Assembly (NCBI GenBank): GCA_903901425.1
Contig: CAIURC010000154.1
Location: forward strand, 1 to 59,556
Source of the DNA: an uncultured Spartobacteria bacterium
GTDB lineage: Bacteria > Verrucomicrobiota > Verrucomicrobiia > Chthoniobacterales > Chthoniobacteraceae
Length of the DNA: 59,556 nt
Direction of reading: 5' to 3'
Under the pieces are notes generated by a model. The model made no database searches, was not told the origin of the DNA, and saw only the letters and a list, made by a program, of their open reading frames with translations. Each line of letters starts with the position of its first letter. The stretch's first letter is position 1. Below are positions 1 through 59,556 of this stretch, one piece after another. Both the position numbers and the translations under genes were made by a program.

Positions 1-3000
1 CCCCATTTCAAAGCTCAGGAAGTCGCCTTCGCGAAGCAACAAAACCAAGTTCCCCGAAGAATTCTGCGCCCAGAGGCCTACGTCATTCGCTGAAGTCACC
101 CCGCCCCCCGTCTTCAAGCTGGCCACAAAGGCAGGTCCGTATACCCCCTCGTTCCCCGGCCATGCCAGCGATCGAATCTGATTGAACTGAGCGCCAGCCA
201 CACCCGGCGCCGAGCCACCTTTCCGCGCCAGAACATCAAACCCGCTGCCATTTCGCTTGAGGATCACAGGATCCGCTATCGGCGCCGTGGTTTGTCCCTC
301 CGTTGGCACCGCAGAAATACTTCCCACAAACGCGTACCCACCTGCCTGGCCGCCCACCGGGTTTCCCACCGATCTGAGCACCACCGCGTTACCACCTGCG
401 GTGATCTGGTCTCCCTCCTGAGCAAGAATGGTCACCACAGAGGTACTTGAAATCGCCACCAGCATCTGGTCGTTGTCCGGCGTCACACCAGTTCCATCCT
501 GCACCAAACCAATCCGCACCACCATGCCTCCATCGTCACCCACCGACACCAAGCCAAGACTCCCGATGTTGACCGATTCACCATCCAGATTCTGGCTCCC
601 AGTCTTCAAGAGTACCACAGGCGACTCACTTCCTGAATCAAACTTCACCAGCGCCGCCGTCTGATCTGTAAACTCTACGCGCGCCACCAATACCCCATTC
701 TTGTTGAAACCCCGCCGCTGCCCAGGCGTGTCTGGCATCGCAGCAAAAGCGAGGATCGTCTTCACCTCCCGAGACTGTCCACCTCCCACCCCAACCATCG
801 ATCCAGTGCTGAGTAACTCCGCTATTTGCCCAAACGAATTCTGCCGCCACAACGAAAACACCCGGGGAACAGAGTCCTCGTCCTCAGGATCCGCCCCCTC
901 GGGAACCGGCTCGGACCGGAGCGCCGTGAAAAAGAGGTCGCCATTGTCCGCAAGCGCAATGTTCGTCACGCCATCCAAAAATGCCGACTCGCCCCCGTCG
1001 GCAACCACCGCCTGACTTGCGCGGAAGACAAGCCCCAGAACCCCGCCACGCCTCACCCACAAACCGGTTTCCGGATCCTCGGCATCGAGCAACGCCGAAA
1101 ATGCGAGATCCCCAGACCGGTTCACCACTGGAGTTCCAAACAAAAGATACGGCAAAGCCGTCCCGGGAGCTTGCTGCCCCTGAATCGCGACAGGATCCAC
1201 ACTGTCGGATACAAAGACGCCACGCACCCTCTCTCGCACGGCGTTCGCACACACCGCGTGATAGGCCATTCCTCCGTCCCCAGTGGCCGAAGGAACGCCG
1301 AACCTCAGAAACTTGAACCCGCCTCCCAGCGTAGCCTGCAGTCCGGCTGGAGCACTCCCGCCCGCCATCACCCCGCCACCAGAGGAAACCTGCAAAACCT
1401 TGTCCCCTCTGGAAGACAAATCCGAGGAAGCCGGATCCAGAACCCTGACCCCGGACAACTCTCTGGACTGCGCCTCCGCACCCCCGGTTTTGGTGTATTT
1501 CAATGTCACCGCATAACTCCCGACCGCGAGGCTGGCAGGTGCGCTCAAAAACCGCCCACCCAACCCCGTATTCAACGGGTCAAACCCCACCGTGTTTTCC
1601 TGTCCGTCCAGAAAACTACCGGCCAAGACCAGTTCGCTTTCCGCATCTGTTTTCTCATCCCTGAATATAAATCTCGCCAGCGAGGGCGACCCGGGTGCCG
1701 TCAGGGTGAACGTGAAAATCAACGGCGTGCCGCTCCCATGCCGCGAATAACCCACCCGCAGCGGAATCAATTCAATCCCGTTCGAAACCGTTACCCCGCG
1801 CAAAACCCCAAACGCCCGATGGTTCTCCAAAATATCGGTATACGTCAGCACAAGATCATAGATCCCGTTCGGAACCGCATCCCCAAACGCCACCTGCGCA
1901 GAGTCCGCCGGAGGGTTCCTCAAATCCACCGTCGCGGTGTGCCCACCCTGCGACTCATGCTGCGTTGCCAAAATCAACTTCGGCACCGTCCCGCTCCCGC
2001 CCGAAGGCCGGAACGCCAGCATCACACTTCCCGGCTTCGCCGCCTCAGGAAGCGAAAATGAAATCTGAGCCGCGCCCGGTGAAGAATCCGAAAAACTGGA
2101 CAGCGTCGGCTCCTCGGTCACCGTGTCGATCCGGAAACCGGTCACCGGCCCCATTGTCTGTGCCCCCGTTGCGGACTGGTAATTGACCCGCACCGAGTAC
2201 ACACCGTCCGGGATAGACGGCCCCGAAACCACCGCGGCACTGGATCCAGCAGGAGAAGCCGGATCAAAATTAAACCGTCCCCCGATCTTCTCAAGAGCGG
2301 ATCCAAGCACCAGTTGACGCACTTCGCTCTCGGCATTCGTGAACTGTAACCGGAGGCTGCCCCGCTTGGCAGGCGATGGCAGCGAAAACTGCACCGTCAC
2401 CGGCGCCCGCGATGCGGTGTTCGGTTCGGGCAGGACCAACACAGGCGCCGTGCCCCGGATCAAAACGCCATTACTCGTCGCCACGGCTGCGTCGTTCATC
2501 CGCTGGTCACGGTAACTCAGACTCACCGTGTAGCTCCCCGGCGGGACAGGATCTCCACTCACCACAAAACCTCCGGCAAGCGGATCCTGAGGATTCAGAT
2601 CAAAGGAGTGCGCCCCCTTTGTTTCCTGGCTCCCCGCCAGAACCAGTTCCCGTGGGTTCAGTCCGTCATTGAACTTCAAAACGAGGGAACCCGCCGCAGC
2701 TGGCTCTGGGAGTGAGAAATTTAGGCGGACCGCAGATGCAAACACGGCTTTTGATGCGGGACTCGTCAGCAGGGGCGGCTGCGTTTCCGCATCCACAAAA
2801 ACCCGCTCAGCACGAACCGACTGGCGCTCGATCCCGGCAAGACTCCGGTAAAAAACTTGGACGGAGTATTCTCCAGAGGGAATCTTCCCACCGAAAGGCT
2901 GCACACTTTCAATACTCGGGCTCTTCTCTGGACTGCCTGCGCGAATGGCGAGGGTTTTTTCCCCCGCGCTTTCCAAATCCGCACTCAGCACAAGCACCCG

Positions 3001-6000
3001 GTTCACCAACGCGTTCCTGAACTGCACCCTCAGACTGCCTCGCATCGCTGGTTCGGGCAAAGAAAACTCCACAGAGAGGTTTCCAGAAACCAACGTGTCC
3101 GAAGTGGGCGACTTCAGAACCGGCGTAACCGAGGAAGGCGGCACGGCTTTCAGCACGCTCGCCGCACCCCAATTCGCCACATAAAGGTCTCCAGATGGCG
3201 CCACTGCAACTCCCAACGGCCCGAAAAATCTTGAGTCGGTCCCCACTCCTCCCCTGTTCCCCGGGGCAGCCATCATTGCCCCCATTTCAAGAGGCGCCCC
3301 TCCGATCTGCACACGAATCGTGTCGCTTTCCGCCGGAAACCGATAGACCGCACACTGAAACGGATAAGAAACAAAAACGGTCCCGGATGCGTCTACCGCC
3401 AGTCCACCCAACTGCTCAGAATTGTCTCCAAGATTCAAAACGTCCAGATCCGGAAAATAGGCCGCAGTCAGATCCTCCCCGGTCGCAACGGTCTGTCCCA
3501 TGATTGACACCACCCCATCCTCGATCCTGCGGACCGAGGCAGCAGATGCCGATCCCTGATCTCCGACATACACCCGTGTCCCGTCAGGTGTCACAGCCAC
3601 AAGGGTCGGATTATAGAATTGCGCCTCCTCTCTCGGGCCGGTGTCGCCCCCAGAAATACCGGAAATTCCTGCAAACGTTTCCACATACTCCTCAGACGCC
3701 TCAAACCCCTTTTTAATCTTACGAATCGTATAGTTCCCGGAGTCTGCCACATACACGTTGAAACTGTTATCCACAGCGACTCCCCGCGGGCCGTTGAAGC
3801 GAGCCATCGCGGCACTTCCGTTCTGATCCCCTGAAACCGGAAGATGCTCGCCCGAAAGCGACACATTTTCTTCCGGATCAAAGCCCACCAGCGTCGTCAC
3901 CACCCCCGCCTTGGTCACCCTCCGAATCGCATGGTTGCCCCGGTCGGCAACGTACAAGTTCCCCAACCTGTCCACAGCAAGTCCTTCCGGCTCTGAAAAT
4001 CTTGACACCCCAACTGAACCGTCCCTGAATCCAGAATCATTAGGCGCACCTGCAAAGGTGATCACCTGTCCCCCTTTGATCCGACGAATCACATGATTCT
4101 CAGGGTCCGACACATAGACCGTGCCCTCCAAATCCACGGCCACTCCCTTCGGCTGAACAAACCGCGGCCCGATTGCAGGCCCGTCCGTAAACCCCCGCAA
4201 CGTCGGCGTGCCAGCCACAAGATTCACCCTCCGAGCAGCATCCATCGTCACCTTTCGAACACAGAAGTTCCCCGAATCCGCCACCCAAATTTCTCCAACC
4301 GACGTGGCACTCGGCGGCACCAACACTAGACCGCCGGGCCTGAAAAACTGGGCCACACCAAACCCGGAAGGAGCCCCTGTTCCTGCCCCGTCAAGAAATC
4401 CATCTTGCTCCGGAATACCCGCATAAGTGGTTACCCGGTTTGTCCCCACCCGACGGATACAGTGGTTTCCCCTATCCACCACATAAAGATTCCCATCGCC
4501 ATCCACCTGAAGCCCTGTGGGATCTCTGAATTGTGCTGACAGAGGTAAGGACGAATCCAGAAAACCGTCTTCCAGCGCATCTGTGCCGGCAACAACCACT
4601 GGGACATTCGCAGAACTGCGAATATCGAGCTTCAAAATCAGATTCCTCGAGGGAGCCGTGAAAAAGAGGTCGTTTCCACGCAAGGCCAGAGCCTGTGGCA
4701 CTTGGGAAAAGCTATAGTTCATCAACACCGCTCCAGCCAAAGACAGCTTCAAGATCCTCTGGTTGAGGCTGTCGGCAACGTAAAGCACTTCGCCGCCCCC
4801 GGCTTCAGTCCCCACCACAATTCCAGAGGGACTATTGAGGGTGGTGCTCAGGCTCAGGGTTGACACCATACCCGACGGGGCAACGCTCCGGATTTTATTG
4901 TTACCCGCATCGGCTACGTAAACGATTCCGCCGCTTCCCACCGCAAGCGCGGCGGGATCGTTAAACCGCGCAAGAATCGACCCACCAGAATCCTCTCCCC
5001 CTGACTGTCCGGGAACGCCAGCAAAAAGCGTCGTCTGACCGCTCGGCGCCACCTTCCGAATCGTCTGGCCATCGACTACAAAAACATCCCCGGTCGCCGG
5101 ATTCCGGGCCATTGCTTGGGGGGCTGTAAAACGGCAAACAGTTGTCCCGCCATCGGCCACTCCAGGACCACCCAAGCTTCCTGCAAAAATGGACCAGGAA
5201 TATCCGCCCTGGGAGCCCACCGGTATCTGGCCCACCGAAACCACATGCGACCCCGCGTTTGACACGTAAATTCTCCCCTCGCCTGTCACCGCAATCCCGC
5301 TGGGTATGTTGAACTTCGAGGCGGTCCCCACCCCGTCCACGGCCCCGGGAGACTGCGAAAACTGCCCCCCCACGGTCGACACCATGGAATTCGTCAGGTC
5401 CACCAACCGCACCGTGTGCTGGTCCGTCTCCGTCACCAGCAAACGAGTTGAATTCACAGCGGCAATCCCCAGTGGACCATTAAACTTCGAAATCACCGCC
5501 GCCCCATCCATATGACCCGCGCCATTCGACGCCCCTGCCGCTGTCACCCCCGCCACACTGGACACCTGAATGCCCAGCACGTTGTCTCTCACAATCTTCC
5601 GAATCGCATGGTTGCCTGAATCGGCGACGTACATCTCTGTAACTCCGTTGGTCGAAAGCACTGCGAGCCCCTTGGGAGAGCTGAACTTCGCCACCAACCC
5701 GGATCCATCGAAAAAACTAGGCGTCCCCTCCCCGGCCAGCGTCGTCACCCCCGTCTGTGTAATGCTCCGGATCCGGTGGTTTCCGGTGTCGGCCACCACA
5801 AGCGTGAAATCCGTGGAACCCGCCGGAGGCGGAATCAAGGCCACCGCATGCGGTTGGCTGAACAGCGCGGTCGCGAACGGCCCATCCGCAAAGCCACCTG
5901 CCCCCCGAACCCCAGCCACGGTTGTAACCGTCCGGCCCGTCGAGATCTTCCGGATGAGATGGTTGCCCGTATCCGCCACAAACAAATTGCCGCTCCCGTC

Positions 6001-6672
6001 GATCGCCAGCCCCCGCGGACTCCGAAACTTTGGCGGGGCCTTGCTCGCAAACACGTATTCTCCGCTCAATGTCTGCAGAACGGGTTGCGAAAGCGTCAGA
6101 GTTGTCCCATCCGCTGCAACACTCGCCACTCGGGCGCCCATCACAATCCCGGCTCCGGAAACCGAAGTACCCTGCACAATCCCCAGACTGGAAGCAGTGA
6201 CCCCGCCAGTTAGCTGCAACGTCGAGGACCCAGCACTTCCCGAAACGCTGGTTGTGCGCCTCTCCATCACACTGTCGGAATCCCCTGCAGAACCTGCAGT
6301 ACCGGCGTACAACCCGACAGTCCCATCTGGCAGAATCCACCGGATCACGTGGTTCGCAGTGTCTGCCACATAAACCTCGCCATTGGGGCCCGCGACCATT
6401 CCCGTGGGCCCATTAAACCGGGCCGAGCTCGAACCGTCCGCTTCAATGCGCCCATCCTGAAACGAGGGAGGAACACCCGGGTTGCCCGCAAACGCCGCCC
6501 TCCAAGAAATCGGCGCCTCAGGCGCCGGAGCCAAGGCGCCCCCCTGAGCCAGACAGACCGGCGCCATCGCCCCTGCCAGCCAAAAGAAAAAACACCAGAC
6601 CCAGAACGGCAAGCCCTTGGTTGCCGTGGTTTGCTCCGAGGGCTCCCAACAAATCCGAGACGCGCGCAACAT
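1..6672 (-). CDS. Giant secreted NHL-repeat protein, 3' end beyond the window
   Basis: An open frame of 2,224 codons runs from ATG at 6672 to the window edge with no stop found in the parts I translated, including the last 140 or so codons; the C-terminus lies outside. The N-terminus has a hydrophobic signal segment (about residues 22-42) ending in a CLA-QG type cleavage site. Residues about 60-1160 hold roughly 16 NHL repeats with the recurring pattern VYVADxGNHxIRKI, which predicts one or more beta-propellers. Residues about 1165-1725 hold five repeats of about 110 residues, each with a FSLPEPA..GSLxLxF core and an LVLAGS element, probably beta-sandwich domains. The remainder (about 1755-2224) is rich in short repeats such as LARKGGSAPGV, of the kind seen in large planctomycete and verrucomicrobial surface proteins. 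An extracellular or surface role is likely; the ligand is unknown. It lies 57 bp downstream of fabD on the same strand. Confidence 0.85.
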   Translation of the reverse strand, partial: MLRASRICWEPSEQTTATKGLPFWVWCFFFWLAGAMAPVCLAQGGALAPAPEAPISWRAAFAGNPGVPPSFQDGRIEADGSSSARFNGPTGMVAGPNGEVYVADTANHVIRWILPDGTVGLYAGTAGSAGDSDSVMERRTTSVSGSAGSSTLQLTGGVTASSLGIVQGTSVSGAGIVMGARVASVAADGTTLTLSQPVLQTLSGEYVFASKAPPKFRSPRGLAIDGSGNLFVADTGNHLIRKISTGRTVTTVAGVRGAGGFADGPFATALFSQPHAVALIPPPAGSTDFTLVVADTGNHRIRSITQTGVTTLAGEGTPSFFDGSGLVAKFSSPKGLAVLSTNGVTEMYVADSGNHAIRKIVRDNVLGIQVSSVAGVTAAGASNGAGHMDGAAVISKFNGPLGIAAVNSTRLLVTETDQHTVRLVDLTNSMVSTVGGQFSQSPGAVDGVGTASKFNIPSGIAVTGEGRIYVSNAGSHVVSVGQIPVGSQGGYSWSIFAGSLGGPGVADGGTTVCRFTAPQAMARNPATGDVFVVDGQTIRKVAPSGQTTLFAGVPGQSGGEDSGGSILARFNDPAALAVGSGGIVYVADAGNNKIRSVAPSGMVSTLSLSTTLNSPSGIVVGTEAGGGEVLYVADSLNQRILKLSLAGAVLMNYSFSQVPQALALRGNDLFFTAPSRNLILKLDIRSSANVPVVVAGTDALEDGFLDSSLPLSAQFRDPTGLQVDGDGNLYVVDRGNHCIRRVGTNRVTTYAGIPEQDGFLDGAGTGAPSGFGVAQFFRPGGLVLVPPSATSVGEIWVADSGNFCVRKVTMDAARRVNLVAGTPTLRGFTDGPAIGPRFVQPKGVAVDLEGTVYVSDPENHVIRRIKGGQVITFAGAPNDSGFRDGSVGVSRFSEPEGLAVDRLGNLYVADRGNHAIRRVTKAGVVTTLVGFDPEENVSLSGEHLPVSGDQNGSAAMARFNGPRGVAVDNSFNVYVADSGNYTIRKIKKGFEASEEYVETFAGISGISGGDTGPREEAQFYNPTLVAVTPDGTRVYVGDQGSASAASVRRIEDGVVSIMGQTVATGEDLTAAYFPDLDVLNLGDNSEQLGGLAVDASGTVFVSYPFQCAVYRFPAESDTIRVQIGGAPLEMGAMMAAPGNRGGVGTDSRFFGPLGVAVAPSGDLYVANWGAASVLKAVPPSSVTPVLKSPTSDTLVSGNLSVEFSLPEPAMRGSLRVQFRNALVNRVLVLSADLESAGEKTLAIRAGSPEKSPSIESVQPFGGKIPSGEYSVQVFYRSLAGIERQSVRAERVFVDAETQPPLLTSPASKAVFASAVRLNFSLPEPAAAGSLVLKFNDGLNPRELVLAGSQETKGAHSFDLNPQDPLAGGFVVSGDPVPPGSYTVSLSYRDQRMNDAAVATSNGVLIRGTAPVLVLPEPNTASRAPVTVQFSLPSPAKRGSLRLQFTNAESEVRQLVLGSALEKIGGRFNFDPASPAGSSAAVVSGPSIPDGVYSVRVNYQSATGAQTMGPVTGFRIDTVTEEPTLSSFSDSSPGAAQISFSLPEAAKPGSVMLAFRPSGGSGTVPKLILATQHESQGGHTATVDLRNPPADSAQVAFGDAVPNGIYDLVLTYTDILENHRAFGVLRGVTVSNGIELIPLRVGYSRHGSGTPLIFTFTLTAPGSPSLARFIFRDEKTDAESELVLAGSFLDGQENTVGFDPLNTGLGGRFLSAPASLAVGSYAVTLKYTKTGGAEAQSRELSGVRVLDPASSDLSSRGDKVLQVSSGGGVMAGGSAPAGLQATLGGGFKFLRFGVPSATGDGGMAYHAVCANAVRERVRGVFVSDSVDPVAIQGQQAPGTALPYLLFGTPVVNRSGDLAFSALLDAEDPETGLWVRRGGVLGLVFRASQAVVADGGESAFLDGVTNIALADNGDLFFTALRSEPVPEGADPEDEDSVPRVFSLWRQNSFGQIAELLSTGSMVGVGGGQSREVKTILAFAAMPDTPGQRRGFNKNGVLVARVEFTDQTAALVKFDSGSESPVVLLKTGSQNLDGESVNIGSLGLVSVGDDGGMVVRIGLVQDGTGVTPDNDQMLVAISSTSVVTILAQEGDQITAGGNAVVLRSVGNPVGGQAGGYAFVGSISAVPTEGQTTAPIADPVILKRNGSGFDVLARKGGSAPGVAGAQFNQIRSLAWPGNEGVYGPAFVASLKTGGGVTSANDVGLWAQNSSGNLVLLLREGDFLSFEMG

Positions 6673-6729
6673 GCCTGGAGCCTAGGGCTTCCCCCCAGAT
6701 CCAGCAAACCGATTCTTAGCCGCCGTCTG

Positions 6730-7668
6730 TTACAATTCCTTCCACTGCGCCACCGCGGCCTCGAGACTGGCCACGTCTGAAACCGAAATACACCGGGTGC
6801 CTTTCCGGATCCGATTCATCAAGCCAGCCAGCACACCCCCTGGCCCCAGTTCTAGGAACACCTCGCATTTCTCCTGGTCCAGCAAGTACTCCATCGACTC
6901 CGTCCAACGCACCGAACCGGTCACCTGATCCTGAAGTGTGGCCCGGATCTCCTCCGGCTCGCGCACCGCCCGGGCGTCCACGTTGCAAATCACTGGAAAC
7001 CGCGGTTCGGCGAACTGGGTATTCTGGAGTTCCTCCCCAAGCTTCACAAACGCCGAGTTCATTAGGCGCGAATGGTATGCCCCAGCCACATCCAGCATTT
7101 TGGCCATCCGGATCCCGTGCTCCTTGGCAAGGGACACCGCCAGCGCCACCTTCGAGGTTTCACCGGAAACCACGATCTGGCCCGGGCTGTTCAAGTTGGC
7201 CACATCCACGTCCGTCTCCGCCGCCAGCGCGCGGACAGTGCTCTCGTCCGCCCCAATCATCGCCGCCATCGCCCCAGCCGTGTTTTCGCAGGCCTCCTGC
7301 ATGAACAATCCCCGTCTCCCCACCAGTCTCAACCCCGTCTCAAAGTCAAAGGTGCCGGCCGCGGCATGCGCGGTGAACTCCCCAAGCGACAACCCCGCCG
7401 CGGCATGCACCGGAAAATCTCCGACCCGATCCCGCAACGCCTGCAGACAGGCCAGACCATGGACAAACAACGCCGGCTGGCAGTACCGGGTCTGGGTCAA
7501 TTCCTCTTTGGGCCCCTCAAAAGTCACCCGTTTCAACGGCATCCCAAGCACTTCGTCCGCCCGGTCAAACAGCGCCGCCGCCGAGGGGTGTGCCTCGGCA
7601 ATATCCCGTCCCATTCCCACCACCTGGGCCCCCTGCCCCGCAAACAACAACGCAATCTTTGTTTTCAT
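6730..7668 (-). CDS. fabD: Malonyl-CoA:ACP transacylase FabD
   Basis: FabD loads malonyl groups from CoA onto acyl carrier protein for fatty acid synthesis in the cytoplasm. The 312-residue product has the N-terminal GQGAQ motif (11-15), the nucleophile-elbow serine in GLSLGE (Ser94), the catalytic His in AYHSRLM (about 200) and the ELGPGGVL motif near the C-terminus. The usual GHSLGE is GLSLGE here, so the residue before the active serine is Leu instead of His. The start chosen is ATG 7668, which overlaps the TGA of the upstream kinase gene as ATGA, indicating translational coupling; a longer frame beginning 39 bp upstream would lie inside that kinase gene. No other fab genes are adjacent. 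Confidence 0.95.
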   Translation of the reverse strand: MKTKIALLFAGQGAQVVGMGRDIAEAHPSAAALFDRADEVLGMPLKRVTFEGPKEELTQTRYCQPALFVHGLACLQALRDRVGDFPVHAAAGLSLGEFTAHAAAGTFDFETGLRLVGRRGLFMQEACENTAGAMAAMIGADESTVRALAAETDVDVANLNSPGQIVVSGETSKVALAVSLAKEHGIRMAKMLDVAGAYHSRLMNSAFVKLGEELQNTQFAEPRFPVICNVDARAVREPEEIRATLQDQVTGSVRWTESMEYLLDQEKCEVFLELGPGGVLAGLMNRIRKGTRCISVSDVASLEAAVAQWKEL

Positions 7669-8786
7669 AAATTCGTCCCGCCATGAATCAACCGGGCCGC
7701 CCTCCATGCCGCCCGCTCCAGCAACTCCGCACCGCGCCCCATCGCTTCCTCAAGGGTCAGCACCCGGTCCACCACCGGTACGGTCATGCCAAAAACTCCC
7801 TCGGCCTCCTCCCCGAACGAACCTGCAAACGCCAGAACCGGCTTGCCATGCACCCGCGCCAACCGCGCCACCCCCGCCGGCCCCTTGCCCTCCAGCGTCT
7901 GCCCATCCAGCCGCCCCTCCCCGGTTACCACAAGGTCGCTCCCAAGAACTCGCCCGTCCAAGTCCAAGGCCTCCGAAACCAGATCAAAACCTGAGCGCAA
8001 TTCTGCCCCACAGAAACTCAAAAGCCCAAATCCGAGCCCGCCCGCAGCCCCTGCTCCCGGGCGGTCCCGGAAATCCACCCCGAGCGATTTCTTGGCCACC
8101 TCAGCCAACCGCTCCAACCCAGACTCCAAAACCTCCAGCCCCTCTCCGGATGCGCCCTTCTGAGGGCCGTACACCCGGGTTGCGCCCCGCTCCCCCAGCA
8201 ACGGATTGCCCACATCGCAGGCCGCCACCATAGGCGGCAACTCAAACCCAGAAGGCCGGAGGATCGCAGAAAGCCTCCCGAAATTCTCCGGCACCGCCTC
8301 CAGATCCTGCCCCGCCGCATCCAGGAAACGGTACCCCAACGCGGCAGCCATCCCAGCCCCGCCGTCGTTGGTTGCGCTGCCTCCCAGACCAATCAGAATT
8401 CTGGTCGCCCCGTTCTCCACCGCGTGCCGCAAAATCTGGCCGGTTCCAAATGTGCCGGAACGCAGGGGTGCACGATCCGCAGGTTGAACCCGCCAGAGCC
8501 CCGAAGCCTCGCTCATGTCCAAAACCACGCAGCCGTCCGCCATCCGGAAGTAACGGCCCTCCACGGGCCGACCTAGGGGATCCCGAACCTCCAAACGCAT
8601 CCAGTGCCCCCCGCCCACGGCTGCCGCCGCCAGCGACTCAGCAAACCCTTCCCCCCCGTCTGCAATCGGTGCCAGATCAATGACCACCTCCGGATTCACC
8701 CGCCGCCAGCCGCGCGCAATCGCCGCCGCCGCTTCCGGGGCAGAGATGGATCCCTTGAATTTGTCGGGTGCAACGAGAAGCTTCAT
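7665..8786 (-). CDS. Glycerate 2-kinase family protein
   Basis: The 373-residue protein begins MKLLVAPDKFKGS, the hallmark of the GarK/GlxK glycerate kinase family, followed by the IADGGEGF motif (about 60-70), GLGGSATNDGG (about 132-142) and VTGEGRLDGQT (about 288-298). These enzymes phosphorylate D-glycerate with ATP to 2-phosphoglycerate, feeding glyoxylate or glycerate carbon into lower glycolysis. Length matches the family. Its stop overlaps the fabD start by 4 bp (ATGA), so the two are probably cotranscribed although no pathway link is obvious. The 278 bp upstream are shared with the divergent redox gene and should carry both promoters. Gene symbol withheld because garK and glxK cannot be separated by eye. 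Confidence 0.92.
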   Translation of the reverse strand: MKLLVAPDKFKGSISAPEAAAAIARGWRRVNPEVVIDLAPIADGGEGFAESLAAAAVGGGHWMRLEVRDPLGRPVEGRYFRMADGCVVLDMSEASGLWRVQPADRAPLRSGTFGTGQILRHAVENGATRILIGLGGSATNDGGAGMAAALGYRFLDAAGQDLEAVPENFGRLSAILRPSGFELPPMVAACDVGNPLLGERGATRVYGPQKGASGEGLEVLESGLERLAEVAKKSLGVDFRDRPGAGAAGGLGFGLLSFCGAELRSGFDLVSEALDLDGRVLGSDLVVTGEGRLDGQTLEGKGPAGVARLARVHGKPVLAFAGSFGEEAEGVFGMTVPVVDRVLTLEEAMGRGAELLERAAWRAARLIHGGTNL

Positions 8787-9064
8787 GATTGGCGTTTCCT
8801 CTTCTCTCCCCTCCGTTCCCGGATGACAAGCCGCCTCTCACCGGCTCAGAACTTTCGCCCCCCGGCACTCCGGGAATCCCCGCGGCGCCCCCGAATCGGT
8901 TTGACACTGCCACGCTGCGGGACTAGCCAGTCCTTACCGAATTGCACTGAGCCCATGCTTCCTGACTTCCTCCCTGACCTGGGGTTTCTCCCACGTCTGA
9001 GGGGCTATCAGGATCCCACACGACACTTCCGCACGGCCAACCTTCCGGGCCGCCCTTTTTCTCC

Positions 9065-11095
9065 ATGAGTGATTCCCTGGCCCCGGCCACCTACCAGTCC
9101 GTGCTTGTGCCCGCCCTGCTTCAGATCCAGGAGGAACACGGCTACCTCCAACGCGAGGCGCTCGAAGCCTACTCCGAACGGAACAATGTCCCGCTCCACA
9201 GGCTGCAGTCCGTGGCAAGTTTCTTTCCCCATTTCAAACTCTCACCGCCCAAACCGGTGACCGTCCGCGTTTGCCGGGATATGGCCTGCAATCTGGCCTG
9301 CTCCAAGGCCATGTCCTCGGAACTCCAAACGGCACTTGGAAAAAACGTGACGGTGGAGGGCGTTTCCTGCCTCGGCCGATGCGACCGGGCTCCGGCCGTG
9401 GCCGTCTCAGTCCAGGGCCACCCCCACGACCATCTGCTTCTGGGCCGTTCCACCGAGCAGGTCCGCGAGGCGGTTCAGGGATTTCTCGCGGGAGCAACCC
9501 CGCATGCCGACCATGATGCGGATCTGCCGGATCCCCTGGCTGGCGCCCTCGTGAACCCCTACACCAGCCCGGATCACTCTGCGGAGCCCTACGGCGCCGT
9601 TCTCAAGGTCTTGGCCTCCAGAAACGCCTCCCTCGATGCCGCAGGCGCCGTGCTCGCCCAGCAGTTTGACTGGAGCCCGGAACGGGTGGCTCAATTCAGG
9701 CTCGCCGCCATCCAACAACTCCGCGGCGTTGTCGAAGACCATGAACTTCGGGAAACCGTCCGGGCATGGCAGACCGAATCCACGTGGGCCAAAGGCCCGA
9801 CCCTCGGCGGTTGGGCAGACGGCCCTCTGGCCGAGTTGAACGCCGCTGACCTGCGCGGAATGGGGGGGGCGGGCATCCCGGCCTCCCAAAAATGGCGCGA
9901 CGTGCGGGACGCTGTCCGCCGCGCCCGGCTCCGGGACGAGGACGACCGGGCGTTCATTGTGGTGAACGGCGACGAAAGCGAGCCCGGCACATTCAAAGAC
10001 CGCGAACTCCTGCTGAGAACACCGCATCTGGTGGTGGAGGGGGTGATTCTGGCTGGCCTGCTCACCGAAGCCACCCAAGGGTTCATCTACATCCGGCACG
10101 AATACGGCGAACAGATCGACGCGTGCCGCAGGGAAATCGAACGGGCCGAACAACTCGGCTTCTGCGGCTCGCACGCCTCTCTTCTGGGCCGACCCTTCCC
10201 GGTTTCAGTTTTTGTGAGTCCGGGGGGCTACATCTGCGGGGAACAAAGCGCCCTCATTGAAGCGATGTCCGACCGGCGCGGCGAGCCGCGCAACATGCCG
10301 CCCAAGCTCGAAACCAACGGACTCGACGACATGCCCACCCTGGTCAGCAACGTCGAGACCTACGCCTGGGCCCCTTTTATTCAGGTCCGGGGCGGAAAAA
10401 CCTACGCGGACCATGGCGTCAACGGCTGGAAAGGGCTCCGCATCTTTTCCATTTCGGGCGACGTGGCGCGCCCCGGAGTGTACGAGGTTCCCATGGGGAT
10501 CACCCTCCGCGAACTCATCCACGGCGAACAGTACTGTCAGGGGATGAAGGACGGGCTCCCGCTCAAGGGCTTTGCTCCGTCAGGGCCCTCCGGCGGCTTT
10601 CTCCCGGCCAAACTCCGGCCCGGGGCCGGCCTTCCCCGCGAGCACGTCTCCAATGCCGCATGGCTCGAGCTGTCCAAGCGGCGGGGCTTTGACCCCAACG
10701 CTCAGGAACTGGACATCCTCGACTTGGAGCTTGAACTCAACCTGTTCCGTTCCCTGAGCCCGACTCAGGCGCTGGGCGCCGGCCTTGTCGTTTACTCGGA
10801 AGGCCGCGATATGCTTGAACAGGCATCCAACTCCCTCGATTTCTTCAAAAACGAGTCCTGCGGAAAATGTGTTCCCTGTCGGATCGGTTCCCAGAAGATG
10901 GCGGCCCTCGCCCACAACCTGCTTGAAGGCAAGGTGACCAAATCCCAGTGGGAATCCGAGCTCGCACCGCTTTCCGAGGAAATGGGGCGCGCCATTGAAC
11001 TGGCCTCCATCTGCGGCCTCGGCCGTTCGGTGCCCGTCCCGCTGAAGACCGTGGGTTCATTTTTCCGAGCAGACCTCGCCGCACACCTGAAATAA
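9065..11095 (+). CDS. NuoE-NuoF fusion, NADH-oxidising flavoprotein/Fe-S subunit
   Basis: This 676-residue protein joins two complex-I-type subunits. Residues about 1-150 are NuoE-like: a helical start and a thioredoxin-fold [2Fe-2S] site with C-x4-C in CRDMAC and C-x3-C in CLGRC. Residues about 240-676 are NuoF-like: glycine-rich GMGGAGIPASQKW (about 265), FMN/NADH region GDESEPGTFKD (about 301), GGYICGEQSALIE (about 388), and a [4Fe-4S] site from ESCGKCVPC (about 596) with the distal Cys in ICGLG (about 649). All expected cofactor ligands appear present, so it should oxidise NADH and pass electrons onward. Similar fusions serve soluble hydrogenases and formate dehydrogenases, but no such partner is here. 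The next gene, 40 bp downstream, is the probable electron acceptor. Confidence 0.88.
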   Translation: MSDSLAPATYQSVLVPALLQIQEEHGYLQREALEAYSERNNVPLHRLQSVASFFPHFKLSPPKPVTVRVCRDMACNLACSKAMSSELQTALGKNVTVEGVSCLGRCDRAPAVAVSVQGHPHDHLLLGRSTEQVREAVQGFLAGATPHADHDADLPDPLAGALVNPYTSPDHSAEPYGAVLKVLASRNASLDAAGAVLAQQFDWSPERVAQFRLAAIQQLRGVVEDHELRETVRAWQTESTWAKGPTLGGWADGPLAELNAADLRGMGGAGIPASQKWRDVRDAVRRARLRDEDDRAFIVVNGDESEPGTFKDRELLLRTPHLVVEGVILAGLLTEATQGFIYIRHEYGEQIDACRREIERAEQLGFCGSHASLLGRPFPVSVFVSPGGYICGEQSALIEAMSDRRGEPRNMPPKLETNGLDDMPTLVSNVETYAWAPFIQVRGGKTYADHGVNGWKGLRIFSISGDVARPGVYEVPMGITLRELIHGEQYCQGMKDGLPLKGFAPSGPSGGFLPAKLRPGAGLPREHVSNAAWLELSKRRGFDPNAQELDILDLELELNLFRSLSPTQALGAGLVVYSEGRDMLEQASNSLDFFKNESCGKCVPCRIGSQKMAALAHNLLEGKVTKSQWESELAPLSEEMGRAIELASICGLGRSVPVPLKTVGSFFRADLAAHLK

Positions 11096-11135
11096 GCGAC
11101 CCGCCACCAGGCCCGCCCAAACCGCACCACTTCCT

Positions 11136-13619
11136 ATGCCGACACAGCCCGAGCCCACCGAGGACCTCTACATCCGCGACGACGATGAAGGCCTGTTTAG
11201 CCGGGACTTCGACGGCCAGTTGGTCCGGCTCGATGCCCCCACCGAATCCGACTACTCCAAAAAGGTCACGCTTCAGATCGACGGCCAACCCGTGACCGTT
11301 TTCCTTGCCGAACCGCTCACCGATGCCAACGGCAACATCGTTCTGGATCTCGAAGGCCGCACCACCCCGCGCTACACCACGATCTACGACGCCGCCCGCA
11401 AGCTCTATGCCCAGCAGATCGGCGACGAGGCCAAAATCCCCATCCCGGTTCTCTGCCACCAGCCCCACATGAAACCGGTGGCCGTATGCCGGCTCTGCGT
11501 CGTCCAGATCTACGGCCAGAAACGCGGAAAACGCGCTGCAGAACGCAAGCTCCTCCCCGCCTGCCAGCACCAGGTCAAGGATGGCATGGAGGTGTTCACC
11601 ATGAACGCCCCAGGCAAAGACGGCGACCGCGTTCGACAGACTGTCAAGGTCCTCACCGAGATGCTCGCCTCCGATCATCTGCCGCCCCCGCCCGATTCCA
11701 AATCCGGTCGGGAACTCGCCCAAGTGAACGAACTCGGCCAGCTCCTCAACCGCTGCGGCGGCGAATCCAGCCGGTTCCAGAAACCCACCCTCAAGGCCGC
11801 ACGCCCGGTGGCAGACCCCAAGGTCGCGCGGCGCACCTCCGACGCGTCCTCGCCTGTCTTCGCAGTGGACCACTCCGCCTGCGTCCTCTGCGACCGCTGC
11901 GTCCGCGCTTGCGACGAGGTCATGGAGAACCATGTACTGGGCAGGACCGGCAAGGGCGCAACCGCGGGCATCGCTTTTGACCTCAACGACCCCATGGGCG
12001 AATCGAGCTGCGTCAAATGCGGCGAGTGCATGGTTTCCTGCCCCACCGGCGCCATCACCTTCAAACCAGTCGCCCAAATCAAGGTCTCCCATTCCTCGGC
12101 AGAAGCCGTCCCCGCCTCCGAACTGCTGACCGACCCTCTCTTCGCCGGCGTACCCCCGAAATTTCTTCTCTGGCAGCAGGGACTCGTTCTCCGCAGAAAA
12201 GTCAAGGCCGGCCAGGTCCTCTGCCGCCAGGGCGACGCCGGAAACACCGCGTTCCTCATCAAATCCGGCCGCTACGAGGTTGCCGTGTACCCTAAGAAGG
12301 CCTCCAGACTCGGCGGCCGTGGCACCCCGGTCTTCCGCGGGGAATTGACTCCCGCAGACATGATCGTGGGAGAAATGTCCTGCATGAGCGCCCAGCCACG
12401 GGCCGCAGACGTGGTGGCTCTTGAAACCGGCGAAGTCTGGGAAGTCCGCCGGAACGTCCTTGACCGGCTCATGCGCCTGCCCAACCAGCGCCAGCGCTTC
12501 GAGGCCGAGTACAGGGAACGCTCTCTTGACCTTGTCCTCCGAGCCAGCCCCCTATTCCGGGATCTTCCCCAGAAGGAATACTCCGAGGTTGTCAATTTCC
12601 TCCGGGAACGCCTCAGCTTCGTCCGGGTAAAAGCCGGCCAAACCCTGTTTGAACAGGGCGATCCCGCAAACGCCATGTTCCTTGTCCGACTCGGACACGT
12701 CCGGGTCAGCCTCGGTTTCCATGGCGAAGAATCCAAGGTCATCTCCTGCGGTCCGGGCGCTGTTCTCGGTGAAATCGGCCTGCTCGCGTTCGCCTCCGAG
12801 GACCTCGCCAAGTCTGCCGATGCCTTGGATCAGGAACTCCAGCAGGCGCTCCAGGCCGCAGGCAGCCAACTCGCGGAATCTTTCCCCGCAGGCGTCCGCT
12901 CCGCGACCTGCACTGCCCTCGGACTGGTTGAACTGGCCCGCCTCAACCGTGGCGATTTCCTGGAAATGCTTGCCCGCTTTTCCGCGCTTCGCAAAAGCTT
13001 GGTCCAGATTTCGCTCGGCCGCATGAAGGCCACCGCCATTGGCGATCCGTTTGTCACCGAGTTCATTGCGCAGGGCCTCTATGAAGGCCGCAGCGTCCTC
13101 ACCCTCGACCTGGACCTGTGCACGCGGTGCGACGAATGCACCAAAGGCTGCGTCGAACAGCACGGCACTCATTCCCACGGCACCCCCATCACCCGACTCC
13201 TCCGGGACGGTAAACGCTACGACAAGTTTCTCGTCGCAACTTCCTGCCGATCCTGCACCGATGCCCATTGCATGGTCGGCTGCCCCGTCGACGCCATCCA
13301 CCGGGGACGCCACCAACAGATCGTCATCGAGGATCACTGCATCGGCTGCGGACTCTGCGCCACCAACTGCCCCTATGGCAGCATCTTCATGGTGCCCAAC
13401 CAACACCGGAAAATTGAGGTGTCCGATCCCTCGCGGCCTGGCCACTCTATCAAGGTGCCCCAACTCCGAGCCGCCGCCTGTGACCTATGCGATGCCGAAG
13501 GCGAAAAGTCCACGCCTGAACCGCGCTGCGTCTCCGCCTGCCCGCACGATGCCGCGCACCGGATGTCTGGCGACGAGCTGCTTGCACTGGTCACGGCAAA
13601 GCACAAGCCACTCGGCTAA
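11136..13619 (+). CDS. Multi-cluster ferredoxin-like protein with two cNMP-binding-type domains
   Basis: The 827-residue product has a NuoG/HoxU-like start: a [2Fe-2S] set (first Cys about 107, then CRLC, then a Cys near 142) and a pair of [4Fe-4S] motifs, CVLCDRCVRAC (about 249-259) and CVKCGECMVSC (about 292-302). Two cyclic-nucleotide-binding (CRP-like) domains follow, at about 345-455 and 480-635. Each keeps a phosphate-binding-cassette-like GE plus R-A/S-A pattern (GEM..PRAA; GEI..VRSA); the second has an insertion of about 30 residues between these. The C-terminal third carries further ferredoxin motifs: CTRCDECTKGC, CRSCTDAHCMVGC, CIGCGLCATNC and a last CDLC...CVSAC. There is no molybdopterin or hydrogenase domain. 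Placed after the NuoEF fusion, it looks like an NADH-linked electron relay whose flow may be gated by a nucleotide; that is inference. Confidence 0.85.
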   Translation: MPTQPEPTEDLYIRDDDEGLFSRDFDGQLVRLDAPTESDYSKKVTLQIDGQPVTVFLAEPLTDANGNIVLDLEGRTTPRYTTIYDAARKLYAQQIGDEAKIPIPVLCHQPHMKPVAVCRLCVVQIYGQKRGKRAAERKLLPACQHQVKDGMEVFTMNAPGKDGDRVRQTVKVLTEMLASDHLPPPPDSKSGRELAQVNELGQLLNRCGGESSRFQKPTLKAARPVADPKVARRTSDASSPVFAVDHSACVLCDRCVRACDEVMENHVLGRTGKGATAGIAFDLNDPMGESSCVKCGECMVSCPTGAITFKPVAQIKVSHSSAEAVPASELLTDPLFAGVPPKFLLWQQGLVLRRKVKAGQVLCRQGDAGNTAFLIKSGRYEVAVYPKKASRLGGRGTPVFRGELTPADMIVGEMSCMSAQPRAADVVALETGEVWEVRRNVLDRLMRLPNQRQRFEAEYRERSLDLVLRASPLFRDLPQKEYSEVVNFLRERLSFVRVKAGQTLFEQGDPANAMFLVRLGHVRVSLGFHGEESKVISCGPGAVLGEIGLLAFASEDLAKSADALDQELQQALQAAGSQLAESFPAGVRSATCTALGLVELARLNRGDFLEMLARFSALRKSLVQISLGRMKATAIGDPFVTEFIAQGLYEGRSVLTLDLDLCTRCDECTKGCVEQHGTHSHGTPITRLLRDGKRYDKFLVATSCRSCTDAHCMVGCPVDAIHRGRHQQIVIEDHCIGCGLCATNCPYGSIFMVPNQHRKIEVSDPSRPGHSIKVPQLRAAACDLCDAEGEKSTPEPRCVSACPHDAAHRMSGDELLALVTAKHKPLG

Positions 13620-13641
13620 CGCCCCACCTCGCCCTCAGTCC

Positions 13642-13713
13642 ATCAAGTCCATCAAGTCCATCAAGTCCATCAAGTCCATCAAGTCCATCAAGTCCATCAA
13701 GTCCATCAAGTCC
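13642..13713. repeat. Tandem repeat, 9-bp unit, 8 copies
   Basis: Eight perfect copies of ATCAAGTCC fill most of the 102-bp gap between two convergent genes (the Fe-S/cNMP gene and sufS). The array has no spacers, so it is not CRISPR. It is a slippage-prone minisatellite; copy number could vary between strains. A codon-length unit means it reads as open frame (KSI repeats) but no gene start precedes it. Confidence 0.97.
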
Positions 13714-13721
13714 AGTCCCTG

Positions 13722-14966
13722 CTAGGCGAAGAAGCGGTTTGCCTGCTGCAGCACCTCCACGAGGCGGTCCACCTCCGACAGGGTGTTGTAAAAATAAAAA
13801 CTCGCGCGCGTGGTGCCAGGCAACCCGTACTTTTTCATCAAAGGTTGGTTGCAGTGGTGCCCCCCACGCAACGCCACCCCGTACCGGTCTGCATAGGTGG
13901 TCAGATCGTGCGGATGCACCGTCTCCATCACAAAACTCACCAGCGCCGCTCGGCCCCGGCGCGGTCCAATCACCCGAAGGCCCGACACTTCGCTGAGCCG
14001 CTCCAGAGCATATCCCACCATCTCCCGGTCATGGGCCTCAATCGCCGGACGCCCCAACCCTTCCAAATAGTCCACCGCCGCCCCCAAACCCACCGCATCC
14101 GCAATGTTCGGTGTCCCCGCCTCAAACCGGTGCGGCGGCTGTTTGAAGGACGCCTTCTCGTAGGTCACCGCGTTGATCATCTCTCCGCCGCCATGCCATG
14201 GAGGCATGGACTCCAGCACCTCCCGCCTCCCATACAGCGCCCCGATCCCAGTCGGCGCACACATCTTGTGGCCTGAAAACACCAGGAAATCGCACCCCAT
14301 CTCCTGCACATTCAACGGCATGTGCCCCACGCTCTGAGCCGCATCCACGAGCGTTGTGATTCCCCGGTCCCGCGCCATCCGGCAGAGCTCCGCCGCCGGA
14401 TTCACCGTTCCGAGCGAATTCGAGACGTGCGTGAATGCAAAAAACTTCACCCCACCCATCAAATCCCCAATCCCACTCAAGTCCAACTCACCACCGTCAG
14501 TCACCGGCACGTACCGGATCTGCACCCCCTGTCTCTCAGCCAACAGAAGCCACGGCACAAGATTGCTGTGGTGCTCCATCTCGGTCAGCAGAATCTTGTC
14601 CCCGGGCTTCAAAAACTTGCTGCCCCAGGCGTTCGCCACCAAATTTACCCCCTCCGTAGTGCCCCGGGTGAACACCACTTCCTCCGCAGTCCGTGCCCCA
14701 AGGTAGCGCGCCACCTTTTCCCGAGCCCCCTCATAGGCCGCTGTGGCCCGGTTGCTCAACTCGTGCAGACCCCGGTGCACATTGGCGTGATCGTGCTCGT
14801 AGTACCGCACCAGCGCATCCACCACCTGACGCGGCTTCTGCGAACTGGCGGCACTGTCCAGATACACCAACTCATGCCCCTGCACCCGCTGGTCCAGTAT
14901 GGGAAAATCTTTGCGCACCGCCTCCCAGTCCACTGGGTTCGCCTCTGTCGACTGCTCGCTGTTCAT
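13722..14966 (-). CDS. sufS: Cysteine desulfurase SufS
   Basis: SufS is a PLP enzyme that takes sulfur from cysteine for Fe-S cluster assembly. The 414-residue product has the group II features: YLDSAASSQKP near residue 35, HANVHRGLHELS, FTRGTTEGVN, the PLP lysine in SGHKM (about 233) and the catalytic cysteine in RGGHHCNQP (about 372). The length is typical. No sufBCD, sufE or sufU gene is adjacent, so the rest of the machinery must be elsewhere. It converges on the Fe-S/cNMP gene across a 9-bp minisatellite. Confidence 0.95.
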   Translation of the reverse strand: MNSEQSTEANPVDWEAVRKDFPILDQRVQGHELVYLDSAASSQKPRQVVDALVRYYEHDHANVHRGLHELSNRATAAYEGAREKVARYLGARTAEEVVFTRGTTEGVNLVANAWGSKFLKPGDKILLTEMEHHSNLVPWLLLAERQGVQIRYVPVTDGGELDLSGIGDLMGGVKFFAFTHVSNSLGTVNPAAELCRMARDRGITTLVDAAQSVGHMPLNVQEMGCDFLVFSGHKMCAPTGIGALYGRREVLESMPPWHGGGEMINAVTYEKASFKQPPHRFEAGTPNIADAVGLGAAVDYLEGLGRPAIEAHDREMVGYALERLSEVSGLRVIGPRRGRAALVSFVMETVHPHDLTTYADRYGVALRGGHHCNQPLMKKYGLPGTTRASFYFYNTLSEVDRLVEVLQQANRFFA

Positions 14967-15049
14967 CGCCCCATACCCTCGGTCATTTGCCCCCCCGGCG
15001 CCAGCACCGTTTCATCCCGTTTTACCCCACCGCACCGTTCCTGACTGGC

Positions 15050-15904
15050 TCAGGCAATCCGTTCCGCGACCCACAGGGTCGCGTCATCGTAGTATTCGCG
15101 GGACCGGATTTCCGACTCCAATCCCGCCAGCAGCCCGCTCACAGTCCCGTGCTGTTTCAACATCCGGTCAAACTCCTCCACACTGTCTGAAACGCCGTCC
15201 GTCGCCACCACCACCAGATCCCCCACCCGCACATCCGCCTTGGAATGTTTCACCTCAAACGGCGCATGCGCTCCAAACCCGTCCACCAGCAGCCGCCCGT
15301 AGACGTCCGGCTGCGTCAACTGCCTGCACACGTACCCGGATCCCTCCCTCCGCGCATGGTACACCGGAGAATCCCCCACCCAGAAACAGTGCACCCGGGA
15401 ACCCTCCAGCACCCCCATGCTCAACGTACAAGCGCTCTCAAGCATCGCCGGCTGGTGCGCGAACTCCTCGTAAAACTGGTCATTTACCCCGCGCAAATAC
15501 GCCACGATGCTCTCCTCCACTCCCCCCCCCACTTCCTCAATCCGGTCGTTCGCCAGATGACGCTCCACCAAGTACCGCGCCACCCCCCCCCCGTTCGGAC
15601 ACCGAGTCACTCCGTCCGCCACCGCCAAAATGTGGTATTCCCTCAGTGCCCCCCATGTTTTCCCCAGTTCAAGGAGCCGCTCCACCATGGCGTCCTGGTT
15701 TTCCTCCCGACAGTTGCCGCCCTTCCGGCCCATCAGTGTCAGACCCACAATCCGGTACTCGGCCGGTTCCACGGGAAAACCTTCCGCAGCCCCTGCGAAT
15801 GCCCCCGGCGGAAGAGGCGGCGGCAAAGGAACCACCCTCGACGCTCCACGGGGCGGAGGCGGGGGGGGAGGAACTTGCGCGGCTGTGGTTCCTGGGGAGT
15901 GCAC
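15050..15904 (-). CDS. PP2C-type Ser/Thr protein phosphatase with proline-rich N-terminus
   Basis: The 284-residue product carries PP2C motifs in order: REENQD (about 67-72), VADGV (about 94), a VGDSP segment, VATDGVSDS (about 236-244) and YDDATLWV near the C-terminus. These supply the metal-binding aspartates of Mn/Mg-dependent phosphatases that act on Ser/Thr-phosphorylated proteins. The first 40 residues are low complexity with runs of proline, encoded by long C-tracts; the true start could be later, for example just before the RIVGLTLMG segment, but no good internal ATG is obvious. No partner kinase gene is adjacent. It lies between sufS and the ABC-F gene on the same strand. Confidence 0.85.
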   Translation of the reverse strand: MHSPGTTAAQVPPPPPPPRGASRVVPLPPPLPPGAFAGAAEGFPVEPAEYRIVGLTLMGRKGGNCREENQDAMVERLLELGKTWGALREYHILAVADGVTRCPNGGGVARYLVERHLANDRIEEVGGGVEESIVAYLRGVNDQFYEEFAHQPAMLESACTLSMGVLEGSRVHCFWVGDSPVYHARREGSGYVCRQLTQPDVYGRLLVDGFGAHAPFEVKHSKADVRVGDLVVVATDGVSDSVEEFDRMLKQHGTVSGLLAGLESEIRSREYYDDATLWVAERIA

Positions 15905-15985
15905 CGGATTTTTTCTAATTCGTCACGGGCTTGGACACTGCTTACCCATGTATCTTAAACTGTTTTTTCCGTTATGGGCAGGAAT

Positions 15986-17884
15986 TTAACGCAATCCTGT
16001 CCTGATTTTTTCCAACTCCTCCCAGCGCGCATAGAGGGCAGCCACTCGATCCCGGCGGCGGGCCAGTTCCGCCTCCAGTTCCCCAAGGCGCGCCCCGTGT
16101 TTCACATAGAAGTCCGGCGCCTCAAAGAGCCCCTCAATCCGCGCCACCTCCGACTCCTCCTCCAAAATCACCGATTCCATCTGCTCCAACTCCCTCTCCT
16201 CCTTCCACTTCAGCTTCCGGACCCGCTCCTCCGCAGCACCGCCCACCTTCTGAACCACCTTCTCCGGTTCCCAGCGCGCCCGTGCCTCCTCCTCCCGGCG
16301 CCGCCACTCCAGGTACCGGTCGTAGTTGCCCACATGCCGCGCCACTCGCCCCCCCTCCTCAAACGCGAGGATCGAGGTGCAGACCCGGTTCAAAAAATAC
16401 CGGTCATGACTCACCACCACCACCGTGCCCGCATACGCCAACAGCGCCTCCTCCAACATCCGCAGCGTGGACAGGTCCAGGTCGTTCGTGGGTTCGTCCA
16501 AAACCAGCAGGTTGCCCCCCCGCTTCAAAATCTTGGCCAACAACACCCGGCTCCGCTCCCCGCCACTCAGCAACCCAATCCGCGTCTGGATCCGGTCTTC
16601 AGTGAACAGAAACCGCCGCAAATAACTCCGCACCGTGATGCTTTCCTCCCCCAGGCGCACATCGTCCCGCCCTTCGCCCACCTCCTCGTACACCGTCCGG
16701 TCGTCCTCCAACCGAAGCCGCCCCTGGTCCACATAGTTCAAAACCGTCCTCGGCCCCAGACGGACCTCGCCCCCTGAAACCGGCTGCTCCCCGACCATCA
16801 TCCGGATCAGAGTCGATTTCCCCAGACCATTCCGCCCCACCACCCCGAGCCGCTCCCCAGCCGCCAGATCCAGGTTCACCCCCGAAAACAGCCGGCGCCC
16901 GGCCACCTCGCCAGAAACCCCCACCAACTCCAATACCCGGTTTCCCGCCGGAGGCGCCGGCGGGATCACCAACTCCACGTCCAACTCCGGCTCCGGCCCC
17001 TCCTGCGCCGCCATTTCAAAATACCTCTCCACACGATCCACCGACTTGGTCCGCCGCGCACTCGGACGCCTCCGCACCCACTCCAGTTCCCGCTTCAAAA
17101 AACGCTCCCGCCGGTGCTCCTGCTGCTCCTCCACCGCCTCTCGCTCGGCCTTCGCCACCAGATACTCGCTGTAATTGCCCTCAAATGACTGAAACTGACC
17201 CCGGGCGAGCTCCACAATCCGCGTCGCAATCCGGTCCAGAAAATACCGGTCATGCGTCACAAAAAGACAGGTCCCCTCGTACCGCCCCAGAAACTCCTCC
17301 AACCACTCGATCGATTCCGTGTCCAGATGGTTGGTCGGTTCGTCCAAAATCAGCAGCTCCGGACGCCCCACCAGCGCCCGGCACAGCGCCACCCGCCGCT
17401 TCTCACCTCCAGACAGTGTCCCCACAACCCGGTCCGCCTCAGGCGCGTGCAGGTTCGTCAACACACTCCGGATCCGGTGCTCCAATCCCCACCCGTCCAC
17501 CCGCTGAATCTGGTCCAGCAGTTGGCTGCTCAACACACTCTCCGCAGGCACCCGCTCGTACCGCTCGATCAACTCCAAAATCCAGCCCGCCCCGGCACGC
17601 ACATTCGCCTCCACCGTCCCAGCCTCATCCAACTCAAAGAGCTGCGGCAGGTAGCCCGTCACCAAATCCCGCCGTCGGCTCATCCGCCCTCCGTCCGGCT
17701 CCAACACCCCGGCTGCGATCCTCAGGAACGTCGATTTTCCACACCCGTTCCGTCCCACCAAGCCGATCCGCTCCCCTTCGTGGATGGAGAGCGTCGCATC
17801 GGAAAGCACCGACTGCGTCCCGTAACGGACGGTCAGACCGCTCCCGCTGACCACTGCCACCGCCTGAGTCAAATTCTCTGCCAT
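15986..17884 (-). CDS. ABC-F family ATPase (Uup-like)
   Basis: The 632-residue protein has two ABC ATPase modules and no membrane segments. Module 1 has Walker A GRNGCGKST (about 45), signature LSGGEKRR and Walker B/H region DEPTNHLD. Module 2 has GRNGLGKST, LSGGERSR and DEPTNDLD. A charged linker rich in E and R separates them, and the last 90 residues (after about 540) are strongly charged and predicted coiled coil, as in Uup. ABC-F proteins act on ribosomes during translation, and Uup also affects DNA branch migration. The next gene downstream, 24 bp away, encodes a ribosome hibernation factor, which fits a ribosome-linked role. Confidence 0.93.
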   Translation of the reverse strand: MAENLTQAVAVVSGSGLTVRYGTQSVLSDATLSIHEGERIGLVGRNGCGKSTFLRIAAGVLEPDGGRMSRRRDLVTGYLPQLFELDEAGTVEANVRAGAGWILELIERYERVPAESVLSSQLLDQIQRVDGWGLEHRIRSVLTNLHAPEADRVVGTLSGGEKRRVALCRALVGRPELLILDEPTNHLDTESIEWLEEFLGRYEGTCLFVTHDRYFLDRIATRIVELARGQFQSFEGNYSEYLVAKAEREAVEEQQEHRRERFLKRELEWVRRRPSARRTKSVDRVERYFEMAAQEGPEPELDVELVIPPAPPAGNRVLELVGVSGEVAGRRLFSGVNLDLAAGERLGVVGRNGLGKSTLIRMMVGEQPVSGGEVRLGPRTVLNYVDQGRLRLEDDRTVYEEVGEGRDDVRLGEESITVRSYLRRFLFTEDRIQTRIGLLSGGERSRVLLAKILKRGGNLLVLDEPTNDLDLSTLRMLEEALLAYAGTVVVVSHDRYFLNRVCTSILAFEEGGRVARHVGNYDRYLEWRRREEEARARWEPEKVVQKVGGAAEERVRKLKWKEERELEQMESVILEEESEVARIEGLFEAPDFYVKHGARLGELEAELARRRDRVAALYARWEELEKIRTGLR

Positions 17885-17908
17885 CTCTCCCCCATTGGAT
17901 GCCCCTCC

Positions 17909-18253
17909 TCAGGCGCTGCGACGCCGCTGCACCGCGCGCTGCACCTTCTGACGCGTCTTGTCGATCCGGTTGGTTTTCCGCTTCCTCAACTGACGCCCGA
18001 GTTTGGCGCTCACCAAATCCAGTGCCGCGTGCAGGGTCTCAGCCCGGCCCTCCCCGACAATGTCGGAGCCGTTCAGGGCCAGATGCACCTTGGCCGTGAA
18101 CCGATCCTCGGGTTTGGAAGCGTCATCGTGCACCAGAACCACATGGGCGGCCAGGATCTGGGCGATTTCTTCCAACTGGGAGAGCATCCCTGCCACATGC
18201 TGGTGGATGGAGGCAGTGAGCGTGACGTGTCGGGGGCTGACATGGATTTGCAT
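17909..18253 (-). CDS. Ribosome hibernation factor, HPF/RaiA family
   Basis: The 114-residue protein begins MQIHVSPRHVTLT and has the beta-alpha-beta-beta-beta-alpha pattern of the HPF/YfiA family, which binds the 30S decoding region and silences or dimerises ribosomes in stationary phase. It has the short form length plus a very basic tail (about 90-114) with many K and R residues. The ATG at 18253 was chosen because the family motif begins there; the much longer frame upstream is antisense to the protease gene. It is 24 bp downstream of the ABC-F gene start region's opposite end, that is, upstream of the ABC-F gene on the minus strand, and may share its promoter. Confidence 0.88.
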   Translation of the reverse strand: MQIHVSPRHVTLTASIHQHVAGMLSQLEEIAQILAAHVVLVHDDASKPEDRFTAKVHLALNGSDIVGEGRAETLHAALDLVSAKLGRQLRKRKTNRIDKTRQKVQRAVQRRRSA

Positions 18254-18368
18254 CCCTGCCCTTATGCCGCAACCGGGGCTCTTGGCAACCCCTTGCACAC
18301 CCCCGTTTTGATTTCCTCCCCCGTTTCCTCTTTTGGGGGGGAGGCCACACACAAAAATTCCGCCCCCC

Positions 18369-18404
18369 CACCAAACCCACCAAACCCACCAAACCCACCA
18401 AACC
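18369..18404. repeat. Tandem repeat, 9-bp unit, 4 copies
   Basis: Four perfect copies of CACCAAACC sit in the 231-bp divergent gap between the hibernation factor and the site-2 protease. The array could change promoter spacing for either gene if copy number varies. The rest of this gap contains C-rich and G-rich homopolymer tracts and no recognisable gene. Confidence 0.95.
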
Positions 18405-18484
18405 TTGCTCCCAACCCGCGCGCACCGCCGCACTTCTGCTCCTGTTTCCCTCACATCACTTTGCAGCACATCACTTTCCCGCAC

Positions 18485-19591
18485 ATGAACTGGGCCATAC
18501 AAATCGGGATCCTCGGCCAGACACGGCTCCGGCTCCACCTCAGCTTCCTTCTCCTGCTCCTGTGGACTGGATTTTCCTCCTGGAAAGAACAGGGCGCACT
18601 GGCGGCATTCCATGCCGTGTTTTTCACCTGCCTGATTTTTTTCTGCGTCCTTCTTCACGAACTGGGCCATGTCCTTGCAGCCCGCCGGTACGGGATCCCG
18701 ACCCCGCAAATCACCCTGCTCCCCTTTGGAGGCGTTGCCCAGATGGACCGGCTTCCGGAAAAGCCGGGCCAGGAAATCGCCGTGGCCCTTGCCGGCCCCG
18801 CGGTGAACTTGGGCATCGGCGCAGCCCTGTGGGCGGGCCTGATTTTCACCGGCGGCATGCCGGATCCCGCCGCCATCGAGCTGGGCCTTCCGCTGAGCCT
18901 CCCGGTCCGGCTCCTCTCCCTGAACCTCTGGCTGGCCCTGTTCAACCTGCTTCCCGCATTCCCAATGGACGGCGGCCGGGTCCTGCGGGCCCTGCTGGCC
19001 CTCCGGTTGCCCCACCTCCGGGCCACCCAGATGGCAGCACGAATCGGGCAGGGCCTTGCACTGGGCCTGGGCCTTCTGGGCCTGCTCTCCAGCCCCCTGC
19101 TCGTGTTCCTGGCGGCCTTCCTATTCCTGAGCGCGGGAGCCGAACTGGGGGCTGCCACCCTCCAGCACCTCGCCCGGGATGCCCGCGTGTCTGCCGCCAT
19201 GCTCGCCCCCTGCATCCGGCTTCCACTCGAGTGCACCCTGCAGGATGCGGTGGAATCTCTGCTTCACTCTGCACAGAACGATTTCCCGGTCACGGACGCC
19301 GGCGGCCATCTCCGGGGGTTGCTGACCCGCGAAGGGATCGTCTGCGGACTGGGCGAGGGCGGCCAAAACCCGTTAGTGGCCCAGTGGATGCGACGCACCG
19401 TTCCGACGGTGGAACCCTCCATGACCGTCGAAAAGGCCCTCGGCCTTCTGCGTGAGTCCGGTTCGACAGCACTCCCAGTACTGGATGAGTCCGGAGAGGT
19501 GCTCGGACTGTTCACCCCGGAAAACGCCACCCAGTTCCTGCGAGTGAGAAACGCCCTCCAAAACCATTCCAAAAACGGTCACACGGGCTGA
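18485..19591 (+). CDS. Site-2 protease family (M50) with C-terminal CBS pair
   Basis: The 368-residue integral membrane protein has the zinc-protease motif HELGH (58-62) in a hydrophobic helix and the second metal motif in NLLPAFPMDGGR (about 155-165). About six transmembrane segments span residues 15-220. A tandem CBS domain pair follows from about 235 to 360, a known arrangement in the SpoIVFB/Rip3-like group, where CBS domains bind adenine nucleotides. Such proteases cleave membrane-anchored anti-sigma factors or signal peptides. The start ATG 18485 gives MNWAIQIG; the frame is open far upstream but that part is antisense to other genes. No candidate substrate gene is adjacent. Confidence 0.92.
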   Translation: MNWAIQIGILGQTRLRLHLSFLLLLLWTGFSSWKEQGALAAFHAVFFTCLIFFCVLLHELGHVLAARRYGIPTPQITLLPFGGVAQMDRLPEKPGQEIAVALAGPAVNLGIGAALWAGLIFTGGMPDPAAIELGLPLSLPVRLLSLNLWLALFNLLPAFPMDGGRVLRALLALRLPHLRATQMAARIGQGLALGLGLLGLLSSPLLVFLAAFLFLSAGAELGAATLQHLARDARVSAAMLAPCIRLPLECTLQDAVESLLHSAQNDFPVTDAGGHLRGLLTREGIVCGLGEGGQNPLVAQWMRRTVPTVEPSMTVEKALGLLRESGSTALPVLDESGEVLGLFTPENATQFLRVRNALQNHSKNGHTG

Positions 19592-19614
19592 ACTCCGTGT
19601 ACGGGCTGAACTCC
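19583..19614. repeat. 14-bp direct repeat at the protease stop codon
   Basis: ACGGGCTGAACTCC occurs twice, at 19583-19596 and 19601-19614, the first copy containing the TGA stop of the site-2 protease gene. It may be a local duplication; a T5 run follows. Confidence 0.8.
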
Positions 19615-19646
19615 ATTTTTCCCCGCTAGCTCCAGTTCGTTGGAGC

Positions 19647-19772
19647 CGCCCGCCTACACACGCCCGCCTACACACGCCCGCCTACCCACGCCCGCCTACA
19701 CACGCCCGCCTACCCACGCCCGCCTACACACGCCCGCCTACACACGCCCGCCTACACACGCCCGCCTACACA
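19647..19772. repeat. Tandem repeat, 14-bp unit, 9 copies
   Basis: Nine consecutive copies of CGCCCGCCTACACA, two of which end in CCCA in place of CACA. There are no spacers. It lies between the convergent site-2 protease gene and tRNA-Tyr and abuts a second, related 13-bp array. Confidence 0.97.
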
Positions 19773-19811
19773 TGGCCCCTACACATGGCCCCTACACATG
19801 GCCCCTACACA
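19773..19811. repeat. Tandem repeat, 13-bp unit, 3 full copies
   Basis: Three copies of TGGCCCCTACACA follow the 14-bp array directly, with a partial fourth to about 19820. The shared CTACACA end suggests this array grew from the neighbouring one by a one-base deletion and re-amplification. Confidence 0.95.
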
Positions 19812-19845
19812 TGGCCCACTTGTTCCCACGGGCTCAGTTGGAGAG

Positions 19846-19931
19846 TGGTGGGCAGAGCTGGATTCGAACCAGCGAAGGCGTAAGCCAGCGGATTTACAGT
19901 CCGCCCCGTTTGGCCACTTCGGTATCTACCC
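19846..19931 (-). tRNA. tRNA-Tyr (GTA)
   Basis: Read on the minus strand, the 86-nt sequence folds as a class II tRNA. The 5' acceptor strand GGGTAGA pairs with 3' TCTGCCC (one T-G wobble), followed by A and an encoded CCA. The anticodon loop CTGTAAA holds GTA at 19897-19895, giving tyrosine. The T arm shows GGTTCGAATCC, and the long variable arm fits tRNA-Tyr. It lies downstream of the cyclophilin gene on the same strand. Confidence 0.97.
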
Positions 19932-20005
19932 TCTCTCAATTTCCCCCCCGAAATCGGGAGGGGCCAAGTTGGTTACCTCTCCTCCCGCTCCCAATCAAGG
20001 TTTTC

Positions 20006-20677
20006 TTAAAATATTCCATCCAAAATCGAACCCAAACGCTGCCACCACCGCAGCGGCTTTCTGCCCGCCTCAATCTCCGCGTCCGTTTGCTCTTCAGGCA
20101 GACGGGCTCGGTCCAAGATCCGAACCGAACAAATCTCGATTTTCTGAACGGGGTTGTCGTTCGAATCCACCGGCAACTGGCTCATCGTATCGAGCACTCC
20201 CATGCCGTAGATGACACGGCCAAAAACCGTGTACTGCCCATCGTAGGATGGCATCGCATCCAGACAGATGAAAAACTGGCTGCCGTTGGAACGCCGCGTG
20301 GGGTTGATCTTGTCCGGAAGCCGCCCCGCAGCTACCGCCCCTTTTTCATGACGAGCACGAATTTCCGGGGGGATAGTGAAAGTCGGCCCGCCGGTCCCTA
20401 CCGTGCCGCGGCTTGGATCCCGGGACAACGGATCGCCCATCTGCATCAACTGATGAGGGAAAGACCTGTGAATGGTTGTCCCGCGGTAAAAACCGCGACG
20501 GGCAAGCTTTTTAAAATTCTCCACATGCCCCGGAGCGTCGCCCTCCAGAAACTCCAGCGCCACGCGGCGTTTGCCACTCTCCTGTCCCACGCGGAACTCA
20601 AGCAGCGCGACCTCCTCGGCCCACACCCCGGTCGCTCCTGAGATAAGAACCAACAAACCTGCAATGACCTTTTTCAT
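20006..20677 (-). CDS. Secreted cyclophilin-type peptidyl-prolyl isomerase
   Basis: The 223-residue product starts with a signal peptide (MKKVIAGLLVLISGATGVWA, cleavage before EE). The cyclophilin fold follows: FKKLARRGFYRGTTIHR (about 55-70), the substrate-binding segment GSQFFICL (about 131-138) and YTVFGRVIYGMGVLD. It should accelerate proline isomerisation of proteins in the periplasm. About 40 polar and basic residues follow the domain, ending WWQRLGSILDGIF, possibly an amphipathic helix. Its ATG overlaps the TGA of ygfZ (ATGA), and it is the last protein gene of a run that begins with a second periplasmic isomerase. Confidence 0.93.
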   Translation of the reverse strand: MKKVIAGLLVLISGATGVWAEEVALLEFRVGQESGKRRVALEFLEGDAPGHVENFKKLARRGFYRGTTIHRSFPHQLMQMGDPLSRDPSRGTVGTGGPTFTIPPEIRARHEKGAVAAGRLPDKINPTRRSNGSQFFICLDAMPSYDGQYTVFGRVIYGMGVLDTMSQLPVDSNDNPVQKIEICSVRILDRARLPEEQTDAEIEAGRKPLRWWQRLGSILDGIF

Positions 20678-21588
20678 GATGCCGTGTGCAACGCTCGGAG
20701 TTTGACGGGCACTTCCGTTCCGGTCGCCCCTGCGGGACGCGCCACCAGATTCCGGGCCTCAACTCCGCGTCTCAGGTACCCTAGCCCAAGGCTCTTCTCC
20801 AAGGCAAAACTCGCCACCGCACTGGTGACCACACCCGCAGGACGATTTTTCTCTTCTGGGCTCCAAATTTCCATACCCCGGACCAACCCCGGCCCGGCTT
20901 CCAACCCCACCAGGCTCCGGTTGACCCGCCCTACGCTTTTCAGCCGTGAAATGACCTCCTGCCCCACGTAACAGCCCTTGTGATAATCCACATGGGTTCT
21001 GTCCAAACCTGCCTCGGGCGGTAATACGTCCTCGTCCAATTCAAATCCCCAGCGGGGAACACCCACCTCCACCCGCAACCGTTCCCAGTCCTCGGCTGAA
21101 AGCCACTCCACCCCAGAGACGCCTTGGATCCCTTTTTCGCAGCCCGTCCGGACCCAAACGTCCCAACCCGGTGCGCCAAACCGTTCTGAACGCACACGCT
21201 GACCCGCATCTTCCGGAGGTTCACCCGGGCCAAGCCAGTGAAACAAACGCCACCCCTCCAGAACCGAGATCCGCACATCATCGGCCACCATGTAGCGCTC
21301 CAACCGGGCGGGAAGCACCTCGGCCAAAGCATCATCCGCATCCAACCAAAATCCATCCTTGGCCGCCGTCACCCGCAACTCCGCACAAAGTTTCCCTTTT
21401 GCCGTGGTCAAGCAGGCCGGCTGCGACTCCCAAGCCCCCAGTTTCGCCACGTTGTTCGTGACTTGGCCGTTCAAATAACGCACCCGGTCACTGCCCTCCA
21501 CCGCCCACAGCCCCCTTCCAGACAACTCTCCCAAACGCACGACTCCTTCCGCGCCGATCAGAGAACCGGAAATCGCGCCCCGAGTCAC
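20674..21588 (-). CDS. ygfZ: YgfZ/GcvT-like folate-binding protein
   Basis: YgfZ proteins use a folate and a conserved cysteine to help assemble or repair certain Fe-S enzymes. The signature KGCYVGQE is present (Cys about residue 206), with the GcvT-like LNGQVTNNV motif near the N-terminus. The start is taken as GTG 21588, which overlaps the upstream TGA (GTGA); this gives 304 residues, a normal length, while the longer frame from 21705 would run 120 bp inside the upstream gene. The downstream junction with the cyclophilin gene is ATGA, so three genes in a row are translationally coupled. Confidence 0.9.
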   Translation of the reverse strand: MTRGAISGSLIGAEGVVRLGELSGRGLWAVEGSDRVRYLNGQVTNNVAKLGAWESQPACLTTAKGKLCAELRVTAAKDGFWLDADDALAEVLPARLERYMVADDVRISVLEGWRLFHWLGPGEPPEDAGQRVRSERFGAPGWDVWVRTGCEKGIQGVSGVEWLSAEDWERLRVEVGVPRWGFELDEDVLPPEAGLDRTHVDYHKGCYVGQEVISRLKSVGRVNRSLVGLEAGPGLVRGMEIWSPEEKNRPAGVVTSAVASFALEKSLGLGYLRRGVEARNLVARPAGATGTEVPVKLRALHTAS

Positions 21589-22439
21589 GCCTGCCCTCCA
21601 ATCCCCCGGTACATCACCGCAAAATCCTGCCCCCCTTCCCCGCACGCCAACCGGCTCCGCATCAACTCTCCCACGGCTTCGGTTGCCCCCAGACGCAACC
21701 CACACTCCTTGGCCATTCCAAGGGCGTAATCCACATCCTTGAGCATGTTTCGGAGCGAAAAGTGCGGTTCATAGTCGCCGGCCCGCATCTTGGGCAGTTT
21801 GAGGTCCATCGTGCCCGACCGGCACGCATTCTCGCCCAGTGCCTCCGCGAAGCGCTCCGGGTCGAGCCCTGCTTTTTGCACCAGAGCCAGTGCCTCCCCC
21901 AGAGCTTGCACGCTGACGGCCGCAATCAAGTTGGTCACCACCTTGAAAACCGCCGCATCACCCACGGCTCCCACCTCCAAAATCCGGCGACTACTCGCCT
22001 CAAGCACGGGCCGCGCACGTTTCAAAACATCCGGATCCCCGCCCACGTAATAAACGAGTTGCTTCCGGCCGGCTGCCACTTTGCTTCCCGTGAACGGCGC
22101 ATCCAGGAACCGGGCCCCAGTCGCCTCCACCTGCCGGCAGGCTTCCATGGTCGCATCCCGGCCAATCGTGGACGAGCAAACCACCACGTGCGCAGGAGTC
22201 AAAAACTGCCCAACCCCCTCCAAAACCCCCATGACCGCCCGCTCGTCCGACACAAAAAGCTGCACAATCTCGCAGGCGGCCACCACCTCGGATGCGCGGT
22301 CCATCCAGCCAGATGGAAGCCCCGCTTCCGGCCGGGTTCGGTTCCAGACCCGGACAGTGAAGCCGGCTCCGGTCAAATGCCCGGCCACCTGACTCCCAAT
22401 GATCCCGAGCCCCAACAGGCCGACATTCAAAGCTTCCAT
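21585..22439 (-). CDS. 3-hydroxyisobutyrate dehydrogenase-family NAD(P) reductase
   Basis: The 284-residue product begins MEALNVGLLGLGIIGS, a Rossmann GxGxxG dinucleotide site. It continues with the beta-hydroxyacid dehydrogenase features: VWNRTRPEA, FLDAPFTGSKVAA (substrate-binding, about 110-122) and the catalytic-lysine segment KVVTNLIAA (about 163-171). The group reduces tartronate, succinic or glyoxylic semialdehydes. The exact substrate is not visible, but glyoxylate-type chemistry would fit with the glycerate kinase elsewhere in the window. An alternative ATG at 22466 adds nine residues and lies 6 bp after the upstream stop; I prefer 22439 because the Rossmann strand starts there. Confidence 0.88.
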   Translation of the reverse strand: MEALNVGLLGLGIIGSQVAGHLTGAGFTVRVWNRTRPEAGLPSGWMDRASEVVAACEIVQLFVSDERAVMGVLEGVGQFLTPAHVVVCSSTIGRDATMEACRQVEATGARFLDAPFTGSKVAAGRKQLVYYVGGDPDVLKRARPVLEASSRRILEVGAVGDAAVFKVVTNLIAAVSVQALGEALALVQKAGLDPERFAEALGENACRSGTMDLKLPKMRAGDYEPHFSLRNMLKDVDYALGMAKECGLRLGATEAVGELMRSRLACGEGGQDFAVMYRGIGGQA

Positions 22440-22472
22440 CTCCCTTTCCCCAGATTTGGATCCCAACCCCGA

Positions 22473-23552
22473 TCAGCGGGGAGCCGGCTGGCCCGCTTCG
22501 ACGCCCGGAGCGGGCTCTGGAAGATTGATCTGCACCTTCGCCGCCGCACGCAATCCCCGCACCACTTCCTCCACTGCAGACTGTTTCTTCTGCCGTTTCA
22601 GATAGGCCATCAACTGGGGCTTGGCTTCCGCAAGCGTCGCTGTCCCCCCAGGCTTTCTGTCGGTTGCCTTGATCACATGGTACCCAAACTGACTCCGCAC
22701 GGGCTGGCTCACCTCGTTCTTCTTCAAAGAAAACGCCGCCTCCGCAAACTCCGGCACCATCTGGTCCTTCGCAAAAAAGTCGAGGTCCCCGCCGCGCTCC
22801 TTGGAACCCGGGTCATCAGAAAACTCCTTGGCCAAAGCAGCAAAATCCTCCCCCTTCTTCACCCGCTCAAAAAGCGATTTCGCCTTTTTCTCGCTCTCCA
22901 AGACGGTCTCCGGCGTGGCATCGGCCGTAACAGAGACCAGAATGTGGCTGGCTTTCACCAATTCAGGTTTTTTGAACTTGTCCAAGTTGCCCGCGTAGAA
23001 CGCCTCCGCCTCAGCGTCCGCAACCTCGTCCTTGCCCTGCACCTGTTTTTCCATCCACTCCCGCTGCTGCAGGTTGTTCTGAATCTGCGCACGCAATTTC
23101 GCCTCGGTTTGCCCCACCTGTTTCATCTGCGCCTTGAGTTCGTCCGGCGGAATCCCCTCGGTGGCCCGGCGATAGACCTCGTCCACCTGCTCCTTGCTCA
23201 CCTCGGTCCCAACGGCCCGCTTTTTCACCAACCGCTCCACAATCAGGTCTTCAATCAACATCCGGTAGAAATTCACCCGCTGCTCAGCCGGCACAGCTCC
23301 AAGGCTCTGCCCCTGCTGGGCCAGCACCTGCGAAAGCGCGTCGTCCACCTCCGCCACAAGGATCTCCTCCCCGTCCACCACCGCCACCGGATCCGACACC
23401 GCCGGCTTCTCCGCACCAGCCACCGCCTTACCCGCCGGGGACGCCGTCTTCCCTGCCTTCCCGGCCTTCCCTGGCTCAGGAGCAGCAAGGACGCTTGACT
23501 GCAGCGCCACAATCAGACAAGTCGACAAAATATGGGGAACCGGATTTTTCAT
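22473..23552 (-). CDS. Parvulin-type (SurA/PrsA-like) peptidyl-prolyl isomerase
   Basis: The 359-residue product has a signal peptide ending VLA-APE, then a low-complexity K/A/G/P linker, a SurA_N-like helical chaperone region (about 55-200) and one parvulin domain (about 205-310) with [25 protein letters not shown] and SQFGYHVIK. It probably folds outer-membrane or secreted proteins in the periplasm. The start ATG 23552 was chosen for the signal peptide; the frame is open for another 950 bp upstream but that part is antisense to the YkgJ and propeller genes. The C-terminus is proline-rich. The gene heads a minus-strand run of four and is divergent from the YkgJ-like gene by 75 bp. Confidence 0.92.
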
Positions 23553-23627
23553 GGGAATCCCCGAAAACTGCCACGCACTCGTCTCTTCGGAAAGCGGTAT
23601 TTGCTCCCAAACGCAACCCTCTGCCCC

Positions 23628-24287
23628 ATGGAATCTCCCACGCGCCATCCCGCAGTCCCGGATACGCCGCCCTCCCCAGCCCCTCTTTTGGACGGCTGGG
23701 AGACATGGCTCGCACGCTTCTCCGCGATGGCTTCTGAGGCGACCCGCAACGCCCCGATCGCATGCAAAGCCGGTTGTTCCCTCTGCTGCTCGCTGAGGGT
23801 GGATGCATGGGCCCAAGAGGTTTTCACCATTGTCCGTCACATCCTGAGGTTCTGGCCTCAGGACCGGATTGAACAGTTGCGCGTCCGACTTCAATCCCAC
23901 TCCTCGCGGGTCCTCTCTCTCTCCGTGCTCCAGCACGCCACCACCAACATCCCCTGCCCGCTTCTGGAGGATGGCCGGTGCAGCGTTTACTCGGTCCGCC
24001 CCCAGAGCTGCAGGCGCCTCCATGCAACGGATGTTTCGGCCTGCAAGTACGTGTTCGAGCACCCCGGGGACCTCGATGCCCCAGGATCCATCCATGGCCC
24101 AAGCTACGAACTGCTCAGCCGCGCCATGGCCGATACCCAGAACGCCCTGCAGGAAATAGGCTACGACCCCACCATCTATGAACTCGGCTCGGCCTTGCAC
24201 GAAGCTCTCAGCCATCCTGACGCGTGGTCCCGCTGGACAAACCAGGAACACGCCTTTCTCTTCGCCTCCCGGACCCCAACCCCCTGA
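23628..24287 (+). CDS. YkgJ-family cysteine cluster protein
   Basis: The 219-residue product carries the cysteine pattern of the YkgJ/Fe-Zn chelating family: CKAGCSLCC at about 46-54, [12 protein letters not shown] (about 107-118), RPQSCR, and a further Cys in SACKY. These cysteines bind zinc or an Fe-S centre; the reaction is unknown in most members. The ATG at 23628 was chosen over a longer frame because it gives a normal N-terminus and avoids overlap with the divergent parvulin signal peptide. The next gene begins 10 bp downstream. Confidence 0.82.
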
Positions 24288-24297
24288 ACATCGCCCC

Positions 24298-25539
24298 ATG
24301 CGCAAACTCGCTGCCCTCCTCCCCGCACTGCTTTCCTCACTCCATCTCCATGCTGCAGAATCCGAATGGCCGCAATTCCGCGGCCCCCGCGGCGATGGCT
24401 CCTCTCTGGCCACGGACCTCCCACTGGAATGGAGCTCCGAAAAAAACATCGCATGGAGGGTGCAGATCCCCGGCAAAGGCTGGTCTTCCCCGGTGCTTTC
24501 CAAAGGCAGGCTCTACCTCACTTCAGCTGTCTCCTCCGAAACGGGCACGCACCTCCATGCCCTCTGTCTGGATGCCCAGTCCGGCGCATTGCTTTGGAAC
24601 ACCCCGGTGTTCGTGGCAGACCCGGCTGCGGCCGCAGCCATTCACCGGAAGAACTCTCTCGCCAGCCCCACCCCCATTGTCACTGACTCCGTCCTCTTTG
24701 CGCACTTTGGCCACATGGGTACTGCCGCTCTGGACCTGTCCGGACGGATTCTGTGGAAACAGGAAACCCTCGGATACCAACCGGTCCATGGTGCGGGAGG
24801 ATCTCCTGTCCTGGTTGAGAACCGCCTCATCTTCAGTGCCGACGGCAGGGAAAAACCCGTCCTGACAGCTCTGGATGCCCGTTCCGGGGCTCTGCTCTGG
24901 CAGACCCCGCGGAACTCACCCGCCAAAAAACAGTTCTCTTTCTCCACCCCCGCCGTCATCACGGCCGATGGCGTTCTCCAGATCATCAGCCCAGCCAGCG
25001 GATTTGTGGGCTCTTATGCGCCCGAGGACGGCCGGGAACTCTGGCGCGTGACCTATGGAGAGGGATACTCCGTCATTCCCAAGCCGGTCCATGCCCACGG
25101 CCTCCTTTTCCTCGGGTCAGGCTACGATGCGCCCTCCTTCTACGCCGTCAAACCGCAGGGCGCCGCCGGCGATGCCACCGTATCCCATGTGGCTTGGACC
25201 CTGAAAAAAGGCGCCCCGCACACCCCATCCGCACTCGTCGTGGGCAACGAAATCTATCTGGTCTCAGATTCCGGAATCGCCACCTGCGCCGATGCAGTCT
25301 CCGGTACGGTCCACTGGACCGAACGCTTGGGCGGCAATTTCTCTGCCTCCCCTTTCGCCGCCGGAGACCGCCTCTATTTCCTCTCCGAATCCGGTGAAAC
25401 CTCCGTTTTAAAGGCCGGAACCACCTTCCAACTCCTGGCCCGCAACCCTCTTGGGGAACGCACTCTCGCCTCCTGCGTGCCTGCCGACCACGCCCTCTAT
25501 CTGCGCTCCGAGGAGCACCTGTTCAAAATCGGCCGCTAG
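24298..25539 (+). CDS. Secreted PQQ-like beta-propeller protein
   Basis: The 413-residue product has a short signal peptide ([19 protein letters not shown]) and then starts [13 protein letters not shown], a common opening of outer-membrane PQQ-like propellers in Planctomycetes and Verrucomicrobia. Repeats such as [46 protein letters not shown] and [12 protein letters not shown] mark blades of an eight-bladed propeller. PQQ ligands typical of dehydrogenases are not evident, so it is more likely a BamB-like or binding propeller than an alcohol dehydrogenase. It probably forms a unit with the YkgJ-like gene 10 bp upstream. Confidence 0.85.
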
Positions 25540-25632
25540 AACTTTTTCATTCCGCTTGCAAGCAGGAACCACCCCCGAAAATTTTCCTTTCTCTGTTGCC
25601 TTGCATCCGTCCCAGCGTTTAGAAGCGCCGCC

Positions 25633-25908
25633 ATGCCGAAAGCCGAAAAAACTCCCCGTAAACCGAATTCCGCCCTGATGAAGCCCGTCCAACCCGATGC
25701 CGTGCTCGGAGCCATTGTCGGTTCCCAGCCCCTGCCGAGGACTGAGCTCACCAAGAAGCTTTGGGACTACATCAAGGCGAACAAACTTCAGGACGCCAAA
25801 CAGAAGACCCTGATCAACGCCGATGCCGCTCTTCAGGCTGTTTTCAACGGAAAGAAACAGGTCAGCATGTTCGAAATGACCAAGCTGGTCTCCGGGCACA
25901 TCAAGTAA
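25633..25908 (+). CDS. SWIB/MDM2-domain protein
   Basis: A 91-residue protein made almost wholly of one SWIB domain: lysine-rich start, then LGAIVGSQPLPRTELTKKLWDYIKANKLQD, INADAALQAVF and MFEMTKLVSGHIK (quoted in parts). SWIB domains are eukaryote-like, found in chromatin remodellers, and in bacteria are concentrated in the Chlamydiae-Verrucomicrobia group, where they may act in chromosome organisation. The gene is followed by a strong intrinsic terminator 20 bp downstream and is probably a single-gene unit with its own promoter in the 93-bp gap upstream. Confidence 0.94.
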   Translation: MPKAEKTPRKPNSALMKPVQPDAVLGAIVGSQPLPRTELTKKLWDYIKANKLQDAKQKTLINADAALQAVFNGKKQVSMFEMTKLVSGHIK

Positions 25909-25927
25909 GCCCTTCCCCTTCATTCCA

Positions 25928-25960
25928 ACGGCTCGCGGCACCCCGCGAGCCGTTTTTTTT
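25928..25960 (+). terminator. Intrinsic terminator of the SWIB gene
   Basis: An 11-bp perfect stem (ACGGCTCGCGG at 25928-25938 with its complement at 25943-25953), a 4-nt loop CACC and a run of eight T at 25953-25960. It is 20 bp after the SWIB stop. Confidence 0.95.
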
Positions 25961-25981
25961 GCCCCGATCCCGCCCCCGGAC

Positions 25982-26488
25982 TCAGAGCACCGGCAACTCC
26001 GGGATCTCAAGCTCGACCTGTTCAAACCCCGTCAACTCCCAGGCCCACGGCGATTTTCCGCGGCGGCTCCACCGGAACTCCATGGGCTCCCGCAGCGCGC
26101 GCACCGCAGCCACCGCCCCCTCCGCAAAAGGCCCACCGCGCCCCCGCATCTCCATTTTCACCCGCACGGTGGCATCCATTCCATCAGCAGCAATTTCCAA
26201 CCCGACTTCTTCCGTCCGAATCTCCAGCTCCAAAAACTGCCGGAACACTTCCCTCGAAAATCCCTCCAGAAACGCTTTGTCATGCCCCCATCGGTCCCGG
26301 TACTGCTCTGAAAAGGATCGATTCACCGCCGACCACGCCTTATCTTCAAGGGCCTCCAGCAGACGCGCCTGATGCCGGCGCACTTGCCGTTCCGGGTTCA
26401 CCGCCCAACGCCAGACCAGAATCCCGGCGACAAGCACCGCTGCGAGACTTCCCAACTTCAACGCGTTTCCCATCCCTTCATCTGACAT
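25982..26488 (-). CDS. Hypothetical single-pass membrane-anchored protein
   Basis: The 168-residue product has one N-terminal hydrophobic segment (GSLAAVLVAGILVWRW, about 12-27) followed by a charged soluble part with HQARLLEALEDKAW and a helical region, then beta-rich DGMDATVRVKMEMRG. The layout suggests a periplasmic NTF2/DUF4440-like domain on a membrane anchor, but I do not recognise the family. Starts at ATG 26488 or ATG 26473 are both possible; 26488 shares bases with the divergent Nudix start. Convergent with the SWIB gene. Confidence 0.7.
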   Translation of the reverse strand: MSDEGMGNALKLGSLAAVLVAGILVWRWAVNPERQVRRHQARLLEALEDKAWSAVNRSFSEQYRDRWGHDKAFLEGFSREVFRQFLELEIRTEEVGLEIAADGMDATVRVKMEMRGRGGPFAEGAVAAVRALREPMEFRWSRRGKSPWAWELTGFEQVELEIPELPVL

Positions 26489-26981
26489 GTTTCTCCGCCT
26501 GAATGTCGCGGCTATTCTTCGGAATGTGGAAGGCCGAATCCTCGTGTGTGAGCGCCTCAAAAACCCCGGCTCCTGGCAGTTCCCCCAGGGCGGAGTCAAT
26601 CGCATGGAAACACTCGAGGAAGGACTCCTTCGCGAACTGGAGGAGGAAATCGGAATCCCTCCACACCAAGTCCGGATCCTAAACTCCAAAGGCCCCTACA
26701 CCTACCGCTTCGCCCATCCCAAGAAAGGCTACGACGGAAAGGAACAGTACTATTTTCTCTGCCAGCATCTCGGATCCGATTCCGCAGTCAATGTCCACAC
26801 CCGACATCCAGAGTTCCGCGATTTCCGCTGGATCGATCCCCGGATATTTGAGGTCCAGTGGCTGCCCCCCATGCGCGTCACAGTGTACACGGCCGTTTTC
26901 CGAGACTTCTTCGGGATCGAACTCGGCCCGGCGTCCCCAAACCCGCCGGACGCGCAGAAAGAATGGAGCGAAACGGATTGA
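26487..26981 (+). CDS. Nudix hydrolase, RppH-like
   Basis: The 164-residue protein resembles RNA pyrophosphohydrolase (RppH) or diadenosine polyphosphate hydrolase. It starts with FLRLNVAAIL, has SWQFPQGG, a complete Nudix box at 35-57 (G-x5-E-x7-REL-x-EE-x-G-I), and YKFAH-like YRFAHPKKGYDGKEQYYFL plus FRDFRWIDP further on, in the order seen in NudH/RppH. RppH removes pyrophosphate from mRNA 5' ends and triggers decay. The start codon ATG at 26487 lies within a CATG shared with the divergent gene's ATG, and no Shine-Dalgarno is visible, so the message may be leaderless. Confidence 0.85.
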   Translation: MFLRLNVAAILRNVEGRILVCERLKNPGSWQFPQGGVNRMETLEEGLLRELEEEIGIPPHQVRILNSKGPYTYRFAHPKKGYDGKEQYYFLCQHLGSDSAVNVHTRHPEFRDFRWIDPRIFEVQWLPPMRVTVYTAVFRDFFGIELGPASPNPPDAQKEWSETD

Positions 26982-27306
26982 CTGCGCATCGGTTCATACG
27001 CACCCTCCCGCACCTATGTTGAACTTTGGCATGCTCGCCTTCGCACTCACCGCTGTGTTCGGTTGCATCTGGTGGGCATGCAGGGACGAGAGTATCTGAG
27101 CTGCACCCGCTGCCCGCACCGCGCCGCCCTCAGACTCACAGCCCGGCCAGGACCTGCGGCTTTCAAGGCCCCTTTCCCTGCGCCCACCGGTTTCCTCCCC
27201 AACCCGCCCGCGCTTTTCCTTCGAGTTTCCTACAAAACCGCGGGTACCGCCCCGGATTCACACTCGGGTGCCCGCCTTGGCACCACTCTAGCTTCGATGG
27301 GAGGAT
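26982..27306. other. 325-bp gap between Nudix and pilT genes
   Basis: Only one candidate coding stretch is visible (the 27-codon ORF at 27016-27099). The rest is C-rich and shows no tRNA, clear hairpin terminator or repeat. The pilT promoter should lie in the 3' half. Confidence 0.6.
27016..27099 (+). CDS. Possible 27-residue membrane peptide
   Basis: ATG at 27016 opens a 27-codon frame that reads as one hydrophobic segment (GMLAFALTAVFGCIWWAC) with a short charged C-terminus RDESI and a TGA stop. Single-pass small proteins of this shape are common, but there is no clear Shine-Dalgarno and nothing to compare it with here. It might equally be chance. Confidence 0.35.
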   Translation: MLNFGMLAFALTAVFGCIWWACRDESI

Positions 27307-28386
27307 ATGGCCCGAATCGACTCTTTCTTCCAGTTCATGCGTGAACAGGAAGCTTCCGATCTCCATCTCTCCACCGGAAATCCCCCCATCCTGCGCATCC
27401 ACGGCGAGATGGTCCGGATCGACCAACCGCCCCTTCTCAACGAGGATCTCAAGGCTCTCGTTTATGAAATTGCCCCGGAACACAAAATCAAGGTGTTCGA
27501 GGAAACCGGCGACGTCGATTTCGGCTACGAGTACCCCGGTGTTGCGCGGTACCGCGCCAACTTCTTCAACCAGCGCAGCGGGATCGCCGCAGTTTTCCGA
27601 CTCATCCCCAGCAAGATCCTGACCTTGGAGGAACTGAGCCTCCCACCGGTGCTCAAGCGGTTTGCCATGCTCAGGAAAGGACTGGTCCTCGTCACCGGCC
27701 CCACCGGTTCGGGCAAATCCACCACCCTCGCTGCGATGCTCGATTACGCCAACCTGCACCGCAAAGACCACATCATCACCGTGGAGGACCCCATCGAATT
27801 TGTCCACCGCTCCCAGCAGTGTCTGGTCAACCACCGCGAAGTCGGGCTCCACACCCGCTCGTTTGCCTCCGCCCTCCGGGGCGCACTCCGCGAGGACCCG
27901 GACATCATTCTGGTGGGCGAAATGCGCGACCTGGAGACGATTGAACTGGCCCTGACCGCCGCCGGAACCGGGCACCTCGTGCTCGGCACCCTTCATACTC
28001 CGAACGCCCCAAAAACCATCGACCGCATCATCGACGTCTTTCCTGCCAACCAGCAAAACCAGATCCGCGCCGGCCTCTCGGAATCCCTCAAGGGCATTAT
28101 CGCCCAAAATCTCTTCCGCCGCATCGACCGGTCGGGCCGCTGCGGAGCTCTGGAAGTTTTGGTTGTCGACACCCCCATCGCAAACCTCATTCGGGAGTCG
28201 AAAACCCATCAGATCCCGGGCATGATGCAGGTCGGCAAAAAAAAGGGAAACCAAACCCTCGACGATGCCATCACCGACCTGCTCCGGGCGGGCAAAATCT
28301 CGCCCGAAGAAGCTTACGAAAAATGCATCGACCGCAAAAAGTTCCGGCCCCTCCTCGCCCATCCGCCCGAAGACTGGGAGGACTGA
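27307..28386 (+). CDS. pilT: Type IV pilus retraction ATPase PilT
   Basis: PilT powers pilus retraction for twitching and DNA uptake from the cytoplasmic face of the pilus base. The 359-residue product has the N-terminal PAS-like ASDLHLSTGNPPILRIHG segment, Walker A GPTGSGKST (about 131-139), the Asp box TVEDPIEF, the Walker B DIILVGEMRD, the His box GHLVLGTLHT and, at the C-terminus, IANLIRESK, close to the PilT AIRNLIRE retraction motif. GGGAGG at 27299-27304 sits only two bases from the ATG. No other pilus gene is nearby. Confidence 0.94.
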   Translation: MARIDSFFQFMREQEASDLHLSTGNPPILRIHGEMVRIDQPPLLNEDLKALVYEIAPEHKIKVFEETGDVDFGYEYPGVARYRANFFNQRSGIAAVFRLIPSKILTLEELSLPPVLKRFAMLRKGLVLVTGPTGSGKSTTLAAMLDYANLHRKDHIITVEDPIEFVHRSQQCLVNHREVGLHTRSFASALRGALREDPDIILVGEMRDLETIELALTAAGTGHLVLGTLHTPNAPKTIDRIIDVFPANQQNQIRAGLSESLKGIIAQNLFRRIDRSGRCGALEVLVVDTPIANLIRESKTHQIPGMMQVGKKKGNQTLDDAITDLLRAGKISPEEAYEKCIDRKKFRPLLAHPPEDWED

Positions 28387-28481
28387 AACCGGCTCTCCTG
28401 ACGTCAAATTTTTCGCACCCGACCGTTTCCAGTTCGCTTCCCCGTTGATTTCGCCGGATTCCCCGCTTATATGGGGGCCCG

Positions 28482-29015
28482 ATGAAATTGGTGCGCTGGA
28501 GGCGCTTTACATGGAATTTGAAGGAGTTGCCGGCCCTGAACGAACCGCTCAAGGGCCTGCTCCAACTCCGCCCCGCAGCCGCTGAGGAACGGGAGCAGGT
28601 CGAGCGAGTCATCCTCTCCGCGCTCACCTTGGACTCCACGTGGGGCAACACGCTCCCCGCTTTCCGTGCGCGTCTAGAGAACCACTTGGACGCGATTTTC
28701 CGAAGCCAGGATGTGCCTGCACTCGTTGTCAGCCACGGTCCCCGCGTCATCGCGGCATCGGCCATCGGCGCGTTTGCAGGCATGGAAAACCATCTCCTCT
28801 CCGGCCCCTGCGTTCTTCTCGAATACCACAACCGGGGCATTGGCACCGCTCTCCTCCACGCGTCCCTTTCCCATCTGCGTGCCACGGGCCTTAATTCCGC
28901 CCACGGCATTGCGCGGGAGAACTCCATTTCCGCACGTTTCCTGTATCCCAAGTTCGGATCCTCCAGCACCGAATGCGAATACGACCTCGGCCTTCCCGAA
29001 AACGCGACCACCTAG
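28482..29015 (+). CDS. GNAT-family N-acetyltransferase
   Basis: The 177-residue product has a GNAT fold: an [16 protein letters not shown] opening helix, a central strand, the acetyl-CoA-binding motif [14 protein letters not shown] (R/Q-x-x-G-x-A-like, about 113-126) and the C-terminal [20 protein letters not shown], like the motif after the binding loop. The substrate is unknown. It lies 7 bp upstream of the ATP-grasp gene, and this spacing suggests one operon, so it may modify the same substrate as the ATP-grasp and alpha-E pair. Confidence 0.8.
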
Positions 29016-29022
29016 CCCAATC

Positions 29023-30468
29023 ATGAAAAACCCTTTCCTCTCCTACGAAGTCGGCGACTTTTTCGACGAAATGTTCGGGGACCAGGGAAGACCGAGGCCG
29101 CACTATCAGACTCTGCTCCAGCGCTTCGGCGAACTCTCCAACGACGAGTTCGAACGCAAAAACCTCGCTGCCTCACAGACCTTCCTCAACCAGGGCATCA
29201 CGTTCACCGTGTACAGCGATGACCGCGGCACGGAACGCATCATGCCCTTCGATGCCATCCCCCGGATCATCCCAGAGGACGAGTGGCAGAAGGTGGAACG
29301 CGGTCTGGTCCAGCGCATCACCGCCCTCAACCTTTTCCTCCACGACCTCTACCATGACCAACGTATCATCAAGGAGGGGGTGATCCCTGCCGAGGTCATC
29401 CAGAGCGCAAAGCATTTCCGGCCCGAATTTGTCGGAGTCGATGTCCCAAAAGACATCTACATCCACATCTGCGGTTCGGACCTCATCCGCGACCGGGACG
29501 GAAATTACCTCGTGCTGGAGGACAACGGACGCTGCCCTTCCGGGGTCAGCTACGTGCTCACCAACCGCGAGGTGATGAAACGGGTGTTTCCCTCCCTCTT
29601 TGCCGATCACAAAGTCCGGCCCGTCGACCATTACTGCCAGGAACTCTTCAATCTCCTGCGCCATGTCGCGCCGGCCAATTGCCCGAACCCGGAAGACCCC
29701 ACCGTGGTCCTCCTCACCCCGGGCATCTACAATTCCGCCTACTTTGAACACTCCTTCCTTGCCCGGAGCATGGGCATCGAAATCGTCGTGGGCCAGGACC
29801 TCATCGTCAAAGACGACGTGGTCTACATGAAAACGACCAAGGGCCTCCAACGCGTCGATGTCATCTACCGGAGGCTCGACGACGACTTCCTTGACCCGCT
29901 CGCCTTCCGCCCGGATTCCGTGCTCGGCGTCCCGGGTCTGGTCTCCGCCTACCGCAAGGGGAACGTCAACCTCGCCAACGCCATCGGCACCGGCGCCGCC
30001 GATGACAAGGTCATGTACTACTTTGTTCCGGCCATGATCCGCTTCTACCTCCAGCAGGAACCCCTGCTTGAGAACGTGCCCACCTACCTCACCATGTTCG
30101 AGAAGGACCGGAAGTACGTCCTCGAAAACCTCCCCAACCTCGTCATTAAAAGCGCCAACGAAAGCGGCGGATACGGGATGCTCATCGGACCCCATGCCTC
30201 CCAGGCTGAGATCGAGAAGTTCCGCGGCGCCATCTTGGCCGATCCCAGAAACTACGTGGCGCAACCCGTGGTTTCCCTTTCCCGCAGCCCCAGCTACTGC
30301 GGAAACGCCATCGAGGGCCGGCATATTGATCTCCGACCGTACATTCTTTACGGCGAAAAAATCACCATCGTGCCCGGGGGCCTGACCCGGGTCGCCCTCC
30401 GCAAAGGTTCCCTCGTCGTCAACAGTTCCCAGGGAGGCGGCAGCAAAGACACCTGGGTGGTCGATTAA
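29023..30468 (+). CDS. Circularly permuted ATP-grasp type 2 protein
   Basis: The 481-residue protein matches the circularly permuted ATP-grasp family: [14 protein letters not shown] near residue 70, [39 protein letters not shown] (in parts, about 140-175), [26 protein letters not shown] (about 281-295), and [15 protein letters not shown] (about 373-387). These enzymes are thought to form amide or peptide-like bonds and nearly always travel with an alpha-E partner, as here (15 bp downstream). Published comparative genomics (amidoligase surveys) predict peptide or metabolite ligation; no product is known. Start ATG 29023 follows the GNAT stop by 7 bp. Confidence 0.93.
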
Positions 30469-30483
30469 ACCTTCTTCTATCCC

Positions 30484-31443
30484 ATGCTCTCACGCGTTGC
30501 TGATTCTCTCTACTGGCTGAGCCGTTACATCGAGCGGGCTGAAAACAATGCCCGCATCCTGGACGTCAACCTCCAACTCACCCTCGACTCCGACCACGCC
30601 GGCCCGGAAGAAGAAGCCGCCGACTGGACCCCGATCCTGGCCACATTCGAAGACCTCAAGGCGTTCCGGGAATCTCATCCCGTGATCAACGCCGCCAGCG
30701 TCTGCGAGTTTGTCACATTCTCCGAACTCAACCCCAACTCCATCCTCTCCTGCATTTCCAAAGCCCGCGAAAATGCGCGGACGGTCCGGGAATACATCTC
30801 GAGTGAAATGTGGGAACGCATCAATGGCCTTTACCTCTGGATTCGCTCCCAGTCGGCCAGAGACCTCTACCAAGAAGCCGCCATCAGCCTCTACCGGCAA
30901 ATCGTGGATCATTCCCACCAATTCGCAGGCACCACCGACGCCACACTAACCCAAGCCGACGGTTGGAACTTCATGCAGGTCGGAAAATTCCTCGATCGTG
31001 CTGACTCTGTCTCCCGAATCCTTGACCTCAAATACCACATCCTCCTCCCCCAAGGTGAGACCGTGGGCGGCACCGTCGACACCGTACAGTGGCAGGCCGT
31101 CCTCAAATCCTGCAGCGGCCTTGAGGCGTTCCAAAAACTGCACACCGCACGCGTCACCCCCGCCTCGGTGGCTGAATTCCTCGTCCTGCACCCCGCTTTT
31201 CCCCGCTCCATCCGGTTCTGTGTCGACCACCTCGACGCCGCCCTCCACCGGATCAGTGGCACCGACCGCACCCAGTTTTCGAACCCCGCGGAACGTCTCT
31301 CCGGCAGGATGCTTTCCGACCTCAACTACACCACCATCAGCGACATCTTCCAGCAGGGGCTCCACCAGTACCTCGACCGCGTCCAGCTCCGCTTGATCGA
31401 AACGGGCCAAGCCATGTTCCAGCAGTACTGCGCCTGGGACTGA
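30484..31443 (+). CDS. Alpha-E domain protein
   Basis: The 319-residue helical protein begins MLSRVADSLYWLSRYIERAENNARILDV, the invariant opening of the alpha-E family (shown in parts), followed by ESHPVINAASVCEFVTF, SARENARTVREYIS-like ENARTVREYISSEMWERIN, and MQVGKFLDRADSVSRILDLKY. The conserved Glu, Asn and Arg residues in these helices are thought to form an active or binding site used with the ATP-grasp partner encoded just upstream. The transglutaminase-like protease and Anbu proteasome genes often found with this pair are not in the window. Confidence 0.92.
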   Translation: MLSRVADSLYWLSRYIERAENNARILDVNLQLTLDSDHAGPEEEAADWTPILATFEDLKAFRESHPVINAASVCEFVTFSELNPNSILSCISKARENARTVREYISSEMWERINGLYLWIRSQSARDLYQEAAISLYRQIVDHSHQFAGTTDATLTQADGWNFMQVGKFLDRADSVSRILDLKYHILLPQGETVGGTVDTVQWQAVLKSCSGLEAFQKLHTARVTPASVAEFLVLHPAFPRSIRFCVDHLDAALHRISGTDRTQFSNPAERLSGRMLSDLNYTTISDIFQQGLHQYLDRVQLRLIETGQAMFQQYCAWD

Positions 31444-31474
31444 CCTTGGAAAACCACCTGACCCTCGCCGCGCT

Positions 31475-32086
31475 TTAACGGCAGACCCGCTTCTCCAGCA
31501 CCCGCATCCTTTCGCGTCCCTCGCGCCCGGGATACGCTCGGGAAGGGTCCCATTCCTCCACCAGCCGGAAACGGCTCCCGAACAACCAGTCAAGTTCCGC
31601 CGGACTCACTCCAAACGGTGGCCCGGATTCTCCGGGGCCGTGCCCTGGATCCAAGTAAAACACCCCAAGGAATCTGCCACCGGGCCGGAGAACATTCGCC
31701 ACCGCATCCACGTAGGCTGGACGGAGCTCCGGCTGAATGGCGCAGAAACAGGTGTGCTCCCAAACCCAGTCGAAACTCCCTGTCCATTCGAATGGCAACC
31801 GGAACAAATCCCCGCACACATACCGGCCTCCCCCCGGCATCGCGGCTGCCCTCTCAACCGCTGAGGGCGAGATGTCCAACCCCACAGCTTCCGCCCGCGC
31901 ACCCAACGCCCTGACATCGTGCCCGAGTCCGCACCCTGGCACCAGAACCCGGCCCACGACATCCAACCAGCCCAAGGCCTCCACAAGCCCCGGACTGGCA
32001 GCACCCTTGTCCCACGGGGTTTCACCCCGTTGGTAACACGCCTCCCAGTCCGTCCCACCATCTGCCGCCGTGGGAAACCGGTTCAC
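31475..32086 (-). CDS. TPMT-like class I methyltransferase
   Basis: The 203-residue product resembles the thiopurine S-methyltransferase family: DWEACYQRGETPWDKG (about 11-26), the SAM motif VLVPGCGLGHDV (about 47-58), GLDISPSAVE, DLFRLPF, the FDWVWEHTCFCAI segment (about 110-122) and PAYVDAVANVLRPGG. The start is GTG 32086, because GGAGG at 32096-32092 stands five bases before it and the codon overlaps the upstream TGA as GTGA. A longer frame from 32356 would cover 270 bp of the neighbouring gene. The family methylates small thiols, selenols, tellurite or halides; next to an ovothiol-type methyltransferase a thiol substrate is plausible. Confidence 0.86.
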   Translation of the reverse strand: MNRFPTAADGGTDWEACYQRGETPWDKGAASPGLVEALGWLDVVGRVLVPGCGLGHDVRALGARAEAVGLDISPSAVERAAAMPGGGRYVCGDLFRLPFEWTGSFDWVWEHTCFCAIQPELRPAYVDAVANVLRPGGRFLGVFYLDPGHGPGESGPPFGVSPAELDWLFGSRFRLVEEWDPSRAYPGREGRERMRVLEKRVCR

Positions 32087-32838
32087 ATCCGCCTCCAGAT
32101 CGTGGCCTGCGCCACGCTCCACTGGAACTTCCGGGCATGCTCCCGGATCAGAAACGGCAGGTCCTTCACCGACTGCAGAGAAAATGCCGGCTCCAAAACT
32201 TCCCGCAATCCGTCCAGCGTCCGACGGCCCTTGCCCTCCACCTCCCTCCCCCCGAGCCATTTGTCGCGCGGGGTATACTCCACCATCCACGTGTACGGGG
32301 AGGTGATCACCAACTGGCCCCCTTTTGCAACCAACCGGTCCAACTGCCTCAGGCATTTTTCAGGATCCGAGAGCCGGTCAATCAGGTTCGCCATCAGCAC
32401 CACGTCGAACTCGGCCAGATCGCCACGGACCGCCATCGCATCCCCGTGTTCAAACCGGACTCGTCCCCGGTCCACACCTGCCGGAGCCCGAAGCAGTACC
32501 TGCGTATCCAACTCACCTTCTTCCCGGCAGGGTACTTCCACCCAGCCTTCGGTCCTCAGATGTTCCGCAGCCCGGATGAACCTGCGCGAAGCATCGATCC
32601 CGATACTCAATCCACAAAACTTCGCCAGTTCAAAGGTGGAGCGTCCCACCGCGCACCCAAGGTCCAAGGCGCGCCCTCCAGAGGGCACCCATGCCGGATC
32701 CACGCACGCCGTGACACAGCGCACCGCGTAATCCAGCGCATCCACCGGCCCGAACCGGTACGGCAGGATGTCCTCCGCCTTCCCGTAATGAAAAAGCAGG
32801 TACTCGGAGAGGCTGCGGTCCGTTTCGTAAATGTTCAT
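32083..32838 (-). CDS. Putative 4-mercaptohistidine N1-methyltransferase (OvoA C-terminal type)
   Basis: The 251-residue protein begins NIYETDRSLSEYLLFHYG and continues LPYRFGPVDALDYAVRCV, matching the C-terminal methyltransferase domain of OvoA, which methylates the imidazole of 4-mercaptohistidine in ovothiol A synthesis. The SAM site is ALDLGCAVGRSTFELA (about 55-70); DVVLMANLIDRL and ITSPYTWMVEYTPRDKWLGG follow as in the family. The sulfoxide synthase half of OvoA is not fused here and is not in the window. It sits 12 bp downstream of an M29-like peptidase gene and is coupled by GTGA to a TPMT-like gene. Confidence 0.86.
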   Translation of the reverse strand: MNIYETDRSLSEYLLFHYGKAEDILPYRFGPVDALDYAVRCVTACVDPAWVPSGGRALDLGCAVGRSTFELAKFCGLSIGIDASRRFIRAAEHLRTEGWVEVPCREEGELDTQVLLRAPAGVDRGRVRFEHGDAMAVRGDLAEFDVVLMANLIDRLSDPEKCLRQLDRLVAKGGQLVITSPYTWMVEYTPRDKWLGGREVEGKGRRTLDGLREVLEPAFSLQSVKDLPFLIREHARKFQWSVAQATIWRRM

Positions 32839-32850
32839 CCCCGTTCAGCC

Positions 32851-34017
32851 TCACTCAGCCAAAAGGTCCCGCAGATACGCCGAGGGTTCGTACCGCTCCA
32901 CGATCAACTCTCTCTGCCCCCCGCGCTCCATCCGCGCTTCCGTCACCAGGATCTCCGGGGTCTTGCTCCGCGAAAACAAAATGTCGTCATGCGTCGCGTT
33001 CAGGCGGCTCGCAAACCGGTCTGGAGTCAGACTCCCTCCCAAATGATCGCTCCGCCCAGTCGCCACATGCAGCGTCCCCAACATCTTCTCATCCTGGATG
33101 TCCCGTCCCGAAACCGGCAACTCCTGCGTCCCAAACCCGAGCTCCCCAATCTCGCCCGTCACCGGATCAGACGCCAGTTTCGCGTTGTGCGCCGAAACGG
33201 TTTCCCTCGACCCGGAGATCCATTCCGCACGGACGATCCGGCCCCCGGTGACATGCATCAGCCCGAGAGTCCCGTCTTTGTACTTCATCGGAAACGCACC
33301 CTCAGCGCCATGCGGGACAAAATAGACCTCGCCCGCCGGGAGGTTGGCCACATCCGGGCCGCCCCGGCAAAGCCCGTGGCTCTTCTGGGCCTCCTGCCCC
33401 CCCAGTTCCAGTCGCAGCGTGCATGACCGGTCCGCCACCTCAAAATCAATCTCCACCGCATCAGCGCGGGTCAGTCCAGCCCGCAGTTTTTCCGCCTGCC
33501 GACTCACCTCGTTGTAATCCACGGACAAACCCGACGCCAAAATCACATCGTTAACCCCGTGCAACGTCGCTCCGCGGAATCCGAGTTCCTTGGCAAATGC
33601 GGTCAGTGGTGCCGTTGCAGAATACGTCGAGATGCAAAGCACAAGGTCGTAGTGGGCGAGCACATCCTCCTTGAGCCGCAACTCGCGGCCATCGGGGCTG
33701 TAGGCCAACTCGGGCAGATCCAAATTGCTCCCCCCCGTCAGTTCGTACGCGTAAATCTCGCCCCCCTTGAGTCCCAGCTGCGCCATCACGCCCGCCTTCA
33801 ACCCTTGGTAAAACACGTCATGCGCCTTGCGCTGGATGGTCAGTGCCGGGTCCTGAAGGAAACCCATCCCCGCCACGTCCCGGGGATTCTCAAGGTCAAT
33901 CAGGATGCAGACACGCTCCCCGCCTTTCGGGGCAAAAACCGTAGCCAGAAGTCGTCCCAGATCGAAGGGAGGAAATGTCCGGCTCTTTTCCACAGGTTGT
34001 TCAAGCGTCACGTTCAT
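32851..34017 (-). CDS. M29-like metalloaminopeptidase-family protein
   Basis: The 388-residue product resembles the M29 (AmpS/thermophilic aminopeptidase) family. It has an N-terminal Rossmann-like half with LAHYDLVLCISTYSAT, then the metal-binding half: NLPAGEVYFVPHGAEG (Glu ligand, about 224-239), IGELGFGTQE (Glu), EKMLGTLHVATGRSDHLGG (His, about 310-328) and NATHDDILF (His and Asp). The candidate ligands E, E, H, H and D are in the family order, although the surrounding spacing is divergent. It is the first gene of a three-gene minus-strand operon with two methyltransferases, so it may hydrolyse a small peptide or thiol conjugate instead of being a general peptidase. Confidence 0.75.
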   Translation of the reverse strand: MNVTLEQPVEKSRTFPPFDLGRLLATVFAPKGGERVCILIDLENPRDVAGMGFLQDPALTIQRKAHDVFYQGLKAGVMAQLGLKGGEIYAYELTGGSNLDLPELAYSPDGRELRLKEDVLAHYDLVLCISTYSATAPLTAFAKELGFRGATLHGVNDVILASGLSVDYNEVSRQAEKLRAGLTRADAVEIDFEVADRSCTLRLELGGQEAQKSHGLCRGGPDVANLPAGEVYFVPHGAEGAFPMKYKDGTLGLMHVTGGRIVRAEWISGSRETVSAHNAKLASDPVTGEIGELGFGTQELPVSGRDIQDEKMLGTLHVATGRSDHLGGSLTPDRFASRLNATHDDILFSRSKTPEILVTEARMERGGQRELIVERYEPSAYLRDLLAE

Positions 34018-34166
34018 AGTCTTTTTTAGGGTGTCTTGGCACTTTGGCTCGCTTCCAGTGCCCGGTCCTCATGGACCAATCCCGATCCTGTCCCGCCAGA
34101 TCCCGCACGCCAAGACCCCTTTTCAATCTCTTTCAGCCACCCCCACCCTTGCTTTGCTCGCGCCCG

Positions 34167-35027
34167 ATGCAAAAATGGCGGCCACCCATGCTCTGGACGT
34201 CCGCCTCCCATTCGTTTGACCTCAGATCCGAGTCGATCCTGCTCGGTGTCCTGAATGTCACTCCGGACTCCTTTTCCGATGGCGGCCAGTTCCACTCTCA
34301 CGAGGATGCCGTCCGCCAGGCGAGGCTCCTTTCGGCGCAGGGCGCCCAAATCATCGACGTAGGCGGCGAGTCCACCCGCCCAGGCGCAGAACCCGTTCCC
34401 GAACCGGTCGAACTCCAGCGCGTGCTCCCCATCATCCACCAGCTGGTCCACCACGAAGGCCTCACCGTCTCGATCGATACCCGCAAACCCGGCGTGGCCA
34501 GGGCCGCCCTTGAAGCCGGTGCCTCCATCCTCAACGATGTGCACGGTCTCCGAGACCCGGAAATGCGCAAAGTCCTCCGCGAATCCCGCGCCGCAGCCAT
34601 CGTCATGCACATGCAAGGGTCCCCTGCGACCATGCAGCAAAACCCCTCCTACCCCTGCGTGGTTTCCGAGATCCGCTCCTTCTTCCATGCCATCGCCGCC
34701 CGCTGCGCGGAGGAATCCATCCCCCCACAGGCGCTCGCCTTTGATCCCGGCATCGGTTTCGGCAAAAACCTCGACCATAACCTCCGCATTCTTTCCGCAC
34801 TCCCATCGCTTCCCCCGGAAGGCAGACCGCTCGTCCTCGGCGTCTCCAAAAAATCATTCCTCGGCAAACTGGTCCGCTCCGAATCGCTCGAACACCGCCT
34901 CTGGCCCACCGTCGCACTCTCCGCTTACGCCCGCCTCCGCGGCGCCAGGATCTTCCGGGTTCATGACCCACTCCCCAATCTCCATGCCGCCCGCATGGCA
35001 GAAGCCTTCCTTTCCGCGCCGCCATGA
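34167..35027 (+). CDS. folP: Dihydropteroate synthase
   Basis: FolP condenses p-aminobenzoate with hydroxymethyl-dihydropterin pyrophosphate in folate synthesis. The product has GVLNVTPDSFSDGG (about 27-40), IIDVGGESTRPGAEP (about 66-80), SIDTRKPGVA, INDV-like ILNDVHGL, VMHMQG, DPGIGFGK and GVSKKSFLG, all core DHPS motifs. ATG 34167 is chosen, giving 286 residues; ATG 34188 is possible, and a frame reaching back to 34044 would add a proline-rich stretch not typical of the family. Its stop overlaps the cdaA start as ATGA; folP next to cdaA is a familiar arrangement. Confidence 0.95.
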   Translation: MQKWRPPMLWTSASHSFDLRSESILLGVLNVTPDSFSDGGQFHSHEDAVRQARLLSAQGAQIIDVGGESTRPGAEPVPEPVELQRVLPIIHQLVHHEGLTVSIDTRKPGVARAALEAGASILNDVHGLRDPEMRKVLRESRAAAIVMHMQGSPATMQQNPSYPCVVSEIRSFFHAIAARCAEESIPPQALAFDPGIGFGKNLDHNLRILSALPSLPPEGRPLVLGVSKKSFLGKLVRSESLEHRLWPTVALSAYARLRGARIFRVHDPLPNLHAARMAEAFLSAPP

Positions 35028-35881
35028 ACCTCTCTTCGCTTCTCCTCAACCACTGGCGCGACCTTCTGGAAATCCTCATCCTCTGGTTCGCCATCTACAA
35101 CGCCTGGCTCTTTTTCCGGGGCACCCCAGGCGCCAAGGTGCTCACAGGCCTCTCCGTCGTCCTCCTCCTCATCGCCCTGTTCTCGGAAATCTTCGATCTC
35201 CCCGAAATCAGCTGGCTTTTCCGGAACCTGATCACGTTCCTCGCCTTCGCTCTGGTCGTCATCTTCCAACCCGAGTTGCGCCGCGCACTGGCCGCCCTCG
35301 GCAGCAACCGGCTGTTCTCCGCCGGCCCGCAAAGCCGCGAAGCCATCGAGATCCTCTCAGAAACCGCGTTCGAACTCGCCAACCGCCAACTCGGCGCACT
35401 CCTCGCCATCGAACGCGATGCCAGCCTCGAGTCTTTCGCCGAATCCGGCGTCCCCATCGACTGCGCTCTCTCCCCCGAACTGGCTGTCAGCATCTTCTTT
35501 CCCAAAACCCCGCTCCACGATGGAGGCCTGATTCTCCGCGACACCAGAATCCTCGCTGCCGCCTGTGTTTTTCCCATCAGCCAACGCGTCGACATCGATC
35601 GCACCCTCGGAACCCGCCATCGCGCAGCACTCGGACTCACCGAGGAATCCGATGCCGTGGTCATCGTGGTCAGTGAAGAAACCGGCATCGTCTCCGTCTG
35701 CCACCGCGGACTGATCGAACGCCACTTCGATCCCGAACGCCTCAAAAAACGCCTGAGCGAACTCCTCCAAAAAAATGAACCTGCTCCAACGCCTCCTGCT
35801 TCAGCACTGGCTGGCAAAAATCGCCTCCCTCGTCCTGGCCATCTCCCTGTGGGCAGTCATCAAGAAGAGCATACAGAATAG
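35024..35881 (+). CDS. cdaA: Diadenylate cyclase CdaA, C-terminus out of register
   Basis: CdaA makes c-di-AMP from two ATP at the membrane. The 285-codon frame starts with three hydrophobic segments (about 13-30, 35-55, 62-80), then the DAC domain with LANRQLGALLAIER, the motif HDGG (166-168 is DGG, where DGA is usual) and RHR (198-200). The frame reads CAA AAA AAT GAA through a run of seven A at 35769-35775. The last 34 residues after it (EPAPTPP onward) do not look like a CdaA tail and are an out-of-frame reading of the next ORF. With one more A, the gene would end KK-TGA at codon 252, overlapping the next ATG as ATGA. So either an indel, a sequencing error or a programmed shift is likely. 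Confidence 0.92.
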   Translation: MNLSSLLLNHWRDLLEILILWFAIYNAWLFFRGTPGAKVLTGLSVVLLLIALFSEIFDLPEISWLFRNLITFLAFALVVIFQPELRRALAALGSNRLFSAGPQSREAIEILSETAFELANRQLGALLAIERDASLESFAESGVPIDCALSPELAVSIFFPKTPLHDGGLILRDTRILAAACVFPISQRVDIDRTLGTRHRAALGLTEESDAVVIVVSEETGIVSVCHRGLIERHFDPERLKKRLSELLQKNEPAPTPPASALAGKNRLPRPGHLPVGSHQEEHTE

Positions 35882-35951
35882 CTCCGCTCCCGCCAAGGCA
35901 CGCCTCGAAGCGGAACGGAAATTTCAGTTCCGCACCCCGCCCACCCCTTGA
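35775..35951 (+). CDS. Small YbbR/CdaR-like membrane protein
   Basis: ATG 35775 opens a 58-codon frame. The product has an N-terminal hydrophobic helix of QHWLAKIASLVLAISLWAVIKK type, which closely resembles the membrane anchor of YbbR/CdaR proteins, the regulators normally encoded right after cdaA. Instead of YbbR repeats it has about 25 polar residues ending RTPPTP. It overlaps the annotated cdaA frame by 107 bp in another register. The position after cdaA and the YbbR-like anchor make it a real gene, probably a short CdaA partner; truncation of a longer ancestor is the alternative. Confidence 0.7.
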   Translation: MNLLQRLLLQHWLAKIASLVLAISLWAVIKKSIQNSSAPAKARLEAERKFQFRTPPTP

Positions 35952-35961
35952 CTTAACGCCA

Positions 35962-35977
35962 CTCATTTGCAAATAAG
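35962..35977. promoter_or_regulatory. Candidate Zur/Fur-family operator
   Basis: ATTTGCAAAT (35965-35974) is a perfect 10-bp palindrome, extended with one mismatched pair to 16 bp (CTCATTTGCAAATAAG). It lies immediately upstream of a His-rich small protein and a ZnuD-like receptor gene, and 5 bp before a GTG start. An AT-rich palindrome in such G+C-rich sequence fits an operator for a metal-responsive regulator of the Fur/Zur family. The regulator identity is inference from the genes controlled. Confidence 0.55.
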
Positions 35978-35981
35978 GGGC

Positions 35982-36281
35982 GTGCGCCGGCTTTTCCTCT
36001 CTCTTTTCGTTCTCCTGTTCCTCGGGAACGCTGCCGCATCTGTTTCCCCTGATTTCCACCACTGGCTTCACGGGGAGGAAGCTGAGCACTCCGAAGACGG
36101 CTGTTTCATTGATTCGCTCGCCTCGGGGTGCGTCTCTGCGGAAACAGGCCCCACCCCTCCCATAGTCCAGTCGCCAGAGCATCTCGGACAGATCGAAGTT
36201 CTTCCACCGAACCAGAATGCGTACCGGCTTTTGACGCACCATGGGACTTGGGAGAACGCACCTCCCGCAGTCCTGAGTTGA
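35982..36281 (+). CDS. Small secreted His-rich protein, possible zinc-binding
   Basis: Starting at GTG 35982 the 99-residue product has a signal peptide (RRLFLSLFVLLFLGNAAA-SVS). The mature part starts PDFHHWLHGEEAEHSEDGC, with four His, several acidic residues and two Cys (the second in SGC) that could hold a metal. A TTG start at 35967 is possible but would fall in the palindromic operator. Similar short His/Cys proteins are often found in front of TonB receptors. It lies 119 bp upstream of the ZnuD-like receptor and probably shares its transcript. I do not recognise a named family. Confidence 0.65.
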   Translation: MRRLFLSLFVLLFLGNAAASVSPDFHHWLHGEEAEHSEDGCFIDSLASGCVSAETGPTPPIVQSPEHLGQIEVLPPNQNAYRLLTHHGTWENAPPAVLS

Positions 36282-36400
36282 CCGCACCGCCGCGCCCCTG
36301 CCCCGTGCAGGGCGCACTTCGTTTGTTTTCGGATCCCGAAAACGTTCCTCCCAGAGGGCCGGCCTCATCGAGCCGCCCAAACTCAAGACCATCTGCACCC

Positions 36401-38476
36401 ATGAAACCCATTCTTTCTGCCTCCATTGCCGTATTGATTCCTTCACTCGCATTCTCCGCGCAGCCGGCTCCTACTCCCGGCTCCGCACCATCCGAAGCCT
36501 CCACCACCCAAACCCTGCCGGACACCGTGGTGTCCAGCACCCCCTTGGGCCGTACCCTGTTTGAACAGGTCCAGCCGGTGTCTGTGATTACCGGGGAAAA
36601 ACTCCCACTCCTGCTCCAGCCCACGCTGGGTGACACGCTTTCGGGCATTCCGGGGGTGAGTTCCTCTTCCTTCGGACCGGCGGCAAGCCGGCCCGTCATC
36701 CGCGGTCTGGACGCGGACCGGGTCCGGATTCTCCAAAACGGCAGCAACACGATTGATGCATCTTCCACCAGCCCGGACCATGCGGTGAGCTACGACCCGG
36801 TCTCGGCGCAGTCGATTGAGGTGGTGCGCGGTCCGGCCACTCTTCTCTATGGTCCGAACGCCATTGGCGGCGTGGTGAACGTTCTGGACAACCGAATCCC
36901 GGAGGACCCGATCCTGACTCCCATCCGGGGCAGCCTCAGCGGCCGGTACGGCTCCATCAACTCCGAGCAGGGCGGAAACTTCATCCTCGAAGGAGGCGCC
37001 TCCGGTTTCAACTGGCATCTCGAGGGATACAAACGCGCCACTGATGATCTTCACATTCCCGGGTTTGCCCGCTCCGCCCGTCTCCGGGCACGCGCCCCAC
37101 TTGAAGCCGGTGAATCCGAAGCCCGCGACGTCCTTCCCAACAGCAATCTCCGCACCGAAGGCCTTCTGGGAGGCGCCTCCTACACCTGGGACGAAGGCTA
37201 CTTCGGCCTTGCTTACTCGGGATTCCATTCCAACTACGGAGCCGTCGCAGAGAAGGATGTCACCATCGACCTTGAGCAACGCCGGTGGGATTTTCGCGGC
37301 GCATTCCTCGATCCGATCCCCGGCATCCACAAGATCAAGTACACGGTCGGCATCTCCGATTATCAGCACACCGAGTTCGAACAGACGCTCGTGGGAACCG
37401 TGTTTGAAAACGAGGGGTACGATGCCCGCTTGGAAATCACCCATGAACCCATCGGCCGCCTCGAGGGCACCTTCGGGTTCCAGTCCGAAAGAAGCAATCT
37501 CTCTGCAATCGGCGACGAAGCGTTCCTGCCTGCCGTTGAAACCCGGGTCCAGTCCGCGTTTGTGTTCGAGGAACTCCCCCTTGAACCCTTCCGGTTCCAG
37601 TTCGGACTCCGGTACGACCATGCCGAGGTGGAGTCTGACTCCAGCCCAACCTTCGGGCCAGGCAGTGCGCGCGACTTCGACAACCTTTCAGGCTCCCTAG
37701 GCGCACTCTTCACGCCCGTTCAGGGCTATGTGCTGGCACTCAACACGGCTCTCACCCAGCGCGCCCCCACCTATCAGGAACTCTTCGCAAACGGCCCGCA
37801 CATCGCCACTGGCTCGTTTGAAGTCGGCGACCCGCTCTTGGATCCCGAAAAATGCCTGAGCTTTGACCTTTCACTCCGCAAAAAAACGGGCTGGGTCACC
37901 GGTTCCGTTGGCGGTTTCATGAACTACTTCAAAGACTTTGTGGGAATGTTCCCCACAGGCGCATTCTCTGACGACGAGGAGGAACCGCTGCCGGTCTACC
38001 AGTTCCGTTCCACCGACGCCCGTTTTGTCGGCGGCGAAGCCGAAGCCACCATCCACCTGCTCCAACCCGTCACGGATTCCCCGGATCAACCCGCTCAAAT
38101 CCTTGATCTTGAACTCAAAGCCGACTACGTGCACGCCACGGATGCTGACGACAGCCGGCCCCTTCCGAGGATCCCGCCTTTCCGCTCCTCAGCCGGGCTG
38201 GTCTACCAGAATAAAGGATTCCGGATCGGCGTGGAGGGACAGTATTCAGCCCGCCAGAACCGCACGACCGAGGAGGAACTGCCCACCGACAGTTTCTTCC
38301 TGGTCAATGCGCACATGAGCTACCGGATTCCGCTGGGCGCAAACACCCAGGCGGATTTCTTCGTCAAAGGCGTGAACCTGGCCAACCAAGAGGCGCGGCT
38401 CCATACCTCCCTACTCAAGGACATCGCCCCGATGGGCGGGCGCGGCGTCCTCTGCGGGGTGAAATTCTCCTTCTAA
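36401..38476 (+). CDS. TonB-dependent outer-membrane receptor, ZnuD-like
   Basis: The 691-residue product has a signal peptide (MKPILSASIAVLIPSLAFSA), a TonB-box-like LPDTVVSSTP (about 39), a plug domain (GDTLSGIPGVSSSSFGPAASRPVIRGL, quoted in part, about 75-100) and a beta-barrel to an aromatic C-terminus (VKFSF). Plug features such as RPVIRGLDADRVRILQNG, STSPDHAV and IEVVRGPATLLYGPNAIGGVVNV follow the ZnuD zinc receptor subgroup (SPDHA, alanine-rich RG), as does DARLEITHEPIGRLEG later. It likely imports zinc or a related metal through TonB. The small His-rich gene upstream and the palindromic operator support metal-repressed expression. Confidence 0.88.
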   Translation: MKPILSASIAVLIPSLAFSAQPAPTPGSAPSEASTTQTLPDTVVSSTPLGRTLFEQVQPVSVITGEKLPLLLQPTLGDTLSGIPGVSSSSFGPAASRPVIRGLDADRVRILQNGSNTIDASSTSPDHAVSYDPVSAQSIEVVRGPATLLYGPNAIGGVVNVLDNRIPEDPILTPIRGSLSGRYGSINSEQGGNFILEGGASGFNWHLEGYKRATDDLHIPGFARSARLRARAPLEAGESEARDVLPNSNLRTEGLLGGASYTWDEGYFGLAYSGFHSNYGAVAEKDVTIDLEQRRWDFRGAFLDPIPGIHKIKYTVGISDYQHTEFEQTLVGTVFENEGYDARLEITHEPIGRLEGTFGFQSERSNLSAIGDEAFLPAVETRVQSAFVFEELPLEPFRFQFGLRYDHAEVESDSSPTFGPGSARDFDNLSGSLGALFTPVQGYVLALNTALTQRAPTYQELFANGPHIATGSFEVGDPLLDPEKCLSFDLSLRKKTGWVTGSVGGFMNYFKDFVGMFPTGAFSDDEEEPLPVYQFRSTDARFVGGEAEATIHLLQPVTDSPDQPAQILDLELKADYVHATDADDSRPLPRIPPFRSSAGLVYQNKGFRIGVEGQYSARQNRTTEEELPTDSFFLVNAHMSYRIPLGANTQADFFVKGVNLANQEARLHTSLLKDIAPMGGRGVLCGVKFSF

Positions 38477-38494
38477 TCCCGCCGCACCTTCCAC

Positions 38495-38541
38495 AAGGGC
38501 CTGTTCGGAACCTCACGGTCTCTGGACAGGCCCTTCTTTTT
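38495..38541 (+). terminator. Intrinsic terminator after the TonB receptor
   Basis: AAGGGCCTGT (38495-38504) pairs perfectly with ACAGGCCCTT (38526-38535), with two more possible pairs inside, a 17-nt loop and a T-rich tail TTTTT to 38541. It sits 18 bp past the receptor stop and overlaps the 3' end of the convergent membrane-protein gene, so the hairpin is part of that gene's coding sequence. Confidence 0.8.
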
Positions 38542-38986
38542 GAGTTTCCGGGCCCGAGACAGCCCGTTTCCTGGCAACCCTCCAGCGCGTGCACTCGCTG
38601 ATCCCCATCAAAACGAGGCCGGGCCCGAGGTGGTAGAGCCCATTCATCCTGGGCGCAGGCACCGAGCGCAACCGGCCGGGATAAGCGTCTATCACCAGGA
38701 TCAACACACCCCCCACGCAAAAAACACCGCCCAAACCCAAAAACGCCTCGCGCCACGTCCTTTCACGCCAAAACCATCCCCCCCGAATGAACCTCCGGAT
38801 CAGGGGGACCGTCATGACCGCAAACAGCAAAAACAAGGAGCCCCATATCGCCCAAAAAACCCAGTTATTTGCAAAAATCCGAATCCCCGCGGGGACCAGC
38901 ACCAGCATCAGCGCCGTGACAAAAAACGTCACCGCACAGCCACCCAGCAGCCGCGCGCCGTCTGAAAATTTCAAGCGCTCCTGCAA
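38513..38986 (-). CDS. Hypothetical integral membrane protein
   Basis: The 157-residue product has about four hydrophobic segments (roughly 14-38, 42-62, 83-103 and 116-128) and basic loops (RRFIRGGWFWRERTWRE). It ends with a polar tail ARKRAVSGPETQKEG. No motif is recognised. The stop codon lies inside the terminator hairpin of the convergent receptor gene. Confidence 0.7.
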   Translation of the reverse strand: MQERLKFSDGARLLGGCAVTFFVTALMLVLVPAGIRIFANNWVFWAIWGSLFLLFAVMTVPLIRRFIRGGWFWRERTWREAFLGLGGVFCVGGVLILVIDAYPGRLRSVPAPRMNGLYHLGPGLVLMGISECTRWRVARKRAVSGPETQKEGPVQRP

Positions 38987-39075
38987 TTCCGTAGATCGCC
39001 GTTCAACTCCGAGTTAGGACACCGCATCAATCCAAACCCCGTACTCCGCCAAACATCCCACGGCACGGGACTGGT

Positions 39076-40485
39076 TCATGCAAAGATCTCCCGGACAACG
39101 CGCCCCTCCACGTCGGTGAGCCGGAAATCGCGGCCCGCATACCGGTAGGTGAGCTTTTCGTGGTCGATCCCGAGCAGGTGAAGGAGGGTGGCGTGGAGGT
39201 CGTGCACATGGATTTTGTTTTCCTGGGCGAAATAGCCGTACTCGTCGGTGGCACCATAGGCGAGGCCGCCCCGGACGCCCCCTCCCGCCAGCCAAATGGT
39301 GAACCCGTGCGGGTTGTGGTCGCGCCCGTCGCCGCCTTGGGCGGTGGGAGTCCGTCCGAATTCGCCGCCCCAGAGAACAAGGGTATCGTTGAGGAGACCA
39401 CGGGCCTTGAGGTCCTGGAGGAACCCGGCGATCGGACGGTCCACCTCGAGGGCGTTCTTGGTGTGGCCTTTGAACAGGCTTCCGTGCTGGTCCCACTGCA
39501 CCTCGCCGTCGCTGTGCGTGACCTGCACAAACCGGACTCCGCGCTCCAGAAACCTGCGGGCCATGAGGCACTGCCGACCGAAGTTGGCCGTAACCGGGTT
39601 ATCCATTCCATACAACGCACGGGTGGCGTCCGTCTCACCTGAAAGATCCTGAGCCTCGGGCATTGTGGCCTGCATCCTGTAGGCCAGTTCAAACGACTGG
39701 ATCCGGCCCTCCAGCGCGGCATCAGCACCCGCCTGAGCCAAGTATTCGCGGTTGGCCTCGGCAAGGAAATCCAGTTGCTGACGCTGAACCGCTGGGCCAT
39801 GAACCGGGTTGCGGATATGCCGCACAGCAGCCGTTTCGGACGGCACGCTGGCATTGCCAATCGGCGTCCCCTGGCAGTAGGCGGGCAGAAACGCGGCCCC
39901 CCAGTTGTTGACGCCTCCATGCGCGAACGTGGGGCAGATCGTGACGAACCCGGGCAGGTTTTCGTTTTCGCTGCCGAGACCGTACATCAGCCAGGAGCCA
40001 AGGCTCGGGCGCACCTGCGTGTCGCTGCCAGTGTGCAGCTTGAGACAGGCCCCCCCATGCGCCGGGTTGGTGCCGTGCACCGACCGCAGGATGCAGAGGT
40101 CGTCCACGTGCCGGGCAACGTGCGGGAAAAGCTCGCTCACCGGGAGGCCACTCTGACCGTACGGCCGGAAGGTCCATGGCGACTTCAACAGCTTGCCCGT
40201 CTCGGCAAACTTCACCCGGGGCTGCTTGAACGGATACGGCTTCCCGTCGTCCCGCTGCAGAAGCGGTTTGGGGTCAAACGTGTCTACATGGCTCGGCCCG
40301 CCTTTCATGAACAGAAATACCATCCGCTTCGCGCGCGCCGGAAAATGCGGCACCCTTGCCGTCAGAGGATTCGACGCCGCGGTGTCCGCCGAAAGAAGCG
40401 ACTGCAGGGCGAGATAACCAAATCCCACAGCGCTCTGGCGGAGAAGGGTCCGCCGGCTGACCGGTTCTCTCAAAATGGGATTCAT
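39076..40485 (-). CDS. DUF1501 (sulfatase-fold) protein
   Basis: The 469-residue protein is a DUF1501 member, an alkaline-phosphatase-like fold abundant in Planctomycetes and Verrucomicrobia. It starts [19 protein letters not shown], a Tat-like signal (RR plus hydrophobic segment), and contains [16 protein letters not shown] (about 54-69), [10 protein letters not shown] (about 370), [15 protein letters not shown] and [32 protein letters not shown]. Function is unproved but it nearly always sits with a PSD1 protein, as here: its ATG overlaps the PSD1 stop as ATGA. A second member begins off the right end of the window. Confidence 0.92.
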
Positions 40486-43181
40486 CGGAGGTAAATAAAC
40501 TCGTTGGCCGCAAACAGAGTCTGGCAGAGCTGGGCCCAGGCGCGTCCCGGGTTTTCGCCGGCGCGAAATTTCTCCAGAAGTACGAGTGCGCGGCGCTGCT
40601 CGCGGTCGTCCGGGCTGCGCGCGTAAAGGAGTTGATAGGCGCGCGTAACCCGCTCGGTATCGTTGGAGAGCATCGCGAGGCGCGCAGCGAGCCGTTCGCT
40701 GGATTGGAGGACAACGGGGGCATTGAGGAGAATGAGGGCCTGCGGGGCGACCACGGTGCTGTTCCGGCTGCCCGTGGGCGTGGAGGGGTCCGGGTAATCA
40801 AACTGCTCGAAGACGTCGTGGAGATTGTTCCGGATGATCGGGAGATAAAGGGCGCGTCGGGTGCTCTCGTACGTCGTTGCATCCCGGCTGGTGTGGTTGA
40901 ACACAAACTCCTTGTCCCGCAGCGCAATCGTCTTTCCGCCCATGGCGGTGTCTAGCGCACCACTCACAAAAACCATGGCGTCCCGGATCTGTTCCGCTTC
41001 AAGGCGCTGGATGTTGGCCCGCCACAAAAACCGGTTGTCCGGATCCACCAAAGCCGGATCGGCCGCACCCGGGGTGCTCGACGCCGGGCGCGTGGACTGC
41101 TGGTACACCGCGGTCTTCAGGATCAGACGGTGCATGTCCTTCACTGACCAACCACTTTCCACAAAAGTGCGGGCCAGCCAGTCCAACAGCTCGGGATGCG
41201 ATGGACGGTCTCCCTTTTCCCCAAAGTTGTCCGGAGTCGATACCAGCCCCTGGCCAAAATGCCAGCGCCACAGCCGGTTCACAAAAACGCGCGCCGTGAG
41301 CGGGTGTTCTCCGCTGGCCAGCCACCGGGCAAACTCAAGTCGGCCGCTCTGTTTCACGGGCAGGATTGGATGCACCCGACTGGTGCGCATCACCTCCGGA
41401 AAACCCCGTTCCACTGGTTTCCCAAGCGTCAGATGACTCCCCCGGATGTGCACCGGAAGGGTCCGGGTCACGGTGCCATCGGCGACCCCCATGATCGCCG
41501 GCAATTCAGGCTGCTTCGCCTCCAGCGCCTCCACATCCTTGTTCATCGCCGACAACCGCGCCAGCGTATCGGCGTCGAGCACATCGGCGTCCCGGGCCAG
41601 CAACGCCAGAAAACCTTTTGCATCCGTGAGCGCCTCATAGGCCGCACCCTTCTTCGATTCCAGTGCCGAGGCGAACAGCGGCCGGTAATGCGCCCAGACC
41701 GCCTCCGCGTCCTCGTCCGCCGCAAACATCTCCCAGTCTGAAAACACCGCCGGAACTGGCTTTCGGTCAAGATACCGCCGGCACGCCAGCAGAATTCCGG
41801 CGTTCAAGGAGCGTCCGTCTGCCGCAGGCTTGGCATCGGCCAACTCGGCTGAAGGAGAAAGCAGAACCGCAGCCGCGAGGTAATCCGCGGCACGCCGCTG
41901 AGCCTCCGCGCGCACCGCTGCGCGCGCCTTGGAGACAAACGCAGCGACCTCCGCCTTTTTCGCCTTGGTCCCGACCTCGTGCGCCTTCTTTTCCTCGATC
42001 TGCCGGGCTGTGGCCAGGGAGTGCTCGTTCCAGAACTTGATCGCCCCCTTTTTCTCCGTGGACAGACTCCGGGTGCCTCGGAAAATCGCGGCGAGCCCGT
42101 AGTAATCTTCCTGGGTCAGCGGATCGAACTTGTGGTCATGGCAGCGGACACAGCCAAGGGTCATGCCCATGAACGCCTTGCCGAGGGTGTCCAGTTGTTC
42201 ATCGATGATGTCCATCTCGAGCTTCTGCAGGTCGGGCTCCGCGAGCACCTTTGCTCCCAGCAACAGAAAACCCGTGCCGGTGATCGCCTCCTCGCTCCGC
42301 GGCAGCAGGTCCCCTGCAACCTGCTCCACCAGAAACTGGTCGAACGGCTTGTCGGTGTTGAAGGCGTTCACCACGTAGTCCCGATACCGCCAGGCGTTGC
42401 CGTACGCCAAGTTCTCATCCATCCCGTTCGAGTCGGCGTACCGGGCCACGTCCAGCCAGTGCCGCCCCCAGCGCTCCCCGTACCGTGGCGAAGCCAAGAG
42501 CCGTTCCACCACCCGCTCAAATGCACCCGGTTCCGTGTCCGCCACAAACGCGTCCACCTCCTCCGGCGCCGGTGGCAGACCGGTCAAATCGTAGGTCGCA
42601 CGGCGGATCAACGTCCGCCGGTCCGCCAGCGGCGCGGGCGCCAACCCTTTGGACCGAAGCTTTTCCTGAATAAATGCGTCAATGGCGGTTGTCCCGGGGC
42701 CCGAAACAGGCGGTTCGACACGGGCCAGCGGTTTGAAACTCCAGAACTCGCGCCCGGCCTCCACGTTGATGGACCGCGCTGCGCGGGCCGGTGCCACAGG
42801 AGCCAAGCGCGGGTCTGGCGCCCCCTTTGTGATCCATGCCTCGAGGATCTGGATCTCGGCCTCGGGCAACCGCTGTTTTGGGGGCATCTGCAGGTCGTGA
42901 TTTTTGTAGCGGACCGCATCGATGAGCAGACTTTTTTCCGGGTCACCCGCAATGAGTGCCGGTCCGGAGTCGCCCCCCTGAAGTGTTGCATCGCGGGTGT
43001 CTAGCGCAAGGCCACCCTTGGTCTTCTTGGAGGCGCTGTGGCATTCGTAACAACGCTCCACAAGGACCGGCCGAACGTGTTTCTCAAAAAACTCGAGGCC
43101 GTCTTCTTCCCGGGCCAGCAAGGAACCTGCAGCCAACCACACTGCCAGAAAACCAGACAGGACTGGGGTTTTGACAAACAT
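40482..43181 (-). CDS. PSD1-type protein: cytochrome c, DUF1549 and DUF1553 domains
   Basis: The 899-residue protein has a signal peptide ([20 protein letters not shown]) and a planctomycete cytochrome-c-like domain with one haem motif CYECH (44-48) and the distal [11 protein letters not shown]1549 follows ([29 protein letters not shown] at about 257-275) with a further [12 protein letters not shown] region, and DUF1553 lies toward the C-terminus ([22 protein letters not shown]). The system is thought to work in extracellular polysaccharide or sulfated glycan breakdown, with DUF1501. The start ATG 43181 was chosen for the signal peptide. The gene is coupled to the DUF1501 gene by ATGA. Confidence 0.92.
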
Positions 43182-43404
43182 GGGGGAAACCTCGGAGGCG
43201 GTTTCCCAAGTGCGCCCACCTCGGATTTGATGCTGAGAATGGCAAATCCATCCGGTTTCGCCAAGCCAAAGCCAATGCCTGTCATTTCCGATGACAAACA
43301 CCCCACCCGGATGAACCCGGGGCAACAGCCATGCTGACCATCCGACGAATCAGAGAACCATTCGGAATTCCTCGCAGCCAAACCCCTGTGAGGCTTCCGG
43401 GATC

Positions 43405-44745
43405 CTACTCGCGCTTTTTCTTTTTGGCCGACTTTCTGCCGGTGCCAACGCCCTCGCGCGGAACAGGTTCAGGAAGCTTTGAGAGAATCTGTGCAAACCG
43501 TTCTCTGGCAGCGACCACCTCAGGTTCAGAAGACGCGGTGACATCCCGGTACCCGGTGCCATCCCGGCTTTGTCCGCAGTCAAAAAATGTTTGCCCCTTG
43601 TTCCCGGGCGCGATCTGCAGAAGCCAGCGTTCATCCCGCACAAGCCGACCGTCATCCAGATGACTGTAAATCCAGTCCCTGTGCTTCGTTTGTTTCCCGC
43701 TGAGAACGGGCCAGAGGCTGTGTCCGTCAAAGGGACGGTCCTTGGGAAGTTGGGCTCCGCTCACCTCGGCGAGCGTGGGCAGAATGTCCGTCAAATCGGC
43801 CACCGCTCTGGAGACCACCCCAGCCTTCACTCCTGGCCCCCGCACAATGCACGGAGTTCGTGCCCCCAGTTCGGTCACTGTGCCCTTGCCTGCGCCGCCG
43901 GTACCGTTGTCGCCGATGAAAATCACGAGCGTGTTCTGGTCGAGTTTTTCACGGGCGAGTCCCTCCAAAAGTTTGCCCATGAGATGGTCGAGGTACTCCA
44001 GGTTGGATTGGAACGTGGCAGGTTTCCGGGCCCCAGGGGATTCGGGGTCGGGGGTCTCCAGATGAGGAGAATGGGTGAGGACAGAGGTGTAGTAGACAAA
44101 GAACGGTTCGGAGCGGTGGCGTTTTGCGAAATCCAGCACCCAGTCGTTGAAAAGGTCGGGACCGTAGTCTTCTGGCCGGGTGGAAAGGTATTTTCCGTTC
44201 TCCACGATTGAAGGATGCCAGTAGCGGGAGGCGTTCCCCCCATTTTCGTGCGCGGGATGTTTTACCCCCTCCGGCAGGTTATGATTATAGGCCCACATCC
44301 GATACTCATCAAAGCCGGCATCCCGGACGAGGGTGGGCAGTGTGCCTGACAATTGCCATTTCCCCGCCATCCCCGTTGCGTAGCCCTTTGTCTTGAGCAG
44401 GTCGGCATGCGTGAACTGGTTTCCAATCTGACTTTCCGGGCGGCTCTTGTCGGGCACAAAAGCCGGGTTACTCATGCCAAGGTACCCGTTGTGAAAACCG
44501 TACTGCCCTGTCATGAGCGCCATCCGGGTCGGCGTGCACAACGGGTTCGCATAAAAGGTCTCAAACCGCATCCCCTCCGCGGCCATCCGGTCCAAGTTCG
44601 GCGTCCGGTGCTTCGTGTTCCCGTAACACCCCAGTTCCTTGGCCCCCAAATCATCCGCGAGAATCAAGATCACATTCGGTGCCGATGCGTCTGCCGAAGG
44701 ATGCAGCGCAAAGACAATGAGCCCGAGCAGGCAAATAAATCGCAT
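43405..44745 (-). CDS. Formylglycine-dependent sulfatase, secreted
   Basis: The 446-residue product has a signal peptide (MRFICLLGLIVFALHPSADA), metal-binding NVILILADDLG (24-34), the formylglycine site CTPTR (Cys70; C-x-P-x-R), and GYATGMAGKWQL and TLVIFIGDNGTGG (second metal site, about 275-287) further on. Substrate is likely a sulfated polysaccharide or ester. The end is unusual, with a lysine-rich tail GRKSAKKKKRE. It lies on the same strand upstream of the PSD1/DUF1501 pair, with a gap of 223 bp that contains no gene. Confidence 0.93.
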   Translation of the reverse strand: MRFICLLGLIVFALHPSADASAPNVILILADDLGAKELGCYGNTKHRTPNLDRMAAEGMRFETFYANPLCTPTRMALMTGQYGFHNGYLGMSNPAFVPDKSRPESQIGNQFTHADLLKTKGYATGMAGKWQLSGTLPTLVRDAGFDEYRMWAYNHNLPEGVKHPAHENGGNASRYWHPSIVENGKYLSTRPEDYGPDLFNDWVLDFAKRHRSEPFFVYYTSVLTHSPHLETPDPESPGARKPATFQSNLEYLDHLMGKLLEGLAREKLDQNTLVIFIGDNGTGGAGKGTVTELGARTPCIVRGPGVKAGVVSRAVADLTDILPTLAEVSGAQLPKDRPFDGHSLWPVLSGKQTKHRDWIYSHLDDGRLVRDERWLLQIAPGNKGQTFFDCGQSRDGTGYRDVTASSEPEVVAARERFAQILSKLPEPVPREGVGTGRKSAKKKKRE

Positions 44746-44794
44746 ATACCCGAAAACACCGGAGCCGGCCGCGGGTTGCACCAAATGCCCCCCG

Positions 44795-45679
44795 TCATGA
44801 AACGTCGCCCGGGTCCGTAGCCTCCCCACCCTCGGTCCTTTCCCGGAGCGACTTGAGGTAGGCATTCCTCGGCTCGGGTTTCACCGGTCGCTCTTCCGCG
44901 GCCAGCATGTCTTCCACCCGCCCCCGGCTCTGAGCAATGAGTTCCCCGATCAATTCCGCCTCGGGCAGGTTGGCCCAGTATTTCTTTGGCATCTCAGACT
45001 GCATCGCCTTCACCTTCAACCGGGCCGGATTGAATATGCTGCGGTAGTAAGCCCTCCAGAGTTCCTCCAATTCATCGGGCTCCGGCGCCGCGCTCCGCTC
45101 CACGCCGGGCGTGAACTGCAGCCGGGTTCCGTCCCAATGCACACATTCGTCCGGGGTCAGAATCGACCAATCCATTCCCGTGAACCGTTTTTGGAAAAAG
45201 CCGGCAGCCAGTCGCACAATCCGGTGTTCCGGCTCGAACCATGACACGTACTGCTCCCGGTCCTCGCGCATTCCCACCCGACGAAACCGGACAAAGGCAT
45301 GCATCTTATGGATGTCGCGTCTGACCGCCCGAACCAGATGGTCCAGCGCCCGGATGTCGGGATCTGTGGCGCAGCCGAGCAGCCCTCTTTCTTCGGAACG
45401 ACTCAGCCGCCAGACAATCCTGTAGAGCAGTCCCCAGCGCTCCGGCGACCGGTGCGCCGCAGCGGTTTTTGCCTGATCAAAAAAAGTGGCTGGCACTCGG
45501 ACCTTCCCATTCGGCTCCCGAGCCTGGTCTGCGACCTCAACGCCGTTTTGCCCAAACAATCCCGGCTCCTCCATCCAGAGCACGCCGTCCGGAGGCACTG
45601 CCTCGGCCAGCAATTCACGGGCCATGTTCCGCCACTCGTCGAACCCCAGCCCCTCCATACGAACCACGCGCATTGTCAA
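44795..45679 (-). CDS. TIGR03915-type putative DNA repair protein (DUF4130)
   Basis: The 294-residue product fits the SAM-associated DNA metabolism family (TIGR03915, DUF4130): FFDQAKTAAAHRSPERWGLLYRIVWRL (in parts, about 67-92), DIRALDHLVRAVRRDIHKMHAFVRFR (about 108-133), YVSWFEPEHRIVRLAAGFFQKRF and W-rich LWRAYYRSIFNPARLKVKAMQSEMP. The family is found next to a radical SAM protein and often beside or fused to a uracil-DNA-glycosylase-like domain; no such domain is here. The start overlaps the radical SAM stop (ATGA). Role in base modification or repair is family prediction. Confidence 0.88.
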   Translation of the reverse strand: MTMRVVRMEGLGFDEWRNMARELLAEAVPPDGVLWMEEPGLFGQNGVEVADQAREPNGKVRVPATFFDQAKTAAAHRSPERWGLLYRIVWRLSRSEERGLLGCATDPDIRALDHLVRAVRRDIHKMHAFVRFRRVGMREDREQYVSWFEPEHRIVRLAAGFFQKRFTGMDWSILTPDECVHWDGTRLQFTPGVERSAAPEPDELEELWRAYYRSIFNPARLKVKAMQSEMPKKYWANLPEAELIGELIAQSRGRVEDMLAAEERPVKPEPRNAYLKSLRERTEGGEATDPGDVS

Positions 45680-47028
45680 ATCTCCCCGCTCCGGGCCGTT
45701 TCCAGTTCCGCCGGTTCAGGCAGCCAAAGCTCTGGTCCCCTTTCAAACACCAGCTCCAACTGCTTGGGAGGCGGCAAAAACCGCGCCCTCAAGCTCTCGG
45801 AATCCAACCCCTGCTTGGCCGGATGATGATCAGCGGCCACAATGAACGGAAGCACCTTGCGCATGGGAACCCGCAACCGTACCAGATCGGCCAGACGCAA
45901 CCGGGTCGTTCTTCGAGCAGACAGGATCCGCTCCACATTGCGGACTCCGAGTCCTGGAACCCGCAACAAAACCTCGCGCGGTGCCCGGTTCACATCCGCC
46001 GGGAACCATGCCCGGTTTTTCAGAGCCCACGCCAGTTTCGGATCAAGCTGGAGGTCCAAGTCGGGCTGTTCAGGCGAGGTCAGTTCGCGCACATCAAATC
46101 CGTAAAACCTCAGGAGCCAGTCCGCCTGGTACAGGCGGTGTTCCCGGACCAGCGGCGGCGGCTTGACAGGCAACCGCACGGACGGTTCGGGAATTGGGCT
46201 GAAGCCCGAGTAATACACGCGCCGCAGCCTGTAATCCCGGTACAGCAGATCTGCCCGCTCCAGCAAAACGGCATCCGGCGAACTGTCGGCCCCCACCAGC
46301 ATCTGGGTGCTCTGTCCGGTGGCAAACGGGACGGCTTTTCCGAGCTTTTTGCGCTCCAACCCGGGCGCCAAGGTGCCCTCCAGGGATCCGCCCCGGCCAG
46401 ACTGTGACCGCCGCCTCTCACGTCCTTCGTCGATCTTCTCCCGGATCCATCCCATCGCATCCTGCGTCCGTTCGAGATTCTTCTCCGGAGCGAGTGCGTT
46501 GAGTCCCTTCTGGGTGGGAAGCTCGATGTTGATGCTGATGCGGTCCGCGTATTTCCCAGCCAGTTCGATCAGAGCCGGCGATGCCTCAGGGATCGTTTTG
46601 AGGTGGATGTAACCCCGGAAATCATGCACTTCGCGCAGTTGCCGGGCCACCGAAACCACCAACTCCATAGTGTGGTCTGCACTCTGGATGATGCCGCTGC
46701 TCAGAAAAAGACCTTCAATATAGTTGCGCTTGTAAAACTCCAGGGTCAGCCCCACCACCTCCTCGACCGTGAACCGCGCCCGCTGCACGTTGCTGGAACG
46801 CCGGTTGATGCAGTAATGGCAGTCGTAAAGACAGGCGTTGGTCAGCAGCACCTTCAAAAGCGATATGCATCGACCGTCCGGGGCATAGGAGTGACAGATC
46901 CCCGCTCCTCCCGTGGACCCCACCCCTTTCCCTCCGCGCGAGTCCTTCCTTGCCCCGCCGCTGCTCGCGCAGGAGGCATCGTACTTCGCCGCATCCGCAA
47001 GAATCTCGAGTTTCCTTTCAAGTTCCAT
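45676..47028 (-). CDS. Putative DNA modification/repair radical SAM protein (TIGR03916-type)
   Basis: The 450-residue product carries the radical SAM [4Fe-4S] motif CLYDCHYC (66-73, C-x3-C-x2-C), the N-terminal ADAAKYDASCASSGG and CHSYAPDGRCISLLK typical of this subgroup, FLSSGIIQSADHTMELV, IELPTQKGLNALAPEK and a C-terminal helix-hairpin-helix with REVLLRVPGLGVRNVERIL (about 364-382) for DNA binding. It is translationally coupled to the TIGR03915-type gene. Together they form the known predicted DNA repair pair. The gene is divergent from the secreted protein gene at 47294 by 265 bp. Confidence 0.9.
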   Translation of the reverse strand: MELERKLEILADAAKYDASCASSGGARKDSRGGKGVGSTGGAGICHSYAPDGRCISLLKVLLTNACLYDCHYCINRRSSNVQRARFTVEEVVGLTLEFYKRNYIEGLFLSSGIIQSADHTMELVVSVARQLREVHDFRGYIHLKTIPEASPALIELAGKYADRISINIELPTQKGLNALAPEKNLERTQDAMGWIREKIDEGRERRRSQSGRGGSLEGTLAPGLERKKLGKAVPFATGQSTQMLVGADSSPDAVLLERADLLYRDYRLRRVYYSGFSPIPEPSVRLPVKPPPLVREHRLYQADWLLRFYGFDVRELTSPEQPDLDLQLDPKLAWALKNRAWFPADVNRAPREVLLRVPGLGVRNVERILSARRTTRLRLADLVRLRVPMRKVLPFIVAADHHPAKQGLDSESLRARFLPPPKQLELVFERGPELWLPEPAELETARSGEI

Positions 47029-47293
47029 TCAAGTCACCCGCTTTCCGGCCGCAATTTTCCGGCCCTCCAAAAACAAGGGCCGAGTGTGTGCCGCCCGGAA
47101 GCCCAAATCGACTTCGCCCGGCACCGCAAGGATCCTCCCAGACGCGCGGAAATTCTGCAACCTGCTTCCCGCAGCATTCTACAAGTTTGGGAGGGTTTTG
47201 TAACTGACTCCCCCGGGTACCCGGGCTAGGTTCAAAACCGAAATCCGCAGAACAGAAACACTGCCGGGCTTCGCCTTGTTGGCCATCCACACC

Positions 47294-48244
47294 ATGAAAA
47301 AACCTCTTCGCCCCCGGGCGCTTCTTCTCGCCGCAACTGGACTCGTTGCCCTCCTGACGCCTCCCACAGCACGGGCTGAACCCTTGGAATTCAAACAGGT
47401 GTGGATCACTGGAAAAACCTATGTCCAGTCCGTGGACATCCAGCAAAGAAGCGCAGTGCCACTCGGTGTGCAGACCATGGACCAGGAAATGCGGATCACC
47501 TCAGAAACCAGCACCTCGGTGCTCCCAGTGGGCTCCGGAAAAATCCTGTCTGTCCGGCAGGGACGCATGACGCTGAAAATCGAAATGGCCGGCCAAAATC
47601 TGAACTTCGACTCCGCTCAACCCGGCCAGGATCCACTCGGTCTGGCCAAGTTTTTTGAAAAGCTTTCCTCCGCCCCCATCCAAATTCAACTCAACGCCAA
47701 GGACGAACCCGAAAAACTCCTGAGCACCATTTCGCTCGGCGACACCGATGCTCCCACGGAGAACCCAGCATCCGAGTTGTTCAATCCCAACAGCATTCTG
47801 GACACCCTCCGCCAGAGCAGCCTCCGCACCCCGCCAAGCGGGCCCGTCAGTCCAGGCGGTTCTTGGAAATGGGCGTTCACGCAGCAGGTGCCCATGGCCG
47901 GCACCCTGAGCGCCTCCGGGAATTATGTGTTCAAGGCGATGACCCAGAAAAATGGAGTTCCCTGCGCCGAGATTTCGATGGAAGGCACCCTCAGCAACTC
48001 ACCCGCCGCCGCTTCCTCCAGCCCCGAGGCAGACCTCCAAAAAGCCATGGGCATGAAGATCTCTTCTGGAAAAATGGCGGGAACTCTCTGGTTCGACCCC
48101 GCACTCGGATCGGTCCGCGAGGCCGTGATTGATCAGGATCTGGAACTGACGATGCAAAACCCGGCGCTGCCGGGAGGAAAACTCGTTGTCCCTACCCATT
48201 CCCGGATCCAGACCACGTTGAAGTCTGTCGAAGACAACCGTTGA
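47294..48244 (+). CDS. Hypothetical secreted protein (DUF6263-like)
   Basis: The 316-residue product has a signal peptide (MKKPLRPRALLLAATGLVALLTPPTARA) and a beta-rich mature part. Segments such as MDQEMRITSETSTSVLPVGSG, GSWKWAFTQQVPMAGTLSASGNYVF and MEGTLSNSPAAASSSPEADLQKAMGMKISSGKMAGTLWFDPA (in parts) resemble DUF6263-type periplasmic proteins, which are of unknown function. The start is ATG 47294; an upstream ATG at 47276 would only add six residues. Nothing in the sequence points to an enzymatic site. The next gene, FIST, is 63 bp downstream. Confidence 0.7.
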   Translation: MKKPLRPRALLLAATGLVALLTPPTARAEPLEFKQVWITGKTYVQSVDIQQRSAVPLGVQTMDQEMRITSETSTSVLPVGSGKILSVRQGRMTLKIEMAGQNLNFDSAQPGQDPLGLAKFFEKLSSAPIQIQLNAKDEPEKLLSTISLGDTDAPTENPASELFNPNSILDTLRQSSLRTPPSGPVSPGGSWKWAFTQQVPMAGTLSASGNYVFKAMTQKNGVPCAEISMEGTLSNSPAAASSSPEADLQKAMGMKISSGKMAGTLWFDPALGSVREAVIDQDLELTMQNPALPGGKLVVPTHSRIQTTLKSVEDNR

Positions 48245-48307
48245 GCGCCCCGGAAAGGTGGGCAAATTCGGATTTGTCCTCCCGTCGACTTCTGCCATGT
48301 TCAAAGG

Positions 48308-49492
48308 ATGCTAGAGTTTTCTTCTGCCAGCGTCCGGATGGTGAATTCCCGGCGGGCAATCGCGGAATGCATTGAGGTCGCCTTGGAAGGAAAGCCCTGC
48401 GATCTGGTCCTCATCCACGCCTCCACGGGACACGATTTTCACCAACTCACCGACGAGGCTCGACGCCTTCTGCCCGGCGCCCGGATCCTGGCAGCTTCCT
48501 GCTGCGGAATCGTTGGCCGCGAGGGGGTCAGCGAATCGAAGAAGGACGTCGCCGTCATGACCGTGACTGGCCCGGAATTTGCAGTGGCGAATGTCGATGG
48601 GATCTCCGGGGACAACTCCTTTGAGAAATGCGCCGAACTCGCCAAGGAACTGCTCCGCCAGCAACCGGGAATCCGGATGGTGTACTTTCTGGCATCAGGA
48701 ATCGACATCGCCAACGACCGCTGCATTGCGGGACTGGAGTCCGTCCTCGGGCCCGGCGTCACCATCTTTGGTGCAACCTCCTCGGACGACATGCGCGGCG
48801 TGGTGAGTTATCAGGCTGTGGATGGACAGGTTTTTGAACACGCGGCATTCGCCGTGGGCTTCTCCGACCCCACCCTCGAAGTGGACACCCAAGCCACCCA
48901 CGGCTTTGTGGCCATTGGCGAACCTTTGGTGGTCACCAAATCTGAAGGCCACAGGATTCTTGAACTCAACGGAAAACCGGCTTGGACGGAATTCACCCAC
49001 CGCCTTGGACTGCCGCCCTCGGCCACACCGGGCGATACCATCCCCATTGGAGCGCTGGCGGAGGAACTCTCCGGACCGCTGGCCGCAGAGTACGGGAACC
49101 CCCATCTCCTGCGGGTGGTCACCAAGCGGGACGAGGACGGCACCATGTACTATGCCACTCAGTGTCCCGAGGGGACGGTGCTCAAACTGACGGTCCGGGA
49201 CGAATTGCGCATCTTTGATGACTTGGACAGGATGATGAAGATGCTGCTGGCACGGGCGAACGGCCGCAAACCCGTGGCGGTTTTCCATGCCGACTGCCTC
49301 GCACGCGGAAAGTTCCTGTTCAACCGGGTCATGAAAGAGGAGTTGGTCAGCTGGATGCAGCACCCGCTCTCCACCGATGGCGTGCCCCCCCCGTGGCTCG
49401 GCATGTACGGATTCGGCGAATTTGCCCGACTCGGCGGGGCGAACACTTTCCACAACTACACCACCGCCCTCTACGTCCTTTACCGCCGCTGA
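48308..49492 (+). CDS. FIST N/C-domain sensor protein
   Basis: FIST domains are small-ligand (probably amino acid) sensors found with signal transducers. The 394-residue protein has FIST_N (about 20-205: CDLVLIHASTGHDFHQL, ASCCGIVGREGVSES, GATSSDDM, FAVGFSD) and FIST_C (about 210-380: ELNGKPAWTEF, GDTIPIGALAEE, CLARGKFL, WLGMYGFGEFARLGGANTFHNYTTAL in parts). It has no signal peptide and no output domain. It ends 5 bp upstream of a soluble hybrid histidine kinase, so it probably senses the ligand for that kinase. Confidence 0.92.
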   Translation: MLEFSSASVRMVNSRRAIAECIEVALEGKPCDLVLIHASTGHDFHQLTDEARRLLPGARILAASCCGIVGREGVSESKKDVAVMTVTGPEFAVANVDGISGDNSFEKCAELAKELLRQQPGIRMVYFLASGIDIANDRCIAGLESVLGPGVTIFGATSSDDMRGVVSYQAVDGQVFEHAAFAVGFSDPTLEVDTQATHGFVAIGEPLVVTKSEGHRILELNGKPAWTEFTHRLGLPPSATPGDTIPIGALAEELSGPLAAEYGNPHLLRVVTKRDEDGTMYYATQCPEGTVLKLTVRDELRIFDDLDRMMKMLLARANGRKPVAVFHADCLARGKFLFNRVMKEELVSWMQHPLSTDGVPPPWLGMYGFGEFARLGGANTFHNYTTALYVLYRR

Positions 49493-49497
49493 CCGCC

Positions 49498-51342
49498 ATG
49501 GATGGTCTGCCCCAAGATCCACACGCCACCGATCCGCAGGAAAAATGCGGCGAGGAACTCCAGAAAACCCTGCGCCGACTCAACTCGGTCGAACAGGAAT
49601 TGATCCGTGCGCGGATCCATCTCGATCAGGAGCTCCAACGCTTTGCCCGGATCCAAGACTTCAACCGGCGGGCCATGCGGATCGAGGATCACGGCGCCTT
49701 TGCCACGCTCGTCGCCGAAGCCATCGTGGACATTTTTGAAGTCGAATTCGGCGCCTTCTGGTCCATGGGAGATCCAGGCCTGATCCCGCCGGAATCCGCC
49801 TCCACCGTCCCGCTGTCCGGGGAATTGATGGATTCGCTCCGACGCCATCTCCTGCAGCAGGGCGGTTCAGGACAGCCCCAGCTTCTTGACCCTGCACATC
49901 TTCCGTCCGTGTTTGAGCCGCTGGGCCTGCGTCAGGTGATCTTCTGCTGCTCCCGCACTGCAGAGGGCAGGATCACCGGGATCCTGCTCGGCGCTACCAC
50001 CGAAAAACACGCTTCGTTCTACGACTCGGTCTCCACCGAGCAACTCACCGCGTTCAATGTGCTCGGGCAACTGGTCCGCACATTGCTTGAAAACTTCCAG
50101 GGCCGCGCGCTCATCCACCGCCAGATGCACGCCCTTCAGAATGCGCAGGAAAAAGAGCGCGAAGCCCGCCAACTGGCCGAGTCTGCCAGTCAGGCCAAGA
50201 GCGATTTTCTGGCCAACATGAGCCACGAAATCCGCACCCCCATGAACGGGGTGCTGGGAATGCTCCAACTCCTGCTGGACCTGAACCCTTCTCCGCAACA
50301 GGCCGAATACCTCCGCAGCGCCGAACGCGCGGCATCCTCGCTTCTCGCCATCCTCGGCGACATCCTCGACATCTCCAGAATCGAGGCGGGCAGGCTTCAA
50401 CTCGAACAGGTTCCCTTCGATCTCTCCCAAACCGTCCGCGATGTTGTCGGCCTTTTCGAAGCCAGCGCGCGCACCCGCAGCATCGATCTCCAACTCGATT
50501 CGGCTGAACTCCCCAGAGTGCTCGGCGATCCAAGCCGGCTCCGCCAAGTCCTGCTCAACCTCGTCAGTAACGCCCTCAAATTCACGCCGCGCGGCCATGT
50601 CCGCGTCTCCGTTTCCCAAATCCGGGATGGATTCGAGTTCCGGATCCAAGACACGGGCATTGGCATCTCACCGGAAAATCTCGAAAACCTGTTCTCTCCC
50701 TTCGGCCAGGCCAACCTCTCTACCTACCGCCGCTTTGGAGGTTCAGGCCTCGGACTCTCCATCGCACGGCGCCTCGTCTCCATGATGGGCGGCGAAATCC
50801 ATGTCGAAAGCCGGGAAGGAGCCGGTTCCAGCTTTTTCTTCCAGATCCCCCTCGCTCCGGCTCCCGACATTCCACTGCCCAACCCGGCCGGGCGCGGCAC
50901 CCATGCTCCCGCAGGACCGAGGCCCTCGGCGGATCTCCCTCACTTCAAGGGCCGCGTGCTGGTGGCCGAAGACAACGTGGTTTCCCAGCAGGTCGCACGC
51001 GGCCAGCTTGAGCGTCTGGGCTTCTCCGTTGCCCTGGCTGCAAACGGCCAGGAAGCCCTCGACAAACTCCGCTTGGAGCGATTTGTGGCCGTTCTCATGG
51101 ACTGCCAGATGCCGCTCATGGACGGCTTTGCCGCCACCACACGCTGGCGCGAATTCGAGAAACAGAATGGTTTGGCCCGGACTCCGATCCTTGCCCTCAC
51201 CGCAAACGCCCTCTCCGAAGACGAACGCGCGTGCCGCGCTGCCGGGATGGATGATTTTCTCACCAAACCTCTCAGACGCGAACTGCTGGCACTCAAACTC
51301 TCCCTGTTTCTCGCCTCGGCTCCCCCAGCATCTGCCAGCTAA
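49498..51342 (+). CDS. Soluble hybrid histidine kinase (GAF-like, HisKA, HATPase, REC)
   Basis: The 614-residue protein starts with a coiled-coil (about 18-45), a GAF-like region (about 60-205), a second coiled coil with EKEREARQLAESASQ, then HisKA with the phosphorylated His in MSHEIRTPMNG (about H243), HATPase with N box LLNLVSNALKF, G1 DTGIGI and G2 GGSGLGLSIARR, and a receiver domain (about 485-605) with VAEDN, the phospho-Asp in VLMDCQMPLMDG (about D535) and TKPLRRE. There are no transmembrane segments. ATG 49498 follows the FIST stop by 5 bp, so FIST and kinase probably form a sensor pair. No HPt or DNA-binding partner is adjacent. Confidence 0.94.
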   Translation: MDGLPQDPHATDPQEKCGEELQKTLRRLNSVEQELIRARIHLDQELQRFARIQDFNRRAMRIEDHGAFATLVAEAIVDIFEVEFGAFWSMGDPGLIPPESASTVPLSGELMDSLRRHLLQQGGSGQPQLLDPAHLPSVFEPLGLRQVIFCCSRTAEGRITGILLGATTEKHASFYDSVSTEQLTAFNVLGQLVRTLLENFQGRALIHRQMHALQNAQEKEREARQLAESASQAKSDFLANMSHEIRTPMNGVLGMLQLLLDLNPSPQQAEYLRSAERAASSLLAILGDILDISRIEAGRLQLEQVPFDLSQTVRDVVGLFEASARTRSIDLQLDSAELPRVLGDPSRLRQVLLNLVSNALKFTPRGHVRVSVSQIRDGFEFRIQDTGIGISPENLENLFSPFGQANLSTYRRFGGSGLGLSIARRLVSMMGGEIHVESREGAGSSFFFQIPLAPAPDIPLPNPAGRGTHAPAGPRPSADLPHFKGRVLVAEDNVVSQQVARGQLERLGFSVALAANGQEALDKLRLERFVAVLMDCQMPLMDGFAATTRWREFEKQNGLARTPILALTANALSEDERACRAAGMDDFLTKPLRRELLALKLSLFLASAPPASAS

Positions 51343-51372
51343 GCCCAAACAGTCGCCCGCCACTGTATTTCC

Positions 51373-52137
51373 ATGCCCGCAAGGCCCGCCGCTCTTCTCC
51401 TGATCCTTCTGGCCTGCAGCGCAGCTGCAGAACTCCCATCCAACACCCCGCCACTCGCCCAATCCCGGCAACTCCTTGTGGGAATCGCCTCCGACTGGAC
51501 CAGCACCCGCGGCAGCCTCCAGTGCTTCGAACGCTCCTTGGACGGATGGAAACCCGCAGGCTCTTCCATCCGCGTTCTCTTTGGCAGAAATGGACTCGCA
51601 TGGGGCCGCGGCTTGTTCGGCTCCCAAGAAAACGGCCCAAAAAAAATCGAGAAGGACCGTTGTGCTCCCGCCGGCATCTTTCTTCTGGGGACTATATTCA
51701 CCACCGATCCCGCGCTTCCCCCGGGATGCAACTACCCGTTCCACACCGTCACCGAACGCGATGCGTGGGTGGACGACCCGGCACTCCCGGAATACAACCG
51801 CCATGTCCGTCTTCAACCCGGCACCACGCCGCCGGGTTGGTTCGAAAAACAACGGATGCGCCTGGGCGATCCCGCCTACCGCTGGCTCATCGAAGTCCGG
51901 CACAATTCCGACCCTCCCCTTCCCGGCGCCGGGAGCGCCATCTTCATCCATCTCCAACGCGGCCCGGATCGGCCCAGTTTCGGATGCACCGTGATGGCGG
52001 AACCAGATCTCGTCCGTCTCCTCCGCTGGCTCCAAGCCCCTGCAAACCCGGCCTACTGCCTGCTCCCGGCAACCGAATACCGCAGGCTCTGGAAAAGTTT
52101 GGACCTGCCGGATCCCGCCCTCATTTACGCTCCTTAA
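51373..52137 (+). CDS. Secreted L,D-transpeptidase (YkuD domain)
   Basis: The 254-residue product has a signal peptide (MPARPAALLLILLACSAAA) and a YkuD catalytic region late in the protein: GSAIFIHLQRGP then SFGCTVM, the H...S-x-GC pattern with catalytic Cys about 209. These enzymes form 3-3 peptidoglycan cross-links or attach proteins. The N-terminal half binds unknown. It follows the kinase by 30 bp and precedes the reductase by 1 bp, suggesting cotranscription. Family length is normal for short YafK-like members. Confidence 0.85.
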   Translation: MPARPAALLLILLACSAAAELPSNTPPLAQSRQLLVGIASDWTSTRGSLQCFERSLDGWKPAGSSIRVLFGRNGLAWGRGLFGSQENGPKKIEKDRCAPAGIFLLGTIFTTDPALPPGCNYPFHTVTERDAWVDDPALPEYNRHVRLQPGTTPPGWFEKQRMRLGDPAYRWLIEVRHNSDPPLPGAGSAIFIHLQRGPDRPSFGCTVMAEPDLVRLLRWLQAPANPAYCLLPATEYRRLWKSLDLPDPALIYAP

Positions 52138-52138
52138 A

Positions 52139-53005
52139 ATGTCCCTCTCCTTTCTCATTGGCGGCGATCTCCCCGTGCACAGGCTGGGCTTTGGTGCCAT
52201 GCGGCTCTGCGGCCAACCCGGAAACTTTGGCCCCTACCCCGACTGGCAGGCAGGGATGGGACTCCTCCGGCATGCCGCAGAACTCGGGGTACAGCTCTTC
52301 GACACCGCCCACCCCTACGGCCCCGGGTTCAACGAGGAACTGATTGCCGACGCGCTGTCGCCCTATGCCGATTCCATCGTGATCACGACCAAGGGCGGCG
52401 TGGAGAAAACCGCTCCGGACCGTGTTTTTCCGGATGGAAAACCGGAAAGCCTCAGGAAATTCTGCGAAGCCAGTCTCCGAAGGCTGCGCTTGGAACGGAT
52501 TGACCTCTACCAGTTGCACAAGCCGGACCCAAACGTGCCTCTGGAGGAAAGCGTGGGTGCACTCGCACAACTCCAGTTGGAAGGAAAGATCCGGCACATC
52601 GGCCTGTCCAACGTCAGTCTCGAGCAGATCCAAGCCGCCCGTGCAATCGTTCCAATCGCCAGCGTCCAAAACCGCTACAACCTTCTCGAACGCGGAGACG
52701 AGCCGGTTTTGGACTACTGCACCGCCCACGGCATCGCTTACCTCCCATGGGGACCTCTGGCTGCAAAACCGTTTGAACCCGGCGCCCCCATCGCTTCGGG
52801 GCCTGGCACCCTGCAGACCGTTGCCGCACAACTCGGCGCACCCCCCTCGCAGGTGGCCCTCGCATGGCTGCTCCGCCGGGCCCCGAACATCCTCCCCATC
52901 CCAGGCACCACCTCCCGGATCCATCTCGAGGAAAACCTCGCCGCCGCACGGATTTCACTCTCCCAGAACCATTTCCGTTCCCTTGACTCCGCCTCCACGG
53001 AATAA
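52139..53005 (+). CDS. Aldo/keto reductase
   Basis: The 288-residue protein is an AKR-fold oxidoreductase. Catalytic residues are seen in order: Asp in FDTAHPYG (about 50-57) with Tyr in the same motif, Lys in TTKGG (about 83), and His in YQLHKPD (about 123-129). NADPH-binding features include GLSNVSLEQ and IPGTTSRIHLEENL. Substrate unknown. The start codon follows the L,D-transpeptidase stop by one base, so the two are probably on one transcript. Confidence 0.92.
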   Translation: MSLSFLIGGDLPVHRLGFGAMRLCGQPGNFGPYPDWQAGMGLLRHAAELGVQLFDTAHPYGPGFNEELIADALSPYADSIVITTKGGVEKTAPDRVFPDGKPESLRKFCEASLRRLRLERIDLYQLHKPDPNVPLEESVGALAQLQLEGKIRHIGLSNVSLEQIQAARAIVPIASVQNRYNLLERGDEPVLDYCTAHGIAYLPWGPLAAKPFEPGAPIASGPGTLQTVAAQLGAPPSQVALAWLLRRAPNILPIPGTTSRIHLEENLAAARISLSQNHFRSLDSASTE

Positions 53006-53321
53006 TTCCTGCAGCCAAAAGAAACTTTCAGGCTGCGAGTGCGTCCACCCGTGAAATCAGGATCGCCCCGCAGCCCCGCAGAGTGGGATCTAGTGCTTCT
53101 GAATGAGGTCTTCTTCCCCACTCTGGAGGTTCGCGATCACTGCGTGACCGGTTCACTTCCAAAAACTCTCCCCCCAGCTCCCACTCGTCTGCCATGAGTT
53201 AATGTCCCCGGGCAGCAACCAAAGAGAGAGACCTCGTCATCATTCCGAGCAACAATACCCTCGAGCATCTGGGAACTTCGGCGGCCCGGAGAAAGAACAG
53301 CGCGAGATGCCCTGACCAATC
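53006..53321. other. 316-bp gap between convergent AKR and glutamate dehydrogenase genes
   Basis: Within 32 bp of the AKR stop there is a hairpin: GCAGCC (53011-53016) pairs with GGCTGC (53031-53036), with an inner AAAG/CTTT pairing; no T-run follows on the plus strand. It may serve as a bidirectional transcription end. Otherwise I see no gene, tRNA or repeat. Confidence 0.6.
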
Positions 53322-54590
53322 CTACGGATAAAGCCCCCGGACGCGGCGCGCTTCCGCAACTTTCTGGATCCCAATCGCCAGCGCCGCAATCCGGTGTGAC
53401 ACGCCGCGATCCTTTGCAAACTTGAGCACCCGGGCCAGCGTTGGTTCCATCAACCGGTACAGACGGTCGTAGACCTCCGACTCGGACCAGAAAAAACTCT
53501 GGAGCCCCTGGACCCACTCAAAATAACTCACGGTAACCCCGCCCGAGTTGCACAGGATGTCCGGGATCACAAAGACGTCCCCGCGCGCCTCCAGAATTTG
53601 GTCCGCGTCAGGCGTCGTTGGTCCGTTCGCGCCTTCCGCCAGAATCCGGCACTGCAGTTTTGCCGCGATCTCAGCGGTGATCACGCGTTCGGTGGCGGCG
53701 GGAATGAGAATCTCGCACGGTTGCACCAGCAACTCCTCGTTGGTCATCCATTGCCCGTGCGGGCATCCCTCCAGGGTCCGGTTTTTTGCCAGATACTCAC
53801 TGACCTCGCCCAGGGGAAGCCCGGCCGGATTGTACAATCCGCCTGAGATGTCGCCCACACCCACGATCCGGGAGCCAAACCGGGCCATGGCATACGCGGC
53901 ATAGCTGCCCACGTTCCCGAACCCCTGTACGATCACCCGCGATTCCGGCGGCAGCTTCAAAAGATCCGCCGCACGGTTGGCCAGAAAAGCCACGCCCCGA
54001 CCGGTGGCCTCGCGGCGCCCGAGTGAGCCCCCAACATTCACGGGTTTTCCCGTGACCACGCTCGGGACAGCGTGTCCCTCGTGGGAGGAATACGTGTCCA
54101 TGATCCACGCCATCATCTGTTCAGTGGTGCCCATGTCAGGCGCGGGCACATCAGTCTTGGGGCCGATGAACGGGAGCAGTTCCGCCGTGAACCGCCGGGT
54201 CAACGACTCGAGTTCCCGCTGGCTCATTGTTCTTGGGTCGCACGCCACACCACCCTTCGCGCCCCCATAGGGCAAATCCATCAACGCACACTTCCAACTC
54301 ATCCACATGGCCAAAGCCGCCACCTCCCCAAGATCCACACTCGGCGCGTACCGCAACCCGCCCTTCCCAGGCCCCAGAGTGAGATGGTGCTGGACCCTGT
54401 ACCCGGGAAAAATCCGCACCTCGCCGCTGTCCATCTTCACCGGCACTGACACTACGATCATCCGTTTGGGCCATTTGGTGCGCTCCCTGAGATCCTGAGG
54501 CAACTCCAGCACATCCGCTGCGAGGTCAAACTGCTTGGCTGCCATCGCGAACACCGGGTTTTCAAGGAGGAATTGCATGATGCCCGTCAT
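53322..54590 (-). CDS. Glutamate dehydrogenase (Glu/Leu/Phe/Val dehydrogenase family)
   Basis: The product (422 residues from ATG 54590) has the family order: GPGKGGLRY, PYGGAKGGV with the catalytic Lys (about 107), PAPDMGT, NAD(P)-binding GFGNVGSYAAY (about 208-218), ILIPAATE, AEGANGPTTPDAD and a C-terminal SYFEWVQGLQ. It interconverts glutamate and 2-oxoglutarate. Another ATG at 54686 would add 32 basic residues overlapping the divergent gene's upstream region. The length from 54590 is closest to other hexameric enzymes. It may link nitrogen metabolism; no regulators are nearby. Confidence 0.92.
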   Translation of the reverse strand: MTGIMQFLLENPVFAMAAKQFDLAADVLELPQDLRERTKWPKRMIVVSVPVKMDSGEVRIFPGYRVQHHLTLGPGKGGLRYAPSVDLGEVAALAMWMSWKCALMDLPYGGAKGGVACDPRTMSQRELESLTRRFTAELLPFIGPKTDVPAPDMGTTEQMMAWIMDTYSSHEGHAVPSVVTGKPVNVGGSLGRREATGRGVAFLANRAADLLKLPPESRVIVQGFGNVGSYAAYAMARFGSRIVGVGDISGGLYNPAGLPLGEVSEYLAKNRTLEGCPHGQWMTNEELLVQPCEILIPAATERVITAEIAAKLQCRILAEGANGPTTPDADQILEARGDVFVIPDILCNSGGVTVSYFEWVQGLQSFFWSESEVYDRLYRLMEPTLARVLKFAKDRGVSHRIAALAIGIQKVAEARRVRGLYP

Positions 54591-54699
54591 TGAACCATCC
54601 CGCAGCAGGAGTTGCCAGCACCGCCTCTCCTTGGAAATCGGCTCCGAGGCCACCTCCTTTTTCCGCAACAAAAGCGCCTCATCCATGGTTGTTCACCCT

Positions 54700-56052
54700 A
54701 TGAAGCATTCCCTCCTGCCCCTGCTCCTCGCGTGTTCGACCGTGTTTCAGACCGCTTCCGCGCAGCAACCCGCGCAGGCTCCTGCACCGGAGTTCAAAAA
54801 GATCACGGACCGCATCCAGATTGAGGACGGAGACCACTTTGTTTTTCTCGGTGACTCCATCACCCATCAGTGTCTCTACACCCAGTACGTGGAGGACTAC
54901 TTTTTCACGCGCCACCCCTCCAAGCGGGTGCATTTCCACAATGCCGGCGTGGGTGGCGACCGCGCCCAGAACGCCCTGAACCGGTTTGAGAAGGATGTGG
55001 CCGCCTACAAACCCAAATACGTCACGGTCCTGCTCGGCATGAACGACGGCAGCTATGACGCGTTCAAGCAGGAGGTGTTCGACACCTACCAGACCGACAT
55101 GTCCACGCTGCTCGACCGGATCACCGCGACCGGCGCACAGGCCATCCTGCTCACGCCCACCATGCATGACGCCAGGGCCGCCCGGCTCGCGGGCAAAGCC
55201 AAGGAACCCCGGGACACCTACTACAACAGCGTTCTGGCCTTTATGGGGATGTGGCTCCAGGAACAGGCGCAGGTCCGCGGCATGGGCTTTGCCAATCTCC
55301 ATGCCCCCCTCTGCGCCCTCACCCTCGAACAACGCCGGACCGACCCCAACTGGACCATGATCAAGGACGCCGTCCACCCAGGGCCCGCCGGCCAGTTCGT
55401 CATGGCTGCAACCGTGGTTTCCGAGCTCTTCCCGCGCTCCACCGTCTCTCAGGTCGTCCTTTCTGAAAAGGACGGCAAATGGACTGCAACCGCTGGAAAC
55501 GCGAAGGTCAGCGATCTGCAGGGCGGCGACTCGATTCGGTTCAGCCTCCTTGCAAATGCCCTTCCCTGGGTGGTGCCCGCCGATGCCGCCGAGGGGTACA
55601 AACTCACCCACGCCGGACACAAGTTCAGCAACGAAAAACTCAGTGTCCGAAACCTCAAACCGGGCATGTACGAACTCAAGATCGACGGCACACCGGTGGG
55701 CCGCTGGAGCGACGGACAGCTCGCTTTCGGGATTGAACTCGAAGCCAACGAAAAAACGCCCCAGTACCAGCAGGCGCTCCAGATTGCCCAACTCAACGCC
55801 CAGCGCAACAGCGAGGCGGTCCATCCGCTGCGCGGGCTCTGGGGAAAACTCAAGGGGCTCCAGCGCGCCACGCTGGCCCCAGGGGCAGATCCCGCTCAGG
55901 TCGAATCCAAAAAACAGGCGCTCGCGCAGTTTGAAACCGAAATGCCTGCGCTCATCGCAGACCTCGAAACCAAGGCGCGCGGGTACGAAGCTCAAATCTA
56001 CCAAGCCAACCAGCCTAAACCCCGCCTCTACGAACTGGCCCGGGTTCCGTAG
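54700..56052 (+). CDS. Secreted SGNH/GDSL hydrolase
   Basis: The 450-residue product has a signal peptide ([21 protein letters not shown]) and an SGNH hydrolase domain: GDSITH (Ser about 52), [15 protein letters not shown] (block III, about 110) and DAVHPGP (Asp-His about 223-226). The domain typically deacylates sugars or lipids. A C-terminal part (about 250-450) contains a beta-rich segment and a helical charged region ([27 protein letters not shown] in parts). The family occurs often in Planctomycetes and Verrucomicrobia. The start was chosen at the signal peptide. It is divergent from glutamate dehydrogenase. Confidence 0.88.
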
Positions 56053-56102
56053 TTTTTCCTCGCCCCAGCCTCCGGCGCGCTCTAAAACCGCGCCCCTTGC
56101 TT

Positions 56103-56987
56103 ATGGAATCCGCCACCAAAATCCTGCGGGTCGGCCTGCCTTCGGGCAGTCTCCAGGAACCCACTTTTGCACTGTTTGCCAAAGCGGGTTTCGCCATCTC
56201 CGGCGCGTCACGCAGCTACAAGCCCAGTGTCGACGACCCGGAACTCTCCATCCGCCTGTTGCGGGCCCAGGAAATCTCCCGCTACGTTGAGCACGGTTTT
56301 CTGGACTGCGGACTGACTGGAAAAGACTGGATTGAAAACAACGGGTCCGACGTGGCCCGCCTGTGCGAAATGACCTTTTCCAAGGCCAGCAGCCAGCCCA
56401 CGCGCTGGGTCATCGCGGTCCCGGAGAATTCGCCGATCCAGTCGGTCCAAGATCTTCAGGGCAAAGTCATTGCCACCGAGGCCGTGGAGATGACCCGGAG
56501 ATTTCTGGAAAGCCATGGCGTCACCGCCACCCTCGAGTTTTCCTGGGGCGCAACGGAGGTCAAGGTGCCGGATCTGGTGGATGCCATCGTGGACGTGACC
56601 GAAACCGGGTCCTCGCTGCGCGCCAACAAACTCCGGATTCTGGAAACCATCCTGCAGTCCTCGCCCCAGTTCATCGCGAACCATTCGGCCATGGCGGATG
56701 CGTGGAAACGCGAGAAGATCGAGCGTCTGGTGCTCCTTCTCAAGGGCGCTTATGCGGCCCGGGACAAGGTGGGCTTGAAAATGAATCTCCCCGAAAGCCG
56801 GCTCGCCGCGTTGCTGGCTGCACTTCCCGCGCTCCGCAACCCCACCGTTGCTCATCTGGCCCAGTCCGACTGGGTAGCCGTCGAAACCATCATCGACGAA
56901 AAAATCGTCCGGGAAATCATCCCGCAACTCAAACAACTCGGGGCTGAAGGCATCATCGAGTACCCCCTCAACAAGGTGGTTTACTGA
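56103..56987 (+). CDS. hisG: ATP phosphoribosyltransferase HisG, long form
   Basis: HisG performs the first step of histidine synthesis (ATP plus PRPP). The 294-residue product starts [17 protein letters not shown] and shows the binding motifs [11 protein letters not shown] (about 73-83), [18 protein letters not shown] (about 120-137), and [31 protein letters not shown] (about 146-176). The extra C-terminal regulatory domain (about 220-294) marks the long form, which is feedback-inhibited by histidine and does not need HisZ. A TTG at 56097 is possible but ATG 56103 is a better start. No other his genes are adjacent. Confidence 0.95.
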
Positions 56988-57106
56988 TCCCCAGCCCGTT
57001 TCCCATTTTTTCCCTGCAATTTGCGATTGCCCACGCCACGCACTTTGTGTTTTCCTCCCCACCCCTCTGTTCCAGAGACATTCAAAAGTAGAAACCGAGA
57101 TACCTC

Positions 57107-57211
57107 ATGGGCTCCCTGAAAAAACGCCGGAAGGCCAAAATCGCCAAGCACAAGCGCCGCAAGCGGATGAAAGAAAACCGCCACAAGAAGCGTTTGCGCT
57201 ACAAGTCCTAG
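57107..57211 (+). CDS. Small basic protein, AURKAIP1/COX24 (bS22-like)
   Basis: This 34-residue ORF encodes a protein starting MGSLKKRRKAKIAKHKRRKRM and ending KKRLRYKS (split for length); about 60 percent is K and R. It matches the bacterial AURKAIP1/COX24 (bS22, mS38-like) family: MGSxxKKRR..K.KH.. and R.R at the end. These bind the small ribosomal subunit. It is in the 241-bp space between hisG and the TPR gene, ends 17 bp before the TPR start and is easily missed because of its size. Confidence 0.85.
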   Translation: MGSLKKRRKAKIAKHKRRKRMKENRHKKRLRYKS

Positions 57212-57228
57212 CCGCTTAAGCTGGGCTG

Positions 57229-59055
57229 ATGCGGTCGTTCAGGCCACAGCCCATGGCGTTGCCCGTGCTCTCAGGGGTTCAAGTTGCCGCACACGCGGCA
57301 ATCTTATTCCTTGCCGCCTGCACGCTTCACGCCGCCAAGGCACCCGAGGCCTCGCCTTCCCGGCAGTCCTCTCCGGATTCGTCCAAGACCACTCCCCAGA
57401 GATCCGGGTCCAATCCGAGTCCAAATACGCCGGCTTCCGCAGCCCGCAAGTCGGCCACACCCGAGGATCTTCTGCTTTCACCGCAGGCGGAACGCCGGGC
57501 GCTTGCGCTTGAGGAATTCGCGAAAGCACTCCTCGCCGAGGACAACGCGGAAACCGAGAAAGCGCTTGCAGGTTACCGGCGCGCCTTGGACGCGGACCCC
57601 ACCTACACGGAACTCGCCCTCAAGGTCGCTTTCGAACTCCTGCAGCGCAATGACGCTCCCGCTGCGGTCCAAGTCCTGAAAGATGCCGCCAAGGCTGCCC
57701 CGAAGAATCCGGCTCCTCTCGTCTTTCTCTCCCAGATCTACGACAAACACCTCCGCAAGTTTGATCTGGCCTCGAAATTCGCGGAACAGGCGCTAGCCCT
57801 CGACCCGAACCATCCTCCCGCCATGGCGGCCTGTTTCGAGGTCTACGCTGAAAACGGCCAGACCCAGAAGGCAGAAAAACTTCTCGACCGCCTCGCCGCC
57901 TCCCGGAGCCGGTCCCCACAGTTCTGGCTTCAACTGGGAGAACTCCAAGCACGGCTCTGGATCCGGGACGACTCCCCCATCGGCGCCGATGCACGCTCCA
58001 AAATGGAGGCCTCGTACCGCAAGGCCGCGGAATCTGCCCCTTCAGACCCCGACGTGCTCGGGAAAGTCGCCGATCATTTTGTCCTGTCCAAACAACACAA
58101 GGAGGCGGCTGCACTCTACGAGAAGGCGTTGTTGGCCAAACCTGCCTCCGTAGAGCAGGACAGCCTGAACCTCCGGGAAAAGTTTGCGCGCACATTGCTG
58201 GTGCTGGGCAACTTGGATCGAGCCGTCTCCATTTTGGAAACCCTCGCCCTGGACAGCCCCATGCGGATGGAAACTCAGGAACTCCTCGGCGAACTCTACG
58301 AACAATCTGGCCACCCGGAAAAAGCCCTGCGCTGCTACGAACAACTGCTGCTCATCGACCCCTCCCAGCCGCGCAACCACCTTCGCCTCTGCGAGGCTGC
58401 GCTCCGGGCAAAAAAACCAGCCAAGGCCGTGGCTACCATGCAGGAAGCCCGCTCCCGCTTCCCCGAACGTTCGGACATCCTGCTCAGCCTCGCCATCACA
58501 CTCTCCCAAGCCAAGCAACACTCCGAGTCACTCGCAATTTTTGCCGAGGCCTTTGAAAACGGCAAAACCAGAAACGAAACCCTGCTCACACCCCAGTTTT
58601 TCTTTCAGTACGGTGCCGCTGCTGAACAAGCCGGAGATCTTGAAAAGGCCGCGCAACTTCTCGAACACAGCATCGAACTCGATCCCGCCAACGCCGCCCA
58701 AGCCAGAAACTATCTCGGCTATATGTGGGCAGATCGCGGGCTCCGGCTCCAAGAAGCCCTCAAGCACCTCGAAAAAGCGGTGGAATCCGATTCCGAGAAC
58801 GGCGCGTACCTCGACAGCCTGGGATGGTGCCTCTTCAAACTCGGAGACCACGACCGCGCCCTCCGCGAACTCCTGCGCGCCTCGGAAAAAATCAAACCCG
58901 AGGATCCCGTGGTCTTGGAACACTTGGGCGATGTTTTCCACGCCCAAGGAAAACGCCGGGAAGCACTCGCATCCTGGGAACGAGCCCTCGAGCTCGATTC
59001 CGCCAACACCCAGTTGGCCGAAAAAATCCGGACCCTGCGCCCGGCGGCTCCCTGA
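57229..59055 (+). CDS. TPR-repeat protein, probable lipoprotein
   Basis: The 608-residue product has an N-terminal hydrophobic segment ending in LAAC (about 27-31), a usable lipobox, then a Ser/Pro-rich linker (about 40-75) and at least 10 tetratricopeptide-like repeats to the C-terminus (for example AEDNAETEKALAGYRRALDADP, EQSGHPEKALRCYEQLLLIDP, HAQGKRREALASWERALELDS, in parts). It probably acts as an envelope scaffold. The start ATG 57229 is preceded 17 bp upstream by the end of the small bS22-like gene. An ATG at 57253 is an alternative. Confidence 0.85.
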   Translation: MRSFRPQPMALPVLSGVQVAAHAAILFLAACTLHAAKAPEASPSRQSSPDSSKTTPQRSGSNPSPNTPASAARKSATPEDLLLSPQAERRALALEEFAKALLAEDNAETEKALAGYRRALDADPTYTELALKVAFELLQRNDAPAAVQVLKDAAKAAPKNPAPLVFLSQIYDKHLRKFDLASKFAEQALALDPNHPPAMAACFEVYAENGQTQKAEKLLDRLAASRSRSPQFWLQLGELQARLWIRDDSPIGADARSKMEASYRKAAESAPSDPDVLGKVADHFVLSKQHKEAAALYEKALLAKPASVEQDSLNLREKFARTLLVLGNLDRAVSILETLALDSPMRMETQELLGELYEQSGHPEKALRCYEQLLLIDPSQPRNHLRLCEAALRAKKPAKAVATMQEARSRFPERSDILLSLAITLSQAKQHSESLAIFAEAFENGKTRNETLLTPQFFFQYGAAAEQAGDLEKAAQLLEHSIELDPANAAQARNYLGYMWADRGLRLQEALKHLEKAVESDSENGAYLDSLGWCLFKLGDHDRALRELLRASEKIKPEDPVVLEHLGDVFHAQGKRREALASWERALELDSANTQLAEKIRTLRPAAP

Positions 59056-59195
59056 TTTGTTTGGGGAAACGCTGGGCGGCCAACTCTGCGTCAGGGAACG
59101 CCGCGCTTAAGCGCCAGCACGTTCACCCCCGGGGACGCGCCGAGAAACACCGAGCCTGATCATTGAATCAATTCTTCTCGGTGCGCTTTCGGGGT

Positions 59196-59556
59196 TTAAG
59201 CCAGAATTCCTTTCACGACTTCACCGTGGATATCCGTCAGACGGAAGTCGCGCCCTTGGTAGCGGAAGGTGAGCCGGGTGTGGTCCACCCCCATGAGATG
59301 CAGGACCGTGGCGTTCAGATCGTGCACGTGCACCGGGTTTTCGACGATGTTGTAGCAGTAGTCATCCGTAGCCCCGTAGGTGATGCCCGTCTTCACCCCA
59401 GCACCCGCCATCAGAACGCTGAAACAGCGCGGATGATGGTCCCGGCCGTAGTTCGACTCGGTCAGTTGCCCCTGCGAATAAATCGTCCGCCCAAATTCCC
59501 CGCCCCAAACAATCAAGGTGTCCTCCAACAACCCGCGCGCCTTCAAATCCTTGATC
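59196..59556 (-). CDS. DUF1501 protein, C-terminal part only
   Basis: The 119-residue open frame from the window edge to the stop at 59196 reads as the C-terminus of a DUF1501 protein: [62 protein letters not shown] and [18 protein letters not shown] (in parts). It is similar to but clearly different from the full-length member at 39076-40485. The 5' end is outside the window, so a PSD1 partner may lie there. Confidence 0.88.

Follow-up and report, generated by a model that had tools for sequence, protein, structure and literature searches.

A NADH-linked iron-sulfur relay with tandem cyclic-nucleotide-binding domains and its likely membrane cytochrome partners in Verrucomicrobiota and Planctomycetota

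Two adjoining genes on contig C154 of a 5.1-Mb genome raise a double question: where do the electrons go that their products would take from NADH, and what are domains of the cyclic-nucleotide-binding (CNB) type doing inside an iron-sulfur protein? We examined the two genes within the stretch of DNA analysed here, 59,556 nucleotides in all and referred to as the window. The closest named relatives of the genome are metagenome-assembled genomes (MAGs) of Chthoniobacterales (Verrucomicrobiota). A first-pass annotation of the window had described a NuoE-NuoF fusion that keeps all flavin and Fe-S ligands, with an 827-residue protein beginning 40 bp past it. Both open reading frames (9065-11095 and 11136-13619) were confirmed, and Pfam and the invariant cysteines agree with that description of the first gene, whose features are as follows.

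9065..11095, + strand: NuoE-NuoF fusion, the NADH/FMN entry protein (676 aa; Pfam and sequence matches)
9092..9409, + strand: NuoE-like thioredoxin-fold [2Fe-2S] domain, residues 10-115, Cys 70/75/102/106 (Pfam 2Fe-2S_thioredx, E 4.4e-21)
9830..10615, + strand: NuoF FMN- and NADH-binding domain with SLBB, residues 256-517 (Complex1_51K at 260-434, E 3.4e-34)
10823..11086, + strand: N3-type [4Fe-4S] domain, residues 587-674, Cys 599/602/605/650 (NADH_4Fe-4S, E 1.8e-19)

The ligands C70/C75/C102/C106 and C599/C602/C605/C650 were invariant in the 14 proteins aligned, and everything expected of a NuoEF-type NADH dehydrogenase module ([2Fe-2S], FMN/NADH domain and N3 [4Fe-4S]) is present. The nearest solved relatives are the beta subunits of NAD-linked formate dehydrogenase and hydrogenase. 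BfuB/HydB chains of the electron-bifurcating BfuABC (HydABC) family were also among the best matches, and BfuA-like parts match the start of the second protein. However, bifurcating BfuB chains carry extra clusters B2-B5, and homologs without B2-B5 do not bifurcate (PMC9304861). These clusters are absent here: the fusion ends with its N3-type domain, and neither Pfam nor the NuoEF sequence revealed an extra C-terminal ferredoxin domain after it. We regard a bifurcating enzyme of this family as scarcely credible.

The second gene encodes the protein that we propose to be a relay. Its iron-sulfur parts are listed here.

11136..13619, + strand: 827-aa Fe-S / tandem CNB / Fe-S protein, the proposed gated relay (Pfam, homolog alignments)
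11259..11603, + strand: NuoG-like [2Fe-2S] domain, residues 42-156, Cys 107/118/121/143 (Fer2_4, E 3e-6)
11853..12065, + strand: 2x[4Fe-4S] domain, residues 240-310 (Fer4 240-313), like Fdh alpha/HoxU/HydA (Pfam, sequence matches)
13098..13565, + strand: C-terminal 4x[4Fe-4S] domain, residues 655-810, of the HydN/HycB/DmsB kind, the proposed dock for a membrane protein (sequence matches)

The order of domains is NuoG-like [2Fe-2S], 2x[4Fe-4S], CNB, CNB and a four-cluster ferredoxin tail, and Pfam and alignments thus uphold an earlier reading of this protein as a NuoG-like start, two CNB-type domains and four further ferredoxin motifs. Pfam matches of both proteins were all well above chance. 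Cysteines C107/C118/C121/C143 and C249-C302 were kept in all 24 long proteins, as were 16 of 16 tail cysteines in each of 37 proteins. At the place of what we take to be the His-Cys3 (N5) motif of NuoG, the relay reads HLPPPPDSKSGRELAQ and the N5 cysteines are absent. The structure model of the whole relay was poor overall (pLDDT 54.5) and poor in the Fe-S parts; we relied on its CNB part alone, together with sequence matches, and used none of it for geometry. Other matches to the relay in its own genome were rejected as paralogs: one is a stray CNB match, the other a DmsBC-like protein of the ordinary kind, encoded beside a nitrite/sulfite reductase. The relay is therefore single-copy there.

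The pair shares the NADH-entry fold and cofactors of the complex I peripheral arm (NuoEFG) but has a single fused NuoEF and lacks the molybdopterin-fold region of NuoG, and its equivalog scores fall far below the cut-offs (NuoF, 276 bits against 559; NuoG, 57.6 against 470). The closest sequence matches are instead NAD-linked formate dehydrogenase and the HoxEFU diaphorase, which have the same NuoEF (FMN, [2Fe-2S], [4Fe-4S]) and the same relay start. The pair differs from these in having no molybdopterin, NiFe or H-cluster part, in the loss of the N5 cluster, in its tandem CNB and four-cluster tail, and in its neighbours, which are cytochromes.

In the window itself the flanking genes are unrelated to the pair and lie on the opposite strand: a fabD-type acyltransferase and a glycerate kinase upstream, and a class-V aminotransferase (sufS-like) downstream. 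Between the relay stop and the convergent aminotransferase gene, at 13637-13714, stands a perfect 9-bp tandem repeat, AGTCCATCA, in 8.7 copies. The window also encodes a 'planctomycete cytochrome' protein of the PSCyt1-PSCyt2-PSD1 type at 40482-43325.

The relatives are more informative about the electron acceptor. NuoEF lies directly upstream of the relay gene in every inspected locus with enough flank, and a survey of the neighbourhoods of homologs, which the first-pass annotation had proposed, found cytochromes rather than formate dehydrogenases or hydrogenases. In seven loci (L008, which is the same as L184, and L009, L010, L011, L012, L014 and L018) genes for a c554-like cytochrome, a cytochrome b-type membrane protein and a 10-haem cytochrome c, in that order, directly precede NuoEF and the relay. 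In planctomycetes, the cytochrome b gene directly follows the relay at L149 and L151/L164, and a multihaem cytochrome comes after the relay at L019. The c554-like protein is a divergent tetrahaem cytochrome (3 CXXCH and 1 CX4CH), and the 10-haem protein has one N-terminal membrane anchor. The genome of the window has the same three genes on another contig, C42 (locus L106).

C42, 8966-10747: 10-haem cytochrome c
C42, 10790-11698: cytochrome b-type membrane protein
C42, 11862-13004: c554-like cytochrome

This split arrangement, with the pair apart from the cytochrome cluster, also occurs in G003 and G038. Thus, although the pair had been thought to have no known terminal partner, a cytochrome cluster adjoins it in relatives and is found elsewhere in its own genome, in keeping with a further suggestion of the first-pass annotation, that of a distant partner. 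The relay is patchy within 57 relatives, occurring in 12; cytochrome b was present in 12 of these 12 and in 11 of the other 45 (Fisher p 1.9e-6, in a test that, like the others over these 57 relatives, ignores shared ancestry). The cytochrome b and multihaem c cluster is well supported as the partner of the NuoEF-relay pair. Of the earlier proposal of a soluble NADH-linked relay, the NADH-linked Fe-S relay stands and 'soluble' does not. A soluble relay that feeds an unlinked hydrogenase, formate dehydrogenase or complex I would suit the sequence affinities of NuoEF and of the N-terminal part of the relay, both closest to subunits of NAD-linked formate dehydrogenase and hydrogenase. Yet no hydrogenase or formate dehydrogenase catalytic gene lay beside the pair in the inspected loci, none of the enzymes that such a relay would feed was found there, and cytochromes were the steady neighbours, so that we give this reading very little credence.

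The membrane protein, of about 302 aa, has two His-x13-His pairs, each 14 residues apart in predicted transmembrane helices, and these were retained throughout (H98/H112 in 23/23 proteins, H277/H291 in 22/22). A histidine pair 14 apart in helices is the usual spacing for two b haems, and we infer that the protein is of the di-haem b type. Its model was helical and confident (pLDDT 90.2). No known fold was matched by Foldseek below E 0.001 or by Pfam; comparison of the model with cytochrome b561 and STEAP1 gave a Z of only 6.9.

Enzymes of the Fdn and Hyd type have beta/gamma subunits that interact with the quinone pool, and the combination of a four-cluster ferredoxin with di-haem b resembles these subunits, which suggests another path. 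The membrane protein might be quinone-linked and the pair an NADH:quinone or quinol-linked module, with the 10-haem cytochrome as a side branch. Cytochrome b neighbours the 10-haem cytochrome c in nearly all loci, as direct transfer predicts. On the other hand, CbcL of Geobacter joins a di-haem b (HydC/FdnI-like) region and a 9-haem region in one protein (PMC6295460). We consider a quinone-linked module unlikely, although it deserves more weight than a soluble relay.

Where the neighbourhood extends further, it includes candidates for carriers beyond the inner membrane. Beside the cluster in L012 and L184 are genes for a large secreted 10-haem LVIVD-repeat cytochrome, a barrel-like protein of about 740 aa and an HbpS-like protein; in L010 the barrel-like and HbpS-like genes are present before the contig stretch ends. 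The LVIVD cytochrome is weakly ExtM-like. Its identity across genera is 63-87%, which is high for a multihaem cytochrome (L202 3012-7127; L184 13368-17450; L012 15752-19642). The ~740-aa protein has no transmembrane helices and a C-terminus (...LLTLTLTY) as in outer-membrane barrels, features by which it appears to be outer-membrane-barrel-like. Both proteins are encoded in the genome of the window (C5 and C51), where parts of the chain are spread over four contigs (C154, C42, C5 and C51).

These genes also occur together across the 57 relatives. Cytochrome b was found in 23 and the LVIVD cytochrome in 22, with both in 21 (Fisher p 2e-12); the barrel was likewise found in 23, in 22 of them with cytochrome b (Fisher p 1e-13). 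One genus has six genomes with all parts and three with none, and this contrast, like the shared neighbourhoods, agrees with the co-occurrence tests. One relay genome, G029 (84% complete, 6% contaminated), was without the LVIVD cytochrome and the barrel. With inner-membrane, periplasmic and, by sequence features, outer-membrane carriers in one neighbourhood, the gene content of L012 and L184 would fit an extracellular electron transfer pathway.

Relay homologs are uncommon. A search of 84,980 species genomes returned 15 proteins with 55-68% identity, almost all of them from Verrucomicrobiota, and one planctomycete protein with 33%. Outside the order the relay is rare (2 of 388 in a sample of the phylum); in planctomycetes, a profile search was positive in 19 of 294 genomes. 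A MAG labelled Riflebacteria (L016) was rejected as a third phylum: its protein groups with verrucomicrobial proteins on the tree, and transfer or a mis-binned contig is therefore possible. Clusters of chthoniobacterial type also occur on contigs whose records name Akkermansia muciniphila, Opitutus sp. GAS368 or Riflebacteria (L008, L015, L014 and L016), which looks like mislabelled records or bins, or gene transfer.

A shorter protein, CNB-CNB-4x[4Fe-4S] without the NuoG-like start, occurs in genomes that have cytochrome b but no NuoEF pair. The following short proteins lie beside cytochrome b and the 10-haem cytochrome c.

L173, 9809-11677: short CNB-ferredoxin protein
L175, 7998-9875: short CNB-ferredoxin protein
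L177, 8005-9678: short CNB-ferredoxin protein
L178, 7292-8977: short CNB-ferredoxin protein
L185, 10418-12376: short CNB-ferredoxin protein

At L176 the short protein adjoins c554 and cytochrome b. Adjacency of this kind was seen in the six genomes that the comparison covered (G002, G007, G013, G031, G042 and G052); G001, G008, G017, G021 and G028 lay outside it. As the short proteins stand beside the same genes without an NADH arm, the constant unit is CNB, ferredoxin tail, cytochrome b and 10-haem cytochrome c. A phylogeny of the region common to both forms did not unite the long proteins in one clade, some planctomycete long forms grouping with short ones at full support; this implies at least two events of gain or loss of the NADH arm. 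The NADH arm is an exchangeable entry, one way into the core, and the short CNB-ferredoxin proteins may be a separate system.

The CNB tandem, present in long and short proteins alike, was examined for intact nucleotide pockets. Its features in the relay are these.

12168..12500, + strand: CNB domain A, residues 345-455 (cNMP_binding; PKA-R-like by sequence and model)
12360..12419, + strand: phosphate-binding cassette of CNB-A, MIVGEMSCMSAQPRAADVVA, with G412, E413 and R422 (G, E and R kept in 37/37)
12525..13055, + strand: CNB domain B, residues about 464-640 (Pfam, sequence and model matches)
12786..12890, + strand: insert in the CNB-B cassette, residues ~551-585, between GE545-546 and R588 (alignment of 37 proteins)

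Pfam cNMP_binding matched the relay in three stretches (E 1.7e-32). Limits of 345-455 and 480-635 had been proposed for the two domains; those of domain A hold, and domain B is redrawn to about 464-640, with an insert in its cassette. Both domains have the phosphate-binding cassette (Gly-Glu ... Arg) that marks the CNB family. We aligned 37 proteins from two phyla, at 32-68% identity to the protein of the window. In CNB-A, Gly412, Glu413 and Arg422 were each kept in 37/37; in CNB-B, Gly545 was kept in 37/37, Glu546 in 36/37 and Arg588 in 35/37. The median column identity of the CNB region was 51%, compared with this near-complete retention of pocket residues. The first-pass annotation had named pocket integrity as a check on its idea of a ligand-switched relay; the pockets of both domains retain their phosphate-binding Glu and Arg and show no degeneration, and the idea is plausible. 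By sequence and model, the best comparisons were the tandem CNB of PKA regulatory subunits (structural match E 1.9e-15, from a weak whole-protein model) and the cAMP-regulated acetyltransferase Pat.

Conservation of this kind bears on whether the tandem gates electron flow or is a fixed scaffold, or a binder of some other ligand, within the same membrane-cytochrome complex. CNB folds are able to lose or change their ligand, as in the trypanosomatid PKA-R, itself among the structural matches. The insert of about 35-45 residues in the CNB-B cassette of window-type proteins, which is absent from short forms and several planctomycete long forms, also argues against gating. Two observations speak against a scaffold: the Glu and Arg that contact the phosphate are conserved in both domains (35-37 of 37 proteins) while the surrounding columns vary, and the tandem is retained with or without the NADH arm. 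A CNB tandem that does not gate is, in our judgement, improbable, about as much so as the quinone-linked module, and cyclic-nucleotide gating of the relay is plausible from the residues retained.

We regard cAMP or cGMP as the most probable ligand, because the 5.1-Mb genome encodes 13 class III nucleotide cyclase domains, a rich cyclic-nucleotide signalling set in which at least two have CHASE2 sensors, and because cyclases occur beside the cluster. A CHASE2-type class III cyclase adjoins the cluster in L010, L011, L015, L017 and L018 (one clade) and lies inside it in L012; in L203 a TPR-type class III cyclase begins 18 bp after the LVIVD gene. Given 13 per 5.1 Mb, a cyclase within 10 kb is expected by chance at about 5% per locus, and with two or three independent cases in cyclase-rich genomes, proximity is suggestive only as a pointer to the ligand; we rejected it as proof. 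At the cytochrome cluster a FecR-like protein and the CHASE2-class III cyclase travel together (L010 12668-17834; L018 9567-14568; L012 866-4942), accompanied by a porin-like protein in L010 and L018.

A diadenylate cyclase gene, cdaA, had been noted in the window 21 kb from the pair. It is real (35024-35881; DAC, E 7.2e-38) and is immediately preceded by a folP-like pterin-binding gene (34044-35027). It showed no further sign of a link to the pair, and the suggestion of c-di-AMP as ligand, of which it was the sole support, is not borne out by a pocket of the cAMP/cGMP type.

Taken together, we propose with a probability of roughly 60% that the pair is the cytosolic arm of a chain that exports electrons from NADH and that cAMP or cGMP switches. 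Electrons from NADH would enter the FMN and Fe-S clusters of NuoEF, pass to the [2Fe-2S] and 2x[4Fe-4S] clusters of the relay and on to its C-terminal 4x[4Fe-4S] tail. If the proteins assemble as their genes suggest, the tail would deliver them to two b haems of the membrane protein and thence to the membrane-anchored 10-haem cytochrome c, the periplasmic tetrahaem c554-like cytochrome, and finally the outer-membrane barrel and secreted 10-haem LVIVD cytochrome. In this scheme the CNB tandem would separate the clusters on the NADH side from the tail on the membrane side. Once bound there, cAMP or cGMP from class III cyclases could change how far apart the two halves lie, or how they dock, and thereby turn the current on or off. 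As outward transfer would be downhill in redox and electrical terms, the chain could serve as a valve for surplus reductant or in respiration of outside acceptors such as humics. More tentatively, and with somewhat less than even odds, a cyclic nucleotide on the tandem would connect and disconnect the NADH module and a trans-envelope conduit, bypassing the quinone pool, in both Verrucomicrobiota and Planctomycetota.

Current might also flow inward, from an outside or periplasmic donor through the cytochromes to NAD+. All parts are reversible in principle, and multihaem conduits of this general kind serve iron oxidation too. However, reduction of NAD+ from c-type cytochromes would be uphill and against the membrane potential; on these energetic grounds we think an inward chain quite improbable, more so than either a scaffold or a quinone link, and outward transfer the likely direction.

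The proposed export chain resembles known extracellular electron transfer systems in its membrane part and differs in its entry. The inner-membrane entry proteins CymA, ImcH and CbcL/MtoC/MtrH are described as quinol-linked (PMC6295460). They share with the cluster a membrane b or anchor part leading to multihaem c, whereas the membrane part of the proposed chain would be fed not by quinol but by an NADH arm in the cytosol together with cNMP domains. In freshwater Verrucomicrobia, clusters of a putative porin with periplasmic and extracellular multihaem cytochromes were reported, with 'ET in IM' left open (He et al. 2017, PMC5615132). Compared by description only, those clusters come from the same phylum and likewise combine a porin with multihaem cytochromes; their periplasmic cytochrome has eight haems, and no NADH or CNB protein is mentioned.

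In mycobacterial acetyltransferase Pat and the PKA regulatory subunit, a cAMP-type CNB is in cis with, or regulates, a catalytic part; in the relay, by comparison, the tandem is fused between electron-transfer domains. Among open-licence PMC papers we found no description of such a protein or cluster, nor of CNB in a comparable electron-transfer complex. Known targets of cAMP and cGMP include transcription factors, kinases and channels, besides a few enzymes. If the proposal is true, a respiratory electron path would be under the direct control of a cyclic nucleotide, which would be a new way of regulating redox processes. Verrucomicrobia are abundant in soils and humic lakes, and the cluster is a candidate for the missing inner-membrane entry in their proposed extracellular electron transfer, one that would take electrons directly from NADH.
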